Assembly: GCA_030532385.1 (NCBI GenBank)
Contig: JAUNLG010000003.1
Coordinates: forward strand, 48,685 to 112,684
DNA from: Anaerococcus sp.
GTDB lineage: Bacteria > Bacillota > Clostridia > Tissierellales > Peptoniphilaceae
Reading direction: 5' to 3'
DNA length: 64,000 bases
Position 1 is the first letter of the stretch; each line of letters begins with the position of its first letter. The notes under the pieces were generated by a model. It was not told the DNA's origin. It did not search any database and saw only the letters and a list, made by a program, of their open reading frames with translations. Both the position numbers and the translations under genes were made by a program. Of this stretch, positions 1-64,000 are shown one piece after another.

Positions 1-995
1 TCTATAATCTTATCTATATTCATAGATTCCATTATAGAATTATAACCTTCTCCCCTAGATACAGCGATAAACCCATACTTCTTGCTAGGCTTTTTATCAT
101 CTTCTTCTATAATTGTCAAATCAGGGCTAAGATTTTCTAGATTTATCCTTAATATAACTCCTTGCATTAAAATCATTTGAACAATATTTTGAGGTGCATC
201 TGTTAAAAAGCTTGCTTTGAGGATCTCATTCTCACAAGTAGACTTAAAGTTTCTAGTAATTCTCCTTAGGTTTTCATCAAGTTTTTCTAGGTCACTTGTT
301 TTGCCTGCAAGGTCAAAGTCTAATTGATAAGTAAAATTCTCATCATCTTTTACTTCACTAGATAAGTCAATGTCTCTTTTAATATCAGAATTTAGAGCGT
401 TTAACCCTCCTCTTAATAAAAATATTAGTCCTTGACCACCTGAATCTACAACTCCAGCCTCTTTAAGAACTGGCAATTGGTTAGGAGTATTATCTAGGGC
501 TATTTGACCTGCTGTAAGAATTTCTATTAGATATTTATCAATATCTAGATTCTCATCGTATGCTTCTTCAGCTTTTTGAGCCATCTTATTTGCAACAGTA
601 AGGATAGTACCCTCTGTTGGTTGCATAACTGCCTTATATGCAGTTTTAGCAGCTAAATTAAAGATTTCTTTTATATCATCATTACCAATCTCATATTTTC
701 CTTTTAAGGCTTTTGACATTCCTCTAACAAGCTGAGATAGGATAACTCCAGAGTTTCCCCTAGCTCCCATCAACGTTCCTTGGCTTAGGGCCTTGGCAAT
801 TTTATCAACAGATGATAAGTCTGAACTATTTACCTTATCAAGACCAGATTTAATTGTCATATTCATATTAGTTCCAGTATCTCCATCAGGAACAGGGAAC
901 ACATTTAACTCATTAACAAGGTCTTTATTTTCATTTAAATATTCATAAGCTCCAATTATCATCTGTTGAAGCTTACTTGCATCAATACTCTTCAT
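1..995 (-). CDS. fakA: Fatty acid kinase subunit A (DAK2 domain), 3' end outside window
   Basis: Partial gene: I translated 331 codons from the ATG at 993-995 to the window edge without a stop. The N-terminal DAK2 (dihydroxyacetone-kinase-like) ATP-binding motifs are clear: NVFPVPDGDTGTNMNMT near residues 31-47 and QGTLMGARGNSGV near 75. In Firmicutes FakA phosphorylates fatty acids presented by FakB, feeding exogenous acyl chains to PlsX/PlsY. The Asp23-family gene lies directly upstream with a short gap, the usual yloU-yloV order, so they are probably cotranscribed. The C-terminal EDD-type domain is cut off. Family identity is sure; FakB partners are not in the window. Confidence 0.93.
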   Translation of the reverse strand, partial: MKSIDASKLQQMIIGAYEYLNENKDLVNELNVFPVPDGDTGTNMNMTIKSGLDKVNSSDLSSVDKIAKALSQGTLMGARGNSGVILSQLVRGMSKALKGKYEIGNDDIKEIFNLAAKTAYKAVMQPTEGTILTVANKMAQKAEEAYDENLDIDKYLIEILTAGQIALDNTPNQLPVLKEAGVVDSGGQGLIFLLRGGLNALNSDIKRDIDLSSEVKDDENFTYQLDFDLAGKTSDLEKLDENLRRITRNFKSTCENEILKASFLTDAPQNIVQMILMQGVILRINLENLSPDLTIIEEDDKKPSKKYGFIAVSRGEGYNSIMESMNIDKII

Positions 996-1003
996 TTATT
1001 CTC

Positions 1004-1357
1004 CTACTTAATAATTCCTTGAACATAAATATCCACATTGGATACTGATACCTTCAAAGATTTTTCAACATTATACTTCACATTTTCTATAATATTTTGT
1101 GCGACTACAGGAATCCTAACTCCATATTTTAAAAACAAGGATATAGAAATATTTATAGTTCCATTATCCAGTCTAACTACGTTGACTCCCTTTTGCATAT
1201 TATTTATTTTCAATAGCTTATATATTCCATCTTTTGCTGATATAGAAGCAAGACCTACTACACCATAAGATTTCATTACACTAGCTACAGCAATATTGGT
1301 AATTATTGAATCATCAATCGTTACTTTTCCTAAGTTATTTACATATTTAATAGTCAT
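1004..1357 (-). CDS. Asp23/Gls24 family envelope stress protein (YloU-like)
   Basis: A 117-residue protein of the Asp23/Gls24 family, starting MTIKYVNNLGKVTID, with the family's alternating beta strands and a conserved GVVGLASISAKDG stretch near residue 30. The start at 1355-1357 is chosen because GGAGG sits 4 bases upstream; a longer reading back to 1465 would run through the nifJ terminator and the promoter region. Function of the family is poorly defined: membrane-associated or cytoplasmic stress proteins. It is next to fakA in many Firmicutes and forms a two-gene unit with it here. Confidence 0.85.
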   Translation of the reverse strand: MTIKYVNNLGKVTIDDSIITNIAVASVMKSYGVVGLASISAKDGIYKLLKINNMQKGVNVVRLDNGTINISISLFLKYGVRIPVVAQNIIENVKYNVEKSLKVSVSNVDIYVQGIIK

Positions 1358-1393
1358 AATACCTCCAGTATTATAAGTAAATCTATATATCAT

Positions 1394-1415
1394 TTTATGG
1401 TAATTATACCATAAA
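1394..1415. promoter_or_regulatory. Palindrome overlapping the -10 box upstream of yloU-fakA
   Basis: Nine-base arms (TTTATGGTA and TACCATAAA) around a four-base centre form a perfect inverted repeat. The minus-strand TATAAT at 1403-1408 lies in its centre, about 45 bases before the yloU start. No good -35 box is visible. The arrangement looks like a repressor operator on the yloU-fakA promoter; the regulator is unknown. Confidence 0.5.
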
Positions 1416-1449
1416 TTAGCCATTTTTATAAGATATTTTTCCTTATACA

Positions 1450-1475
1450 TAAAAAAGGCCGCCAAATTGGCGGCC
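1450..1475 (-). terminator. Intrinsic terminator of nifJ
   Basis: A 7-bp GC stem (GGCCGCC / GGCGGCC, 1457-1463 with 1469-1475) with a five-base loop is followed on the minus strand by six Ts. It starts 13 bases after the nifJ stop. Confidence 0.93.
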
Positions 1476-1488
1476 TATAAATTTATTC

Positions 1489-4400
1489 TTATTTTCCTGC
1501 TAATCTCTTATATGTTTGATATCTATCTTTTGCAGCTTTTTCTGCTTCTGCATATAGTTCATCAGCTGTTTCAGGGAAGGATCTCTTTAGTGATGAGTAT
1601 CTTACTTCACCTTGAATAAATTCTTGGAATGATTCTTTTGGTTCCTTAGAATCTAATTGGAATGGATTCTTGCCTTCATCAGCAAGTCTTGGGTCAAATC
1701 TCCATAAGTGCCAGTAACCAGCATCAACTGCTTGTTTTTCTCTAAATTGTGATTTACCCATACCTATTCTGATTCCGTGGTTGATACATGGAGCATAAGC
1801 TATAACTAGAGATGGTCCGTTGTAACTTTCAGCTTCTTTTAGAGCCTTTAGAGTTTGATTTTGGTTAGCACCCATTGCAACTTGTGCACAGTATACATAA
1901 CCATATGAAGTCATCATTAATCCAAGGTCTTTCTTTCTAACTTTCTTACCACTTGCAGCAAATTGTGCAACTGCTGATAATGGTGTAGCCTTAGATGATT
2001 GACCACCTGTATTTGAGTAAACTTCTGTATCAAATACTAAGATATTGATGTTTTCACCACTTGCTAGAACATGGTCAACTCCACCAAATCCTATATCATA
2101 GCTCCAACCGTCACCACCAAAGATCCAAACTGATTTTTTGATCATGTAATCTTTTAGTTGGTAAATATCTTTAAGAAGTTTTTCTCCTTCTTCACTATCA
2201 ACTTTTTCATCTTCTAATTTTAGAATCTTAGCTGTTGCTTCTTTTGAAGAATTTACGTCTTCTTTTCCATCTATCCATGCCTTAAATGCATCATTTAATG
2301 GTGTATCAAGTCCTAGGTCGATGAAATTATTCATATATGTTTCTAGTAGGGCCATATTTGTATCAGCTGCAAGTTTCATACCATATCCGTATTCAGCAGC
2401 ATCTTCAAATAGTGAGTTACCCCAAGCTGGACCTCTTCCATCAGCATTCTTTGTGTATGCCATTGCAGGTGAGCTTGCTCCCCAGATTGAAGAACATCCT
2501 GTAGCGTTTGCTACATACATTCTATCACCAAATAGTTGGGTTACTAATTTAGCATAAGGTGTTTCACCACAACCAGCACATGCGCCAGAGAATTCAAGAA
2601 GTGGTTGTTTAAATTGGCTACCCTTTAGAGTTGTTGGATCCATAACATCATCTTTATATCCAACTTCTTCATGAGCATAGGTCCAATTATCTTTTTGTTC
2701 TTCAACTTGATCTTCGAAAGGTTTCATTAGAAGAGCTTTTTCTGGAGCAGGACAAACGTCGGCACAGTTACCACAGCCTGTACAATCTAATGGAGATACT
2801 TGAATTCTAAATTCATATCCATCCATGCCCTTACCGATTGCTTTCCTTGTTTCAAATCCTTCAGGTGCATTAGCCTTTTCTTCTTCTGTTACAAGGAATG
2901 GTCTAATTACAGCGTGTGGACAAACAAATGAACATTGGTTACATTGGATACAATTATCAATTTGCCATTCAGGTACATTAAGAGCTATACCTCTCTTTTC
3001 ATATTGAGTTGTACCTGATTCAAATGATCCATCTGTTTTATCAGCAAATGCTGATACAGGTATATCATCTTCTTTTTGCTCAATCATAGGTTTTACGATT
3101 TCTCTGATGAATTCTGGAAGTTCTCTTTCTTCTTTAGCTTCATCTTTTGCATCTTTCCAGCTTTCTGGAACTTCTACCTTATGGATTGATTCTACACCAT
3201 GGTCTACAGCTTTGTAGTTCATGTTAACTATATCATCACCCTTATGACCATATGATTTAACTATAGAGTCTTTTAGGTATCCAATAGCTTCTTCTAGGTC
3301 GATTACTTCAGAAATCTTGAAGAATGCTGATTGCATGATCATATTTGTTCTTGAACCTAAACCAATATTTTGAGCGATATGTGATGCATCTATTGTATAG
3401 AAGTTTATATCATGTTCAGCTAAATAACGTCTCATGTGAGCTGGTAGTTTTTCTTCAAGCTCTTCATCAGACCATGAACAGTTTAGTAAGAATGAACCAC
3501 CATCTTTTAGACCCTTTAATATATCATATTGGTTTACATAAGCAGGTTTTGATAAAGACATAAAGTCAGCTTCGTCAAGTAAGTATGTTGACTTGATTGG
3601 GTTTTTACCAAATCTTAAGTGAGAGATTGTAAGTCCACCAGATTTCTTTGAGTCATAGTCAAAGTAACCTTGTGCATACATATCTGTGTTATCACCAATA
3701 ATCTTAATAGCTTGTTTGTTAGCACCAACTGTACCATCAGATCCGAATCCCCAGAATTTACATCTTGTTGTACCTTCTTGTCTAATCTTTAGGTCAGTTC
3801 TTTCTAATGATTTGTGTGTTAAATCATCATTGATTGCTACTGTAAAGTCATCTTTTGCATCATCTTTAGCAAGGTTTTCAAAGATTGCAGCAATGTCTGC
3901 TGGTACAGTGTCTTTTGAAGAAAGACCATATCTACCACCAATTATTACTGGTTTATCTTCTACATTGTAGTAAGCTGATTTAACATCTAGAAGTAAAGGT
4001 TCGCCAATTGATCCTTTTTCTTTTGTTCTATCTAAAACAGCAATTTTCTTAACTGTGCTTGGGATTGCTTTTAGAAGGTGGTCTTTTGAGAATGGTCTAT
4101 AAAGATGAACTTCAACCATACCAACTTTTTTACCTTCTTTTAGAAGATAATCAATTGCCTCTTCAGCTGTTTGACAAACAGATCCCATAGCTACGATGAT
4201 TTCTTCAGCATCATCTGCACCATAGTAGTTGAATAATTCGTAATTTGTACCAATTAGTTCATTGATTTGGTGCATATAGTCTTCTGTTATCCCAACTATA
4301 TCTTCATAAGCATTGTTGCTTGCTTCTATTCTTTGGAAGTAGATATTCTTTTCAGCAGTACCAAACATCTTTGGTCTTTCTGGGTTAAGTGCAGATGTTT

Positions 4401-5016
4401 TAAATTCTCTAACTGCATCATAATCTACAAGTGGAGCTAGGTCTTTATAGTCCCATACAGAAATCTTTTGGATTTCATGGCTTGTCCTAAATCCATCGAA
4501 GAAGTTTACAAATGGAATTCTTCCCCTGATTGCTGCTAAGTGAGCAACAGGTGATAGGTCCATAACTTCTTGTACTGAGCCACTTGCTAGGAAAGCAAAA
4601 CCTGTTTGTCTTGCAGCCATAACGTCTGAGTGGTCTCCATAAATTGAAAGTGCATGTGTAGCAACAGTTCTTGCTGCAACATGGAATACACCTGGTAATC
4701 TTTCTCCTGCTATCTTATACATGTTAGGCATCATTAATAATAAGCCTTGACTAGCAGTATATGTAGTAGTTAGTACTCCTGCTGTGAGCGCTCCGTGAAC
4801 AGCTCCTGCAGCTCCTGCTTCTGATTGCATCTCTTTAACTTCAACTGGTCTACCGAAAATATTTTTTCTACCATTTGCAGCCCATACGTCTACTGCTTCT
4901 GGCATTGGTGATGAAGGTGTAATAGGATAGATTGTAGCAACATCTGTGAACGCATATGATACGTGTGCTGCTGCTGTGTTACCATCCATGGTCTTCATTG
5001 CTCTTTTAACTGTCAT
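1489..5016 (-). CDS. nifJ: Pyruvate:ferredoxin (flavodoxin) oxidoreductase
   Basis: Single-chain PFOR of 1175 residues, the usual length. It oxidises pyruvate with CoA to acetyl-CoA and CO2 and reduces ferredoxin, the central energy step of an anaerobe. The order is as expected: pyrimidine-binding and transketolase-like domains, a 2[4Fe-4S] ferredoxin domain (CIQCNQCSFVCP near 690, CTGCGNCADVCP near 750), then the thiamine-diphosphate domain with CAGCGET near 812 (proximal cluster) and GGDGWSYDIGFGG near 970. AGGAGG lies before the ATG. The gene is monocistronic, with its own promoter and terminator. Cytoplasmic. Confidence 0.98.
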   Translation of the reverse strand: MTVKRAMKTMDGNTAAAHVSYAFTDVATIYPITPSSPMPEAVDVWAANGRKNIFGRPVEVKEMQSEAGAAGAVHGALTAGVLTTTYTASQGLLLMMPNMYKIAGERLPGVFHVAARTVATHALSIYGDHSDVMAARQTGFAFLASGSVQEVMDLSPVAHLAAIRGRIPFVNFFDGFRTSHEIQKISVWDYKDLAPLVDYDAVREFKTSALNPERPKMFGTAEKNIYFQRIEASNNAYEDIVGITEDYMHQINELIGTNYELFNYYGADDAEEIIVAMGSVCQTAEEAIDYLLKEGKKVGMVEVHLYRPFSKDHLLKAIPSTVKKIAVLDRTKEKGSIGEPLLLDVKSAYYNVEDKPVIIGGRYGLSSKDTVPADIAAIFENLAKDDAKDDFTVAINDDLTHKSLERTDLKIRQEGTTRCKFWGFGSDGTVGANKQAIKIIGDNTDMYAQGYFDYDSKKSGGLTISHLRFGKNPIKSTYLLDEADFMSLSKPAYVNQYDILKGLKDGGSFLLNCSWSDEELEEKLPAHMRRYLAEHDINFYTIDASHIAQNIGLGSRTNMIMQSAFFKISEVIDLEEAIGYLKDSIVKSYGHKGDDIVNMNYKAVDHGVESIHKVEVPESWKDAKDEAKEERELPEFIREIVKPMIEQKEDDIPVSAFADKTDGSFESGTTQYEKRGIALNVPEWQIDNCIQCNQCSFVCPHAVIRPFLVTEEEKANAPEGFETRKAIGKGMDGYEFRIQVSPLDCTGCGNCADVCPAPEKALLMKPFEDQVEEQKDNWTYAHEEVGYKDDVMDPTTLKGSQFKQPLLEFSGACAGCGETPYAKLVTQLFGDRMYVANATGCSSIWGASSPAMAYTKNADGRGPAWGNSLFEDAAEYGYGMKLAADTNMALLETYMNNFIDLGLDTPLNDAFKAWIDGKEDVNSSKEATAKILKLEDEKVDSEEGEKLLKDIYQLKDYMIKKSVWIFGGDGWSYDIGFGGVDHVLASGENINILVFDTEVYSNTGGQSSKATPLSAVAQFAASGKKVRKKDLGLMMTSYGYVYCAQVAMGANQNQTLKALKEAESYNGPSLVIAYAPCINHGIRIGMGKSQFREKQAVDAGYWHLWRFDPRLADEGKNPFQLDSKEPKESFQEFIQGEVRYSSLKRSFPETADELYAEAEKAAKDRYQTYKRLAGK

Positions 5017-5033
5017 TTAAGACCTCCTATAAA

Positions 5034-5046
5034 ATTTGTAACAAAT
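5034..5046. promoter_or_regulatory. Inverted repeat in the nifJ 5' leader
   Basis: ATTTGT-A-ACAAAT, six-base arms around one base, lies about 12-24 bases downstream of the start of transcription predicted from the nifJ promoter and just before its Shine-Dalgarno site. It could be an operator, but such short AT-rich palindromes also occur by chance here. Confidence 0.3.
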
Positions 5047-5064
5047 ATCGTCAACACTATCTTA

Positions 5065-5093
5065 AGTATAGGGTTTATTCTTAGAATTGTCAA
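5065..5093 (-). promoter_or_regulatory. Sigma-A type promoter of nifJ
   Basis: On the minus strand TTGACA (5088-5093), a 17-base spacer and TATACT (5065-5070) make a near-consensus promoter. Transcription should start near 5058, giving a leader of about 40 bases. Its strength fits a heavily expressed central enzyme. Confidence 0.85.
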
Positions 5094-5216
5094 GGGTAAT
5101 TTCCTATTTTTATAAATAATTTTCGTATATTTTTATATTTCCTTGACAAAAATCCATATATTTTATTCCTCTGCTTAGATAAATTGACAAAATCATTACT
5201 TGATTTAACCTTAGTT

Positions 5217-5284
5217 AAAGCCTAGCAATTAGCTATTTTATGGTTTTTTATAAGATTCTTTACTAACTTGCTAGGCTTTTTTTT
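5217..5284 (+). terminator. Long hairpin with T-tract on the plus strand in the nifJ-hprK gap
   Basis: A 12-bp perfect stem (5217-5228 with 5268-5279), extendable by TTAG/CTAA past one bulged base, is followed on the plus strand by eight Ts. On the minus strand the T-run after it is poor (TTTAACTAA). No plus-strand gene lies upstream, so it either ends an unannotated plus-strand RNA or serves, less ideally, as the end of the minus-strand pepP-uvrC-hprK unit. The rest of the 326-base gap is AT-rich and holds the nifJ promoter and two plus-strand TTGACA words (5143, 5184) without convincing -10 boxes. Confidence 0.55.
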
Positions 5285-5342
5285 ATATAAATTTATTATA
5301 TAAGTTTATAATTTATCAATCTGGATTTTTTTAAATAATATT

Positions 5343-6347
5343 TTACAAGGTTTTCCCACTATTTTTAGATGTTTCTCTAAATATATTATCAGTCATTACT
5401 TTGGCAGCATTATATCCTAAATACTTTTCTCTTTGGTTCATTGCAGCAACCTCTACTATCAAAGCAAGATTTCTGCCAGCCCTTACTGGCACAACAATAT
5501 GAGGAACTTTTACATCTAAAATCTCTATATAATGCTCATCAAGGCCTAATCTATCGTATTCAAAATCTTCCTTCCACTGCTCAAGCTCTATGACTAGATC
5601 AATGTCAGTATTTACCTTAACTGCCCCTGATCCATATAGCCTTCTAACATTTATAATTCCAAGACCTCTAATTTCCATATAGTGCCTTATGTTCTCAGGG
5701 GATGTTCCAGTAAGCTTATTACTAACTGCTACTATATCGACCATATCATCTGCTATAAGTCTATGGCCCCTATTTATAAGCTCTAAAGCTGTTTCACTCT
5801 TTCCTACTGATGACTTGCCCATGATCAAAACTCCCATACCATAAACATCCAAAAGCTCTCCATGGACATTGGTGCTTGGGGCTAATTGATATTCAATTTC
5901 ATCTGACATATCAGATATTAATCTAGTTGATTTAAGTGGGGACCTTAAAAGTGTTACATCATAGTAGTCACATAAGTCAACCACATCTTGGTTGATAGGC
6001 TTATTATAGGAGAAGATTATTGCAGGCAATTTATAGGCTAAGATCCCTCTAAATCTCTCATATTGCATGCCTTGGTCTAAACTTGTTAGGTAGGTATATT
6101 CTACTGATCCAATGACTTGAATTCTTTCGTGAGGAAATTTCTCAAGATAACCTGTAAGCTGTAGGCCAGGTCTATTTATTTCTGCACTTACTAATTCAAC
6201 ATCTTCAAAGTCACTTGCCTTATGGATTATTTCAAGGTTTAAATTCTCAACCACCTTAGATAGCTTTACCTTCATAGAACACGATGTGCTCATTATTTCT
6301 TTATCTATATGATCACTATAATCTTTAATCTTATTTCCATCTGCCAT
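5343..6347 (-). CDS. hprK: HPr kinase/phosphorylase
   Basis: Bifunctional enzyme that phosphorylates HPr on Ser46 with ATP or PPi and reverses the reaction; the sensor of carbon catabolite repression. The N-terminal HprK domain is followed by the Walker A motif GKSSVGKSETALEL near 176 and the HprK signature MEIRGLGIINVRRLYG near 228. At 334 residues it is about 24 longer than typical: the family's usual start aligns with Met25 (MKVKLSKVVENLNLE). The outer ATG is kept because AAAGGA precedes it at good spacing and Met25 has no Shine-Dalgarno. Last gene of pepP-uvrC-hprK. Its substrate HPr is encoded at 63.7 kb. Confidence 0.96.
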   Translation of the reverse strand: MADGNKIKDYSDHIDKEIMSTSCSMKVKLSKVVENLNLEIIHKASDFEDVELVSAEINRPGLQLTGYLEKFPHERIQVIGSVEYTYLTSLDQGMQYERFRGILAYKLPAIIFSYNKPINQDVVDLCDYYDVTLLRSPLKSTRLISDMSDEIEYQLAPSTNVHGELLDVYGMGVLIMGKSSVGKSETALELINRGHRLIADDMVDIVAVSNKLTGTSPENIRHYMEIRGLGIINVRRLYGSGAVKVNTDIDLVIELEQWKEDFEYDRLGLDEHYIEILDVKVPHIVVPVRAGRNLALIVEVAAMNQREKYLGYNAAKVMTDNIFRETSKNSGKTL

Positions 6348-6350
6348 AAT

Positions 6351-8201
6351 TTATCCTTTCAGCCTGAAATACTTATAAATTTCTAGGGCTTGTTTTCTAC
6401 CAACAAGATCCACTTGCATTAAATCATCTACGCTAGCCTTCTTAATATTTGATAATGTTTTAAAGTGCCTATATAAATTTTGTTTGGTTTTTTTGCCAAC
6501 TCCCTTAATATTATCAAGTTCTGAAACCTTAAGACTTTCTTGCCTTAGTTTTCTATGGTAATTTATAGCAAACCTATGGGCTTCTTCTTGGATCTCATAA
6601 ATTAACCTATAAACAGGATCTCTCTTATTGATAGGAAATTCCTTATCCTGATAAATTATTGACCTAGTTGTATGCTTATCATCCTTAACAAGTCCAGCAA
6701 TCTCAATATCAAGTTTTACTTTATCCAATACTTCTTTGCCAATATTTATCTGACCCTTGCCCCCATCCATAAGTATAAGATCTGGTAGTCTTCCAAATCC
6801 TGTTTGGGTATTACCTTTTTTTACTTCTTCCTTGCCTCTTTTTAACCTTCTAGTCAATACTTCTTTATGAGAAGCATAGTCATTTGGACCCTTGACTGTT
6901 TTAATCTTAAATTTCCTATACTCTTTGGGCACAGGTATACCATCTTCAAAGACAACCATGGATCCTACAGATTGGACTCCTGATGTATTTGATATATCAT
7001 AGGCTTCTATCCTATGGATCTTATCAAGGCCTAAGATTTTCATAAGCTGACTGAGGCCAGATGACTTATTTCTTTCTTTCTTCTCTACTCTTTTATCATA
7101 CTTAGACCTCATATCTATGGCATTTCTCATAGCCATATCAACTAGGTCTTTTTTTCTGCCAAGTTTTGGTTCGTGTAAATATACTTTTTTGCCCTTAATA
7201 CTTGCTAGAAAACTATTGATAGATTCAAGATCTGATGGTAGGTTTTGAACCAAGATTTCACTAGGAACATATATCATATCTAAATAAAATTGCTTGATAA
7301 AAGATGCCATTATATCCTTATCACTTTCAAGGTAGTCATTTTTTATATGAAAATGCTCCCTATCTACAATTTTACCAGACCTCATAAGAAAGACTTGGAC
7401 AATTACTACATTGACTCCCTTACTAAAACCGATTATATCAAGGTCTCCATCTCTAGTATCAGTTACATTTTGCTTTTCAGAAATTATAGAAAGCGCCTTA
7501 TAATAGTCCCTAAACTTACCAGCCATTTCAAAATTGAGCTTTTTACTCTCCTCATTCATTCTAGATAAAACCCACTTGGGAATTTTATCTGACTTATTAT
7601 CCAAGAAATCTTTGATATCATAGACATGGTCCATGTAAGTTTTCTCATCTTCCTTTGATACACAAGGCGCCTTACATTTTTTAATAAAGTAATTTAAACA
7701 AGGTCTATCAAGACTAGCTCCCTTATCGAAATTTAAATTACAGGTCCTAAAAGGGTAGTATAGGTGAAAGAGGTCAATAGCATCATTTACAGCGTAGGCA
7801 TCTGGAAAGGGTCCAAAATAATAGGACCCATCATCTACAATCCTTCTTACCTTTTGAATCCTAGGATATTTTTCTTTTTTTATCCTAATATATGGATATT
7901 GTTTATCATCTCTTAAAACTATATTATATTTTGGTCTATTTTTTTTGATTAAATTACTCTCAAGAACTAGGGCTTCTACTTCATTTTGTACAATTATATA
8001 CTCAAAATGATCAATATGAGAGACCATGGCAAGGACCTTGGCCCCCTTATTTTTGTTGTTATCAAAGTATTGAGAAACTCTCTTTTTTAAAGAGATGGCC
8101 TTACCAACATAGATAATTTCATCCCTGGAATTTCTCATTATATAAACACCGGGTGAGTCTGGTAGGTCCTTAAGTTTTTCTTTAATCTCTAATTTTGTCA
8201 A
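6351..8201 (-). CDS. uvrC: Excinuclease ABC subunit C
   Basis: 616-residue UvrC, which makes both incisions in nucleotide excision repair after UvrB loading. Visible parts: GIY-YIG nuclease (PGVYIM...IIYVGKA, residues 18-37), cysteine cluster C..C..C..C near 150-180, the UVR helix KLNFEMAGKFRDYYKAL near 215-232 that binds UvrB, the RNase H-like endonuclease domain in the middle, and a C-terminal helix-hairpin-helix region with NIKGVGKKTK. The start is a TTG at 8199-8201, overlapping the pepP stop as TTGA, so translation is probably coupled. uvrA and uvrB are not in the window. Confidence 0.97.
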   Translation of the reverse strand: MTKLEIKEKLKDLPDSPGVYIMRNSRDEIIYVGKAISLKKRVSQYFDNNKNKGAKVLAMVSHIDHFEYIIVQNEVEALVLESNLIKKNRPKYNIVLRDDKQYPYIRIKKEKYPRIQKVRRIVDDGSYYFGPFPDAYAVNDAIDLFHLYYPFRTCNLNFDKGASLDRPCLNYFIKKCKAPCVSKEDEKTYMDHVYDIKDFLDNKSDKIPKWVLSRMNEESKKLNFEMAGKFRDYYKALSIISEKQNVTDTRDGDLDIIGFSKGVNVVIVQVFLMRSGKIVDREHFHIKNDYLESDKDIMASFIKQFYLDMIYVPSEILVQNLPSDLESINSFLASIKGKKVYLHEPKLGRKKDLVDMAMRNAIDMRSKYDKRVEKKERNKSSGLSQLMKILGLDKIHRIEAYDISNTSGVQSVGSMVVFEDGIPVPKEYRKFKIKTVKGPNDYASHKEVLTRRLKRGKEEVKKGNTQTGFGRLPDLILMDGGKGQINIGKEVLDKVKLDIEIAGLVKDDKHTTRSIIYQDKEFPINKRDPVYRLIYEIQEEAHRFAINYHRKLRQESLKVSELDNIKGVGKKTKQNLYRHFKTLSNIKKASVDDLMQVDLVGRKQALEIYKYFRLKG

Positions 8202-9967
8202 ATTTCTTTACAACTTCCTTTCAAGTATTCAAGATCGGCCCCCTCTAAATATGGAGCTAGTTTTTCATATGTTTTTTTATTATAGGCATTTAGCCAGTCT
8301 ATTTCTTCCCTACTTAGCATTTCTATTTTTATAGGTCTGGTATCAATTGGAAGGTAGGTTAGAGATTCAAATTTATTAAATTTGCCAAACTCATTTTCGA
8401 AATCTCTTTTAACATAGGCTTCATTTTCAATCCTAATTCCGTGACTGCCTTCAATATAAAGACCTGGCTCTATGGATGTGGTCATATTTTCAACAAATTC
8501 ATTATCATCTCTTTCAGAAATTCTTTGAGGTCCTTCATGGACTGTTAAAACAAAACCTACCCCATGTCCTGTACCATGGAAAAAGTCCTTTCCTTTTTGC
8601 CAAAGAGGATATTTTGCCAAGGCATCAAGTCTTTGACCGTTGGTCTTATCCTTAAATCTTGCAAGAAATAGAGTAATAAATGACTTTAATACAAGGGTAT
8701 AATCAATCTTCTCATTTTCATTTACCTTACCTAGGGCTAGGGTTCTAGTTATATCAGTAGTTCCCATCTTATAGTGGGCCCCAGAATCTATTAGAATCAT
8801 CCCCTCATCCCTTATAGTTTTAGATCCACTAGCAGAAGGAGCATAATGGACTATGGCCGCATTTTCCTTATAACCTGCAATAGTTTCAAAAGAATCTTCA
8901 ATAAAATCTTCATCTTCTTTTCTAATATCATGAAGCTTCTTACTTGCTAAAAGCTCATTCAAAGATCCTGTTTTTGCACCAACTTCAAGCCATGAGAAAA
9001 ATTTTACAAGGGCAAGCCCATCTTTTAAATAAGCTTTTTTAATATTTTCTATCTCCACATCAGACTTTACAGCCTTCATCCAAGTACTTATATTAATACC
9101 TTGAGAAATTTTTACATTAGAATTTATTGAATCATAAATTCTTACATTGGTTCTTTCAGGGTCAAGATAAATTCTATTTTTGCCAGGTATCTTTGATAAG
9201 AGTCTAAATATAGCCTCATAAGGGTGGATTTTGATCCCATTATTTTCTAGATATTCTCTAACACTTGCCTTAAGCTTATCCTCGTCTATACATAAATCTA
9301 AGGTATCTTTACCTATTAGTAGGTAGGAGAGTACTACAGGATTGTAATCTACATCTTTTCCCCTAATGTTTAAAAGATAGGAAATATCTTCTGGTGATCC
9401 TACAAAAGAATAATCAAAGGACTTTTGCTCCATTATATCCCTAACTTTTCCTATTTTTTCTTTTAAAGAATAACCTGCATACTCTTCATCCATTATCCAT
9501 ACAGGATCCTTTCCTAAGGCAGGTCTAGTTTTCCATATATCTGAAATATAATCAACATCTGTAATTAGAATCCTTGACCCAATATTATCACTTAATTGTT
9601 TATAAGCTTTCACAGAATAAGTATTACCATCAAAGGCGATTTTTCCAAATTCACTAATATTTTCATCTAAATATTCCAAAAGGCTTGGGTAACCTTCAAC
9701 TCCCATCTTCATTAGCTTAAATTCGGACCTAGCAAGCTCCTTTGAAGCTTGGATAAAGTATCTGCTATCTGTCCATACCAAGGCTTCATTTAAAGTTACT
9801 AGAGCTGTTCCAGCTGACCCAGTAAAGCCTGATATAAATTCTCTTGTTTTATAATAGTCTGCAAGGTATTCTGATTGGTGAGGGTCTGATGTTGGAATTA
9901 TATAAGCATCAATCTTTCTTTCTCTCATCAATTCTCTAAGTTGTCTAATTCTTTCATCTATACTCAT
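8198..9967 (-). CDS. Xaa-Pro aminopeptidase, M24B family (long form)
   Basis: Removes N-terminal residues that precede proline. At 589 residues it is the long three-domain form: two creatinase-N-like domains (residues 1-310) and a pita-bread M24 catalytic domain. Dinuclear metal ligands are present: the two Asp in DSGAHYKMGTTDITRT near 392, His in GTGHGVGF near 466, and the Glu of SIEPGLY near 500 and RIENE. The C-terminal tail after 530 is typical of this form. AAGGAG precedes the ATG. First gene of a unit with uvrC and hprK, divergent from the peptidase T gene. Confidence 0.92.
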   Translation of the reverse strand: MSIDERIRQLRELMRERKIDAYIIPTSDPHQSEYLADYYKTREFISGFTGSAGTALVTLNEALVWTDSRYFIQASKELARSEFKLMKMGVEGYPSLLEYLDENISEFGKIAFDGNTYSVKAYKQLSDNIGSRILITDVDYISDIWKTRPALGKDPVWIMDEEYAGYSLKEKIGKVRDIMEQKSFDYSFVGSPEDISYLLNIRGKDVDYNPVVLSYLLIGKDTLDLCIDEDKLKASVREYLENNGIKIHPYEAIFRLLSKIPGKNRIYLDPERTNVRIYDSINSNVKISQGINISTWMKAVKSDVEIENIKKAYLKDGLALVKFFSWLEVGAKTGSLNELLASKKLHDIRKEDEDFIEDSFETIAGYKENAAIVHYAPSASGSKTIRDEGMILIDSGAHYKMGTTDITRTLALGKVNENEKIDYTLVLKSFITLFLARFKDKTNGQRLDALAKYPLWQKGKDFFHGTGHGVGFVLTVHEGPQRISERDDNEFVENMTTSIEPGLYIEGSHGIRIENEAYVKRDFENEFGKFNKFESLTYLPIDTRPIKIEMLSREEIDWLNAYNKKTYEKLAPYLEGADLEYLKGSCKEI

Positions 9968-10003
9968 TTAAATCTCCTTCAATAAAGTCTCTCTCTATCT
10001 ATC

Positions 10004-10009
10004 ATTATA
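10004..10009 (-). promoter_or_regulatory. -10 box of the pepP-uvrC-hprK unit
   Basis: A perfect minus-strand TATAAT lies about 37 bases before the pepP ATG. The -35 region 17-18 bases upstream (TTAATG-like) is weak, so this may depend on an activator or an extended element. Confidence 0.5.
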
Positions 10010-10034
10010 CTATATTATTTACTATCTCATTAAT

Positions 10035-10056
10035 CTTAGCTTAGCTTAGGACTTAG
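10035..10056. repeat. CTTAG repeats between divergent peptidase genes
   Basis: Three head-to-tail CTTAG units (10035-10049) and a fourth after GA (10052-10056) lie between the two divergent promoters and overlap the pepT -35 box. This could be a small operator array. Confidence 0.4.
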
Positions 10057-10080
10057 CAATTGTTTTTTTATAAGTATAAT
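10053..10080 (+). promoter_or_regulatory. Promoter of pepT
   Basis: TTAGCA (10053-10058), 16 bases, TATAAT (10075-10080); the ATG follows 20 bases after the -10 box with AAGGAAGG between. Confidence 0.6.
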
Positions 10081-10100
10081 AAAAATAAAGGAAGGTGTAT

Positions 10101-11324
10101 ATGAAAAAAGTAAGTGAAAGATTTTTAAAATATATAGCAATGGAAACAACAAGTGATCCTAAGCTTGCAGAAGAAAAAAAACCAACAAGCAAGGGTCAAT
10201 TAGAACTAGGCAAAGTCTTAAAAAAAGAATTAGAAGACCTAGGTCTTAAGGCAAGTATAAATGATGAGGGATTCGTCTTTGCCACATTAAAAGCTAATAC
10301 AGACAAAAACCTCCCAACCCTAGCCTTTATTTCTCATATGGATACTTCACCTGAAATGTATGGTAAAATCGAAAATCCACAAATAATTAAATATGAGGGT
10401 GGAGACATTAAGCTAAATGATCAAAGATCTATAAAAGTCGACCAATTTCCACAAGTAGAAAAGTTAAAGGGACTTAACCTAATTACTACTAGAGGGGAAA
10501 GTCTACTTGGGGCTGATGATAAGGCAGGAATCGCAGAGATTATGACAGCCTTAGAATATCTAATAGAAAATCCTGAAATTATCCATGGTGAAGTCAAGGT
10601 TGCCTTTACTCCTGATGAAGAGATTGGTACAGGCTGCGATACTTTCCCAGTAAAAGATTTTGGAGCTGATTTTGCTTATACTGTAGATGGAGGAGGACTT
10701 GGGGAATTAGAATATGAATCCTTTAATGCTGCAAGTGCTGATGTTTTAATTAAGGGTAAGTCTATCCATCCAGGCTCTGCAAAAAATACCATGATCAATT
10801 CCATGACCCTAGCTCGTAAATTCGATAGCCTTCTAGGGGATGTTAGAAGGCCTGAACATACTGAAGGATACGAAGGATTTTTCCATCTTTTGAGTATAAA
10901 GGGGGATATAGAAAATACCCATATGGAATATATCATAAGAGAACATGATAGGAAAAGGTTCGAAGATATGAAAGATGAGTTTAAGACTTATATTGACTTT
11001 TTCAACGAAAAATATGGCGAAGAACTTGTTACTGTAGAAATTAAAGACTCCTATTATAATATGGGAGAGATAATTAAAGAAAAGATGGAAATTGTTGATT
11101 ATGCTAAAAAGGCTATGGAGAATTTAAATATTAAGCCACTAATTTCTCCAATCCGTGGTGGTACTGATGGGTCTAAATTATCCTTTATGGGCCTACCTAC
11201 ACCAAATATTTTCACTGGTGGTATGAACTTTCATGGAGTTTATGAATTAATACCAATTGAACATATGGAACTTGCTAGCAAAGTCATAGTCGAAATTATA
11301 AAAGAAGTCAGCAAAGATATTTAG
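10101..11324 (+). CDS. pepT: Peptidase T (tripeptide aminopeptidase, M20B)
   Basis: Cytoplasmic zinc aminopeptidase that cleaves the N-terminal residue of tripeptides. 407 residues, the family length. M20 ligands are in place: SHMDTSP near 77, GADDKAGIAEI near 140, TPDEEIGTG near 177 and PIRGGTDGS near 352. The ATG at 10101 is preferred to the in-frame GTG at 10095, because AAGGAAGG ends 5 bases upstream and the GTG lies inside that site. Divergent from the proline aminopeptidase gene, which suggests a shared peptide-use context. In contrast to the M20-like protein at 57-58 kb, this enzyme keeps all its ligands. Confidence 0.95.
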   Translation: MKKVSERFLKYIAMETTSDPKLAEEKKPTSKGQLELGKVLKKELEDLGLKASINDEGFVFATLKANTDKNLPTLAFISHMDTSPEMYGKIENPQIIKYEGGDIKLNDQRSIKVDQFPQVEKLKGLNLITTRGESLLGADDKAGIAEIMTALEYLIENPEIIHGEVKVAFTPDEEIGTGCDTFPVKDFGADFAYTVDGGGLGELEYESFNAASADVLIKGKSIHPGSAKNTMINSMTLARKFDSLLGDVRRPEHTEGYEGFFHLLSIKGDIENTHMEYIIREHDRKRFEDMKDEFKTYIDFFNEKYGEELVTVEIKDSYYNMGEIIKEKMEIVDYAKKAMENLNIKPLISPIRGGTDGSKLSFMGLPTPNIFTGGMNFHGVYELIPIEHMELASKVIVEIIKEVSKDI

Positions 11325-11352
11325 TGAAAAATTTCTTAAAATCTGATATAAT
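11324..11352 (+). promoter_or_regulatory. Promoter of the 76-residue charged protein gene
   Basis: GTGAAA (11324-11329), 17 bases, TATAAT (11347-11352). The -35 box overlaps the pepT stop, so the small gene can be transcribed on its own. Confidence 0.6.
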
Positions 11353-11393
11353 ATTAATGTAAGTACGAAAAATGCTAGAAAAGGAGATTTATT

Positions 11394-11624
11394 ATGGCAG
11401 ATAAGAAAGTAACAAACGAAAACCAATACAGGGGAGATGCACAACTAGATAAGGAAGTTAGAAGCAAAGCTGACAATTCTGGTGGAGAATCCCTTGATAA
11501 AAAATTACATGCTGACCAAGAGAACTTAAGAAGCATCACTGATGAAGCTGATGAAAACTCAAATGTAGGTGTTGAATCTCGTAGAACAAGATCAGAATTT
11601 TCAGAAAACCCATCTGAAGACTAA
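11394..11624 (+). CDS. Small highly charged protein of unknown function
   Basis: 76 residues beginning MADKKVTNENQYRG and ending SENPSED. Nearly all residues are polar or charged, with almost no large hydrophobics, one Tyr and one Phe, so it is probably intrinsically disordered and cytoplasmic. There is no signal peptide, cysteine or known motif. An AAAAGGAG site stands before the ATG, a promoter lies at 11324-11352 and a strong terminator follows directly, so it is a self-contained gene that is probably well expressed. I do not recognise the family. Confidence 0.75.
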   Translation: MADKKVTNENQYRGDAQLDKEVRSKADNSGGESLDKKLHADQENLRSITDEADENSNVGVESRRTRSEFSENPSED

Positions 11625-11630
11625 AAGATA

Positions 11631-11661
11631 GCCCCAGGCTTAAGCTTGGGGCCGTTTTTTT
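11631..11661 (+). terminator. Intrinsic terminator after the small charged protein gene
   Basis: A GC-rich hairpin (GCCCCA.. / ..TGGGGC, 11631-11652, with wobble pairs inside) is followed by CG and seven Ts. On the minus strand it lies just past the U32 peptidase stop and may work weakly in that direction too. Confidence 0.9.
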
Positions 11662-12889
11662 ATTTTTCAATTTTTCTTCTAACCATATCAAAGGGTTCTA
11701 ATTGCAAATCTGTCTTGATATATATTTTCTCCTTAGGCTTATTAGCAACTTCTAGATCTTCACCCTTGGCATTTTTCATATTATCAATCTTTAACTTATA
11801 GAAATCCTTGGAATTTGAAAAGATCTCAACTTCATCTCCTAGGAAAAATCTATTTCTTTGTTCAATTTCTGCAATCTTACTTTCCTTATCATAGGATAGG
11901 ACAAGGCCTATAAAGTCATAATTTCTAATATATGAAGATGACCCATAATTTTGAGAGGTTCCATCTGCCTTTTGGTAGAAAAAGGCTTTAGTAAAGTCCC
12001 TATGGCTTGCCTTCTTTATTTCATCTAAATACTTATCGGCAAGGTCTTTAGAGTAATTTCCTTCATAGTATGCATCTATAACTTGCCTATATGACCTTAT
12101 TACTGTAGCGACATAAAAGGCAGTTTTCATTCTTCCCTCTATCTTAAAACTATCAATGCCTGCCTCAATAAGCTTATCAATCTCATCAATTAGGCAAAGG
12201 TCCTTAGAATTCATAATAAAGGTTCCACCCTCATCTTCTCCTATTGGGAAGTATTCTCCTGGCCTATTTTCTTCTTGAATAGAATACTTCCACCTACAAG
12301 CTTGGGCACAATCTCCTCTGTTGGCATCCCTACCAGTCATATAATTTGATAGTAAACACCTACCTGAATATGATATGCACATAGCCCCATGGACGAAGCA
12401 TTCTATTTCCATATCGGATGGGGCATTAGCCTTAATATTTTTGATTTCTTCAAAAGAAAGCTCTCTTGCAAGTATAATTCTTTTTGCACCCATATCATGC
12501 CAAAATTTTACAGTTGCAGAATTTGTAACTGAAGCCTGGGTTGATATATGAAGGTCTATATTTGTATGCTCTTTTGCTAGAGAAAAAATACCAGGATCTG
12601 AAATGATTAGGGCATCCACCCCTATTTCATCTAGGTACTCTAAATACTCTACAATACCAGTCATATCTTCATCATGTGGTAAGACATTCATAGTTACATG
12701 GACCCTAACATTTCTTTCGTGGGCGTAGGCTAGGGCTTCTTTTAAACCTTCTTTAGAAAAATTCTTGGCATTAGCCCTTAGACCAAAATCATCACCTGCT
12801 AAAAAAACTGCATTTGCTCCAAACTTAATGGCAGCCTTAAGCCTTTCCATATCTCCAGCTGGAGCTAATAGTTCAACTTTTTTACTCAT
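11660..12889 (-). CDS. trhP: U32 family protein, tRNA uridine-34 hydroxylation (TrhP-like)
   Basis: 409-residue U32 'collagenase-like' protein. The signature region is intact: ECFVHGAMCISYSGRCLLS near 162-181, GDCAQACRW near 193, and FKIEGRMKTAFYVATVIRSY near 246-265; the cysteines fit an iron-sulfur site. Related TrhP/RlhA proteins take part in prephenate-dependent hydroxylation of RNA uridine or cytidine rather than proteolysis. The gene directly upstream is the matching methyltransferase TrmR, as in Bacillus subtilis yrrM-yrrN/yrrO, which favours tRNA 5-hydroxyuridine formation. A generic U32 role cannot be excluded. SD AAAGGAG; the start shares one base with the trmR stop. Confidence 0.85.
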   Translation of the reverse strand: MSKKVELLAPAGDMERLKAAIKFGANAVFLAGDDFGLRANAKNFSKEGLKEALAYAHERNVRVHVTMNVLPHDEDMTGIVEYLEYLDEIGVDALIISDPGIFSLAKEHTNIDLHISTQASVTNSATVKFWHDMGAKRIILARELSFEEIKNIKANAPSDMEIECFVHGAMCISYSGRCLLSNYMTGRDANRGDCAQACRWKYSIQEENRPGEYFPIGEDEGGTFIMNSKDLCLIDEIDKLIEAGIDSFKIEGRMKTAFYVATVIRSYRQVIDAYYEGNYSKDLADKYLDEIKKASHRDFTKAFFYQKADGTSQNYGSSSYIRNYDFIGLVLSYDKESKIAEIEQRNRFFLGDEVEIFSNSKDFYKLKIDNMKNAKGEDLEVANKPKEKIYIKTDLQLEPFDMVRRKIEK

Positions 12890-13530
12890 TATCTCTCCTT
12901 TATACTCAAACTTATCCCATCTCCGATAGGGATTATAGAAGTCCTAAAATCTTTTCTTTGGCTTAGGTAGGCTAAAAATTCTCTTAGTCTTTTTACTATG
13001 GTTATCTTTCTTTTTTCAACCAAATCATCATTAGCAACCTCACCTCTAAATAAAACATTGTCGCAAACAATCACTCCCCCCTTATCTAGGAGTTTGCTAG
13101 TTTTCTCAAAATAATATTTATATGAGGACTTATTAGCGTCAATAAAAACAAAATCAAAGCCTTGGTCTAGATAAGACAAGGCTTTTACTGCATCCTCATT
13201 AATTAAAGTGACTTCTTTATTATATTTTTTAAAATTATTTCTAGCTATAGCTGCCATCTCTTTAGACACCTCTATGCTAGTAACCCTAGCCTTCGAGTAT
13301 GTCTTAAAGATTAACGATGAATATCCTATAGCTGTTCCAATCTCTAAAATATTCTTAGGATCCTTCATGGCAAGAAGACTTACTAAAAATGCTTTAGTCT
13401 CAGACTTCATAATAGGGACCTTATTCTCCATGGCAAACTTTCTTAGGTCAAGAAAATCTAAGTCTAGAAGAATCTCGTCTATGAAGGATGATATATAAGG
13501 ATAAGTTATATTATTATTTATTTCTCCCAT
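12889..13530 (-). CDS. trmR: tRNA 5-hydroxyuridine methyltransferase (TrmR/YrrM-like)
   Basis: 213-residue SAM-dependent O-methyltransferase of the class I family-3 type. The SAM-binding motif ILEIGTAIGYSSLIF lies near 56-70, the acidic loop SIEVSKEM near 83, INEDAVKAL near 106, and the metal-binding FDFVFIDANKSSYKYYF near 125-141 with CDNVLFRG near 157. With the adjacent U32 protein it would convert U34 of some tRNAs to 5-methoxyuridine, which helps decoding of third-position pyrimidines. It starts just after the RNase J stop without a clear Shine-Dalgarno, so translation is probably coupled. Confidence 0.85.
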   Translation of the reverse strand: MGEINNNITYPYISSFIDEILLDLDFLDLRKFAMENKVPIMKSETKAFLVSLLAMKDPKNILEIGTAIGYSSLIFKTYSKARVTSIEVSKEMAAIARNNFKKYNKEVTLINEDAVKALSYLDQGFDFVFIDANKSSYKYYFEKTSKLLDKGGVIVCDNVLFRGEVANDDLVEKRKITIVKRLREFLAYLSQRKDFRTSIIPIGDGISLSIKER

Positions 13531-13531
13531 C

Positions 13532-15193
13532 TTAAAGCTCTGATATAACCGGTAAAATCATAGGATCACGGTTAAGCTCATTATAAATATAAGACTTTAA
13601 GTCTTCCCTAATCTTATATTTAATTTGGCTTATAGCACGAATATCTTTTTCCTTACACTTCTTTATGGATCTTAGAACAACTTCCTTGGCATTTTCAATA
13701 ATATCTTGGTTCTCTTTTACATAAACAAAGCCACGAGATACTATATCAGGACCTGCCATTAGCTCTTGGGTATGCTTATCAAAGGTAATTGATACCACAA
13801 CCAATCCATCTTCTGACAAGTGCTTTCTATCTTTAAGGACAATATTACCTACATCGCCTATGCCAGACCCATCAATCAAGATATTTCCTGCTTGAACTTT
13901 TCCATTTATCCCTGCAGATTTTTTGCTAAATTCAAAAACATCTCCGTTTTCTCCTATAAATATCTTATCTTTAGGATGGCCCATAGCAACAGCAAGGTCA
14001 GCATGTTTTTGTAATTGTCTAATCTCACCGTGAACTGGTACTAGATACTTTGGTGTAACCAATTGATACATCAATTTTATCTCTTCTTGGCAAGCATGGC
14101 CTGAAGCATGAACTTTAGCAAGGGATGAATAAATTATATTACATCCAATCTTGGTAAGGTTATTAATGGTGTTATTTATGGCCATCTCGTTACCTGGAAT
14201 TACTGATGAAGATAGGATAACTGTATCTGTTTCATTAAGGTGAATTTGCTTATGTTCTCTATTAGCCATCCTGGTTAGGGCTGATAGAGGTTCACCTTGG
14301 GTACCTGTAGATAAAACTACTATTTCATCATCAGCATAATTTTTAATATGCTTCATATCGATTATAGTATTTTGCTTGATTTTTAGATAGCCTAATTCTC
14401 TTGCTATTCTAACATTGTTAAGCATTGACCTACCAGATAGGGCAACTTTTTTATTGTATCTTTCAGCTGCATAGATAACTTGTTGGACCCTGTGTAGGTT
14501 TGATGCGAAGGTTGCAACTATAATCCTTGACCTTGCCTCGCCAAATAATTGAATAAAGGTCTCTCCTACCTTCTTCTCACTTAGAGAATATCCTTCATTC
14601 TCTACGTTTGTAGAATCTGCAAAAAGAGCTAAAACTCCCTTTTTACCTAATTCTGCCAACCTTTGAATATCTGTTGGATCATTATCTATAGGTGTAAAAT
14701 CCATCTTAAAGTCACCTGTAAATATAACCCTACCTACTGGAGTTTTTATAGCAATGATGCAAGCATCTGGTATAGAGTGGCTTGCTCTAATGAATTCTAC
14801 ACTTAAACTTCCAGCTTTTACGGTATTGTTTACATTTACCATCTTTATTTTATTAGGATTTAGACCGTGTTCCTTAAACTTATTTTCTAAAATACCCTTA
14901 GTAAGTTTTGAACAGTAGACATTAGTATCTACACTTTTTAAAAAATATGGGATAGCACCTATATGGTCTTCATGGGCGTGGGTTACAAAAACCCCCCTCA
15001 ATTTATTTTTATTTTCTTCAACATAAGTAAAGTCAGGAATAACAGTGTCTACTCCTAGCATATGCTCGTCTGGAAAAGTTAGACCGCAGTCAACCATTAT
15101 CATATCATTTCCATATTCTACTAGAGTAGAGTTTTTTCCGACTTCATGTAATCCACCTAAGGGAATTATTCTTAATTTTTTACTATTTTGCAT
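13532..15193 (-). CDS. rnjA: Ribonuclease J
   Basis: 553-residue RNase J, a 5'-3' exonuclease and endonuclease of mRNA decay and rRNA maturation. The metallo-beta-lactamase core has VTHAHEDHIGAIPY near 75-88, a beta-CASP domain follows, then GHACQEEIKLM near 370 and the C-terminal domain with VPVHGEIRQL near 393. The start MQNSKKLRIIPLGG at 15191-15193 is chosen for AAGGAG 5 bases upstream; an earlier in-frame start would lie inside the Fur-family gene. Only one RNase J is in the window, so J1 versus J2 cannot be decided. Confidence 0.95.
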   Translation of the reverse strand: MQNSKKLRIIPLGGLHEVGKNSTLVEYGNDMIMVDCGLTFPDEHMLGVDTVIPDFTYVEENKNKLRGVFVTHAHEDHIGAIPYFLKSVDTNVYCSKLTKGILENKFKEHGLNPNKIKMVNVNNTVKAGSLSVEFIRASHSIPDACIIAIKTPVGRVIFTGDFKMDFTPIDNDPTDIQRLAELGKKGVLALFADSTNVENEGYSLSEKKVGETFIQLFGEARSRIIVATFASNLHRVQQVIYAAERYNKKVALSGRSMLNNVRIARELGYLKIKQNTIIDMKHIKNYADDEIVVLSTGTQGEPLSALTRMANREHKQIHLNETDTVILSSSVIPGNEMAINNTINNLTKIGCNIIYSSLAKVHASGHACQEEIKLMYQLVTPKYLVPVHGEIRQLQKHADLAVAMGHPKDKIFIGENGDVFEFSKKSAGINGKVQAGNILIDGSGIGDVGNIVLKDRKHLSEDGLVVVSITFDKHTQELMAGPDIVSRGFVYVKENQDIIENAKEVVLRSIKKCKEKDIRAISQIKYKIREDLKSYIYNELNRDPMILPVISEL

Positions 15194-15195
15194 AT

Positions 15196-15633
15196 TTACT
15201 CCTTGTTTTTTTTGCAATCGGAGCAAGTGCCAAAAATTCTAAGTGAATAGTAATCTAGGTCAAAGTCATATTCATCTTTTAAAGATTCTTTTACTTCTTT
15301 ATTGTTTAGAAATTCAACTTCTATTATTTTTCCACAGTTGGTACAAATTATATGATCGTGGTGGTCATTTTTCTGATCTATAAGCTCATAGGTATAAGCC
15401 TGGTCAGTAAATTCTTGTTTGTTTACTATCCCTAGCTCTTCAAAAATATTTAAAGTCCTATAGACTGTTGCAATACCAACCTGCTTATGGTCTAGATGAA
15501 CTATAGAAAAAAGCTCTTCTGGTGTTATATGTTTGGCCTTTGAATTCTTTAGGGCATTAAAAATAATTTCTCTCTGCTTAGTGAATTTTTGATTATTTTG
15601 TTCAAAAATTTTTCTAATCTGATCAGTATTCAT
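15196..15633 (-). CDS. Fur family transcriptional regulator
   Basis: 145-residue metal-dependent repressor. The winged helix has the recognition helix ATVYRTLNIFEELGI near 50-64; the dimerisation domain has HHDHIICTNCGKIIE near 86-100 and a second CxxC, CSDC, near the C-terminus for structural zinc. Glu rather than Asp at two positions usual in PerR suggests Fur or Zur more than PerR, but I cannot settle the metal. The ATG at 15631-15633 is preferred to the GTG just before it. It overlaps the DUF1292 gene upstream; its position next to RNase J is shared with other clostridia-like genomes. Confidence 0.88.
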   Translation of the reverse strand: MNTDQIRKIFEQNNQKFTKQREIIFNALKNSKAKHITPEELFSIVHLDHKQVGIATVYRTLNIFEELGIVNKQEFTDQAYTYELIDQKNDHHDHIICTNCGKIIEVEFLNNKEVKESLKDEYDFDLDYYSLRIFGTCSDCKKNKE

Positions 15634-15865
15634 CACTTTCTTCTTTCATCTGTTCATAAAAGTCAACAATCTCATCTAATTTTTTATCATCATCAATGGA
15701 CTTAAATACAAGTTCCTTACCATCTTCGATAATTTCTAAAATAAGTATAAGATCTTCATTCACTTGCTTTAAGGCAGCATAATTTGCCTCATCTACTCCG
15801 AATGTATCTATTAGTTCAAACTCGACTTCATTATTTTCTTGATCAAGTAAAATAATTTTATCCAT
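15623..15865 (-). CDS. DUF1292 protein (YrzB-like), short form
   Basis: 80-residue acidic protein starting [20 protein letters not shown]. The DUF1292 pattern is clear: a short hydrophobic strand, an acidic turn, then YAALKQ and an E/D-rich C-terminus. Function unknown; the family is almost always beside ruvX and ireB, as here. AGGAG lies before the ATG, and the gene overlaps both neighbours, so it is within a tightly coupled unit. A longer paralogue is at 56.6-57.0 kb. Confidence 0.85.
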   Translation of the reverse strand: MDKIILLDQENNEVEFELIDTFGVDEANYAALKQVNEDLILILEIIEDGKELVFKSIDDDKKLDEIVDFYEQMKEESDEY

Positions 15866-16277
15866 TTTTTCTCCTATCCAAATAAGTTTGTAATATAAAA
15901 GCTGCCGCTATCTTATCGATATATCTTTTCCTATTTTCTCTTCTAACCTTCATATCAATAAGTACAGCCTCTGATTGAATAGTAGTCATTCTCTCATCTT
16001 CATAAGTAATTTCAATATCAATATCTTTTTTGATTAAGTCAACAAAACTCATAACCTTCATTGATTGTGGGCCTATTGAATTATTCATATTCTTTGGAAG
16101 ACCAACAACCAAAAGGTTAACTTCATTTTCGTCTATTAGTTCTTTTAATCTTTTGATATCATCCTTAACTTTTTTTCTTTTTATAGTCTCTATTGGTTGA
16201 GCCAGCAAAAACATAGGGTCACTTAGAGCAACCCCAATTGTTTTATCACCGACATCAAGTCCCATTATTCTACTCAT
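15858..16277 (-). CDS. ruvX: Pre-16S rRNA nuclease YqgF / putative Holliday junction resolvase
   Basis: 139-residue RNase H-fold protein. Motifs: [17 protein letters not shown] at the N-terminus (first catalytic Asp), [15 protein letters not shown] near 54-68, and [10 protein letters not shown] near 93-102 plus a late Asp in RYIDKIAA. YqgF trims the 5' end of 16S rRNA in Escherichia coli; a resolvase role is proposed for some homologues. It overlaps the end of ireB (ATGAGTAG) and the start of DUF1292, giving the conserved order alaS-ireB-ruvX-DUF1292. Confidence 0.93.
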
Positions 16278-16530
16278 TTATATATTCTTCTAACAATTCT
16301 TCTATTATTCTATCTCTGTCAACTGTTCTAATAAGCTTTCTAGCTCCATTATGTGCTGTTATATAAGTTGGGTCCCCTGATAATAAATATCCTACAATTT
16401 GACCACTAGGATTATATCCCTTATCCTTTAGAGCATCATAAACTGTAGTTAAAATTTCCTTAATATCTTTCTCAGGATCTTTTTCTGCCTTAAATAGCAT
16501 GGTCTCATTAAAGTTATTTTTATCAGTCAT
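16270..16530 (-). CDS. ireB: IreB family regulatory phosphoprotein (UPF0297)
   Basis: 86-residue protein that matches UPF0297 along its length, with [20 protein letters not shown] near 22-41 and [19 protein letters not shown] near 47-65. In Enterococcus faecalis IreB is phosphorylated on threonine by the PASTA kinase IreK and lowers cephalosporin resistance; that role is transferred by homology. The TT pair in the N-terminal helix is kept. It sits between alaS and ruvX as in most Firmicutes, with AAGGAG before the ATG. Confidence 0.93.
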
Positions 16531-16539
16531 ACTTTCTCC

Positions 16540-19158
16540 TTAAATGATTTCGTAAACTTTTTCTAATGCCTCATCTAGCTTATCTATATCCTTACCGCCA
16601 GCTTGAGCAAAGTTCTTTCTTCCGCCCCCATTACCACCTGTAATTTGGGCTATAGTTCTTACTATTTTACCTGCATCATACTTATCGGTTAACTTATCAT
16701 CAACTGATACTGTAAAGACTATCCTATCAGAAACTGAAGCAAATACGATGATTAAATCTTCAAACTTACCTTTTAGCTTATTCTCGTACTCTCGAAGCTC
16801 ATCGATACTTGCTTGATCAAACTTATGGACTAGGACATTGACTCCATTTATATTCTTAATACCCTTTTTAAGTTGTTCATAAATATCTGATGCAGAAGAA
16901 GATTTTAATCTTTTGATTTCTTCATTTTTGCTAGCTAATTCTTTTAGCAAGGATTCAATCTTACTTTCTATAGCATTCTCATTAGTAGCTAAGAGCTTTG
17001 CTATAGACTTCTTCCTATCATCCTCTTTTAATAAAAGCTCATAGACCTTACTACCTGTAATAGCCTCAATCCTTCTTACACCGGAGGATACTGACGATTC
17101 GCTTTTAATCTTAAACATAAGAATTTCAGATGTATTGTTAACATGGCAGCCTCCACAAAGCTCCTTTGAGTAATCTCCCATAGAAACAACCCTTACCTTA
17201 TCCTTATACTTATCTTCAAATAATCCAATAGCGCCGACCTGTTGAGATCTTTCATAATCCATAATCTCTTTTGTAACTGGATCCATTTTTGCTATTTGCC
17301 TATTTACTATTTTTTCAACTTCTAGGATTTGATCATCTGTTAGGGCTTTTGGGTTAGAAAAGTCAAACCTTAATTTGTTCTCATCTACCAAAGACCCCTT
17401 TTGTTCTACTTTTTCACCAAGAACATCCCTTAGAGCCTGGTCTAGTAAGTGGGTAGCTGAGTGATTTCTTTCTATAGCTACCCTCCTATTCCTATCTACC
17501 TTAAAGGTAGCTAGGTCATTAGTTTCTAATTTCCCGCTTAAAACTTCAACATAATGGAAATATATATCTCTTTGCTTTTGGACATCGATCACTCTTGCCT
17601 TAAAATTATCTGCAAAAATAATTCCTGTATCAGCAACCTGACCGCCTCCTTCAGCATAAAATGAAGTCTTATCACTGATTATTATACCATTTTTATCCTC
17701 ATCTTCACTTAGGCTATCTACCTTCATATCTTCTTTGAAAAGTCTTAAAATTTTTGCCCTAAGTGTAAGCTTATCGTAACCTAAGAATTCAGTCTTTTCT
17801 AAATCATCCGTATTTAGATTATCTAAAGACCAGCCTGATTCTTTTTTTCTTGCATCTCTTGCTGTTTGCCTTTGAATTTGCATTTGTTGGTCAAAAACAT
17901 CTTCATCTACACCTAGATTATTTTCTTCAAGAATTTCTTTAGTTAAATCTAAAGGGAAACCATAAGTATCATAAAGTTTAAAGGCTTCTTTTCCATCTAA
18001 GTGGTCTTGGTTATTTTTCTTTATCTGGTCAATTTTTTCTTCAAGCATCAAAAGTCCTTGGTCTATAGTCTTTTGAAACCTATTTTCTTCATCTATAATA
18101 ACTTCTATAATTTCATCTTTATTTTCATCAAGTTCTTGATATTCACCCTTATAGGTCTCAATTACCTTAGCTACAACCCCAGATAAAAATTCTCCCTTGA
18201 TACTAAGAAGTTTGCCATGTCTATAGGCTCTTCTGATAAGTCTTCTTAAAACATAACCTCTCTTTTCATTTGATGGAAGAACTCCATCTGAAACTAGAAA
18301 GGTCATTGCCTTAGCATGGTCTGCTATAAGTCTTATTGATACGTCATCTTTATCATTTTCTTTATAAGTTTTTGATGAGGCTTTTTCAATTTCTCTAATT
18401 ATTTCAGCCATAACATCAACTTCAAATATATTATCTTTTTCTTGAACAATCATAGCGATTCTTTCAAGACCCATACCAGTATCTATATTAGGGTGTGAAA
18501 GAGGAGTATAATTTCCATCCTTATCCTTGTTAAATTGGGTGAATACTAGGTTCCAAATCTCCATAAACCTATCAGAATCATCATTACCAGGCCTATTATC
18601 ATTATCATCAATAGCCTTAGCCTCGCCCCTATCTACAAAGATTTCTGAGCAAGGTCCACATGGTCCAGTCTCGATTTCCCAAAAGTTATCTTCCTTTCCC
18701 TGTCTTAAGATCCTCTCTGGGCTAATACCAACTTCATCTTTCCAAATATTATAAGCTTCATCATCTTTCTTATATACTGTAACCCAAAGGTCATTCTTGT
18801 CTATTTCAAGTTCTTTGGTTAGGAATTCATAAGCCCAGGTTATAGCTTCTTTCTTAAAATAATTGCCAAATGAGAAATTACCAAGCATTTCAAAGAAAGT
18901 TCCATGACGTTCAGTCTTGCCCACTCTTTCAATATCTGCAGTTCTAACGCACTTTTGTGAAGAAGTCGCCCTGTCATTTTTCATCTTCTTCTCCCCTGTA
19001 AAATATTTCTTAAGAGGAGCCATACCTGCATTTATAAGCAATAGGGAATCATCATCTACTGGTATTAATGGAAATGACTTAAGAAGGGTATGGCCCTTCT
19101 TATTTCCAAAAAAGTTCAAATATTTACTTCTTAACTCATTCATTCCTAAATTTTTCAT
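16540..19158 (-). CDS. alaS: Alanyl-tRNA synthetase
   Basis: 872 residues, full length. It charges tRNA-Ala and hydrolyses mischarged Ser/Gly-tRNA-Ala. The class II catalytic core fills the first ~240 residues (motif 2 ERHGTFFEMLGNFSFGNYF near 81-99, motif 3 GMGLERIAMI near 231). The editing domain carries HSATHLLDQAL near 569 and CGGCHV near 670, the zinc ligands. The C-terminal coiled coil and C-Ala domain with GGNGGGRKNFAQAGG close the protein. No T-box leader precedes it; it starts inside a unit directly after the Rrf2 gene. Confidence 0.98.
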   Translation of the reverse strand: MKNLGMNELRSKYLNFFGNKKGHTLLKSFPLIPVDDDSLLLINAGMAPLKKYFTGEKKMKNDRATSSQKCVRTADIERVGKTERHGTFFEMLGNFSFGNYFKKEAITWAYEFLTKELEIDKNDLWVTVYKKDDEAYNIWKDEVGISPERILRQGKEDNFWEIETGPCGPCSEIFVDRGEAKAIDDNDNRPGNDDSDRFMEIWNLVFTQFNKDKDGNYTPLSHPNIDTGMGLERIAMIVQEKDNIFEVDVMAEIIREIEKASSKTYKENDKDDVSIRLIADHAKAMTFLVSDGVLPSNEKRGYVLRRLIRRAYRHGKLLSIKGEFLSGVVAKVIETYKGEYQELDENKDEIIEVIIDEENRFQKTIDQGLLMLEEKIDQIKKNNQDHLDGKEAFKLYDTYGFPLDLTKEILEENNLGVDEDVFDQQMQIQRQTARDARKKESGWSLDNLNTDDLEKTEFLGYDKLTLRAKILRLFKEDMKVDSLSEDEDKNGIIISDKTSFYAEGGGQVADTGIIFADNFKARVIDVQKQRDIYFHYVEVLSGKLETNDLATFKVDRNRRVAIERNHSATHLLDQALRDVLGEKVEQKGSLVDENKLRFDFSNPKALTDDQILEVEKIVNRQIAKMDPVTKEIMDYERSQQVGAIGLFEDKYKDKVRVVSMGDYSKELCGGCHVNNTSEILMFKIKSESSVSSGVRRIEAITGSKVYELLLKEDDRKKSIAKLLATNENAIESKIESLLKELASKNEEIKRLKSSSASDIYEQLKKGIKNINGVNVLVHKFDQASIDELREYENKLKGKFEDLIIVFASVSDRIVFTVSVDDKLTDKYDAGKIVRTIAQITGGNGGGRKNFAQAGGKDIDKLDEALEKVYEII

Positions 19159-19167
19159 TCATCTACC

Positions 19168-19569
19168 TCATACTTCTTGATTAATCATATTTTCTAAGCT
19201 AATAGAATCAACAGCTTCATTTATAACTTCATCAATCCTATTAAAAACATAATAAGCATCGCACTTATCATCACAAAAATGATCACCACTTACACAATCG
19301 CTCATGGTAATATTGCCCTCAAGGCTTCTTAGTACTTCTCCTACACTTATTTCATCTAGGTTTTTTGTAATCTTATACCCACCCTTAGGGCCCCTGGCTG
19401 ACTTTATCAGACCTTCTTTTTTCAATAATCTAATTAACTGCTCCAGATAATTTTCTGATAAATTTAATCTTTCGCTAATTTCTGATACGGATATATAACC
19501 CCTATCTTTATTTGAGGCCAAATAACACATGGCTCTTAGTCCATACCTACCTCTTGTCGATAACTTCAT
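19168..19569 (-). CDS. Rrf2 family transcriptional regulator with three cysteines
   Basis: 133 residues. The N-terminal winged helix starts MKLSTRGRYGLRAMCYLA, with SENYLEQLIRLLKKEGL near 38-54 and the GPKGGYKI wing. After LEGN come three cysteines spaced C-x6-C-x3-C (near 93-104), as in iron-sulfur-binding IscR-type members and unlike CymR. It is therefore probably an Fe-S or redox sensor, possibly controlling the cysteine desulfurase genes at 25-26.6 kb, though those are not adjacent. SD AGGTGAT. It lies between comEA and alaS. Confidence 0.88.
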   Translation of the reverse strand: MKLSTRGRYGLRAMCYLASNKDRGYISVSEISERLNLSENYLEQLIRLLKKEGLIKSARGPKGGYKITKNLDEISVGEVLRSLEGNITMSDCVSGDHFCDDKCDAYYVFNRIDEVINEAVDSISLENMINQEV

Positions 19570-19579
19570 ATATAATCAC

Positions 19580-20191
19580 CTATACCGTAATTAAATCCTT
19601 TAAGGATTCGAAAAACTTATCTCCTATTCCAGTAACATTCTTTATATCTTCTATACTTTCAAACCTATGGTCTTTTCTATAGTTTATTATAGCTTCTGCC
19701 CTTTTTTCTCCTACATTAGGTAGGGTCATAAGCTCATTTTTATCGGCAGTATTTATATTTACTAGTTCATTTGAATCTCCACTTAAATTTATACTATCAT
19801 CTTCTAAATTTTCTAGATCTTCATTGATATTTGGTATGTAAACTTTCATTTGATCTTCTATTTTTAAAGCTAAATTTAAGTTCTTATCATTGGCATTTTC
19901 GGTCAATCCGCCTGCCATATTTATTAAATCCTCTAACCTATCATCTTCACTAACAATATAAACTCCAGGATCTCGTATTTCTCCCGTTATATAAGCCTTT
20001 TTTTCTAAGACCTTTTCATCTTCTAGGTCCTCTCCTATAGTTTCCTGTGCACTTGGATCTTCCAAGATCTCTACTTCTTTATCTTTTAATAAAAAATTTC
20101 CTAGGGAGCCTTGAAAGAAACTTTTTGCTAATAAGGCTATAATTAGAACTGCCAGTAGATAAATCACCTTATCTTTTTTATCATCAGACAT
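19580..20191 (-). CDS. comEA: ComEA-like membrane-anchored DNA-binding protein
   Basis: 203 residues: one N-terminal membrane segment (KVIYLLAVLIIALLAKSFF, about 9-27), an acidic linker, an SLBB domain (ITGEIRDPGVYIVSEDDRL near 69-87), and two helix-hairpin-helix motifs (NINTADKNELMTLPNVGEKR near 146-165 and DIKNVTGIGDKFFESL near 183). ComEA binds exogenous double-stranded DNA outside the membrane and hands it to ComEC. comEC is not nearby, so competence is only suggested. The start ATG at 20189-20191 has GGAG six bases before it. Confidence 0.85.
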   Translation of the reverse strand: MSDDKKDKVIYLLAVLIIALLAKSFFQGSLGNFLLKDKEVEILEDPSAQETIGEDLEDEKVLEKKAYITGEIRDPGVYIVSEDDRLEDLINMAGGLTENANDKNLNLALKIEDQMKVYIPNINEDLENLEDDSINLSGDSNELVNINTADKNELMTLPNVGEKRAEAIINYRKDHRFESIEDIKNVTGIGDKFFESLKDLITV

Positions 20192-20216
20192 CACTATCTC
20201 CTAAATTTGTGGGAAA

Positions 20217-20525
20217 TTATCTCTCCCACAAATTATCTAGGTCATAAAATTCACGTTGGTTTTGAGTGAATATATGGACAATAACATCGCCCACATCTAA
20301 AAGGATCCACTCACCTTCCCTAAGACCTTCTTTAGAGAAAACTTCAAATCCTTCCTTAGCCAAATCCTCTTCAATATAATCAGCAAGGGCTCTTGTTTGA
20401 TTGATTGACCCACCACTTGCTATTATAAATTTATCAGCTATAGATGAGTTTTCAAGATCAATGACCTTGATGTCTATAGCTAGTTTATCATCTAGTGTCT
20501 TTAAAATTCTTTCAACTTTTTCCAT
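20217..20525 (-). CDS. rsfS: Ribosome silencing factor (RsfS/Iojap)
   Basis: 102 residues covering the whole Iojap domain: KLAIDIKVIDLENSSIADKF near 14-33, ASGGSINQTRALADYIEE near 37-54, and EGEWILLDVGDVIVHIF near 72-88. RsfS binds ribosomal protein L14 and blocks subunit joining under nutrient stress. It overlaps the 3' end of yqeK and has AAGGAG at its start; the order nadD-yqeK-rsfS is standard. Confidence 0.95.
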   Translation of the reverse strand: MEKVERILKTLDDKLAIDIKVIDLENSSIADKFIIASGGSINQTRALADYIEEDLAKEGFEVFSKEGLREGEWILLDVGDVIVHIFTQNQREFYDLDNLWER

Positions 20526-21084
20526 ATTTCTCCTTTATTAAATAGTTTCTTGCCTTAAAAGTTAAATCTTCTATATATGCATTCTTTTCTAGTAAAAATT
20601 TTATATTATGGTCAAGCATGGACAAAAGCCCACAATCTAGGTCATCATATGCTATTTCTCTTAACTTCTTAACTCCAGGATAAGACCTTCCTTCTTCTAG
20701 CCCATCAGCTAGAAAAATTATTTTTTCTAAAAGACTCATATTCTCTCTACCTGTAGTGTGGTATCTTATAGCATCTAAAATCTCCCTATCCTTTATATTA
20801 TACACTTTTTCGGCTACTTCCGCTCCCAAAAATGCATGTAAGATAGGAGACTTCATATCTATTGTAGAATTTTCTATAAATTCTGGCCTAAGCAAAGTTA
20901 GGTACTTTTTTTCATTATATTTTGCACAATCATGTAAGAATCCTGCTATCTTTACCTTTTCAAGGTCTACATCCTTGCCCTTACTTAAAGATAGAGCTTT
21001 ATCTACTACCCTTAAAGAGTGGTTAAACCTTTTCTCCCCAATATCATCTAGTAAGGTCTTTTCATATAAACTTCTGTCAAACAT
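20512..21084 (-). CDS. yqeK: YqeK, HD-domain diadenosine tetraphosphatase
   Basis: 190-residue HD phosphohydrolase. Metal-site motifs are HSLRV near 22, GFLHDCAKY near 48, HAFLGAE near 84 and DAIRYHTTGR near 106. Members hydrolyse Ap4A symmetrically to two ADP. The gene overlaps the nadD stop and has a G-rich ribosome site (AGGGGGC). Confidence 0.93.
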   Translation of the reverse strand: MFDRSLYEKTLLDDIGEKRFNHSLRVVDKALSLSKGKDVDLEKVKIAGFLHDCAKYNEKKYLTLLRPEFIENSTIDMKSPILHAFLGAEVAEKVYNIKDREILDAIRYHTTGRENMSLLEKIIFLADGLEEGRSYPGVKKLREIAYDDLDCGLLSMLDHNIKFLLEKNAYIEDLTFKARNYLIKEKYGKS

Positions 21085-21673
21085 AAAGCCCCCTGGTATC
21101 TATGATATAAGCTATTTCTTCTGGCACCAAATATTTAATACTCTTTCTATCTTCAACTAAGCCTCTAATTAGAGTTGAAGAGATATTTATATTAAGATCA
21201 TTAATTAAATAAATCCTAGGATTGTCTAGTCTTATTTGTCTAACTTTATTTACAAGTTCAGAATCCTTGTCTATATTAGACCTAGTAAATACTATTATCT
21301 TATCATTTAAGATCTCTTTATAATTTTTCCAAGTATCGATAGTCAAAAAAGAATCCTCACCCATAATATAATAAATATCATCCTTTGGAAAATGCTTTTT
21401 AAAATACCTTATGGTCTCATGAGTATAATGGACTGTCTGATCTGTTGATTCAAATGTAGATAAGACTATTTTTTTATTATCCTTTATAGCCTCACTTACC
21501 ATCTCTACCCTTATATTGACTGGAGTTTTCTTCTTATGTTTTTTGTGGGGAGGATTAGAACTTGGTAGGATGATCACCCTATCAAGATCCATAGCATTGA
21601 TACAATTTTCTATTACTATCAAGTGTCCTATGTGGATAGGATCAAAGGTTCCCCCGAAAAGTCCGATCTTCAT
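21077..21673 (-). CDS. nadD: Nicotinate-nucleotide adenylyltransferase
   Basis: 198 residues. The nucleotidyltransferase motif GGTFDPIHIGHL is at 6-17; LPSSNPPHKKHKKKTP near 36 is the substrate loop, YYIMGEDSFLTIDTWKNY near 102-119 and the C-terminal ISSTLIRG near 163 complete the active site. It makes deamido-NAD from nicotinate mononucleotide and ATP in NAD synthesis. No strong Shine-Dalgarno is seen; its start follows the yhbY stop closely. Confidence 0.95.
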   Translation of the reverse strand: MKIGLFGGTFDPIHIGHLIVIENCINAMDLDRVIILPSSNPPHKKHKKKTPVNIRVEMVSEAIKDNKKIVLSTFESTDQTVHYTHETIRYFKKHFPKDDIYYIMGEDSFLTIDTWKNYKEILNDKIIVFTRSNIDKDSELVNKVRQIRLDNPRIYLINDLNINISSTLIRGLVEDRKSIKYLVPEEIAYIIDTRGLYV

Positions 21674-21675
21674 TT

Positions 21676-21960
21676 TTATAGACCGTACTTGTTTTCTTCA
21701 CTCTTCCTATAAATTGTAAAGATTGAGCCAAGGTGAGATATAAATTCAGCATTTAATCTTTCTATTAGTGTATCTATTATCTCTTCTTGGTCATCTAGGT
21801 TATTTTGTAAGATTTTCACCTTAATAAGCTCCCTAGCTTCCAAGGCTTCATCTATTGCTTTAACCAAATCATCTGTTATTGAATTTTTACCAATATTGAT
21901 TATAGGCTTAAAGTCATGCGCTTCTTGTTTTAATCTTGCTCTTTGTTTTCCTGTTAACAT
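21676..21960 (-). CDS. yhbY: CRM-domain RNA-binding protein YhbY
   Basis: 94-residue single CRM domain: LTGKQRARLKQEAHDFKPII at the N-terminus, INIGKNSITDDLVKAIDEAL near 21-40 and LIKVKILQN near 45. The GxxG-type RNA-binding loop is present as NIGKNSI. The family associates with pre-50S particles; next to obg and nadD it fits a ribosome assembly cluster. SD AGGGGAT. Confidence 0.92.
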   Translation of the reverse strand: MLTGKQRARLKQEAHDFKPIINIGKNSITDDLVKAIDEALEARELIKVKILQNNLDDQEEIIDTLIERLNAEFISHLGSIFTIYRKSEENKYGL

Positions 21961-21968
21961 ATTATCCC

Positions 21969-23261
<1,293 letters not shown>

Positions 23262-23265
23262 TCAT

Positions 23266-23291
23266 AAAAAAAAGCTTGCCACTTGGCAAGC
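23266..23291 (-). terminator. Terminator after rpmA
   Basis: GCTTGCC-AAGT-GGCAAGC (23274-23280 with 23285-23291) is followed on the minus strand by eight Ts. It separates the L21-Prp-L27 unit from obg and probably lowers expression of the downstream genes. Confidence 0.93.
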
Positions 23292-23298
23292 CTCACAG

Positions 23299-23592
23299 TT
23301 AAGCTATTTCTTCTTGGGCATAAACAGAAACTTGTTTTCTATCTCTACCTTTTCTTTCAAATTTAACAACACCTTCACATGAAGCATAAAGAGTATCATC
23401 CGCACCCTTTTTCACATTTGTACCTGGGTGGATTTTTGTTCCTCTTTGTCTTACTATAATTGTTCCAGCATTAACAAATTGTCCATCGCTTCTTTTAACA
23501 CCAAGTCTTTTAGCATTAGAATCTCTACCATTCTTTGATGAAGAAACTCCCTTTTTACTTGACAATCTTTGTAAATCTATATTTAATATCAT
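23299..23592 (-). CDS. rpmA: Ribosomal protein L27 with N-terminal extension
   Basis: 97 residues. The mature domain begins [21 protein letters not shown]. As in other Firmicutes a short N-terminal extension precedes it, normally removed by the protease Prp so that the L27 N-terminus can reach the peptidyl-transferase centre. Here the extension reads [10 protein letters not shown], with Arg-Leu where the known motif has Phe-Phe, and Ser rather than Ala follows. The prp gene is directly upstream. SD AAGGAGA. Confidence 0.97.
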
Positions 23593-23907
23593 TCAAGTCT
23601 CCTTATAATTTAATTTTACATAATCGCTATAATTAGCTAGTAAAGTTTGTATACCTGTTTCAAAATAAGCAAACACTGTATCAATGTTCTCACTTTCCTC
23701 CAAGGTCTTTAAAGATAATAAGTTATCACCATCATCAAAAAATTCAACCTTAGTATTATACTTATCTAGGGTATTGACACAAGTGTAGGCTAGTATTGTG
23801 ACAGCCGAACAAACTATATCACTGCCAGGCTCTGCAAAGTCTGCATGGCCTCTTATTTCATAACCTACTATTCTTTCTTCCTTGATTAATAAATCAACAT
23901 TAATCAT
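23593..23907 (-). CDS. prp: Ribosomal-processing cysteine protease Prp
   Basis: 104 residues. Catalytic His is in IRGHADFAEPGSDIVCSAVT (His near 21, Cys near 34), the Prp signature. It cleaves the N-terminal extension of L27 and is essential in Staphylococcus aureus. Placed between L21 and L27 as in most Firmicutes. The start overlaps the L21 stop (TAATG) without its own Shine-Dalgarno, so it is probably translated by coupling at lower level than the ribosomal proteins. Confidence 0.95.
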   Translation of the reverse strand: MINVDLLIKEERIVGYEIRGHADFAEPGSDIVCSAVTILAYTCVNTLDKYNTKVEFFDDGDNLLSLKTLEESENIDTVFAYFETGIQTLLANYSDYVKLNYKET

Positions 23908-24215
23908 TAAAGTGATATACTATCAATTTTTACTAAAGTATAAGGTTGTCTGTGACCGTGTTTTTTTCTGTATTGTTTTTTAGGTTTGTATTTGAATACA
24001 ACTACCTTTTTAGCCTTATTTTGATCTTCTACTGTTGCTGTAACTTTTGCATTTTCTACAAATGGAGCTCCGACTTTTACATCATCTCCTGAAACCATAA
24101 GAACTTGATCAAATTCAACGGTGTCACCAACTTCATTAGCTAGTTTTTCTACCCTAACTAAATCGCCTTCTGATACTTTGTATTGTTTTCCACCTGTTTT
24201 AATAATTGCGTACAT
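23907..24215 (-). CDS. rplU: Ribosomal protein L21
   Basis: 102-residue L21, starting [20 protein letters not shown] and ending in the conserved [15 protein letters not shown] and KIDSI region. The ATG at 24213-24215 has AAGGAGG before it; the in-frame extension upstream lies within the L21 leader RNA. Binds 23S rRNA with L20. First gene of L21-Prp-L27. Confidence 0.97.
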
Positions 24216-24280
24216 GGAAACCTCCTTAACTAAAATTCTCGCCACTTTTGGGGATCAGTACCCGAAACTGAGCGGTTTAC
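24216..24280 (-). ncRNA. L21 leader, autoregulatory 5' RNA element
   Basis: Between the predicted transcription start and rplU the transcript holds the core ACCGCTCAGTTTCGGGTACT (about 24256-24275), then GATCCCC and GTGGCGAG. This is the pattern I know from the L21 leader family of Firmicutes, in which r-protein excess is thought to repress the operon. The GGGTACTGATCCC hairpin and CCGCT/AGTGG pairing can be drawn. Identification rests on recall of the family consensus, not on a covariance search. Confidence 0.75.
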
Positions 24281-24286
24281 TTATAT

Positions 24287-24315
24287 ATATTACTTTAGAT
24301 TTGCTTATTTGTCAA
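24287..24315 (-). promoter_or_regulatory. Promoter of rplU-prp-rpmA
   Basis: TTGACA (24310-24315), 17 bases, TAATAT (24287-24292) on the minus strand. The -35 box overlaps the thiI stop codon (24312-24314). Confidence 0.75.
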
Positions 24316-25475
24316 GCTATTTCTATTATTTCCATCTCTTTTATAGCAGCTTCTTCTAAAGCTTTAATATCTAGGTTTTTTTCAGATTCCTTTATATATT
24401 CTAACCTTGGTTTAGTAACTGGCTTATCAGGAGCAAAGATCGAGCAGCAATCATCATAAGGCTCTATAGCCTTATCATAAGTGTCTATTTCTATAGATAT
24501 ATCAATTATATCTTGCTTGTCCATTCCTATAAGTGGTCTAAGGATCGGTAGGGAGCTTGACTCATTTATTACCGATATAGATTCTAGAGTTTGGCTTGCA
24601 ACTTGTCCTAAGGCCTCTCCTGTTATTAGGGCCTTAAATCCATAGTCTTCGCTGATTTTATTAGCTATCCTCATCATAAATCTTCTTGATAAAATTGTGG
24701 TTTCTTTCCTAGGACAATTCTTACTTATGGCCTTATAGATACCTGCCAGATTTATAGAAAACACTCGCATTTTTCCTGTATAGGCTGAAAGAAGTTTGGC
24801 TAGGTCCATGGCTTTTTGGTGGGCTCTTTTTGATGTAAAAGGATAGGAATGAAAATGAATTGCTTCGACCATCATCCCTCTTTTTGCCATCATGAAACCT
24901 GCTACAGGAGAATCTATTCCACCAGATAATAATAGTAAACCCTTGCCAGAAGAGCCTATAGGAAGGCCACCAAGTCCCTCCTTCCTATTGATATAAACAT
25001 AGGCATAGGCCTTGATGTCTATATAAATATAAAAGTTGGGATTGTGGATGTCTACCTTAAGGTTACTTCTATTATTTAATACAAGCTCTCCAATCTTGCT
25101 ATTAATCTTTGGAGATGTTAGTGGATAGGACTTATCTGTCCTTTTACTTTCTACCTTAAAGGTTAAATTTTGATCTTTATAGTAATAATCTATCAATTCT
25201 AGAACTGACTGACCGATTACCTCGATATCTTTATCGATCTTTATAACTTCAGATATGTAAGTAATTCCAAATACTTTTCTTATCTCTTTTTTAAGGCTTG
25301 TAAACTTTTTTCTATCTGCCTTTATATAAAGTTTAGATGATTCCACATACATATCATCATAGCCAATTTCCTTTATATTTCTTTTTATATTTTCAACAGC
25401 TCTCTTATAAAATAAATTTCTATTCTTTCCTTTTAGAAAGATTTCACCAAAACTTATGGCTAATAACCACTCCAT
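24312..25475 (-). CDS. thiI: tRNA 4-thiouridine synthase ThiI
   Basis: 387 residues: ferredoxin-like and THUMP domains (about 1-165), then the PP-loop ATPase LLLLSGGIDSPVAG near 178-191. It adenylates U8 of tRNA and transfers sulfur. The rhodanese domain of the Escherichia coli enzyme is absent, as in Bacillus, where a dedicated NifS-like desulfurase donates sulfur; that gene is directly upstream and overlaps it (TAATG). Conserved Cys is in DDCCSIFAPDKPVTKP near 335-350. Confidence 0.96.
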   Translation of the reverse strand: MEWLLAISFGEIFLKGKNRNLFYKRAVENIKRNIKEIGYDDMYVESSKLYIKADRKKFTSLKKEIRKVFGITYISEVIKIDKDIEVIGQSVLELIDYYYKDQNLTFKVESKRTDKSYPLTSPKINSKIGELVLNNRSNLKVDIHNPNFYIYIDIKAYAYVYINRKEGLGGLPIGSSGKGLLLLSGGIDSPVAGFMMAKRGMMVEAIHFHSYPFTSKRAHQKAMDLAKLLSAYTGKMRVFSINLAGIYKAISKNCPRKETTILSRRFMMRIANKISEDYGFKALITGEALGQVASQTLESISVINESSSLPILRPLIGMDKQDIIDISIEIDTYDKAIEPYDDCCSIFAPDKPVTKPRLEYIKESEKNLDIKALEEAAIKEMEIIEIA

Positions 25476-26593
25476 TAAAACACCTCCCTAATCATTTTTA
25501 TTCCCTCTTTTAACACTTTAATTGTTTTATCCAAGTCTTTCTTACTAATATCAGCTGAGAAGGAAAATCTTATTACACCATCTATATATTCTTCTTCTAC
25601 TCCAAGGGCTTCTAAAACCCTATTATTTGTACCCTTAGAACAAGCTGATCCTGAAGAGACATAGATTTGTTCATCCTCAAGGATATGAACTAAAACTTCA
25701 GATTTGATATTCTTAAAGGCCACACTTAAAATATAGGGACTATAAGCTTCATTTGGAGAAATAATTTTATAATCGTTAATATTTTTGCTAATCCCTTCTC
25801 TTAAATACTTATTTAGGCTAGCTATATAATCATATTTATCTTCTTCTATGACTTCTTCTAGGGCCCTGGCACTTGCTACAATTGCAGGATGGTTTTGCGT
25901 TCCTGAACTTATAATCTCCTGCCTACCTCCAAAAAGGATGGGTTTTATTTTACCTAAAGCTTTTTTACTTACAAAAAGACCTCCAAGTCCCTTGGGACCA
26001 TGAAATTTGTGGGCTGAAAAACTCATTAAATCAACTCCAAGATCTATTACATCACAAGAAATCTTGCCTAAAGCTTGAGTAGCATCTATGTGAATCAATA
26101 TATTTGGATCATAGGCTTTTACAATTTTACTTATAGCTTTTATATCTATAATAGATCCTGTTTCATTATTTACATAAATTAGAGATATAAGTCTAATATC
26201 CTTTGAAAGTTTAGCTTTCAAATCTTCAAGGTCAATTGCTCCATTTTCATCATTTTTGAGGAAAACTACTTTTTTATAATGATAATTATTAAAAGCATCA
26301 TAAACTGAAGAATGCTCAAGTCTACTAGTTAAGGCAGAAGAGTCATCTGCTGCCATTGAAGCTATGACGATATTATTTGACTCAGTTGCTCCTTTAGTAA
26401 AATAAATATCGCTGGCCTTAGCATTTATAACTTTTCCTATATAAGACCTTGCTTTTTTAATTAAATTTTCTGACTCCATGCCATAAGAATGGATGGCAGA
26501 TGCATTGGCATAAAAATTTTCTAAAACTTCTACTTCCGCCTCTATGGCCTTTTTACTCATCTTTGTAGTTGCTGCATTATCTAAATATATCAT
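25475..26593 (-). CDS. Cysteine desulfurase (NifS/IscS class)
   Basis: 372-residue PLP enzyme that takes sulfur from cysteine to form a persulfide. The PLP lysine is in SFSAHKFHGPKGLGG near 193-207, the active Cys in SSGSACSKGTNN near 311-322; IHIDATQALGK near 165 contacts PLP. Coupled to thiI, it most likely serves 4-thiouridine (NifZ-like), but a general Fe-S role is possible since no isc/suf genes are in the window. SD AAGGAG. Confidence 0.93.
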   Translation of the reverse strand: MIYLDNAATTKMSKKAIEAEVEVLENFYANASAIHSYGMESENLIKKARSYIGKVINAKASDIYFTKGATESNNIVIASMAADDSSALTSRLEHSSVYDAFNNYHYKKVVFLKNDENGAIDLEDLKAKLSKDIRLISLIYVNNETGSIIDIKAISKIVKAYDPNILIHIDATQALGKISCDVIDLGVDLMSFSAHKFHGPKGLGGLFVSKKALGKIKPILFGGRQEIISSGTQNHPAIVASARALEEVIEEDKYDYIASLNKYLREGISKNINDYKIISPNEAYSPYILSVAFKNIKSEVLVHILEDEQIYVSSGSACSKGTNNRVLEALGVEEEYIDGVIRFSFSADISKKDLDKTIKVLKEGIKMIREVF

Positions 26594-26613
26594 GGTTTCT
26601 CCTTAACTCTTAT

Positions 26614-26641
26614 ACTATATTAGAATAAAGATAGATTACAA
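26614..26641 (-). promoter_or_regulatory. Promoter of the desulfurase-thiI unit
   Basis: TTGTAA (26636-26641), 16 bases, TATAGT (26614-26619) on the minus strand, about 20 bases before the ATG. It overlaps the divergent promoter region of the plus-strand gene at 26661. Confidence 0.6.
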
Positions 26642-26648
26642 ATTAAAG

Positions 26649-26654
26649 TATAAT
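26649..26654 (+). promoter_or_regulatory. -10 box six bases before a start codon (leaderless candidate)
   Basis: A perfect TATAAT ends six bases before the ATG at 26661, so transcription should begin at or beside the start codon. The -35 region is weak (TAAAGA at 26626) and no Shine-Dalgarno exists. Confidence 0.55.
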
Positions 26655-26660
26655 AGTCCT

Positions 26661-27566
26661 ATGATTACAATTAGAAAAGAAATTAAAGTAAAAAATTTAG
26701 AAGAAAACCAAATAATATTAGACATTGAAACTACAGGCCTGGATTCTTCCGTTGATTTTTTGGTCCTTTTAGGCTTTATAGAAACCAAAGGGGATAAGTC
26801 CTATTCGTACCAGTATTTTGCCATTGATGATAACGAAGAGGAAAGATTACTTAGAATTTACCTTAAAAAAATTAAAGACAAAAAAGTAATCACCTACAAT
26901 GGCGATACTTTTGACCTTCCTTTCCTCAATAGGAGGTTATTAAACTATGGTCTTAATCCGGTTTTTCCAAATAGCTTGGATCTTCTTAAGAAAGTTAAGG
27001 GCTACAGGTATTATTTTGATTTTCCATCTCTTAAACTTATGGATATGGAAAAATATCTAGGTTTTTATAGGAAAGATCCTTCAAGATATAAAACTTTTTC
27101 AAAGTTAAGTGATGATTTAATTAAAAGAGATAATCCCTACCCCATCTTAAAACATAATGAAAATGATATAATAGCAACCGAATTAATCCTTGGTTTAGAA
27201 GAAATTTTCACAAAAAAACTTACAATCACTACAAGGTTAACAAACCTAACTCTCCAAAGGGCCTATATAAATAATGATATAGCAAATCTGAGGTTTCATA
27301 TAGGAAAAGAGCTTCCAGAAAGCTTCTTTATGGGAGAAAATTACCAGCTAAAGGCAAGCCTTAATAATGTATCTATAGATATCCAAGTCCTATATGGACT
27401 ATTAGATGGCAAAAATAGAGGCTATATCACTATCAATAATTTTGATATCAAGGACCTATCTGGTCTAAAGGTCGATAGGCACTTCTTACCTATAAGAAAT
27501 GGAAGAATTTATGAATATAAAAACATCTTAAATTTAGGCAAAAAAATAATTGAGAATCACTTTTGA
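26661..27566 (+). CDS. Ribonuclease H-like (DEDD-type) nuclease domain protein
   Basis: 301 residues. The first motif DIETTGLDSSVDFLVLLG is near 22-39 and a second, VITYNGDTFDLPFLNRRL, near 77-94; the HNENDIIATE segment near 165 supplies further acidic residues. This is the exonuclease-like domain of the YprB group; no TPR region is seen after it. DEDD enzymes cut DNA or RNA from 3' ends, but the substrate here is unknown. The ATG at 26661 is the only usable start before the first motif. It stands alone on the plus strand. Confidence 0.82.
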   Translation: MITIRKEIKVKNLEENQIILDIETTGLDSSVDFLVLLGFIETKGDKSYSYQYFAIDDNEEERLLRIYLKKIKDKKVITYNGDTFDLPFLNRRLLNYGLNPVFPNSLDLLKKVKGYRYYFDFPSLKLMDMEKYLGFYRKDPSRYKTFSKLSDDLIKRDNPYPILKHNENDIIATELILGLEEIFTKKLTITTRLTNLTLQRAYINNDIANLRFHIGKELPESFFMGENYQLKASLNNVSIDIQVLYGLLDGKNRGYITINNFDIKDLSGLKVDRHFLPIRNGRIYEYKNILNLGKKIIENHF

Positions 27567-27575
27567 TTCTCAATT
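27541..27575. terminator. Hairpin shared by convergent gene ends
   Basis: A 12-bp perfect stem AATTGAGAATCA / TGATTCTCAATT (27548-27559 with 27564-27575, four-base loop) spans the stops of the plus-strand nuclease gene and ung. On the minus strand it is followed by TATTTTTTT, a good terminator for ung; on the plus strand the T-run is mixed. Confidence 0.8.
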
Positions 27576-28253
27576 TCTTATATTTTCTATCTGCCAGTCT
27601 ACAGGACCTATGCCCTTTTCTTTTAAGAATCGGTTGGTTTTAGAAAAAACCTTAGACCCAAAAAATCCCCTGTAAGCAGATAAGGGTGAAGGGTGAACTG
27701 ATTTTAAGATAAGGTGGTTAGGATTTGTAATTAACCTTTCCTTCCCTTTGGCATTTGTTCCCCAAAGGATAAAAACAATAGGCTTTTCCCTTAGGTTTAA
27801 AATACTAATTATCTTATCAGTAAGTATTTCCCAACCCATATTTTTGTGCGAATTGGGCTCTCTTTCCCTTACTGTTAAGACTGTATTTAATAACAATACC
27901 CCTTCTTTCTCCCACTTACTAAGATTACCATGATTAGGAATATAAAGCTTAAGGTCATCCTTTAATTCCTTATAGATATTTAATAAGGACGGTGGAATTT
28001 TTACACCTTCATTAACTGAAAAAGCAAGCCCATGAGCTTGACCCTTACCATGGTAGGGATCTTGACCTAGGATTACTACTTTGACATCCTCGTAGGCTAA
28101 GTAGGATAAGGCATTAAAAATATCATACATATCTGGATATACTTTTTTTGTCGAGTACTCTTTTATCAAAAACTTTCTTAATTTTTGATAGTAATTCTTC
28201 TTCCACTCTTCTTTTAATAAGTCATCCCAATCATTTCCAATATGAACACCCAC
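27570..28253 (-). CDS. ung: Uracil-DNA glycosylase, family 1
   Basis: 227 residues. Catalytic Asp and uracil pocket are in [20 protein letters not shown] near 62-81, with the leucine-loop motif [15 protein letters not shown] near 186-200 and [11 protein letters not shown] near 124. Removes uracil from DNA as the first step of base excision repair. Start is GTG at 28251-28253, overlapping the lspA stop (TAGTG). Last gene of ylmH-lspA-ung. Confidence 0.97.
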
Positions 28254-28696
28254 TAATTCTCACCTTCTTTAGCAAAAATTATAGATATTATCATAAGCAA
28301 GCATCCCCCAGTAACCAGGATATCCGCCACATTAAATATCGGAAAGTCAACAAAGGCAAGGTCTAAAAAATCTACTACATAACCATTAAAAGCCCTGTCA
28401 TAAAAGTTGCCTAAGGCACCTGAAATAATCATTGCATAGGCAGTATTTAAAATTTTAGAATTACTCTTATAATTTTTTATAAAGTAATAGATTAGAAATC
28501 CTACTATAGCAAGGGTTAAAATTATAAAAAGTGTTCTTTGATTTTGTAAGATTCCAAAAGCTGCTCCCCTATTTTCTAAATAGGTTAGGTTGATTATCGA
28601 ACCTTCAATACCCTTATCCATCAAGTTATTAACAGCATAGGTCTTAGTAAGCCTATCTAGGATAAGACCTCCTATTATTATAATTAAATATATCAT
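28253..28696 (-). CDS. lspA: Lipoprotein signal peptidase (signal peptidase II)
   Basis: 147 residues with four membrane segments. The two catalytic aspartates are in [20 protein letters not shown] near 93-112 and [11 protein letters not shown] near 119. It cleaves diacylglyceryl-prolipoproteins before the lipobox Cys; the lipoprotein at 49-50.7 kb is a likely client. AGGA precedes the ATG, which overlaps the ylmH stop. Confidence 0.97.
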
Positions 28697-29460
28697 ATTA
28701 ACTTCCTGTAATCTACGTGGTAATTATCTTTCTTTGACCTACCACTTACACCATCAAATATAAACCTACCCCAGCCCCTGATTGATATAGGACTAGATTC
28801 AGAGACTTTATAAGAAGGATCTGTAATAGTTTGAAAATCTACCTTAACCAAGGACTTACTTATAAGGTCCTTGGCCTTTTTCCTAGAAGAATTAACCATA
28901 AGGCCTATCAGGTTATCAAGTCTAAGTGAGCTGATAAAACCTGATTTTTCTATATATTTAGCTTCTATAAGATCAAGCATATTAGTATCCTTAAAATCTA
29001 TTGCAATAGGCTCCCTTTTTACCTTAAATAGGTTATACTTAACAAAGGCTGCATCTTCCTTTAAAAGTACAAATTCGACTTTCTCTTCTAATATGGAGAT
29101 ATCTCCAATTTTATTCCTATCAAGTCCTAGATGAATTAGGGCACCTAGTATATCTGGGTGGCCAATTTCTACTTTTTCAAATTCCATCACCCTTATATAC
29201 TGGCTGGTATCTATATCATCATAATAGGGATTGGCTATGAAAATTTTTCTTTCTGCCCTAGGATTTGCTCCAACAAACTTAATTTTGATCCCATTTTTCT
29301 CAGCAATACTTCCTATAACCCTTCTTTCAAAGGGGTCAAGGAAGAAGCTGCTTACTTCTATTTGCTTATAGTAGGCTTGCTCTAAAATAGATATAGCTCT
29401 TTTTATATTTGATTTTTTACTCTTATCATTTATAAAATCTAAATTGTATACTAATGTCAT
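28693..29460 (-). CDS. ylmH: YlmH, S4-domain RNA-binding protein
   Basis: 255 residues. N-terminal YlmH region with SSFFLDPFERRVIGSIAEK near 37-55 and FVGANPRAERKIFIANPYYDD near 62; a C-terminal S4 domain (LRLDNLIGLMVNSSRKKAKD near 180-199). YlmH binds ribosomes and is implicated in rescue of stalled 50S complexes and in division (ylm cluster). The ATG directly follows the T-run of the sepF terminator and has no Shine-Dalgarno; alignment with YlmH still supports this start. Confidence 0.88.
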   Translation of the reverse strand: MTLVYNLDFINDKSKKSNIKRAISILEQAYYKQIEVSSFFLDPFERRVIGSIAEKNGIKIKFVGANPRAERKIFIANPYYDDIDTSQYIRVMEFEKVEIGHPDILGALIHLGLDRNKIGDISILEEKVEFVLLKEDAAFVKYNLFKVKREPIAIDFKDTNMLDLIEAKYIEKSGFISSLRLDNLIGLMVNSSRKKAKDLISKSLVKVDFQTITDPSYKVSESSPISIRGWGRFIFDGVSGRSKKDNYHVDYRKLI

Positions 29461-29513
29461 AAAATAAAAAAGCCTAAGCCAATCCCTTCCCCTTAAATTT
29501 AAGGGGAAGAGAT
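29461..29513 (-). terminator. Terminator between sepF and ylmH
   Basis: Sixteen-base arms centred on the palindrome 29486-29509 pair from 29482 to 29513, with one G-U pair that exists only in the minus-strand RNA. After 11 more bases comes TTTTTTATTTT, ending at the ylmH start codon. Confidence 0.75.
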
Positions 29514-29525
29514 GTATCCTAGGTC

Positions 29526-30131
29526 CTATAATTGATTGTAATTTCCTTCTCCGATTTGATCTGCTAATTGTTTATCTACTTCTACCCCGCTAGGGCTTAT
29601 TAGAAATATTCCCTTAGTAACCCTTTCTACGCTTCCATCTAGGGCATAGACTGCACCACTAACAAAGTCAAAAATTCTTTTTCTAAGATCAGAGTCAACC
29701 ATTTCAAGATTTAATACTACTACTTTTTTGTTAAGTATGTCATCTATCACATTTGGTGCATCTTGATCATAATTTAGTGGTTCTTGGATAGAGATTCGCA
29801 TTGAATTTGCAGGTGAAAAAGTTCTTTCTGTCATATTTACTCCCTTATCTCCCCTTCTCAATGAAGATGAAAAACTGTAGCTATCATCATCACTACTAGT
29901 TGTTGAGAAGCTAGGTACCTCATAAGACCTATCATTTTGATAAGAGTCATCCTTATAAGTATCACTAGCGTAATCATTACTATAAAAGGATGTATACTTA
30001 CTTTCCTTATCATCTGAAAGCTCTAGTGTATCCTCATCTTCTTCATTTTCATAATACATTTGTTCATCGTCTTCATCGTAATCATCATACTCATCATCGA
30101 TGCCTATAAATTCTTTAAACCTATCTAACAT
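29526..30131 (-). CDS. sepF: Cell division protein SepF
   Basis: 201 residues. An N-terminal membrane-binding helix (MLDRFKEFIGIDD), a long acidic, Ser/Tyr/Asp-rich linker (about 14-105) and the C-terminal SepF domain (KKVVVLNLEMVDSDLRKRIF near 133-152; GSVERVTKGIFLISPSGVEV near 164). SepF bundles FtsZ and ties it to the membrane. The linker is longer and more acidic than in Bacillus. It has its own promoter and SD AAAGGAAG; the terminator after it limits readthrough to ylmH. Confidence 0.94.
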   Translation of the reverse strand: MLDRFKEFIGIDDEYDDYDEDDEQMYYENEEDEDTLELSDDKESKYTSFYSNDYASDTYKDDSYQNDRSYEVPSFSTTSSDDDSYSFSSSLRRGDKGVNMTERTFSPANSMRISIQEPLNYDQDAPNVIDDILNKKVVVLNLEMVDSDLRKRIFDFVSGAVYALDGSVERVTKGIFLISPSGVEVDKQLADQIGEGNYNQL

Positions 30132-30167
30132 AATACTTCCTTTGCAATAATTTCTTTTCTTTATACT

Positions 30168-30196
30168 ATTATAACGTTAATTAGAAAAAATTTCGA
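30168..30196 (-). promoter_or_regulatory. Promoter of sepF
   Basis: TCGAAA (30191-30196), 17 bases, TATAAT (30168-30173) on the minus strand, about 36 bases before the sepF ATG. Confidence 0.65.
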
Positions 30197-30198
30197 AT

Positions 30199-31182
30199 TT
30201 AATATTCATTTTTAAGGTCCCTATTCATTAGATCCTTTACCGAATCCTCTACTTTTTTGCCCTCAAATAAAACTTTAAATAATTCATTGGTTATTGGCAT
30301 GTCAATTTTTTTCTCCCTAGCCAATTCATAGACTGACCTACTTGTAGGAATGCCCTCAACAACCATGTTTATTTCCTTAGATAAGTCATCAATAGACCTA
30401 CCCTTACCTATAAGCCTTCCAGCCCTATTATTTCTAGAATGCTTACTAGTTGCCGTAACTATCAAATCACCAATGCCTGCTAGGCCATTTATTGTTTTCC
30501 CATCGGCGCCTAAGGCTATGGCAAATCTTTCCATCTCATGGATTCCCCTAGTTATCAAAGCAGCCTTAGAGTTATCTCCATATCCTAGACCATCAGCCAT
30601 TCCTATAGCAAAGGCTAGGATATTTTTTACACTTCCTCCAAGCTCAACCCCGCACACATCTTCTGATGTATATACTCTAAAGTAATCCCTAGAAAATATT
30701 TCTTGGACTTTTCTGGCAAGGTTCATATCCTCTGATGCACAAACTACTGTTGTAGGCATTTTTTCTATAACTTCCTCAGCATGGCTTGGGCCACTTAAGA
30801 TAGCATAAGATATATCAGAGAATATATCTTCTAAAATTTGAGAAATCCTAAGGTGACTTTTTAACTCAAGTCCTTTAGATAGGTTTATTATAACCTGATC
30901 TTTCCTTAAGGGCTTACCATAAGATTCATAGACACCCCTAATATTTTGAGTTGGAATAGCGTTTATTATATATTTATTTGACATACAAGCTGAAAGATCT
31001 GAGCTTGCCTTAATATTTTTTGCTAGGATTTTTTTAGGAAAGTACTTGTAGTTTACTCTCTTTTCATTGATAGATTTTTCCAAATTTTTATCTCTAGCAT
31101 ACAAAAGTACATCATATCTATCAGCTAATACACTCGCAATAGCACTTGCCCAAGATCCAGCTCCAATTATTGATATTTGCAT
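30199..31182 (-). CDS. gpsA: Glycerol-3-phosphate dehydrogenase [NAD(P)+]
   Basis: 327 residues. N-terminal dinucleotide motif IIGAGSWASAIASVLA (4-19), INLSKGLELKS near 96, the LSGPSHAEEV motif near 131-140 and the catalytic GGSVKNILAFAIGMADGLGYG near 181-201. It makes sn-glycerol-3-phosphate from dihydroxyacetone phosphate for phospholipids. It follows plsY, which uses its product; both follow der. SD AGGAG. Confidence 0.97.
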   Translation of the reverse strand: MQISIIGAGSWASAIASVLADRYDVLLYARDKNLEKSINEKRVNYKYFPKKILAKNIKASSDLSACMSNKYIINAIPTQNIRGVYESYGKPLRKDQVIINLSKGLELKSHLRISQILEDIFSDISYAILSGPSHAEEVIEKMPTTVVCASEDMNLARKVQEIFSRDYFRVYTSEDVCGVELGGSVKNILAFAIGMADGLGYGDNSKAALITRGIHEMERFAIALGADGKTINGLAGIGDLIVTATSKHSRNNRAGRLIGKGRSIDDLSKEINMVVEGIPTSRSVYELAREKKIDMPITNELFKVLFEGKKVEDSVKDLMNRDLKNEY

Positions 31183-31190
31183 AAGAACTC

Positions 31191-31766
31191 CTAAAAAAGT
31201 TTCTTCTCTTCTCCCCTAAGTAATCTTTTTATATTATCCTTATGTCTGATTTCTACTAATATAGCAACTATCAAAAGAATTATAGAAAATAAAGATAGGC
31301 CATACCAGTAAAATCCCAAAATACCAGCTAGCAAAGCTGCGGATATGGAAGATAAGGATACTATCCTAAAGATAATAAAGATTATTATGAAAACTACTAA
31401 TAAAGCTAAGGCTATTCTCTTATCTATAAATAAAATCCCTCCAAAGGCTGTTGATATGCCTTTACCTGCCTTAAAATGTAAAAATATACTATACATATGA
31501 CCTAGGACTACAAAAAGCAGGGCAAGAGCTTTACCCTTCTCATCCAAAAGCCTTGATCCTATGAATACGGCCAGGTAACCTTTGGCAAAGTCTAGAAGGA
31601 AGGTTAGAAGTCCAGGAACTTTGCCAAAATTTCTAAATATATTAGTAGCTCCAATATTTCCAGAACCCATGGTTCTTACATCTTTTTTAAAAAATACTTC
31701 CGATAGGATAAAGCCCATTGGGATAGATCCTATCAGATAAGAAATTATTGCAAGTAGTAGGCTCAT
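31191..31766 (-). CDS. plsY: Acyl-phosphate:glycerol-3-phosphate acyltransferase
   Basis: 191-residue, multi-pass membrane enzyme that acylates glycerol-3-phosphate from acyl-phosphate. Conserved loops: YLIGSIPMGFILS near 8-20, TMGSGNIGATNIFRNFGK near 30-47, LDFAKGYLAVF near 58, GHMYSIFLHFKAGKGISTAFG near 86. The start at 31764-31766 is supported by AAAGAGG; an earlier in-frame start would lie inside der. It acts with gpsA next door and, in concept, with FakA at the window's left end. Confidence 0.95.
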   Translation of the reverse strand: MSLLLAIISYLIGSIPMGFILSEVFFKKDVRTMGSGNIGATNIFRNFGKVPGLLTFLLDFAKGYLAVFIGSRLLDEKGKALALLFVVLGHMYSIFLHFKAGKGISTAFGGILFIDKRIALALLVVFIIIFIIFRIVSLSSISAALLAGILGFYWYGLSLFSIILLIVAILVEIRHKDNIKRLLRGEEKKLF

Positions 31767-31767
31767 T

Positions 31768-33081
31768 TTATTGTCCTCTTTGTTTAAAGACGAAACTAAA
31801 TGGTACTCCAACTAGGGGATAATTTTGCCTAATTTGATTTTCCAAGTACCTAGTATATGAAAAGTGGATTAGGTCCCTGTCATTTATAGAAAGCATAAAC
31901 TTTGGTGGAGCTGTCCCTACCTGGGATATATAATAAATCTTAAGTCTTTTTCCCTTATCTTGTGGAGGTGGATTAAGCATTATAGCATCCTTTAAGATGG
32001 TATTTAATAATCCAGTCTTTATCCTTGTATGATAATTATTTGATACAATCTCTATTAAGTCTAAGAGCCTATCTATCCTTTGATTTTCTAAAACCGATAT
32101 GAATACTATAGGGGCATAAGGAGCAAATGATAAGGTAGTCCTGATATCTTTTTCAAGCTCACTCATAGTGTTGGTATTTTTTTCTACTAAATCCCACTTA
32201 TTTACAGCAATTATAATAGCTTTCTTGTTATTGTGGGCATATCCTGCAATTTTTGCATCCTGTTCTGTAACACCAACATTTGCATCTATTAAGAAAAGAC
32301 ATATTTCTGAAGAATCTACCGCATCAAAAGTTCTTTGGTTAGCGTAGTATTCAACATTTTCCTTAACCCTAGCCTTACGCCTAAGTCCTGCTGTATCTAT
32401 TAGAACATAATTATTATCATTGTATGACCAATATGAGTCTACAGCATCTCTTGTTGTTCCAGCTATATCAGTTACTATCATCCTCTCTTCATTAAGTAGA
32501 TGGTTGACAAGGGATGACTTGCCAGCATTTGGTTTTCCAATTATTGCAATCCTGGTCTCATCTTCAATAGTTTCATAGGAAGAGAAGTCTATAAAAGATA
32601 CTATCTTATCCAAAAGATCTCCTAGGCCTTTAGATTGCTCAGCTGAGATCATGGCAAGGTCATCAAAACCTAATTGGTAAAAATCATAAACAGAATCTGT
32701 CATTTTAAAGGAGTCAAGTTTATTTGCCACTACAATTATTGGCTTATTATACTTTCTTATCTCATTTGCTATATCTTGGTCATAAGGATTTACTCCTTCT
32801 TTTCCATCTACTACAAAAAGGATAAGGTCTGTTTCCATTAAAGCCTTTTCAACCTGACCCTTTACTTCTGTATTCATAACTTCCTTGTTAGAAATATCAA
32901 GTCCACCAGTATCTACTAGGAGAAAGGTATCTTTTTGCCACTCTACCTTATCGACAATCCTATCCCTAGTAACACCTGAAATGTCTTCTGTTATTGATTT
33001 TTTCTTACCAACCAACCTATTGAATAAGGTTGATTTTCCAACGTTGGTCCTACCGACCAAGGTTACCATTGGCATTTGCAT
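31768..33081 (-). CDS. der: Ribosome biogenesis GTPase Der (EngA)
   Basis: 437 residues with the diagnostic two tandem G domains: GRTNVGKSTLF (10-20) with DTGGL near 58, and GKPNAGKSSLV near 183 with DTAGLRRKARVKE near 232, followed by a KH-like C-terminal domain. Required for 50S assembly. SD GGAG; glyA lies directly upstream. Confidence 0.98.
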   Translation of the reverse strand: MQMPMVTLVGRTNVGKSTLFNRLVGKKKSITEDISGVTRDRIVDKVEWQKDTFLLVDTGGLDISNKEVMNTEVKGQVEKALMETDLILFVVDGKEGVNPYDQDIANEIRKYNKPIIVVANKLDSFKMTDSVYDFYQLGFDDLAMISAEQSKGLGDLLDKIVSFIDFSSYETIEDETRIAIIGKPNAGKSSLVNHLLNEERMIVTDIAGTTRDAVDSYWSYNDNNYVLIDTAGLRRKARVKENVEYYANQRTFDAVDSSEICLFLIDANVGVTEQDAKIAGYAHNNKKAIIIAVNKWDLVEKNTNTMSELEKDIRTTLSFAPYAPIVFISVLENQRIDRLLDLIEIVSNNYHTRIKTGLLNTILKDAIMLNPPPQDKGKRLKIYYISQVGTAPPKFMLSINDRDLIHFSYTRYLENQIRQNYPLVGVPFSFVFKQRGQ

Positions 33082-33083
33082 AT

Positions 33084-34319
33084 TTATTCTCCATATACTG
33101 GGAATTTACTTGTTAAGTCAAATACTTCTTTCCTAATTTCATCAACACTAGCTTCTCTTTTTAGGGTCTTTGAGATTAAATCAATAATTATCTCCATCTC
33201 AGCTTCCTTCATACCCCTACTTGTAACTGCTGCAGTACCAATCCTTAGACCACTTGTTACATTTGGAGAGAGTTTTTCACCAGGTATTGTGTTTTTATTG
33301 GTTGTAATATAAACTTCATCAAGTAATTCTTGAGCTTTTGCTCCAGTTATTCCTATATTTGTAAGGTCTAATAATAATAGGTGGTTATCTGTTCCCCCAG
33401 AAACCATATTAAAACCATGGTCTTTTAGGGCCTTTTCCATCGCCTTTGCATTTGATTTAATTTGTTTCGCATAGTCAATCCATGATGGATCTAGGTTTTG
33501 CTTAAAGCCAATCGCCTTTCCAGCTATTATATGCTCTAATGGACCACCTTGAAGACCTGGAAATACTGCCTTATCAACCTTCTTAGCCCACTTTTCCTTT
33601 GAAAGAATCATACCTGACCTAGGTCCCCTTAGGGTCTTGTGGGTTGTTGTAGTTACTACATCGCAATAAGGGATTGGTGATTGGTGCTCACCTGCAACTA
33701 CAAGACCTGCTATGTGGGCAATGTCAGCCATTAGTAAAGCTCCAACCTCATCTGTTATTTCCCTAAACTTCTTAAAATCAATTTCTCTAGGATAAGCAGA
33801 GGCTCCACATACTATAAGTTTAGGCTTTATTTCTTTGGCAAGCTCTAAGACTTTTTCATAATCAATTCTTCCAGTTTCTTCATCCACTCCATAGTGATAA
33901 AATTCATAGTTTTTACCAGATTGATTTACTGGTGACCCGTGGGATAGGTGACCACCTTCAGATAATTCCATAGCTAGGATTTTATCACCATGGTCAAGTA
34001 AAGCCATATACGCTGCTGCGTTGGCATCTGAACCTGAGTGAGGTTGAACGTTAGCATGGTCTGCTCCAAAAAGTTTTTTGGCCCTGTCAATAGCTAGTTG
34101 CTCGATTATATCGATATTTTCACAGCCACCATAGTATCTTTTTCCTGGCAATCCTTCTGCATATTTATTAGTTAGGATTGATCCATCTGCTTCAAGTATT
34201 GGCTTAATTACATAATTTTCAGATGCAATTAGTTCAATATTTCTTTCCTGTCTTTCTAGCTCATCTGTCAAAGCCTTGTAAACTTCTTGGTCAAATTTCT
34301 CGATTTCTTTGTAATCCAT
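33084..34319 (-). CDS. glyA: Serine hydroxymethyltransferase
   Basis: 411-residue PLP enzyme that interconverts serine and glycine and loads tetrahydrofolate with one-carbon units. N-terminal [15 protein letters not shown] near 29, [15 protein letters not shown] near 94, and the PLP lysine in [16 protein letters not shown] near 222-237. The start overlaps the previous stop (TGATG). No glycine or folate riboswitch is visible upstream. Confidence 0.97.
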
Positions 34320-34735
34320 CAGATTTTCCTCACTTTCATAATGTTTCTTCTTTTAACATCTTTATCAAAACCCTTAACTATTAGAAGGGATATTGCTAAA
34401 AATACCACAACTGATATTAAGGTTAGAAGATTTAGGTCCATGCTTGAATCTTTAAGCAAAATATTAGGCAAGATCGCCCCAAGTAACATCATTACTACAG
34501 GTAGAACATAGACCTTTAGGGTAAGTTTTGTTACCTCGCTTTGGTCCCCTTCTATTATAACCCTGTCCCCTTTTTTGATATCTTCATAAGAAAATAGGGT
34601 GATTTCTGTCATCTTGCTTTCTGCACAAGACCCATTTGCAGAACAAGACCCGCAGGCCCCATTCCTATAAATTTGTACTGTCAATTGCCCCTTGTTATTA
34701 TCTAAAACAAGACCTTCTTTTACTACTTTATCCAT
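34319..34735 (-). CDS. RseC/SoxR-reducing-system family membrane protein
   Basis: 138 residues. The N-terminal soluble part has a cysteine motif in [15 protein letters not shown] (about 25-39), typical of RseC/MucC proteins; a pair of membrane helices follows ([20 protein letters not shown] near 72 and [20 protein letters not shown] near 103). Members modulate redox or electron-transfer systems such as Rnf; no rnf genes are in the window, so the partner is unknown. Tightly packed between aspS and glyA. Confidence 0.8.
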
Positions 34736-34736
34736 A

Positions 34737-36491
34737 CTAGTCTCTTTCTATTTTTATTCCCAATTCTCCTAGGGTTTTATCATCTACAAGGCTTGGTGCT
34801 TCAGTTAGAGGGCAAGTTGCAGATTGAGTTTTTGGAAAGGCAATTATATCTTTAATATTATCAGTTTTAGCAAAGAGCATTACCAATCTATCAAGGCCAT
34901 AGGCAAGTCCTGCATGTGGTGGAGTTCCATATTGGAGAGCTTCTATAAAGAAACCAAACTTATTTTCAATATCTTCTTGGCTTAAGTTTAGGGCCTTAAA
35001 TACTTTTTCTTGTAAGTTAGAGTTATTTATTCTTACAGATCCTCCACCCATTTCATCTCCATTTATTACAATATCATAGGCTTGGGTTCTTACTTTTTCA
35101 GGTTCTGTTAATAACAAATCAATATCTTCTTCATTTGGCATAGTAAATGGATGGTGTTGGGATACATACCTATCTTCTTCTTCAGAATATTCAAACATTG
35201 GGAAGTTTACTACCCAGCAGAAAGCATACTCTTTTTCATAAAGGTCATTATCCTTAGCAACCTTTCTTCTTAAAGCTCCCATAGCTTCAAGTACTGTCAT
35301 ATCCTTATCAGCCCCTAGTAATATTAAGTCGTTATCTTCTATATCAAGGCTTTCTTTTAGACCATCAATAATGTCATCTGTTAGGAATTTCTTGATAGAA
35401 GATTGGATATTATCTTGGTATTTGATATAAGAAAGTCCTTTTAATCCATAATCTTTAACAAAATCTGTAAGCTTATCTAATTGCTTTCTAGAATATTTAT
35501 CTGCTATATTTTTAAAGTTAATGGCCCTAACTGACCTTCCATCACTTGTATTATCGGCAAACACCTTAAAATCAGATTCTTTAAATACATGGCTAACATT
35601 TTTGATTTTATAGCCAAATCTTAAGTCAGGCTTATCTGATCCGTAAGATTCCATAGCCTCTTTATAATCCATCCTAGGAATTGGTAATTTTAGATCATAG
35701 TCTGTAAATTTATCAAATAATTCCTTAAGTAGTCCCTCATTCATTGCAATTACATCTGCTTGGTCAGCAAAGCTCATCTCAAGGTCTAATTGGGTAAATT
35801 CAGGTTGCCTATTTGCTCTTAAGTCCTCATCCCTAAAACATTTTACAATTTGAAAATACCTATCTAATGATCCTATCATCAGGATTTGTTTTAGAAGTTG
35901 AGGTGATTGAGGAAGTGCATAGAATTTTCCCTTGTTAACTCTAGATGGGACAAGGTAATCCCTAGCTCCTTCTGGGGTAGGCTTGGTCAAAAATGGAGTT
36001 TCTACTTCAGTAAAGCCATTTTCGTACATATACTCACGCATAGTTCTTACAATATCACTTCTTAACTTAAGGTTTCTTTGAACAGAAGGTTTTCTCATGT
36101 CAAGATACCTATATTTTAACCTTAAGTTCTCACTTACATCATCATCATCTTTTATATATATAGGTGGTGTTTTTGCTTGGTCTAATATGTTTATTTTCTC
36201 TGCGATAATCTCAACATCTCCAGTTGCTAAATCTGGATTTTTGGATTCTCTTTCAAAGACCTTTCCCTTAACCTCTATTACATATTCGGCTGAAAGTTCT
36301 TTGGCTTTTTCGTAATTATCTTTATCTTCTTCTCTTACTACAATTTGGCTAATGCCTGTCTTATCTCTAAGATCTATAAAGACTAAAGACCCTAAATTTC
36401 TTTTCTTTGCTACCCAGCCCATAAGTACTACAGAATCGCCTACATTCTCGATTCTTAAATCACCACACATATTTGTTCTTTTAAATTCCAT
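34737..36491 (-). CDS. aspS: Aspartyl-tRNA synthetase
   Basis: 584-residue bacterial-type AspRS. An N-terminal OB fold for the anticodon (GWVAKKRNLGSLVFIDLRD near 25-43), class II core (FTEVETPFLTKPTPEGARDY near 148-167, motif 2 FRDEDLRANRQPEFTQLD near 218, motif 3 GLAYGLDRLVMLFA near 533) and the inserted GAD domain in the middle. A strong AGGAGGAGGAG site precedes the ATG. Whether it is discriminating or makes Asp-tRNA-Asn cannot be told here. Confidence 0.98.
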   Translation of the reverse strand: MEFKRTNMCGDLRIENVGDSVVLMGWVAKKRNLGSLVFIDLRDKTGISQIVVREEDKDNYEKAKELSAEYVIEVKGKVFERESKNPDLATGDVEIIAEKINILDQAKTPPIYIKDDDDVSENLRLKYRYLDMRKPSVQRNLKLRSDIVRTMREYMYENGFTEVETPFLTKPTPEGARDYLVPSRVNKGKFYALPQSPQLLKQILMIGSLDRYFQIVKCFRDEDLRANRQPEFTQLDLEMSFADQADVIAMNEGLLKELFDKFTDYDLKLPIPRMDYKEAMESYGSDKPDLRFGYKIKNVSHVFKESDFKVFADNTSDGRSVRAINFKNIADKYSRKQLDKLTDFVKDYGLKGLSYIKYQDNIQSSIKKFLTDDIIDGLKESLDIEDNDLILLGADKDMTVLEAMGALRRKVAKDNDLYEKEYAFCWVVNFPMFEYSEEEDRYVSQHHPFTMPNEEDIDLLLTEPEKVRTQAYDIVINGDEMGGGSVRINNSNLQEKVFKALNLSQEDIENKFGFFIEALQYGTPPHAGLAYGLDRLVMLFAKTDNIKDIIAFPKTQSATCPLTEAPSLVDDKTLGELGIKIERD

Positions 36492-36504
36492 ACTTCTCCT
36501 CCTC

Positions 36505-37107
36505 CTAGACTAAAAATGGATTATTGGCTAGTTCAAAACCTAATTTTGTAGCCTCTCCATGTCCTGATAAGATTTTACTGTCCTTATCAAATAGTCCAAG
36601 TTTGTTTTTAATTGAATCTATAATTTGTCCATAGTCTCCACCCTTAAGGTCACTCCTACCTATGGACATATTAAATAAAGTATCTCCAGAAAATATTATA
36701 TCATTAATTTTATAAGACATCGAATCTAAAGTATGACCTGGAGTTTTTATGGCCATAATTTTAAAATCAGAAAATACTTGGCCATCCCTAAGATATTTAT
36801 CAATTGGAACATCAATATCATAGCCAAAGGCCAGGTTATATTCCTTATCATTTGCAATTTCCCTACTATCTTCACTAGCATAAACATCTACTTGGTAGAG
36901 ATTTTTTAGGTAAGAAAGTCCTAAGACATGGTCAAAGTGAGTATGGGTTTGGATTATAAACTTTATCTTTATCCCCTGATTTTTTATATAATCAATAGCT
37001 TGTTGGGATGGAAAAGCTGCATCTACGATAAATCCATTTTTATCCTTATCACTTACCACATACATATTAGTCATAACAGGACCTTCTATAAATCTTTTTA
37101 TATCCAC
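36505..37107 (-). CDS. Metallo-beta-lactamase fold hydrolase (glyoxalase II-like)
   Basis: 200 residues. Zinc ligands: QTHTHFDHVLGL near 53-64, TPGHTLDSMSY near 125, FSGDTLFNMSIGRSD near 140-154 and the final SGHGEAT near 185. Similar to the YqgX/GloB-type thioester hydrolases of Firmicutes; the natural substrate is unclear. Start is GTG at 37105-37107, overlapping the dtd stop (TAGTG), with AAAGGA upstream. Confidence 0.88.
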   Translation of the reverse strand: MDIKRFIEGPVMTNMYVVSDKDKNGFIVDAAFPSQQAIDYIKNQGIKIKFIIQTHTHFDHVLGLSYLKNLYQVDVYASEDSREIANDKEYNLAFGYDIDVPIDKYLRDGQVFSDFKIMAIKTPGHTLDSMSYKINDIIFSGDTLFNMSIGRSDLKGGDYGQIIDSIKNKLGLFDKDSKILSGHGEATKLGFELANNPFLV

Positions 37108-37556
37108 TAAAGAATCCTTTCGCTATCTAATAAAATTGTAACAGGACCATCATTTATAAGGGAAACTTTCATATGAGTTTGAAACTTTCCAGTTTTTACA
37201 TTAAGCCCTTCTTTTTCAAGCTCTTCTATCATAAGCCTATAGTACTCATCTGCCTTACTAGCCTTAGCCGATTGGGTAAATGAAGGTCTATTGCCCTTTC
37301 TAACATCCCCATATAGGGTAAACTGAGAAATTAATAAAATCTCTCCTCCTACATCTTTAAGGGATAAGTTAAGTTTTCCATCCTCATCTTCGAATATCCT
37401 AAGGTTTGCAATTTTTCTTTTGATATATTCCAAGTCTTCTTTAGTATCAGTATCCTTGATAGCTAAAAGTACCATAAAGCCTTTTGAAATCTTTGATATG
37501 ACTTCACCTTCAACGCTTACTTGTGAATTTTCTACCTTTTGTATTACTGCTCTCAT
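37107..37556 (-). CDS. dtd: D-aminoacyl-tRNA deacylase
   Basis: 149 residues, the full DTD fold. Chiral proofreading motifs are seen: ISQFTLYGDVRKGNRPSF (SQxxL type) near 77-94 and the C-terminal NDGPVTILLDS (NxGPVT) near 135-145. It frees tRNA from D-amino acids and glycine. The start overlaps the RSH stop (TAATG); rsh-dtd order is standard. Confidence 0.96.
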   Translation of the reverse strand: MRAVIQKVENSQVSVEGEVISKISKGFMVLLAIKDTDTKEDLEYIKRKIANLRIFEDEDGKLNLSLKDVGGEILLISQFTLYGDVRKGNRPSFTQSAKASKADEYYRLMIEELEKEGLNVKTGKFQTHMKVSLINDGPVTILLDSERIL

Positions 37557-39739
37557 TAACTTTTTATCCTATATACATTCTCTACAGTCTTTATAGTCTT
37601 TAATTTTCTTACTATATCAGACAATTGGTTCATATTGTTTACTTCTATTAATAGGTCTACTATAGCTTGGTCTTGGTCAGTCTTTGCATTTATAGCTAAT
37701 ATATTAACATTAAAAGTTGACATCATTTTTGAAATCTCATAAAGAATTGAAGGACCATTTGATGTTATAGCTTGAATTTTTACAGGAAACTTATCTTCTT
37801 TAGAGTTAGACCAATATACATCAATTAACCTTTCAGGTGACTTTGAATTAATTATATTAGGGCAAGTTTTTACATGGACTGATATCCCGTTACCCTTAGT
37901 TATAAAGCCTATAATTGGATCACCTGGAACAGGTGTGCAACATTTGGCAAATTTAACATCTACATCATCTTCAAGGTCACTTACCTTAACTTGGTTATTT
38001 ACATTGGATGAATTTGTATTTACCTTGTTGATTTCTGTAGGTTTTTTAATTTCAGTCTCTTTTTTCCTATCAGATTCAAATTTAAGTAGTTTTTGAACGA
38101 TCTGTTCGGCATTTGTTTTACCATATCCTACTGATGCATACATCTCATCTTGGGATGGAAATCCTAAGTCTTTTACAATTTTATCTAGCCATTCATCTTT
38201 TAAAATTGCCTTATAGCCTTGCCTATATTTTTTGATATCCTTAATTACAGCATTAAGACCAAGTTCTATATTCTCTTGCTTATCATTCTTTTTAAAGTAT
38301 TGTTTGATTTTACTCTTTGCTTGGTTAGATTTGACAAAATTTAGCCAATCCCTAGATGGCCCATTAGAATTTTTGCTTGTTATAATCTCTACCAGGTCTC
38401 CTGTTTTTAATTTATGGGTAAGTGGAACCATCCTACCATTTACCTTGGCACCGACGCAAGAATTTCCCACTTCTGTATGGATTTTATAGGCAAAGTCTAT
38501 CGAGCAAGATCCCATAGGCAAGGAATAAACCTCTCCTCTAGGAGAATAGACATAGATTTCTCTAGAAAAGAAATCTGTCTTTAGGGTGTCCATAAATTCT
38601 TGGTTATCAACCTTGGCCCCACCCTCTTGCTGCCATTCGATTATCCTTCTTAAAAAACTCATAGCATCGTCAAAGGCTGTTTGATTGGTATTATTTTCCT
38701 TATACCTCCAATGGGCTGCTATACCATATTCACATTCCTTATGCATCTTTCTTGTTCTAATTTGAACTTCAAAAGGTTTAGAGTCATCGCCAAAAACAGT
38801 AGTATGAAAGGACCTATATCCATTTGGTTTAGGTTGCGCAATATAATCCTTTATCCTATTAGGTACTGGTCTCCATAAGGCATGAACCTTGCCAAAAACT
38901 GTGTAGCATTCAACTACAGTATCAACTATAACCCTAATTGCGGTAAGATCATAAATCTCATCAAAGGCTATATTATTCCTAATCATCTTTTTATTAATTG
39001 AATATAGGGACTTTGGCCTTCCGCTTATCTCATAGTTGATCCCAGTATCTTCCAAGGATTTAGACAGAGTATCAATTATTTCATTAATATATGCCTCACG
39101 TTCACGCCTTTTTACATTTACCATTTCGGCAAGCTCATAATACTTATCTGGTTCTTGGTATCTAAAACAAAGGTCTTCTAATTCCCACTTCAAAGAATAA
39201 ATTCCAAGCCTATGGGCTAAGGGAACATATATTTCTAAGGTCTCATCAGCAATTTGTTTTTGCTTCTTCCTTGTCATATATTCTAGAGTTCTCATGTTAT
39301 GAAGCCTGTCAGAAAGTTTGATTAGGACTACTCTTACATCGTTACTCATGGCCATTACCATTTTTCTAATGTTTTCAGCCTGCTTTTCTTCCCTTGATGT
39401 GTAGTTTAAATTTTTAAGCTTGGTAACCCCATCTACTAGATAAGTTATCTCTTCGCCAAACTCACTAGCCATCTCATCCCTACTTACAGGAGTATCTTCA
39501 AGGACATCATGCATTAATCCTGCACATATGGTTGCCTCATCAAGTTTCATTTCTGATAATTTTTTAGCCACCGCAATTGGGTGGATAAAATAATCTTCAC
39601 CAGAATTTCTCTTTTGTCCCCTATGATGGTATTCAGCAAAGTCATAGGCCTTTTTTATGATCTTAATATTACTATCAGGATTATTTTTAATTATATACTC
39701 TTCGAATACTTGGTATTCTTTAGCAAAATCAGTTGCCAT
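37556..39739 (-). CDS. relA: Bifunctional (p)ppGpp synthetase/hydrolase (RSH)
   Basis: 727 residues, the long Rel form. HD hydrolase site with YFIHPIAVAKKL near 45 and LMHDVLEDTP near 76; synthetase domain with EIYDLTAIRVIVDT near 261 and KPNGYRSFHTTVF near 303; TGS (DFFSREIYVYSPRGEVYSLP near 387-406); and a C-terminal ACT domain (about 655-727). It sets the stringent response that also acts on Obg and Der. SD AAGGTGAT, follows recJ. Confidence 0.97.
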   Translation of the reverse strand: MATDFAKEYQVFEEYIIKNNPDSNIKIIKKAYDFAEYHHRGQKRNSGEDYFIHPIAVAKKLSEMKLDEATICAGLMHDVLEDTPVSRDEMASEFGEEITYLVDGVTKLKNLNYTSREEKQAENIRKMVMAMSNDVRVVLIKLSDRLHNMRTLEYMTRKKQKQIADETLEIYVPLAHRLGIYSLKWELEDLCFRYQEPDKYYELAEMVNVKRREREAYINEIIDTLSKSLEDTGINYEISGRPKSLYSINKKMIRNNIAFDEIYDLTAIRVIVDTVVECYTVFGKVHALWRPVPNRIKDYIAQPKPNGYRSFHTTVFGDDSKPFEVQIRTRKMHKECEYGIAAHWRYKENNTNQTAFDDAMSFLRRIIEWQQEGGAKVDNQEFMDTLKTDFFSREIYVYSPRGEVYSLPMGSCSIDFAYKIHTEVGNSCVGAKVNGRMVPLTHKLKTGDLVEIITSKNSNGPSRDWLNFVKSNQAKSKIKQYFKKNDKQENIELGLNAVIKDIKKYRQGYKAILKDEWLDKIVKDLGFPSQDEMYASVGYGKTNAEQIVQKLLKFESDRKKETEIKKPTEINKVNTNSSNVNNQVKVSDLEDDVDVKFAKCCTPVPGDPIIGFITKGNGISVHVKTCPNIINSKSPERLIDVYWSNSKEDKFPVKIQAITSNGPSILYEISKMMSTFNVNILAINAKTDQDQAIVDLLIEVNNMNQLSDIVRKLKTIKTVENVYRIKS

Positions 39740-39743
39740 AATA

Positions 39744-41474
39744 TCACCTTAAATCTATTAATTTTAATTGCAGGCTTTTAACACCTTTAAATATATTAAC
39801 ATCTGGAAAATAAATAATGTCGATTTTATTACCTACAATTTTTCCATCAAACTTTAAATTAAGATAGTCATAATACTCTTTTGCATTAAATTTAATAGCA
39901 TCTATGTACCTTCCATTTTGATGGAACCTAATTTTCATCGTATTTTTATCCTTGCCAAGCATAGATATATTAGCTATGTCTACTTGCTTATTGGCAAAAA
40001 TTGGTTTTGGGTTATCCTTGCCAAAGGGCCCTAGGTCTTTTATTTTTTCTGCAAATTCTAAGGAAAGGTTCCCTATCTTTATCTGAGCATCAATGTTAAT
40101 TGACTCTTCCAAGTCTTTCTTGGTCAAGGTTTCATTCTCATTTAAGAATTTTCTAAAATCTTCTAATAAATTCTTCTCTATGGATAGGCCACAAGCAAGA
40201 GGGTGGCCCCCAAAAGATACTAACTTATTAGCATAAGGTTTTATTTCTTCATAAATATTGTAGGCAGAAATAGACCTACCAGATCCTTTTAAGATACTTG
40301 GATCTTTTGACTCAGTAAGCACAATAGTTGGCCTATGATACTTCTCCTTTAGCCTACCGGCCACAATTCCACAAATAGACTCATCTATGGAAGGGTCGTA
40401 GATTAAAAGGATCTTATCCTTATCATACGAATTTTTAATAATTATTTGATCGCATTTATTAAAAGCATCTTCGGTTAGGGCCTTTCTCTTATTATTTAAC
40501 TCTACTAATTTGATCGACAGCCTCTTGATATCATCAATGTCTTCTTCCATCAATAAGTCTATGGCAAGTTTTGCAGATGCCAACCTACCACTTGCATTCA
40601 TCAAGGGACCTAGGATAAAACCTAGGGTGTATTCATCGATTTTCCTCTCCCATCCTGCTTGGTCTAGGAGTATTTTAATGGCTAATTTCTCAGTATTGTT
40701 TAATCTTTTTAGGCCTTCAATTACAAAAATCCTATTTTCATCTGTCAAAGACACTATATCAGCAACTGTTCCCATAGCCACATACTCTAAAAGTGAGTAA
40801 AGGTAAGCAAGGTCCCCATCAAGTTTTTGGTAAAGGGCGCTCATAAGCTTAAAGGCAACTCCCGCCCCACATAAGTCTTTGAAAGGATAGGAAGAGTCAA
40901 GCCTATGAGGGTTTATAACACAATCAGCTTCTGGCAAAACTTGGTCAATCCAATCTCCCTTATCTTGCTTTTTGATCTGATGGTGGTCTGTCACGATTAC
41001 CTTTACACCCGCTTGTTTAAGACTTTTTATTTCATCAAAGCCTGTTATTCCATTATCACATGTTATAACCAAAGAAACCTTATCATCGATTGCCTTATTA
41101 GACATCTTTTTAGATATTCCATAGCCTTCCTCAACCCTATTTGGTATATCATAACTTATATTATCATAAAAAAATAAAAAACCATCCATTAGGGTCATAA
41201 CTGATGCAATCCCATCTTGGTCATAATCACCAAAAATCCTAATTTCTCCGTTAGACTTTATTGTATTTATTATAAGGTCTATGGCTTTATCCATATCATT
41301 TAATAAAAAAGGATCATGAAGTTTATCAAGGCTGGGATTGATGAACATATCTATTAATTTAGGATCGATTATATCCCTATTTGCTAGTATTAAAGCTTCT
41401 AGTTTTGTAATGTCCTTTACCTTTAGATTATTTAAATAATTTTCTTTTTTATTATATATAAACCAATTTGCCAT
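39744..41474 (-). CDS. recJ: Single-stranded-DNA exonuclease RecJ
   Basis: 576 residues. DHH motifs: IFGDYDQDGIASV near 79-91, VTDHHQIKK near 161, NPHRLDSSYPFKDLCGAGVA near 186 and the DHHA1 domain GSGRSISAYNIYEEIK near 399 with SFGGHPLACGLSIEK near 421; an OB fold follows. A 5'-3' exonuclease in recombination and mismatch repair. AAGGAAGG precedes the ATG. A terminator just upstream means recJ heads a new unit that runs to gpsA. Confidence 0.96.
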   Translation of the reverse strand: MANWFIYNKKENYLNNLKVKDITKLEALILANRDIIDPKLIDMFINPSLDKLHDPFLLNDMDKAIDLIINTIKSNGEIRIFGDYDQDGIASVMTLMDGFLFFYDNISYDIPNRVEEGYGISKKMSNKAIDDKVSLVITCDNGITGFDEIKSLKQAGVKVIVTDHHQIKKQDKGDWIDQVLPEADCVINPHRLDSSYPFKDLCGAGVAFKLMSALYQKLDGDLAYLYSLLEYVAMGTVADIVSLTDENRIFVIEGLKRLNNTEKLAIKILLDQAGWERKIDEYTLGFILGPLMNASGRLASAKLAIDLLMEEDIDDIKRLSIKLVELNNKRKALTEDAFNKCDQIIIKNSYDKDKILLIYDPSIDESICGIVAGRLKEKYHRPTIVLTESKDPSILKGSGRSISAYNIYEEIKPYANKLVSFGGHPLACGLSIEKNLLEDFRKFLNENETLTKKDLEESINIDAQIKIGNLSLEFAEKIKDLGPFGKDNPKPIFANKQVDIANISMLGKDKNTMKIRFHQNGRYIDAIKFNAKEYYDYLNLKFDGKIVGNKIDIIYFPDVNIFKGVKSLQLKLIDLR

Positions 41475-41521
41475 AAACTTCCTTCCTTTTCTATAAACTA
41501 TACTTCATTTAAACTTCTTAT

Positions 41522-41545
41522 AAAGAAAAGAGGCCTCAGCCTCTT
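41522..41545 (-). terminator. Terminator of the ruvC-yajC unit
   Basis: AAGAGGC-TGAG-GCCTCTT (41528-41534 with 41539-41545) followed by TTCTTTA on the minus strand, between yajC and recJ. A TATAGT box near 41490 between it and recJ may be part of the recJ promoter, but its -35 is poor. Confidence 0.85.
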
Positions 41546-41553
41546 GTTCATTT

Positions 41554-43959
<2,406 letters not shown>

Positions 43960-43963
<4 letters not shown>

Positions 43964-44973
43964 CTATCTTCCTCCATTTTTAGACCATAGTGCTTATAGG
44001 CCTTTCTTGTAAGAACCCTTCCTCTTGGAGTTCTTGATATAAATCCTATTTGTAAAAGATAGGGTTCATAAACATCTTCTATAGTGACATTTTCAACTCC
44101 TGTGGATGCTGCAATGGTGTCAACTCCTACAGGTCCTCCTCCAAAGTTTTCATACATCACCATTATTATTTTCTTATCCATATTATCAAGGCCACGAGGA
44201 TCAATTTCCAAAAGTTTTAGACCCTTCTTTGATGTTTCTAGGTCTATCTTTTTGTCAGCTTTTACTATGGCAAAATCTCTAACTCTCTTTAACAATCTAT
44301 TAGCAATCCTTGGTGTCCCCCTGGACCTTTTTGCAATCTCAAGGGCCCCTTCATCATCAATTTCTATATCTAAAATTCGGGCTGACCTTTTCACAATACT
44401 TGAAAGGTCATCTTCAGTATAAAGATTTAAAGATAATAAAACTCCAAACCTATCTCTTAGGGGGGCTGAAAGCATACCAGCCCTTGTTGTAGCTCCAACT
44501 AGGGTAAATCTTGCAAGGTCTATTCTTAGAGATTGGGCATTTGGCCCCTTTCCAACTATAATGTCTAGAACATAATCCTCCATAGCTGAGTAGAGTATTT
44601 CTTCAACTGACCTATTTATCCTATGAATTTCATCAATAAAAAGGACATCTCCTTCTTTTAGGTTAGTTAAAATGCTTGCAAGATCCCCTGGTCTTTCTAT
44701 GGCAGGACCACTTGTTACTTTTAAGTTTACTCCAAGTTCATTGGCTATTATTGTAGAAAGTGTAGTCTTGCCAAGACCTGGAGGTCCTTGAAGAAGTACA
44801 TGGTCTAGGGGTTCATTTCTTGCTAAGGATGACTCGATAAATATCGATAACTTCTCCTTTACCTTATCTTGACCTATATAATCTTTAAACCACTTAGGTC
44901 TTATGGTATTTTCTGTTTGTAAGTCTTCTACTTGTTCATTGCTTCCAACAATTCTTCCATTTTCATCAAACAT
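43960..44973 (-). CDS. ruvB: Holliday junction branch migration ATPase RuvB
   Basis: 337-residue AAA+ motor. Walker [15 protein letters not shown] near 60-73, Walker [12 protein letters not shown] near 114-124, sensor 1 [20 protein letters not shown] near 152-171, and a C-terminal winged helix ending in [16 protein letters not shown]. Drives branch migration with RuvA; RuvC cuts. SD AGGTGAT. Confidence 0.98.
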
Positions 44974-44981
44974 CTAATCAC

Positions 44982-45569
44982 CTAAACCAATCTTTTTAAA
45001 CTTTCTTTGACCAGTTCTTCTAAGCTTAAATCACTGGTTTTAAGTTCTCGTAAAACCCTATCTACTTCATTTTTCTGATAACCTAAATTAACCAAGGCTT
45101 CTCTAGCCACTGTTAAATCTTCATTAATACCAGGTCCCATACTTTGACTTGACTCATCCACATAATCCATTTTCTTAACCTTATCAACAAGTTCAAGTAT
45201 AATCCTTGAAGCAGATTTTTTGCCAACCCCTTTTGCAACAGTAAGTTTATCTATATCATTATTTACAATGGCCCTTTTGATATCATTAACCGAAATGCTT
45301 GATAATATACCCAGACCAACCTTAGGTCCAATAGAGGAAACAGATATAAGCATGGTAAACATCTCAAGCTCCTCCTTGCTTATAAAACCATAAAGGGAAA
45401 TATCATCTTCTCTTACTTGCATTGATGTATAAATCTTATAGTCATTATTAAGTTCAAGATTTGAGAGTGTATTTAATGATGCATAGATCCTATAACCTAT
45501 GTTATTATTTTCTATTACAAAATAATCTTCTCTTATTATTCTAACACTACCAATTATATATGAAATCAT
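44982..45569 (-). CDS. ruvA: Holliday junction DNA helicase subunit RuvA
   Basis: 195 residues: N-terminal OB fold (about 1-62), helix-hairpin-helix pair (LISVSSIGPKVGLGILSS near 73, LTVAKGVGKKSASRIILEL near 107) and a C-terminal RuvB-binding domain with EALVNLGYQKNEVDR near 154. Starts in the ruvC stop (TAATGA). Confidence 0.96.
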   Translation of the reverse strand: MISYIIGSVRIIREDYFVIENNNIGYRIYASLNTLSNLELNNDYKIYTSMQVREDDISLYGFISKEELEMFTMLISVSSIGPKVGLGILSSISVNDIKRAIVNNDIDKLTVAKGVGKKSASRIILELVDKVKKMDYVDESSQSMGPGINEDLTVAREALVNLGYQKNEVDRVLRELKTSDLSLEELVKESLKRLV

Positions 45570-46063
45570 TAATTTAACCTGTATCTTTCTTTAAATCTTT
45601 GAGATAGGGCATGAGTTAAGGCTACAGCAAGAGCATCGGCCGCATCATCAGGCTTGGGAATTTCTTTTAAATTCAAAAGCTTGGTTACCGTAATCATCAT
45701 CTGAGCCTTAGGAGCCCTACCATAACCTGTTATTGCCTGCTTAATCTGAAGGGGAGTATACTCATAAATAGGCAAGTTATTTTGCTGGGCACATAAAACC
45801 TGGATGCCTCTAGCATGGCCTACAGTTATTGCAGTTTTTACATTGGCATTAAAAAATAACTCTTCTATGGCAAACTCGTCAGGACCAAACTCATGGATTA
45901 TATCTCTTAGGTTATCATACAAAAGTTCAAGCCTTCTTCCAGTTTTCTCCTTAGAAGAGGTAGTTACAACCCCATTTTCTATTACTTTAATCTTATTTTC
46001 CTTAAATTCAATTACCCCATAGCCCATGATGGCTATACCCGGGTCTATTCCTAATATTATCAT
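45569..46063 (-). CDS. ruvC: Crossover junction endodeoxyribonuclease RuvC
   Basis: 164 residues. Catalytic acids: the Asp in ILGIDPGIAIMGYG near the N-terminus, Glu in FAIEELFFNANVKTA near 66, and the C-terminal PDDAADALAVALTHA near 137-151. The start at 46061-46063 is chosen on family length; an earlier in-frame start would lie in the preceding gene. Only GGA stands before it, and a terminator T-run ends 8 bases upstream. Its transcription therefore needs readthrough or a promoter inside the preceding gene. Confidence 0.95.
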   Translation of the reverse strand: MIILGIDPGIAIMGYGVIEFKENKIKVIENGVVTTSSKEKTGRRLELLYDNLRDIIHEFGPDEFAIEELFFNANVKTAITVGHARGIQVLCAQQNNLPIYEYTPLQIKQAITGYGRAPKAQMMITVTKLLNLKEIPKPDDAADALAVALTHALSQRFKERYRLN

Positions 46064-46070
46064 TATTCCA

Positions 46071-46093
46071 AAATAAAAAGGGCTAAAAGCCCT
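46071..46093 (-). terminator. Terminator between an unknown gene and ruvC
   Basis: AGGGCT-TTT-AGCCCT (46079-46084 with 46088-46093) is followed by TTTTATTT on the minus strand. The 5' arm overlaps the stop codon of the 237-residue gene. Confidence 0.75.
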
Positions 46094-46805
46094 ATTGATA
46101 CCTCCTAAAAACCTCTCTGATAAGTCCTCTAAAATAATACTCAGCATAAGTATCTACTACAGCCTTGTATAAGTAGGTAAGAGTTTTATCATACATTTTC
46201 TTAGATTGTCCACTTGTTATATATTCAGTATACAAGGAATCTTGGTCAAAACTTAGCTGCTTGTGAGTCCTAGTATCTATATTATAGATCTTATCCTTTA
46301 AGCAAAGATCACTAAATACTTTAATATCCTTATTTAACTTGCTTACAAGGTCCTTGTTGTCATAGATAGTTTTTTTGCTATTTTTACAAAGTCCCATAAT
46401 CCTTGGGTCAGATAAATTGTAACAAACATTGGTAGATTCAACCAAAAAATCAATACCAAAATCTTTAGCAATCTTATATTCTAACTTATCTATGGCTTTT
46501 TTATCCCTAAAAGCCCTGTACTGGGCCTTTATAGATATTATATACTCATACCTATATATCTCTTTACCAATAAGCCTATCTAGAGAATCAATTACCTGGT
46601 CTATGTCTCTAAGGTTCCAAAAATATTTTTTTATATTCTTAAGAACATAATCTTTTATGTAAAAAGAACTTTTTGAATAGTAAACAAAGCGTTTATCCTG
46701 CAATAAAGACATAAGTGTATTTAATGAGTAAATATCTTCATTTACCAAAAAATTATATTCAAGTTTTTCAATTATTGGATATTCTTCACTTAAATTTGCC
46801 TTCAT
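46092..46805 (-). CDS. Protein of unknown function (237 residues)
   Basis: I do not recognise this family. It is soluble, rich in Lys, Tyr, Asp and Ile, with mainly helical stretches and no signal peptide or membrane segment. Three cysteines are scattered (near 134, 145, 170), and there is no visible enzyme motif. It starts MKANLSEEYPIIEKLEYNFL and has GAGGAAAGAGC before the ATG. It is flanked by terminators on both sides, so it forms its own short unit, perhaps with leaky readthrough into ruvC. Codon use matches the neighbours. Confidence 0.7.
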   Translation of the reverse strand: MKANLSEEYPIIEKLEYNFLVNEDIYSLNTLMSLLQDKRFVYYSKSSFYIKDYVLKNIKKYFWNLRDIDQVIDSLDRLIGKEIYRYEYIISIKAQYRAFRDKKAIDKLEYKIAKDFGIDFLVESTNVCYNLSDPRIMGLCKNSKKTIYDNKDLVSKLNKDIKVFSDLCLKDKIYNIDTRTHKQLSFDQDSLYTEYITSGQSKKMYDKTLTYLYKAVVDTYAEYYFRGLIREVFRRYQ

Positions 46806-46833
46806 CGCTCTTTCCTCTTATATATTTTATCAT

Positions 46834-46863
46834 AAAATAAGCCTCAAGTATAAATTTTGAGGC
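46834..46863 (-). terminator. Second of two tandem hairpins downstream of the HAD gene
   Basis: GCCTCAA / TTGAGGC (46857-46863 with 46841-46847) and TTATTTT on the minus strand. The 3' arm TTGAGG plus TATATA 17 bases on could also act as the promoter of the gene at 46805. Confidence 0.7.
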
Positions 46864-46864
46864 T

Positions 46865-46925
46865 AAAAAAGGCTAAATCAAAGAAATATTATCTTGCTTT
46901 TCTATGCATTTCTTCCAATTTAGCC
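46865..46925 (-). terminator. First of two tandem hairpins downstream of the HAD gene
   Basis: GGCTAAAT (46918-46925) pairs with ATTTAGCC (46871-46878) across a 39-base loop and is followed by six Ts on the minus strand. The loop holds most of a 12-codon reading frame. Confidence 0.65.
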
Positions 46926-46927
46926 AT
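46889..46927 (-). CDS. Possible 12-codon reading frame in the hairpin region
   Basis: ATG GCT AAA ... AGA TAA would encode MAKLEEMHRKAR. Its first codons form the 5' arm of the hairpin at 46865-46925, as leader peptides of attenuators do, but no clear Shine-Dalgarno precedes it. It could equally be chance. Confidence 0.25.
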   Translation of the reverse strand: MAKLEEMHRKAR

Positions 46928-46955
46928 AAAAAATAATTCGCTTTAACAAAAAAAT

Positions 46956-47699
46956 TTAAAACTTATTAAAGTCAACCTTTAAATCTCTTAATTTGAAACT
47001 ATAATTCACGTCTTTTCTCTCAATAATGATGGAAGCTTTCTTCCTTAAATCTATATCTGAATATAACTTTTCAATAAGCTCATAGCTTGGATTTATTGCA
47101 AAGGGGTGGGCAACCATCTGAAACATAGTTATATCCCCATTTGTGTCCCCATAAGAATAAGATTTAGAAAGATCAATCCTATATCTCTCGCTTAAGTCTA
47201 TAATAGCAGAGAGCTTAGACCTACCATCCCACATAGGTATTACTTTACCAGTAAATTTATTTTTTTCATCAAAAATATAGGCAGTAGATATAGATTCTGT
47301 CGCACCATAAAACTTACCAAACTGATCTACTAAAAATTCTGGGGAACCTGAGATAAAGAAAATCAAATCTCCTCTCTCCCTATGCCTTTCCACAGCCTTT
47401 CTTGTAGCCATATATACCTTGTTTTTATTTTCTTCAATGACTAGGCTTGAATACTTAAGAATTGTTTTTTTATCAAGACCCTTTATAGATTTTTGATAAA
47501 CCAAGGCTGCCTTATCCAAATAATCTTCATAGGCCCCAAACCTATTTTGATATTTCTCAAATAAGGGTCCAATTTCTTCAGTCCAAATCGATTTTTCTAG
47601 TATCCCATCAGCGCTTAGCTTTAAAAAATGCTCAATTAGTAGAGAATTTCTAAAAAGTGTGCCATCTATGTCAAAAAATGCCGCAGATCTTTTTTCCAT
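46956..47699 (-). CDS. HAD-IB family phosphatase
   Basis: 247 residues. Motif I AAFFDIDGTLFRNSLLIEHF near 6-25, motif II Ser in LIFFISGSPEFL near 113, motif III Lys in DGRSKLSAI near 158 and motif IV YSYGDTNGDITMF near 181-193. The group includes phosphoserine phosphatase and phospholipid-related phosphatases; the substrate cannot be told. SD AGGA; part of the rdgB unit. Confidence 0.85.
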   Translation of the reverse strand: MEKRSAAFFDIDGTLFRNSLLIEHFLKLSADGILEKSIWTEEIGPLFEKYQNRFGAYEDYLDKAALVYQKSIKGLDKKTILKYSSLVIEENKNKVYMATRKAVERHRERGDLIFFISGSPEFLVDQFGKFYGATESISTAYIFDEKNKFTGKVIPMWDGRSKLSAIIDLSERYRIDLSKSYSYGDTNGDITMFQMVAHPFAINPSYELIEKLYSDIDLRKKASIIIERKDVNYSFKLRDLKVDFNKF

Positions 47700-47700
47700 A

Positions 47701-48093
47701 TTATTTCCTATGCTTCTTACTTGCTATTCTTTCTTTCTTTATATTCTTTCCCTTACTCTTGCTAGTAGCAGTTTCTATATAACCATAATTATTTCTAATA
47801 GAATCTACTAGGTCTATTATAAAGCAAGTTATTATTCCTATAAGGGCACCTGTCCCCAAAAATACCGCAATCCAGGCAAGGTTTAAACCAAAATTACTTG
47901 TAAAGTTAAATATGGCTATTATACCTAAAACTAAGGCCAAGATCCCTATGCCTAAAGATGGGATAAACTTAACTATCTTTCTATCATTTATGAAATATAG
48001 CATTATTGAGATCCCAACTATTATTAAGCTTACTATTGGCAATAATAGTAGCCTTGATGAGTATTGTGAAAGTAAATTAATTAAGCCAGCCAT
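47701..48093 (-). CDS. Small multi-pass membrane protein of unknown function
   Basis: 130 residues with about three hydrophobic helices (LLLLPIVSLIIVGISIMLYF near 14-33, a second near 43-64, a third near 72-94) and a strongly basic tail (KSKGKNIKKERIASKKHRK). No cysteine and no recognised motif. GGAGGG precedes the ATG. Lies between the phosphoesterase and HAD genes. Confidence 0.65.
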   Translation of the reverse strand: MAGLINLLSQYSSRLLLLPIVSLIIVGISIMLYFINDRKIVKFIPSLGIGILALVLGIIAIFNFTSNFGLNLAWIAVFLGTGALIGIITCFIIDLVDSIRNNYGYIETATSKSKGKNIKKERIASKKHRK

Positions 48094-48103
48094 AGGCCCT
48101 CCA

Positions 48104-48574
48104 TTATTCTATAATTACCCTATTAACCTTAATTGTATCATTAATTTCTAAAATTATAAATGAATTTGATCCATCTCTTGAAAGAGACGGGGATGATGGA
48201 TTAAGCAATAAGATCCCATCTTTATATTCATTAATATATTGGTGGATGTGGCCAAAAATACCTATGTCACATCCAAGACTTTTAGCTTTTTTGATGATTT
48301 TCTCAAAGGTAAAGTAGACATCATACTTATGACCATGAGTTAAAAATATCTTCTTATCCCCTATATCTATAACTTCTTCAAGAGGCGCTTTTTCAAAGTA
48401 GTCGTTATTACCCTTGACTACATAATATTTTATCCCTGTCTCATAGCCTATATATTTTACATCCTCTACCCCATCTCCTGCATGAATTACTAGGTCTATA
48501 TCTTCATGGCTTAAGATATAATCGCTTATATCATCATACATTCCGTGGGTATCACTTGTTACTAGAATTTTCAT
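48104..48574 (-). CDS. Metallophosphoesterase, YfcE/MJ0936 family
   Basis: 156 residues. Metal motifs: LVTSDTHGMYDD near 4-15, LVIHAGDGVED near 29, VKGNNDYFE near 53, LTHGHKYDV near 75 and IFGHIHQYINE near 104. YfcE-type phosphodiesterase; physiological substrate unknown. Follows rdgB and overlaps its stop, the usual Firmicutes pair (ysnA-ysnB). Confidence 0.9.
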   Translation of the reverse strand: MKILVTSDTHGMYDDISDYILSHEDIDLVIHAGDGVEDVKYIGYETGIKYYVVKGNNDYFEKAPLEEVIDIGDKKIFLTHGHKYDVYFTFEKIIKKAKSLGCDIGIFGHIHQYINEYKDGILLLNPSSPSLSRDGSNSFIILEINDTIKVNRVIIE

Positions 48575-49149
48575 CTATTTTCCAAAAACTTTCTAAAACT
48601 ATCCATTGCCCTAGCCCTATGAGAAATCTTGTTTTTAACTTCTAAACTTATTTGACCAAGACTTTTATCAAAATCTTTTGGTATAAATATTTTATCATAG
48701 CCAAAGTTTAGGTCACCTTTTTCTTCATAGGCAATTTTTCCTTCTAAGATTCCTTCAAAGTAGTATATTTTTTCATCCTCATCTATATAAGCTATAACAG
48801 TTTTAAAATAGGCACTTCTATCATCCACACCCAATAAATCCCTTAATAATTTCCTTCTATTATCAAGGTCTGTTGCCTTTTCTCCTGCATACCTATGAGA
48901 ATGTACCCCTGGTTTTTGGCCTAAAGCTTTTACAAATAAACCTGTATCATCAGCAAAGACAGGTTTATTTAAAATTTTATATAAGGCCTTAGCCTTTATT
49001 AGTGCATTTTCCTTTAAAGTCTCACCATTTTCCTCAACTTCAAAGTTTCCTATGCCTATTTGTTTCGGTATCTTAATATCTTCATTAGCTAGAAATTTTC
49101 TAACTTCTTTAAGCTTATTTTCATTTCCACTTGCAAATAATAATTCCAT
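48571..49149 (-). CDS. rdgB: RdgB/HAM1 XTP/dITP pyrophosphatase
   Basis: 192 residues, removing deaminated purine triphosphates. Motifs: LLFASGNENKLKEVRKFL at 3-20, KPVFADDTGLFVKALGQKPG near 63-82 and the C-terminal SHRARAMDSFRKFL. The start at 49147-49149 has AGGAG before it. A start further upstream would lie ahead of the predicted transcription start, so it is rejected. Confidence 0.95.
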   Translation of the reverse strand: MELLFASGNENKLKEVRKFLANEDIKIPKQIGIGNFEVEENGETLKENALIKAKALYKILNKPVFADDTGLFVKALGQKPGVHSHRYAGEKATDLDNRRKLLRDLLGVDDRSAYFKTVIAYIDEDEKIYYFEGILEGKIAYEEKGDLNFGYDKIFIPKDFDKSLGQISLEVKNKISHRARAMDSFRKFLENR

Positions 49150-49165
49150 TTTTTCTCCTATAAAA

Positions 49166-49195
49166 ATCATATCAGATTTTTTGCTTTTTCGTCAA
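49166..49195 (-). promoter_or_regulatory. Promoter of the rdgB unit
   Basis: TTGACG (49190-49195), 18 bases, TATGAT (49166-49171) on the minus strand; leader of about 10 bases. Confidence 0.7.
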
Positions 49196-49201
49196 ATCAA
49201 A

Positions 49202-50695
49202 TTATCTTTGATCTTCTATAATTTCATTATAGTCAGTGAAGGCTGATTCTAAGGATTCTCCTGACTTACCTGCCTGCTCATCTATAGAAATTATACTTGT
49301 TGGATTTATAGTTGGAATACTATAGATTGGAGATTTTTCTATCAGTCCATCCTTTATCCTGTGGATTAAAAGCTCATCAGAAGTTTGGATTAATATATAC
49401 TTATCATTTTGGAGAATATAATAATCCTTAGCTTGAGTATTGATATTTTTAACCTGGTCTTTTCCTATACTTGTTTTACTATTAGCCTTATTTATCATTT
49501 GATTGCCTATGGCTATTTCCATTGGAAAGAACTTTTGGAAAAAGTCATCACCGTCACCAGAATATACCGATGATTGGAAAATCCATTGGCCCATATCCCT
49601 TACTATACCAAAGTTTGTATGGTCAAAAGAAATATTATCTTCATCAATGTTATCAAAATTAACCCTAGCTTCCTCTAAAATCCTAGATTTAAATATAAGG
49701 TCTGAATCTTCCTCACCTGTGTATTCTTCAAGAGATAAAAACTTCGAATCCTTTATATTTTTTGTCTCTAGCATAGCATATTTTGTTATTGGGTTGGCAT
49801 TAGCTAGGGAGCTATAATCTATTGATAAATAATCATTAGATGCGTAATTTAACCTCATGTTTAGGTTTATATCTTTAAAAGTATAGGTTTGTTTGATTTT
49901 GCTATCAGATAAATTTTCTCTTACCCTAATTGGATAGGAAATTATTTGATCATAATTATCTGTTATATTATTTGAATCAAGGTTAATTGACCAATACTCT
50001 TCCTTATCCTTAACAAAGATATTATAAGCCTTCTTGTAGGAGATCTGCCCATCTTTAACACTAATTAGGTAAGTGTAATAATTATATATGTTTTCTCCCA
50101 CATTATTTTCCATCCTCTCTCTTACACCTAAGATCAGGGATACATCTTCCTCAACTTCTTGACCTTTAGCATTGGTTATCCTCTCGCTTGCAGCCTTGTT
50201 TGAATACTCATTTATAATTTTTGAATCTATCGAATCAGATATTCTGGCTATAACGATTATAGAATTGTTTAAGACAAAAAACATCTGACTGTCGCTTATC
50301 TTGATAAAATCTTTTGAAAAAAGTTGCCCCTGGGAGGCATTGATTATAACTGCTTCTTCATCTTGGTTAATATTATCTGTATTAAAGCCTCTATTTTTTA
50401 AGTACTTGGCTAAATTGACATATTTTGAAGAAAAATTAGGAGGATATGCGTAGGATTCTCCTATACCAACTAGGGTATTGTCTATATAAACTTCATCTCC
50501 AAGTCCTATAGGTTCATTTCCCTGGCTAGCTTCTTCTTTTTTTATCTCAACAACCTGCCAAGTTCCTTTTATATCAATATCATCCTTTTTAGGCGTTTGG
50601 ATTAGGTTATTAAGCTCTTGTGGCTTTGAGTTTGTACATGAACTTAAGATAAGGATAAGAAAAATACCCAGTAAATACCTAATTATCTTTTTCAT
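49202..50695 (-). CDS. Predicted lipoprotein linked to a two-component system
   Basis: 497 residues. The N-terminus MKKIIRYLLGIFLILILSSC is a lipoprotein signal peptide with the lipobox LSSC (Cys20), so the protein is probably anchored outside the membrane. The rest is polar, beta-rich and contains many Asp/Ser/Ile; no domain is recognised. It starts inside the 3' end of the histidine kinase gene with GAGG before the ATG, so it is the third gene of response regulator-kinase-lipoprotein. It may modulate the sensor or be a target; both are inference. Confidence 0.75.
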   Translation of the reverse strand: MKKIIRYLLGIFLILILSSCTNSKPQELNNLIQTPKKDDIDIKGTWQVVEIKKEEASQGNEPIGLGDEVYIDNTLVGIGESYAYPPNFSSKYVNLAKYLKNRGFNTDNINQDEEAVIINASQGQLFSKDFIKISDSQMFFVLNNSIIVIARISDSIDSKIINEYSNKAASERITNAKGQEVEEDVSLILGVRERMENNVGENIYNYYTYLISVKDGQISYKKAYNIFVKDKEEYWSINLDSNNITDNYDQIISYPIRVRENLSDSKIKQTYTFKDINLNMRLNYASNDYLSIDYSSLANANPITKYAMLETKNIKDSKFLSLEEYTGEEDSDLIFKSRILEEARVNFDNIDEDNISFDHTNFGIVRDMGQWIFQSSVYSGDGDDFFQKFFPMEIAIGNQMINKANSKTSIGKDQVKNINTQAKDYYILQNDKYILIQTSDELLIHRIKDGLIEKSPIYSIPTINPTSIISIDEQAGKSGESLESAFTDYNEIIEDQR

Positions 50696-52154
50696 TCTTA
50701 TACCTCGGAATCTTTACTGTTACATTAGTACCTACTTTATATTTGCTTTTAATTACAAGTTTCCCATCATGGGCCTTTACAATCTCTTCACTTATTGATA
50801 AGCCAAGACCAGTATGGGACTTAGATGAAGATCCTTTATAAAATTTACTTGATACAAAAGCAATTTCATCTTCCTTAATTCCCTCTCCAGTATCTTTTAC
50901 ACTAATACTTACATCAGAACCATCTTGGTCTACTATTACTTCAATAAGGCCTTTTTCATAGGAAAATTTTATAGCATTATCTATAATGTTTATAAACACT
51001 TCCTTCATCCTTGACTTATCAGCAAGTACAAGTATTTCCTTATAAACTGTAATAAATTTAAAGTTTATATCAAGGCTTTCAGTCCTTGGGCTAAGTTGGG
51101 TATAGACTTGTTTAACCAGGTCTACTATATTTAAAACTTCCTTATTATATTTAAAGTTAGATGAAGATAGGCGGGAGAAATCTAAAAGATCTTCTACCAT
51201 CATCGATAGCCTATCACCCTCATCTTCTATAATCTTTAATCCCTGACCCATCATATCTTCATCCTTTTGCATCTCTGGGGCCTGGAGGGTAATAGCCCAT
51301 CCCTTAATAGATGTTAAAGGAGTTCTTAGCTCATGGGAAACTGAAGATATAAATTCATTTTTCATATCCTCTCTTTTTATAATATTTTCAGATAATAAAT
51401 TAAGGGTCTTGGCCAATTCTGAAATCTCATTATTTCCATCAACCTTAGCCTTAAGAGTGTAATCTCCTCCTGCAAATTTTTCAGAAACTTTAATCAACTC
51501 ATTTATAGGTTTAATAAAGCTAGATGCTGCAAAAAAAGAAACAATTAAGGCTGAAAGTGTAACTATTATACCAAATATAATATACCAGAACATATCACCT
51601 TCTATTCTTTCATCTACCTTGGCTGTCGATGAGCTTAACCTTATTATTCCTACCTGCTGGTCATTAGAGATCAAAGGGAAGGATAAGGATATTACCTTCT
51701 CCTTGCTAAAATCTCTTTTTATAGTTGAAAAGTCCCGCTTTCCTTCTATTGCAGATTTAACATCTCCTGTATCCAACCTTTGACCTACCGCAGATGAAGC
51801 CTGAGAATCAAATAATAAAAGTCCTGCATTATCAAGAATTTGTACTTGGGTTTCGTTTTGCCTATAAAATAAGTTCTTATCTCCAATTATAATTTCACTT
51901 AGGTCATACCTATTCATATAATTGGAAAATTGTATCTGATTAATCCTGGCTTGATTTTTCATAGAATCTGTAAGGGCAGATTCATAATAGTACCTAATGC
52001 TATTATAGGCAAAAACTTCAAATCCTATAACAACGGTCACCACAAATAACATTACAATTTTTATAACATTAAATTTGATGCTAGAATTAGGGTGGTCGTT
52101 ATTATAGGATAAGATTTGCTTATCTAGAAATTCTTCTCGTTTTTTTACTTCCAT
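50679..52154 (-). CDS. Sensor histidine kinase
   Basis: 491 residues. Two membrane helices (FNVIKIVMLFVVTVVIGFEV near 28-47; MFWYIIFGIIVTLSALIVSF near 188-207) flank an extracellular domain of about 140 residues. HAMP follows, then the H-box SSVSHELRTPLTSIKGW near 270-286, N-box INIIDNAIKFSYE near 390, and G-box DTGEGIKEDE and GLGLSISEEIV near 438-466. The signal is unknown. It overlaps the response regulator upstream and the lipoprotein downstream, so all three are likely coexpressed. Confidence 0.95.
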   Translation of the reverse strand: MEVKKREEFLDKQILSYNNDHPNSSIKFNVIKIVMLFVVTVVIGFEVFAYNSIRYYYESALTDSMKNQARINQIQFSNYMNRYDLSEIIIGDKNLFYRQNETQVQILDNAGLLLFDSQASSAVGQRLDTGDVKSAIEGKRDFSTIKRDFSKEKVISLSFPLISNDQQVGIIRLSSSTAKVDERIEGDMFWYIIFGIIVTLSALIVSFFAASSFIKPINELIKVSEKFAGGDYTLKAKVDGNNEISELAKTLNLLSENIIKREDMKNEFISSVSHELRTPLTSIKGWAITLQAPEMQKDEDMMGQGLKIIEDEGDRLSMMVEDLLDFSRLSSSNFKYNKEVLNIVDLVKQVYTQLSPRTESLDINFKFITVYKEILVLADKSRMKEVFINIIDNAIKFSYEKGLIEVIVDQDGSDVSISVKDTGEGIKEDEIAFVSSKFYKGSSSKSHTGLGLSISEEIVKAHDGKLVIKSKYKVGTNVTVKIPRYKNEKDN

Positions 52155-52843
52155 CTATATCCTGTTCCCCACACTGTTTCAATATATTCTGGTTTTGCAG
52201 GATTATCCTCGATTTTCGCTCTTATTCTTCTTATATTTACATCGACAATTTTTGTATCATTAGTCACATTTTCTCCCCAAGTAGCCTTCATTATCTCATC
52301 CCTTGACATAGCCTTACCCTTATTTTTTACGAAATTTTGAAGGATGGTAAATTCAGTTGGTGTAACATCAATCTCACTTTTATTCTTATAAAAGGTTTTA
52401 GAATAAATATCAAGAGTAAAAGGACCGTCATTTATAGTATCCTTATGGTTGGTATCATCTTTTACCTGACTTAAGTTTACCCTTCTCATCAAAGACCTGA
52501 CCCTAAGTAGGAGTTCTTGGGGGTTAAAGGGCTTTATTATATAGTCATCAGCTCCCTTCTCTAGACCAAGTATCTTATCTATGTCCTGAGATTTGGCTGA
52601 TACCATTATAATTCCTGTCATAGGTGACATATCCCTAATCCTCTCACAAACCTCATAACCTGAAATTCCTGGCAACATTATATCTAAAATTGCAACCGCT
52701 GGCTCTTCTTCCTGAAAAATTTTAATCGCATCTTCCCCACTACCAGCTTCTAGGGTCTGATAACCTTGGTAATCAAGGTTTATCTTCATAAACTGTCTTA
52801 TTGGGTCTTCATCATCAACTATTAAAATTTTATTATTTTCCAT
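52145..52843 (-). CDS. OmpR/PhoB-family response regulator
   Basis: 232 residues. Receiver domain with acidic DDEDP near 10, phosphorylation site AILDIMLPGISG near 51-62 (Asp54), and the conserved Lys in DDYIIKPFNP near 104; C-terminal winged helix with VTPTEFTILQNFVKNKGKAM near 157-176 and VDVNIRRIRAKIED near 202. The start at 52841-52843 has AAAGGATGG before it and lies inside the end of the ROK gene. Confidence 0.95.
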   Translation of the reverse strand: MENNKILIVDDEDPIRQFMKINLDYQGYQTLEAGSGEDAIKIFQEEEPAVAILDIMLPGISGYEVCERIRDMSPMTGIIMVSAKSQDIDKILGLEKGADDYIIKPFNPQELLLRVRSLMRRVNLSQVKDDTNHKDTINDGPFTLDIYSKTFYKNKSEIDVTPTEFTILQNFVKNKGKAMSRDEIMKATWGENVTNDTKIVDVNIRRIRAKIEDNPAKPEYIETVWGTGYRWK

Positions 52844-53735
52844 TATCCATCCTTTCAAAGGCTATTCTCGCTGCTCCTATTACTCCAGCATTGTTCAAAA
52901 ATTTTGCAGGTATTATCTCTACAGAATCTGGCTTATGGCAAACTTGTTTGAATTTTTCAACCATCCCATCCCAGAATAAGTCCTTTGATGCAATTACACC
53001 ACCACCTATTACTATTGCTTGTGGATCAAATATATTCCTTAGACTAGTCAAAAAATAGGCTAAATTTTTTTGATAAGATTTAAGTACTTCTTTAGCGTTT
53101 GGATCTTTCTTAATTAGGTCAAACACTTCTTTTCCGCTGGCAGTTTTTCCTGTAAGTTCTTGATATTCTCTGCCTATTCCTGTTCCTGAACAATATTGCT
53201 CAGCACATCCTAATTGACCACATGTACAAGTCCTTCCTTCAGGATATAAAATCATATGGCCAAGCTCAGCTCCCTGAAAGTTTGACCCTTGTAAGATTCC
53301 ACCATCTTCTGTATAGACAGCTCCACCTAGGCCCGTTCCTAAGGTTATCATAACTACATTTTTGTAATTTTTACATGCACCTATCCATTTTTCTGCAATT
53401 AGGGCAATATTGGCATCATTTTCTACAAAAACAGGAAGATCTACAAATTTTTCTACAGCTTCCTTCAAATTAAGGCCGGTCCAACCCTTGATGTTGCCAG
53501 CAAAAGTTACAATTCCATTTTCCGCATCTATAAAACCTGGTGTCCCTATGCCAATTGCACTTGCGCTTTTATAGTCAAGCTTATATATGGCTTCTTTTAT
53601 ATTTTCTAATACCTGGTCACGACCCTTATCGGCATTTGTAGGTACTTCTTCCCTTTCTAAAATATTGCCAATTTCGTCAATTAAACACGCATTAATCTTA
53701 GTGCCACCTAAATCAATTCCAATTACCTTTTTCAT
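52833..53735 (-). CDS. glcK: ROK family glucokinase
   Basis: 300 residues. ATP motif IGIDLGGTKINACLID at 5-20, catalytic GNIKGWTGL and VENDANIAL near 103-111, and the ROK zinc motif CTCGQLGCAEQYCSG near 173-187. It phosphorylates glucose (other hexoses possible) with ATP. The start overlaps the pseudouridine synthase end; SD GGAG. Confidence 0.92.
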   Translation of the reverse strand: MKKVIGIDLGGTKINACLIDEIGNILEREEVPTNADKGRDQVLENIKEAIYKLDYKSASAIGIGTPGFIDAENGIVTFAGNIKGWTGLNLKEAVEKFVDLPVFVENDANIALIAEKWIGACKNYKNVVMITLGTGLGGAVYTEDGGILQGSNFQGAELGHMILYPEGRTCTCGQLGCAEQYCSGTGIGREYQELTGKTASGKEVFDLIKKDPNAKEVLKSYQKNLAYFLTSLRNIFDPQAIVIGGGVIASKDLFWDGMVEKFKQVCHKPDSVEIIPAKFLNNAGVIGAARIAFERMDNGK

Positions 53736-54694
53736 TTTTGCTCCAATCTAAAAATATCATCCTTTAGTTTATAAATCTGATCAGTTTTATTTGATAAAAA
53801 TTCTTTGCCTTCTAGGTATTCTAAGCCTTTTATTTTACCAAAAACAAGTTTATAGGCCAATAGTACTTGGTTGTCTACCCCTATCTTTTTAAGCTCCTGG
53901 TTGACCTTCCAATCCCCATACTTCCTATCTCCAATTATAGGCGTTTTATTTTTCTTTAAAGAAAATCTAATTTGATGGGTTTTTCCTGTATAAAGCATAC
54001 ATTCTACCAAGCTAAAGCTTCCATTGGTTTCTAGAGGTCTAAAGAATGTTTTGATTTGCTTGCCATCCCTAGAAGATTTTATCCTATTTTTATTCTCATT
54101 TTTATCTATCTTAGTTTCTATAAAAAACTCTCTTTTAACTTCTCCCTTAACAAGAGTTAGGTAGTACTTATCAATATCTCCTTGTCTTATGGCCTTATTT
54201 AGGGCTCTTAGGGCTTTTGCGTTTTTTCCACCTATTACTAAACCCTCTGTATTCCTATCAAGACGATTTACTACAGCAGGCCTGAAGGTCTTATCTCTTT
54301 TACTTAAAAAATTTGTTTTATAAAGATAGTTGATCATATTATCAAGTAGGTTGTCTCCATAATCTTTCTTAGATGCAGCATGGGTTAAAGTTCCCTTTTT
54401 CTTATCCATAATAAGAAGGTTCTTATCTTCATAAATTACATCTAAGTCAAAATCCCTAGGAGTAAAATCAGTTTTCCTAACCCACTTTTTAAAGTCCCTA
54501 TCTTTTATATACATGGTTACCTTGTCACCTGGGTATATAAAATCATCATTTTTCGCCCTTTTATCATTTATTTTAAAATTCTTTTTCCTTATATTTTTCT
54601 GGATGAGCGAAAGTGGGGCATTTTCTAAATACTTTCTTAAAAACCTATCAAACCTTTGGTTACCATCATTTTCATTAATTTCTACTTCTATCAT
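53732..54694 (-). CDS. RluA-family pseudouridine synthase
   Basis: 320 residues. N-terminal S4 domain (about 8-80), then the catalytic domain: VVNRLDRNTEGLVIGGKNAK near 140-159 with the active Asp, and the TGKTHQIRFSLKKN motif near 243-256. RluA/RluD-like enzymes modify 23S rRNA or tRNA; the site cannot be predicted. It starts closely after the 181-residue unknown gene without a clear Shine-Dalgarno. Confidence 0.92.
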   Translation of the reverse strand: MIEVEINENDGNQRFDRFLRKYLENAPLSLIQKNIRKKNFKINDKRAKNDDFIYPGDKVTMYIKDRDFKKWVRKTDFTPRDFDLDVIYEDKNLLIMDKKKGTLTHAASKKDYGDNLLDNMINYLYKTNFLSKRDKTFRPAVVNRLDRNTEGLVIGGKNAKALRALNKAIRQGDIDKYYLTLVKGEVKREFFIETKIDKNENKNRIKSSRDGKQIKTFFRPLETNGSFSLVECMLYTGKTHQIRFSLKKNKTPIIGDRKYGDWKVNQELKKIGVDNQVLLAYKLVFGKIKGLEYLEGKEFLSNKTDQIYKLKDDIFRLEQK

Positions 54695-54696
54695 AA

Positions 54697-55242
54697 TTAA
54701 TACGATTTATTCACATAAGAATCTATTAAAGATAAGCGGGCCTTGGTAGAAAACACCTTGTTTTCCTTGAGTTTTTCTAGGATTTTTTTATTTTTCGAAT
54801 GAAGTATTAACCTATCTTCATCTAAAATATTTATTTCATAAATTAAACCTCTTAGCCTTTTTGACTTAAGATCTATGTAATAGGATTCAAGATTTTTATA
54901 ATCTAGGATTGCTAAAAGCCTTTGGGTAGCAATATCCTTAAGATAATAGTAATTTTCCCTATCATTGATTAATTTATTATAATATTTTCTCTTCTTTTTT
55001 GAATTTAGATAGGCCTTAGCTTCAAAATTACATTTCTTAGCCATAACATTATAGTATTGATAGTTAAAAATGGCCTGGCTAAAGGTGTTGATCTGAGAAA
55101 ATGGTTTTAGATTAAGCTTTTTAAAAAAATCATAGTTCAGCCTTAAAAATTCGTCCTTATCTATCTTAGATTCATCTAATAAATCTATAGATTCCTTTCT
55201 CCACTTTTCAAACTCTTCTAGTTTGCATTCTTCTATATTCAT
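54697..55242 (-). CDS. Protein of unknown function (181 residues)
   Basis: Not recognised. Mostly helical, rich in Lys, Asn, Tyr and Leu, with no signal peptide or membrane helix; two cysteines. A basic, Tyr-rich middle (KKKRKYYNKLINDRENYYYL near 83-102) could bind nucleic acid, which is only a guess. Its ATG lies three bases beyond the T-run of a strong terminator and has no Shine-Dalgarno, so its expression signal is unclear. It precedes an RluA-type pseudouridine synthase. Confidence 0.65.
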   Translation of the reverse strand: MNIEECKLEEFEKWRKESIDLLDESKIDKDEFLRLNYDFFKKLNLKPFSQINTFSQAIFNYQYYNVMAKKCNFEAKAYLNSKKKRKYYNKLINDRENYYYLKDIATQRLLAILDYKNLESYYIDLKSKRLRGLIYEINILDEDRLILHSKNKKILEKLKENKVFSTKARLSLIDSYVNKSY

Positions 55243-55244
55243 AA

Positions 55245-55271
55245 TAAAAAAACCGTCTCTATTGAGACGGT
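55245..55271 (-). terminator. Terminator after the P-loop gene
   Basis: ACCGTCTC-AATA-GAGACGGT (55264-55271 with 55252-55259) followed by seven Ts on the minus strand. Confidence 0.93.
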
Positions 55272-55276
55272 CGCAA

Positions 55277-55705
55277 CTAATCTTCTAGTTTCAATTCAAT
55301 GATTTGTGCATCTAGAGAGTCAGGAACGTCTGATTTTTTCCAATCCAATCCTAGGTAAATGTCAGATTTTGAATACTCAGAAAGATTGTTAAGTCTACTA
55401 GCAACTTCATTGATATTTTCACTTGTGATTTCTATGATATCATATATTCCATCGATAAAGATTTTTCCAATATCATAATCACGTGCAAGGATGCCACCAA
55501 CAAATCCTAAAAGTCCGTCAATATTTTTAATCTTATAGCTAGATGCATTTATTAATCTCACCTTATGGTCTAAAGTTTGAATTTGGTCATCATCTGTGTC
55601 GATAAAAACTATATTGTTATTTCCCTTTTCTTTTTCTTTATTAGCTTCTTCAACTAAATATTTTGTTTTACCAACACCTTGTTCTCCTAATACTAGATAA
55701 ATCAT
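55277..55705 (-). CDS. Small P-loop NTPase-like protein, function unknown
   Basis: 142 residues. Walker A GEQGVGKTKYLVEEA at 7-21, a possible Walker B IGKIFIDGIYDI near 78-89, and little after the core fold. No targeting signal. The compact size resembles nucleotide-binding proteins annotated loosely in clostridia, but I cannot assign a role. It starts in the radical SAM stop with AAGGGGG before it and ends the unit that starts at yitT. Confidence 0.7.
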   Translation of the reverse strand: MIYLVLGEQGVGKTKYLVEEANKEKEKGNNNIVFIDTDDDQIQTLDHKVRLINASSYKIKNIDGLLGFVGGILARDYDIGKIFIDGIYDIIEITSENINEVASRLNNLSEYSKSDIYLGLDWKKSDVPDSLDAQIIELKLED

Positions 55706-56655
55706 TTTGATTCCCCCTTAATTTTGTCAAATATTTTTTTATAGGCCTTATCACCTTGGATAAATCCTTGCCTATTCATCATTTCTATTATTTCATCTCT
55801 AATCAGCCACCAAGAAGTATCCCAATTACAAAATATGGTCTCTTCCTCAGGTGCCCTACCTACTAACCTTGCTATGGCAGTATCCTTATTGATATATCTT
55901 AGAAAAGTAATTACATTATCTTGGTAATCTTTTTTATCAATCATATCAACTTCTTTATCTTCATACATCCTAGCAAGCTTAGTTCCCTTAACTACATATA
56001 AAGAATGTAGCTTTACTTCCTTTACTTCTAGAGCATTTAAAATTCTTGCAGACTCAATTATATCTCTTTTATCATCCCAGGGTAGGGATAAGATCAAGTG
56101 AGCACAAATCCTAAAACCATAATCTCTTATCATAAGGGCTGCTTTAATAAAGTCAGCTAGACTCTCACCCCTATTTAGTATATCAAGACTTCTATAGTTT
56201 GCTGTCTGAAGACCTAGTTCAAAGGTAATATCAATACCAGTCTTTTTGGCGAATTTTTCTAAAAAATCTAGTTTATCAAGACTGATACAATCACTTCTTG
56301 TTGATATAGCTATACCAACAATATAATCCTTATCGCAAGCTCTTATAACTTCCTTAAAGTCATCTAAGGGCATATAGGTATTTGAGAAGTTTTGAAAATA
56401 AGCAATAAATTTATCCGCTTTATATCTCCTACCTATGTAGGCTTTATTGCTTTCAAGTTGGTCTGAAACTGTCATATATGATGGAAGATTTTCAAATGAT
56501 CCCCCAGATTCAGAACAAAAAATACAGCCACCCCTGCCACAAGCCCCATCTCTATTAGGGCAAGTTAGGTCAAGTTTTATAGGTAGTTTATATACTTTGC
56601 TTCCGTAAGTATCCTTATAATACTTACTTATAGAATAATATGGTATATTATTCAT
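55702..56655 (-). CDS. Radical SAM protein, TIGR01212 (YhcC-like) family
   Basis: 317 residues. N-terminal CPNRDGACGRGGCIFC near 32-47 carries the Cys residues for the [4Fe-4S]-SAM cluster, with the longer spacing typical of this family. TRSDCISLDKLDFL and TFELGLQTANYRSLDILNRG near 144-163 and ICAHLILSLPWDD near 187-199 are the core barrel. The family reaction is not established; it is related to Elp3-like and coproporphyrinogen-type enzymes. ATG at 56653-56655 is chosen over the adjoining TTG. Confidence 0.88.
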   Translation of the reverse strand: MNNIPYYSISKYYKDTYGSKVYKLPIKLDLTCPNRDGACGRGGCIFCSESGGSFENLPSYMTVSDQLESNKAYIGRRYKADKFIAYFQNFSNTYMPLDDFKEVIRACDKDYIVGIAISTRSDCISLDKLDFLEKFAKKTGIDITFELGLQTANYRSLDILNRGESLADFIKAALMIRDYGFRICAHLILSLPWDDKRDIIESARILNALEVKEVKLHSLYVVKGTKLARMYEDKEVDMIDKKDYQDNVITFLRYINKDTAIARLVGRAPEEETIFCNWDTSWWLIRDEIIEMMNRQGFIQGDKAYKKIFDKIKGESK

Positions 56656-57004
56656 CAATTACATCTTCACTATCCAAGTCATTTTCATAATCATCCATTA
56701 GATTATCAAGGGCTTGTTCATCCCAATAATGGGAGAATATATGAAAGACTTCCTCTAATTCTTCTTCATCTTCTATTAACTCAAGATTGACTTCATCATC
56801 ATCAAAATTGTCATTATAATAAAATAAGTAAATTTGGCTAGAGTCATTAGATAAAAGAGCTACATAGTCTGTATCATCTACTGTAAAAATATCAACTAAA
56901 AAAGTTTGGTCGACATTCTCGCCAAAGCCTATATCTATGATGGCCTTACCTTCATTTTTACCAAATTCTACTTCATGTCCGTGTAGGTTAAATTTCTCAC
57001 TCAT
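56648..57004 (-). CDS. DUF1292 protein, long acidic form
   Basis: 118 residues, starting MSEKFNLHGHEVEFGKNEGK. The DUF1292 core (TFLVDIFTVDDTDYVALLSN near 34-53, IYLFYYNDNFDDD near 58) is followed by a strongly acidic helix and tail. The start at 57002-57004 has AGGAG upstream. Paralogue of the 80-residue protein at 15.6 kb. Function unknown; here it lies between an M20-like gene and a radical SAM gene rather than beside ruvX. Confidence 0.8.
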   Translation of the reverse strand: MSEKFNLHGHEVEFGKNEGKAIIDIGFGENVDQTFLVDIFTVDDTDYVALLSNDSSQIYLFYYNDNFDDDEVNLELIEDEEELEEVFHIFSHYWDEQALDNLMDDYENDLDSEDVIDE

Positions 57005-57022
57005 AAGATCTCCTAACATTTA

Positions 57023-58396
57023 TCATAAATTGCCTAATAGCTTTTCTAAGAGCTTAATAACCTTTGCAAGGTCTGATAAACTTGTAGAATAGCTACTATC
57101 ACCTTTCTTATATTTTACCCCAAGAGAGATTATTTTCACTTTTAGATCTTTAAATATCATTGACCCATCAAGTGAATATTGGGTTTTTACAACCCTTAGG
57201 TCTTCTCCAAAGATTTGCTTATAAGTCTTTATAAAAATTTCTTTAAGACTTGGATCTTGATTTTTCCACTTACCAACCTCAAACCTTTTACTTAGTATGG
57301 ATTGTGAAATATTAGCAGCCAATTGTGTCTTATCAATCATAGCTTGCATGCTTTCTTCAGATAAAGACCTAAATACAATAATCATATTTATGTAATTTTT
57401 GAGTGTTTTTATTAAAGCTAAGTTACTAGATGAGACTAATTGGTCGTCAACAGAGTTTACAAAGACAGATCCATTTGGAATAAGCTCTATAAAAGAAGCT
57501 AGATGGTTAAAGGATTCATTTGTAATCGGCTTTAGTTTTCTACCTTCAATTTCCTTTAGGGAAATTGTCATATCAGGTTCATACTTTAAATTTTTTTCTA
57601 TAGATTCATTTTTTACTATTTCAAAAATATTCTCAAGTTCAGCTTTAAATTCCTTTTTGATAATGAAATCGATTGACCCATTTTGAGGTATATAATTATA
57701 GGCAGAACCTGCATTGATAGATATTATATCAAGGTCTACACTTGCCTTGATTTTTCTAATAAGGCCTAGTATAAACTTTATAGCATTTAGCTTAACTCTA
57801 TCTATTTGCTCACCTGCTTGGCCTCCTGATAAGTCATCTAGGCAAAGCCTATATGTTAGATACTCATAATCAGGTTCAAATCTTTCTACCTTAACTTGGT
57901 TTAAAAATAGTTTAAGAGCAGAAAATTCGTCTGCAATGCAATCAGCTTGTTTTAAGTTTAAATTAATTATATTATCAGTTCTTAAAATTTCCTTTAGGGT
58001 GTTTGGGGCATAGTCATTATTATTTGTTAGAGAATTTTTTGAAATTAAAACATCAAAATTTTCACTAGAATACTCTAGCAAATATAAAATGCCTATTAGA
58101 CTAGCAAGTACATTTACTGAAGACCTTGCTAGCAGTCTAACTTCTTCCCCATCTTTTTGAATTTTAAAAGCTAAATTTTCTTTCTTATCATCAATATTTA
58201 TATGGAATAAGACCTTGGCACTATTACCCTTTTTTATATAAAAGGATTCACCAACTTCGTGAATTATACATGATTTATCCTTAGCTTTTGATAAAAAAAT
58301 TTGTATAAGATCACTTAGCCTAAGCTCATCCTCTTTATAAAAAGGCAGGTTTTCTATATAATTATCAAGATTATCTATATTTATTTTATAATCCAT
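57023..58396 (-). CDS. PepD-like (M20C) protein without metal ligands, probable pseudoenzyme
   Basis: 457 residues that follow the aminoacyl-histidine dipeptidase (PepD) fold end to end. Alignable landmarks: DLSGGQAGEQI near 188-198 (PepD LKGGHSGGEI), INAGSAYNYIPQNG near 227-240 (NGGTLRNAIPRE), PNGSVFVNSVDDQLVSSSN near 307-325, and PSLKEIFIKTYKQIFGE near 382-398. The metal-site segments have changed: FHINID near 64-69 for AHLDM, RLLARSSVNVLAS near 87-99 for the GADNGIG segment, ISKNSLT near 118 for the TEE segment, VKTQYSLDGS near 403 for HAGLECG. It therefore probably cannot cleave peptides. SD AGGA. Role unknown, perhaps peptide binding or regulation. Confidence 0.75.
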   Translation of the reverse strand: MDYKINIDNLDNYIENLPFYKEDELRLSDLIQIFLSKAKDKSCIIHEVGESFYIKKGNSAKVLFHINIDDKKENLAFKIQKDGEEVRLLARSSVNVLASLIGILYLLEYSSENFDVLISKNSLTNNNDYAPNTLKEILRTDNIINLNLKQADCIADEFSALKLFLNQVKVERFEPDYEYLTYRLCLDDLSGGQAGEQIDRVKLNAIKFILGLIRKIKASVDLDIISINAGSAYNYIPQNGSIDFIIKKEFKAELENIFEIVKNESIEKNLKYEPDMTISLKEIEGRKLKPITNESFNHLASFIELIPNGSVFVNSVDDQLVSSSNLALIKTLKNYINMIIVFRSLSEESMQAMIDKTQLAANISQSILSKRFEVGKWKNQDPSLKEIFIKTYKQIFGEDLRVVKTQYSLDGSMIFKDLKVKIISLGVKYKKGDSSYSTSLSDLAKVIKLLEKLLGNL

Positions 58397-58404
58397 AATA
58401 ATTC

Positions 58405-59154
58405 CTAGTAGTACTTTTTGACTTCTACATCCTTACTAATTTGCTCAACTTTTTCTAGGTAAGCTTCTTGTCTTTTTTCCATGATAAGTCTTTGTCCAAC
58501 TTGATCTTTAATGGTCTCATAATCATTTACTTGATTATTTTCTATGTTTTCAAGCTTTATTATATGATAGCCAAATTGAGATTTTACAGGTTCTGATACC
58601 TCACCAATTTCTAGACTATCAAGACCCTCTTGGAATTCTTTGACCATTACTCCCTTTGGGAACTTGCCTAAGGATCCACCATTATCTTTTGAAGGGTCCA
58701 TTGAATACATTTTTGCAGCCTCAGAAAAGTCAAGACCCTTATCGATCTCTGCTTTTATGGATTTTGCCTTTTCCAAATCTTTAATAAGAATATGGCTGGC
58801 TTGGTATAAGACTGGTGGATTTAAAGTATCTTTATGGTCTTCATAATAAGCCTTTATTTCCTTATCATCAATCTTTACTGACTCAAAGATCTTGTGCATG
58901 GCATAGTTTATCATCATATTCCTCTTAACTTTATCAAATTCTTTGAGGAACTCTTCATCCTTATCCAGGCCATTTTCGTAAGCATCTTTTAATAAAAGCT
59001 CTTGGTTTACAATCTCATCAGCTAGTGCTTTTTTTCCTTCTTCGTTGTTTAAACTTTGGTTATTTTCAATATTTGCCAAAAGTTCATAAACATCGCTTAG
59101 ATAAATTTTCTTTTCATTAACTTCTGCTAGAAGTTTATTATTATCTTCTGTCAT
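58405..59154 (-). CDS. Parvulin-type peptidyl-prolyl isomerase, apparently cytoplasmic
   Basis: 249 residues. N-terminal SurA/PrsA-like helical region (about 1-105) and a parvulin domain: YQASHILIKDLEKAKSIK near 116-133, FSEAAKMYSMDPSKDNGGSLG near 143-163, FQEGLDSLEIGEVSEPV and QFGYHIIKLE near 191-200. Unlike PrsA there is no signal peptide or lipobox; the protein starts MTEDNNKLLAEVNEKKIYLS. It is therefore probably a cytoplasmic chaperone-like isomerase. SD AAGGTATAA within the cvfB-like end. Confidence 0.88.
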   Translation of the reverse strand: MTEDNNKLLAEVNEKKIYLSDVYELLANIENNQSLNNEEGKKALADEIVNQELLLKDAYENGLDKDEEFLKEFDKVKRNMMINYAMHKIFESVKIDDKEIKAYYEDHKDTLNPPVLYQASHILIKDLEKAKSIKAEIDKGLDFSEAAKMYSMDPSKDNGGSLGKFPKGVMVKEFQEGLDSLEIGEVSEPVKSQFGYHIIKLENIENNQVNDYETIKDQVGQRLIMEKRQEAYLEKVEQISKDVEVKKYY

Positions 59155-59962
59155 TTATACCTTCCTTTAAAATTATTTTATCATCATATATATTTATATA
59201 TCCATCTTTATATAGCCTACCTATGGCTCTCTTGAAAGCTGACTTGCTTATTGCAAATGTCTTATAAATCTTATCAGGCTTTGACTTATCTGATAGGCCA
59301 AGCTCACCATCATGATCATATAAGTAATCAAGAATTTTATCACTATCAGAATCAATCTCAAGGTAGGCTCTCTGCCTTAAAGATAGGTCTATTTTTCCAT
59401 CATCTTTGACAGCCTTTACCCTTGCTTCTATAAGTTCACCTTCAACATGAACTCCTCTTAATTCTTTAATCCTTAATAATGAATCATACTTATTATCTAT
59501 GGCTACAAAGGCCCCTATAGATTTATTAATAGAATAAATCCTTCCGCTTACTTCATCATTTTCCTCATAGGTATGGTCATTTGATAAAAGATCTCTTATT
59601 TTTGAACTTAAATATACATATCCATCTCTATCCTCTTTAAAGGTTACAGGGTAAGTCATTTCTATTATTATCCTATAAGTTCTCTCTTCAAAGGGCATAA
59701 AGATAGATCTTTTATCTCCTATCTGAAAGTAAACTCCATTTTTATCAATGCTAATAGCCTTAAGGGAGTAGATCATTCCTATTTGATAAGGAAAATCTAG
59801 ACTTGCCCTTAAGATCTTTCCTTGATCGTGGTAAATTATTGCAGGTACCATATCTCCAATTTTTTTACCCTTTAGGTCTTTTTTATCTATTTGTGCATCT
59901 CCAAACTTTGTTTTAAGATAGGCTTTATTTTTACTAAATCTTTTTATTTTAAACTCTTTAAT
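59141..59962 (-). CDS. cvfB: CvfB-like S1 RNA-binding protein, apparent AUU start
   Basis: 273 residues if started at ATT 59960-59962. The frame is open from the yitT stop, and its first 37 codons read naturally (IKEFKIKRFSKNKAYLKTKF...). They contain no ATG, GTG or TTG. AGGAG ends six bases before the ATT, perfect spacing. The first ATG (59849-59851) lacks the N-terminal S1-like strand and has its GGAG only two bases away. S1-like domains fill about 1-190 (ELRGVHVEGELIEARVKAVK near 157-176); a winged helix closes the protein (FAISKSAFKRAIGRLYKDGY near 239). CvfB proteins bind RNA and affect virulence gene expression in Staphylococcus. Confidence 0.82.
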   Translation of the reverse strand: MKEFKIKRFSKNKAYLKTKFGDAQIDKKDLKGKKIGDMVPAIIYHDQGKILRASLDFPYQIGMIYSLKAISIDKNGVYFQIGDKRSIFMPFEERTYRIIIEMTYPVTFKEDRDGYVYLSSKIRDLLSNDHTYEENDEVSGRIYSINKSIGAFVAIDNKYDSLLRIKELRGVHVEGELIEARVKAVKDDGKIDLSLRQRAYLEIDSDSDKILDYLYDHDGELGLSDKSKPDKIYKTFAISKSAFKRAIGRLYKDGYINIYDDKIILKEGINDRR

Positions 59963-59971
59963 AATATTCTC

Positions 59972-60808
59972 CTAATTTTTATCTATTGTAAAGCCCCTAC
60001 CTAAGACTTCAGAAACTTGGTAGTTAAAGATAAAGGCATTTTCATCAATTTTTAGAATCTCTTCTTCCATTATAGGATAGTTCCTTACAGCAGTAACAGT
60101 CATTATTACCTTTTTTTCCTTAAGCGAAAAACCTCCTTCTGCTTGAAGTAAGGTCACTCCCTTATCATACTTCTTAAGAAGCATTTGATTAATTTCTTCA
60201 TACTTATCAGAGATAATATAGATAGCTATTTTTCTTCCAAAACCCTGGATAAAATAATCTATCCCTATAGATTGAATTATAATAGTAAGAGCAGCATAAA
60301 GGGCCAGCTCTATTCCAAAGACTAAAACTGATAAGGATACTACTGTAATATCTGCTATAAACAAGGAGACATGCATGGGTAAATTTGTAAGTTTTTTTAA
60401 AATAGAAGCTATTAGATCTGTTCCGCCTGTTGACCCTCCTTGATAAAATATGATAGAAAGGCCTAGGCTCATTATTATTGCACCAAAAACTAGGTTTATA
60501 ATTTTATCATGGGTTAAAATTACATTTGGAAAAATTTTTTCAAATATTATAAGACATCCTGAAAGACTAAGAGATGCAAAAAGTGATCTTTTTGCAAAAT
60601 CAAAGCCCAAAACTACTATTCCTAAAATTAGGACTAGGATATTAAGGCTAAGGTTTGTCACTCCCACACTAATTTTGGGAAAAATTGTAGCCAATACTAA
60701 AGAAAGTCCAGAAACTCCACCTGCTGCTATATCTTGTTGGATTAGGAAAAAGTATAAACCAATAGCTAGCAAGAAGGTCCCTAGAAAAATCCATAAATAT
60801 TTTTTCAT
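59972..60808 (-). CDS. YitT family membrane protein (DUF161 plus DUF2179)
   Basis: 278 residues. Five or six membrane helices with QQDIAAGGVSGLSLVL near 24-39 and YQGGSTGGTDLIASIL near 122-137, the repeated DUF161 motifs, then the soluble C-terminal DUF2179 domain (GVTLLQAEGGFSLKEKKVIM near 218-237). Transport is often assumed for the family but not proven. ATG at 60806-60808 has GGAGG six bases before it. Its TAG stop is part of the Shine-Dalgarno of the next gene and in the same frame. Confidence 0.9.
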   Translation of the reverse strand: MKKYLWIFLGTFLLAIGLYFFLIQQDIAAGGVSGLSLVLATIFPKISVGVTNLSLNILVLILGIVVLGFDFAKRSLFASLSLSGCLIIFEKIFPNVILTHDKIINLVFGAIIMSLGLSIIFYQGGSTGGTDLIASILKKLTNLPMHVSLFIADITVVSLSVLVFGIELALYAALTIIIQSIGIDYFIQGFGRKIAIYIISDKYEEINQMLLKKYDKGVTLLQAEGGFSLKEKKVIMTVTAVRNYPIMEEEILKIDENAFIFNYQVSEVLGRGFTIDKN

Positions 60809-60835
60809 CACATTCCTCCTCTTTCCTATAGTAAA

Positions 60836-60864
60836 ATGTTATCATAAAACTAGTATACATTCAA
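60836..60864 (-). promoter_or_regulatory. Promoter candidate of yitT
   Basis: TTGAAT (60859-60864), 17 bases, TAACAT (60836-60841) on the minus strand, between the pts-unit terminator and yitT. Confidence 0.5.
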
Positions 60865-60880
60865 CAATAAAAATCTTAAG

Positions 60881-60929
60881 AAAAAGTAAAACTCCTACCT
60901 AAAAAACCTAAGATCTTTTAGGTGGGAGT
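60881..60929 (-). terminator. Terminator of the pts unit with two competing hairpins
   Basis: On the minus strand ACCTAA-AAGATC-TTAGGT-TTTTTT is one terminator. A longer alternative pairs 60916-60929 with 60891-60904 (14 bp, one mismatch) and is followed by TTTACTTTTT. Both use the same 5' arm. Confidence 0.8.
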
Positions 60930-60933
60930 CCTC

Positions 60934-61830
60934 TTAGCTTATCCAGTTTGGAACTAATTGATTAAAATAATCATACATTTCTAATATCCTAGACCTCTCT
61001 TTACCATCTAGGAAGTGGGGTTTATCTTCATTTTCATTAACTTGATTATAAAGAATTACATAAGCTTGGTATAAACTTAAAAGCCTAAAGAATTTTCTAC
61101 TTGGTCTTTGCCCATCAAAGTAGGCCTCCACAACTCCTCTAGCAAATACAGGATGTGTTATTGCAAGTTTGTTTATATCAACAAAATCAAAGATCCCATC
61201 GCCTAGCTTTATCTCCTTAATTCCCCTAAGGTCTAGGTTAAGATTACCATAAACCCTTATATTTTTATCATTAATATTGCCATGGATTAGGTTATTAGTT
61301 GTATTTTTACTTAGGTGGATATTATCTTTGATATGGTCTATATATATATAGTCTTTTTCAGTTTTTTTATCTGAAATTCCATGCATATAGAATAGGTAGT
61401 TGGCCTTGGTAGTAAAGTCCTTCTCCCAGTCAACTAGGATATCTGTACTGGTTTGATGGAATTTTTTTAAGATTTGACCAAAATTAAATCCTATCCTAAA
61501 TTCATCTTCTTCACTTGCCTTTGACAAAAAATCCTTTAGTGATTGTTCATCCCTATATTGAAAAATCTTATAAGATTTTTTAAGGTCAGGGAAAATTCCC
61601 TGCTCATAGATCCTAAGACTATCTATGCCTATATCTCTTAGCCTTTCTTGGATGAAGCTTTCCTCACTAATATCCTTATGCTTATCTATATCATAAAGGG
61701 ATATTACATAAAACTTACCATCATCAGTTCTTACTCTAATTTTTCCCTCAGATATCTGCTTAATTTCTTTTATAGTCCCATCTTTTTTAAATAAGTCAGT
61801 ATGTTTTAAGAAATCATAATTTGAAGTCAT
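60934..61830 (-). CDS. Kinase-fold (APH-like) protein lacking catalytic residues
   Basis: 298 residues resembling aminoglycoside phosphotransferase/choline-kinase folds. A beta-rich N-lobe is followed by FNFGQILKKFHQTSTD near 124-139 and the catalytic-loop region NLIHGNINDKNIRVYGNLNL near 190-209. The catalytic HGD reads HGN here, no lysine stands in the beta-3 position (KFYVISLYDID), and the metal-binding IDF motif is not recognisable (GIKEIKLGDGIFDFVDI). It may be a pseudokinase or a much diverged kinase. It follows ptsI with two bases between, so it belongs to the pts unit. Confidence 0.7.
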   Translation of the reverse strand: MTSNYDFLKHTDLFKKDGTIKEIKQISEGKIRVRTDDGKFYVISLYDIDKHKDISEESFIQERLRDIGIDSLRIYEQGIFPDLKKSYKIFQYRDEQSLKDFLSKASEEDEFRIGFNFGQILKKFHQTSTDILVDWEKDFTTKANYLFYMHGISDKKTEKDYIYIDHIKDNIHLSKNTTNNLIHGNINDKNIRVYGNLNLDLRGIKEIKLGDGIFDFVDINKLAITHPVFARGVVEAYFDGQRPSRKFFRLLSLYQAYVILYNQVNENEDKPHFLDGKERSRILEMYDYFNQLVPNWIS

Positions 61831-61831
61831 T

Positions 61832-63535
61832 TTATTTATGCTCTTTAACTAATGTTTCAACTTCCTCAGCTTCTTCACAGTCTAAGACTTTTTTAGCAAA
61901 GTCTTTTTCTTCTTCTACACTAGAATTCATTATGATATCTTTAATTTCTGCAATCTTTGCAGATGATCCAGAAAACTCATCTAAACCTAGACCCATAAGA
62001 AGTTTAGTCGCCTCTGTATCAGAAGCAAAGGCTCCACACATTCCTGTCCACTTTCCTGCCTTATGACTTACATCTATAACATGTTTGATCGCTCTTAAGA
62101 CTGCTGGATTGTAGTTTGAATAAAGGTCTGCTATATTGTCATTTCCCCTATCAACAGCTAGGGTATATTGGGTAAGGTCGTTTGTTCCTATTGAAAAGAA
62201 GTCAGCATACTTTATAAACTTATCAGCCATTATTACAGCTGCAGAAGTCTCAACCATGATTCCTACATCTAGGTCCTTATTATAGGCTATTCCTTCCTTA
62301 TCTAAGTCTTTTTTGATATCTTCTATAAGCTCACGAACTTTCTTAAGCTCACTTGGGTTTATAACAAATGGCACCATGATTTTAATATTTCCAAAGGCAG
62401 ATGCTCTTACTAAAGCCCTTAATTGGTCTTTAAATATATCCTTCTTGTCTAAACATAGCCTTATTGCCCTATATCCTAAGAATGGGTTTTCTTCTTTTGG
62501 AAAATCAAAATAGTCAAGGCCCTTATCTCCACCTATATCAAGGGTTCTGATGATAAGAGGCTTATCCTTTAACATCTCAGTAGCCTTTTTATATATTTCA
62601 AATTGATAGTCTTCACTTGGGAAATTATCACTTTGCATATATAAAAATTCTGTTCTGAAAAGACCTACTCCATCACAGCCATTTTCAATTGCTATTTCAA
62701 GGTCTTCTATATTTCCTATATTTGCAGCAACCTCAATGTGCTTACCGTCCTTACTAACTGCCTTTGAGTCTTTAAGGTCTTTTAATCTTTCCTTACGAGC
62801 CTTTTCTTCTTTGATTATGCCCTCGTATTTTTCCAATTCTTCTTGGCTAGGGTTTACAATTAGAACACCTTCATTACTATCAATTATAGCCTTCTCTCCG
62901 CCCTTCACCTTTTTTGATACATCTGCCATGCCTACTAGGGCAGGTATGTCTAGGGTTTGAGCTATTATTGAAGTATGGCTGGTCTTTCCACCAAGGTCTG
63001 TAGCAAATCCAACAACAGCTTCTTTATTCATATTGGAAGTATCTGATGGGGTAAGCTCTTCTGCAATTACTATTGAGCCTTCGGCAAGGTTGGCTAAGTC
63101 CTTTGCCTTAATGCCCTTTAACTTATACATTACTTGAAGACCAATATCCTTATAGTCGCTAGCTCTTTCTCTTAGGTAGTCATCGTCAATTTGGCTCATA
63201 ATTTCAACCATTTCTTTAACGGTTTCATCTAAGGCAAGCTCAGCATTTTTTAAATCGTTATTGATCTTTCCTTCGATAGTATCTGTAAAGTATGGGTCTT
63301 GGAGTAATTCTGTATGAGCTAGGGCAATATTTGCCTGAGTCTCACTTGCTCCCATTAGTTTTGAAAGGTCATCTATATAGGCATCAATCGCTTTCTTAAC
63401 CTTGTCAAATTCAGCCTTAGTATTAGCCTTTGTAATCTTTGATTCATCTATCTTAATCTCTTCTCTTATAAATAGATATAAATTACCAATAGCTACACCA
63501 CTACTTGCCTTTAAGCCTTCATATCTTTCGGTCAT
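61832..63535 (-). CDS. ptsI: PTS enzyme I (phosphoenolpyruvate-protein phosphotransferase)
   Basis: 567 residues, family length. The phosphohistidine lies in DLGGKTSHTSIIAQTL near 181-196; the PEP-binding domain has GVGLFRTEFLYM near 290, DIGGDKGLDY near 345, GIMVETSAAV near 437 and SIGTNDLTQYTLA near 459, with active Cys in GMCGAFASD near 510. It passes phosphate from PEP to HPr for sugar uptake. A long hairpin separates it from ptsH, which probably keeps EI below HPr. SD AAGGAG. Confidence 0.98.
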   Translation of the reverse strand: MTERYEGLKASSGVAIGNLYLFIREEIKIDESKITKANTKAEFDKVKKAIDAYIDDLSKLMGASETQANIALAHTELLQDPYFTDTIEGKINNDLKNAELALDETVKEMVEIMSQIDDDYLRERASDYKDIGLQVMYKLKGIKAKDLANLAEGSIVIAEELTPSDTSNMNKEAVVGFATDLGGKTSHTSIIAQTLDIPALVGMADVSKKVKGGEKAIIDSNEGVLIVNPSQEELEKYEGIIKEEKARKERLKDLKDSKAVSKDGKHIEVAANIGNIEDLEIAIENGCDGVGLFRTEFLYMQSDNFPSEDYQFEIYKKATEMLKDKPLIIRTLDIGGDKGLDYFDFPKEENPFLGYRAIRLCLDKKDIFKDQLRALVRASAFGNIKIMVPFVINPSELKKVRELIEDIKKDLDKEGIAYNKDLDVGIMVETSAAVIMADKFIKYADFFSIGTNDLTQYTLAVDRGNDNIADLYSNYNPAVLRAIKHVIDVSHKAGKWTGMCGAFASDTEATKLLMGLGLDEFSGSSAKIAEIKDIIMNSSVEEEKDFAKKVLDCEEAEEVETLVKEHK

Positions 63536-63555
63536 TATTAATATCTCCTTGTTCT

Positions 63556-63668
63556 AAAAAAAGAGTTGTTGCCCAATAAACACCTCATTTACCATGGTCC
63601 CTGGATCACTATTTAAAGCTTAGGGTCATATGATGAAATGATAGATGTTTATAATTTTGCAACAACTC
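63556..63668 (-). promoter_or_regulatory. Structured ptsH-ptsI spacer: nested hairpin with T-tract (attenuator)
   Basis: The arms GAGTTGTTGC / GCAACAACTC (63563-63572 with 63659-63668) enclose further nested pairings: 63576-63584 with 63644-63652 (one G-U only in the minus-strand RNA), 63585-63590 with 63636-63641, and 63599-63602 with 63622-63625. Seven Ts follow on the minus strand. It functions at least as a terminator between ptsH and ptsI, and its size suggests a regulated one. Confidence 0.75.
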
Positions 63669-63680
63669 CTTCTACTTTTA

Positions 63681-63941
63681 TTATTCAGATAAGTTATTGA
63701 TAAATTCTACTAATTCATCTGCAAATTTCTCTTCATCTTCACCATCAACTACTAAAGTAATTTCTGTTCCTTTAGCAATTCCCAGGCTCATTACATTAAA
63801 GATTGATTTTGCGTTTGCTTCTTTACCTTCTTTGATTATTTTAACATCACCTGCATAATTTTTAACAAATTGTACCAATGATGCTGCAGGTCTAGCGTGT
63901 AGTCCTGTTTCATTAGTTACAACAACTTTTCTTTCTGCCAT
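63681..63941 (-). CDS. ptsH: PTS phosphocarrier protein HPr
   Basis: 86 residues. His15 lies in TNETGLHARPAASLVQF and the regulatory Ser46 in NAKSIFNVMSLGIAKGTEI, the site used by HPr kinase (gene at 5.3 kb). It carries phosphate from EI to EIIA and, as P-Ser-HPr, signals catabolite repression. AGGAGG precedes the ATG. The promoter is only partly inside the window (TATAGT box near 63980; its -35 would be outside). Confidence 0.98.
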   Translation of the reverse strand: MAERKVVVTNETGLHARPAASLVQFVKNYAGDVKIIKEGKEANAKSIFNVMSLGIAKGTEITLVVDGEDEEKFADELVEFINNLSE

Positions 63942-64000
63942 TATTGATTGCCTCCTATTTATTTATTACAATTTTATTTTACTATATTTTTTTTATTTAA

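What the first reader, a model, noticed from the sequence alone, without database searches (positions are those of the whole stretch)
59960..59971. CvfB-like gene appears to start with AUU
Seen: from the yitT TAG the frame is open, AGGAG is followed by six bases and ATT, and the next 37 codons read as natural protein without any ATG, GTG, TTG or CTG. The first ATG would remove the start of the first S1-like region and has GGAG only two bases away. Known: AUU starts are rare and best known in infC, where they allow control by initiation factor 3. Inference: this RNA-binding protein may be under similar start-codon control, with coupling to yitT because the stop codon and the Shine-Dalgarno overlap.
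Basis: partly seen in the sequence, partly recalled or inferred. Interest (0 to 1): 0.75.

Follow-up and report, generated by a model that had tools for sequence, protein, structure and literature searches.

The report
Genus-wide AUU-type start of cvfB
In Anaerococcus bacteria the gene for a CvfB-like RNA-binding protein appears to begin with the weak start codons AUU, AUA or AUC instead of AUG in almost every species examined, which suggests that its production is kept low or regulated on purpose.

Summary
The cvfB-like frame (59971-59141, minus strand) opens at the yitT stop, has AGGAG six bases before ATT (59962-59960), and has no ATG/GTG/TTG until codon 37. Pfam's S1_2 match begins at that ATT codon.

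It is not a sequencing error. All 31 Anaerococcus genomes searched have the gene. At the aligned codon 30 of 31 carry ATT (18), ATA (8) or ATC (4), none ATG; one has a displaced frame. GGAG 6-8 nt upstream is invariant. The first downstream canonical codon is scattered (codons 15-100), 0 of 31 with a Shine-Dalgarno-like tetramer 4-10 nt upstream. The N-terminal codons evolve as coding sequence. All 19 outgroup genomes fetched use ATG.

infC reads AUA in 30 of 30 loci held. yitT lies directly upstream in 31 of 31.

Best reading: a conserved weak (AUH) start that limits CvfB synthesis, probably coupled to yitT. Sensitivity to IF3 is inferred, not shown. It is a new member of a known kind (infC, pcnB, ccpN, cvfC1).

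The parts
59960..59962 (-). ATT start codon of the cvfB-like gene
   Evidence: AUH (ATT/ATA/ATC) at the aligned codon in 30 of 31 genus genomes; the S1_2 match begins here
59969..59973 (-). Shine-Dalgarno AGGAG, overlapping the yitT stop
   Evidence: GGAG invariant in 31 of 31 genomes, 6-8 nt from the aligned start codon
59141..59962 (-). cvfB-like gene: N-terminal S1_2, a later S1 domain, CvfB winged helix
   Evidence: Pfam S1_2, S1 and CvfB_WH above cut-off; CvfB_2nd below its cut-off
59972..60808 (-). yitT-family membrane protein gene, same frame, ending in TAG
   Evidence: Pfam YitT_membrane and DUF2179; directly upstream of cvfB in 31 of 31 genomes
59849..59851 (-). first in-frame ATG, rejected as the start
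   Evidence: GGAG only 2 nt away; an ATG at this codon in 2 of 31 genomes
58405..59154 (-). downstream PpiC-type peptidyl-prolyl isomerase gene, its start overlapping the end of cvfB
   Evidence: Pfam Rotamase families; coordinates

Best explanation
The cvfB-like gene is translated from AUU at 59962, as its orthologues across Anaerococcus are from AUU, AUA or AUC. A well-placed GGAG and a weakly structured start region bring the 30S subunit to the site, probably in good part ribosomes that have just finished yitT 9-20 nt upstream. The third-position mismatch with the initiator tRNA makes initiation inefficient, so CvfB is made at a low level that depends on initiation fidelity (IF3) and on yitT translation. 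Comparative evidence supports the start site, the Shine-Dalgarno, the absence of AUG and the yitT arrangement. Low efficiency is inferred from S. aureus reporters; IF3 dependence and coupling are inferred.
For: AUH in 30 of 31 genomes, 0 ATG; GGAG invariant against 1.3% by chance. An in-frame stop lies within 10 codons upstream in 28 of 31, directly before the ATT in two. 0 of 31 first downstream canonical codons have a Shine-Dalgarno-like tetramer 4-10 nt upstream. Codons 1-36 are constrained as coding sequence; S1_2 covers them. Predicted folding is weaker at the start than inside the gene in 31 of 31. Of 348 genes with reciprocal orthologues around cvfB the screen returns cvfB and one tmRNA-overlapping ORF; it recovers infC as a positive control. 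At least 8 changes among ATT/ATA/ATC, none to ATG. AUU/AUA starts gave about 10% of AUG output for S. aureus cvfC1, ccpN and citZ in RPMI (PMC13009471, passages).
Against: No protein or ribosome data from this gene. L028 has no AUH in frame at the site; L025 has TTG one codon before its ATA, 5 nt from GGAG, and may start there; L030 and L050 have GTG three codons before; L020, L022 and L026 have canonical codons in an open frame further upstream. Lack of G at the third base alone is weak: 4 of 20 conserved fourfold columns also lack G. The solved relative 3go5 aligns significantly only over residues 150-256, so it does not by itself support the N-terminus. Stop and Shine-Dalgarno do not overlap in 13 of 31.
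Confidence: 0.8

Rival explanations
1. The AUH start is only a constant dampener: it keeps CvfB low, with no regulation through IF3 or yitT.
For: The codon drifts among AUU/AUA/AUC while infC is fixed at AUA, as if only 'not AUG' matters; no conserved RNA structure. In S. aureus the cvfC1 AUU showed no medium dependence (PMC13009471, passages).
Against: IF3 excludes weak third-base pairs in general (PMC10158994, abstract), so some IF3 sensitivity is hard to avoid; yitT adjacency is conserved in 31 of 31.
Confidence: 0.4
2. Translation starts at the first internal canonical codon (ATG 59851 here), giving a CvfB without the beginning of its first S1 domain.
For: ATG is the usual start; GGAG stands near it, though only 2 nt away.
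Against: The first canonical codon falls at codon 15-100 across 31 genomes, at 60 or later in 14 of 31, and 0 of 31 have a Shine-Dalgarno-like tetramer at 4-10 nt. The upstream codons are under protein constraint.
Confidence: 0.04
3. The region is translated by reading through the yitT TAG, or by frameshifting, as a YitT-CvfB fusion.
For: In the window the two genes share a frame with a single TAG between them.
Against: The spacing varies (gaps of 9, 10, 13, 14, 15 and 20 nt), so the frame relation is not conserved; L023 and L024 have a further TAA directly before the ATT.
Confidence: 0.02

Closest known systems
infC (IF3) with AUU/AUA/AUC start
   Same: AUH start behind a strong Shine-Dalgarno; in these same genomes infC reads AUA (30 of 30 loci held). 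Autoregulation by IF3 is as stated in PMC5472188 (passages).
   Different: cvfB is not an initiation factor, so direct feedback is not expected; its start varies among AUU/AUA/AUC and it lies behind yitT.
S. aureus cvfC1 (AUU) and ccpN (AUA)
   Same: Conserved AUH starts of regulator-type genes in Bacillota (cvfC1's regulatory role is only proposed there), with reporter evidence for low initiation (PMC13009471, passages). CvfC1 is another protein despite the similar name.
   Different: Those have extended Shine-Dalgarno motifs and ribosome-profiling proof; here the motif is GGAG with 6-8 nt spacing and the evidence is comparative only.
E. coli pcnB (AUU)
   Same: Gene of RNA metabolism limited by an AUU start (known to me from recall and from a title in the reference list of PMC13009471).
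   Different: Unrelated protein and operon.
Streptomyces sigR (GTC)
   Same: Non-canonical start repressed by IF3 in a coupled operon (PMC5472188, passages).
   Different: First- and third-base departures from AUG rather than third base only; sigma factor; there canonical replacement and IF3 mutants were tested.

Membership tests
CvfB/YitL family of S1-domain RNA-binding proteins | C-terminal CvfB winged helix | tested here: met
   CvfB_WH, 79.5 bits against a cut-off of 22.9
CvfB/YitL family of S1-domain RNA-binding proteins | N-terminal S1_2 and further S1 domains | tested here: met
   S1_2 at residues 4-58 and S1 at 135-199 above cut-off; CvfB_2nd below its cut-off (22.2 against 27)
Genes with a conserved non-canonical AUH start | No in-frame canonical start compatible with the conserved N-terminus | tested here: met
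   25 of 31 genomes have none between a near upstream in-frame stop and codon 15 or later; 6 of 31 have canonical codons upstream in frame, L025's TTG being the plausible one
Genes with a conserved non-canonical AUH start | AUH codon and Shine-Dalgarno conserved across species | tested here: met
   AUH in 30 of 31, GGAG in 31 of 31
Genes with a conserved non-canonical AUH start | Initiation at the codon shown by proteomics or ribosome profiling | not testable with these tools
   no such data at hand
IF3-controlled genes (infC type) | Output rises when IF3 is low or impaired and falls when it is in excess, dependent on the start codon | not testable with these tools
   needs reporters; infC is present in 31 of 31 genomes
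Translationally coupled gene pairs | Upstream stop close to the downstream start, conserved gene order | tested here: met
   yitT upstream in 31 of 31, gap 9-20 nt; stop overlaps the Shine-Dalgarno in 18 of 31
Translationally coupled gene pairs | Downstream translation depends on upstream translation | not testable with these tools
   needs a two-gene reporter

The most novel reading that the evidence does not exclude
In Anaerococcus, cvfB and infC belong to a small set of AUH-started genes whose translation reads out initiation fidelity (free IF3) in vivo, cvfB doing so through re-initiation after yitT, so that an S1-type RNA-binding regulator is set by the state of the translation machinery. 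Loss of the ancestral AUG start, which sister genera keep, created this link at the base of the genus, and selection has kept AUG out since.
Probability: 0.25. Interest if true: 0.72.

Novelty: new member of a known kind. Interest (0 to 1): 0.55.

Why it matters
Few bacterial genes are known to begin with AUH codons (from recall and PMC13009471, passages), and fewer have support across a whole genus. Finding one in an RNA-binding protein widens the list beyond infC, pcnB, ccpN and cvfC1. It implies that gene finders limited to ATG/GTG/TTG would cut this protein short in most Anaerococcus genomes (inference; public annotations were not checked). It also gives a natural series (AUU, AUA, AUC at one site in 30 species) for asking whether weak starts are kept for regulation or only for low dosage.

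Tried and rejected
Sequencing error: rejected, since 30 of 31 genomes agree. Relatives without the 37-codon extension: rejected, since all 31 have it. TAG readthrough or frameshift fusion: rejected. A conserved RNA element at the start: RNAalifold finds no pair. Selection against AUG judged from the third base alone: weak, because 4 of 20 conserved fourfold columns also lack G. The argument rests instead on canonical starts being the rule: of 63 window genes with at least two reciprocal orthologues 59 share an ATG column, 2 a GTG column and 2 none; for genes with indels that column is not always the true start, and for cvfB itself it is a late internal ATG. Window candidates with late first ATGs that I inspected proved to have ordinary ATG starts. 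The screen also flagged non-coding shadow ORFs: all seven such ORFs of G030 around infC overlap Rfam tRNA or rRNA matches and the one around cvfB overlaps tmRNA; those seen only between G012 and G015 were judged by eye or as orthologues. It flagged too ORFs overlapping an upstream gene with an ordinary ATG (one family read out, one judged by eye). NCBIfam gave two matches, both far below cut-off. Structure prediction was not obtained: the machine was busy. Its alignment A2 held 45 sequences and left out L028, L059, L062, L068 and L069; it supports no claim here. Paper searches: Anaerococcus + AUU + start codon gave 0 papers; YitL + start codon gave 1, on a snail (listing); cvfB + start codon gave 1, where each term occurs once (listing, not read); CvfB + S1 domain and cvfB + RNA-binding gave 1 and 3 (listings).

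Full report
Observation. On the minus strand yitT ends in TAG (59974-59972). AGGAG (59973-59969) overlaps it, six bases follow, then ATT (59962-59960), and the frame stays open to 59141. No ATG, GTG or TTG occurs until ATG 59851, 37 codons in. The window lies in a 1.39 Mb, 82% complete genome. The named loci nearest to the query by protein identity are Anaerococcus, so I call the window's genus Anaerococcus.

The extension is protein. Pfam's S1_2 matches residues 4-58 of the stop-to-stop ORF, that is, from the ATT codon on; an S1 match and the CvfB winged helix follow. In 31 of 31 genus genomes the homologue includes this region. Codons 1-36 are constrained like the rest: pN/pS 0.105 against 0.081 over 11 close pairs that I chose, and 0.33 against 0.31 over all pairs of 30 genomes, where synonymous differences are large. 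Against this, the only solved relative found, 3go5, aligns significantly only over residues 150-256.

The start codon. At the aligned codon the 31 genomes read ATT 18, ATA 8, ATC 4, GAT 1. The GAT case (L028) has its frame displaced by one base among A-rich runs; whether that is an error or real is not known. GGAG is present 6-8 nt upstream in 31 of 31, against 101 of 7750 in-frame codons inside the same genes. In 28 of 31 an in-frame stop lies within 10 codons upstream, in two directly before the ATT, so initiation must occur after it. In 25 of these 28 no canonical codon lies between that stop and the aligned codon (L028 is among the 25). The other three are L025 (TTG at -1, 5 nt from GGAG and so a plausible start, and GTG at -3), L030 and L050 (GTG at -3, overlapping the GGAG). 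In the remaining three genomes (L020, L022, L026) the frame is open further upstream and holds canonical codons before the Shine-Dalgarno. Downstream, the first canonical codon falls anywhere from 15 to 100 and in 0 of 31 has a Shine-Dalgarno-like tetramer at 4-10 nt; the window's ATG position is shared by 2 of 31. Predicted folding is weaker around the start than inside the gene in 31 of 31, as is usual for starts (recalled).

Background. Among genes with reciprocal orthologues in stretches around cvfB from five genomes (348 genes, 543 pairs) the screen for conserved protein upstream of every canonical start returned cvfB, in all 10 genome pairs, and one ORF that overlaps tmRNA. Around infC (four genomes, 251 genes, 249 pairs) it returned infC as a positive control, plus rRNA/tRNA shadow ORFs and ORFs overlapping an upstream gene with ordinary ATG starts. 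infC reads ATA behind GGAGG in 30 of 30 loci held: 29 by one script and L073 by a separate pattern. The 31st genome's infC locus was not held. Some infC frames also hold an in-frame ATG before the Shine-Dalgarno (L071 and L099, for instance), so ATA is inferred there from spacing and conservation.

Evolution. On a tree from the rest of the gene at least 8 changes among ATT, ATA and ATC are needed, and none leads to ATG (L028 treated as unknown). The third base alone is weak evidence for selection against G. Yet an ordinary start would be expected to settle on ATG: 59 of 63 window genes with at least two orthologues share an ATG column, though that column is not always the true start. In the family 125 of 130 genomes have a match. 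I fetched 19 of the 94 matching genomes outside the genus, and all 19 have an in-frame ATG at the N-terminus (one search takes the most upstream ATG by construction, and in L062 and L068 that lies further upstream than the likely start). The sister lineages L051-L053 share yitT upstream but start about seven residues earlier with ATG. So the AUH start looks derived, with a slightly shortened N-terminus.

Neighbourhood. yitT is directly upstream in 31 of 31; the stop-to-start gap is 9 nt in 13, 10 nt in 5 and 13-20 nt in 13, so stop and Shine-Dalgarno overlap in 18. No conserved RNA structure was found.

Mechanism. AUU, AUA and AUC pair with the initiator anticodon at the first two bases and mismatch at the third. 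IF3 tolerates only Watson-Crick pairs at bases one and two and excludes weak third pairs (PMC10158994, abstract). In S. aureus the AUU/AUA starts of cvfC1, ccpN and citZ gave about 10% of AUG output in RPMI medium, ccpN up to 30% in BHI, and cvfC1 no change with medium (PMC13009471, passages). IF3 represses sigR from GTC (PMC5472188, passages). Extra IF3 lowers re-initiation in E. coli, less so with a Shine-Dalgarno (PMC2268962, passages). Hence my odds: start site 0.93; low initiation rate about 0.8; coupling to yitT about 0.6; physiological IF3 control about 0.3. Only the first rests on data from this gene.

Novelty. Conserved AUH starts are a known kind. I found no paper on this one in searches with Anaerococcus/AUU/start codon, YitL/start codon and cvfB/start codon; the library lacks most subscription journals.

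Noticed in passing
L099 (own genome, outside the window) and L070-L098: infC reads ATA behind GGAGG in 30 of 30 loci held from the genus, the same start class as cvfB.
   Followed up: partly
L028, around 1441-1560: One genome (G029) has its cvfB frame displaced by one base near A-rich runs just after the Shine-Dalgarno; error or real is not known.
   Followed up: partly
L025, around 1504: One genome has TTG directly before the ATA, 5 nt from GGAG: a possible shift to a canonical start.
   Followed up: no
window 59154-59141: The PpiC-type isomerase gene begins inside the 3' end of cvfB, so it may also be translationally coupled.
   Followed up: no
window 60930-60880: A terminator-like inverted repeat with a T run lies between the gene at 61848-60934 and yitT; seen by eye only.
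   Followed up: no
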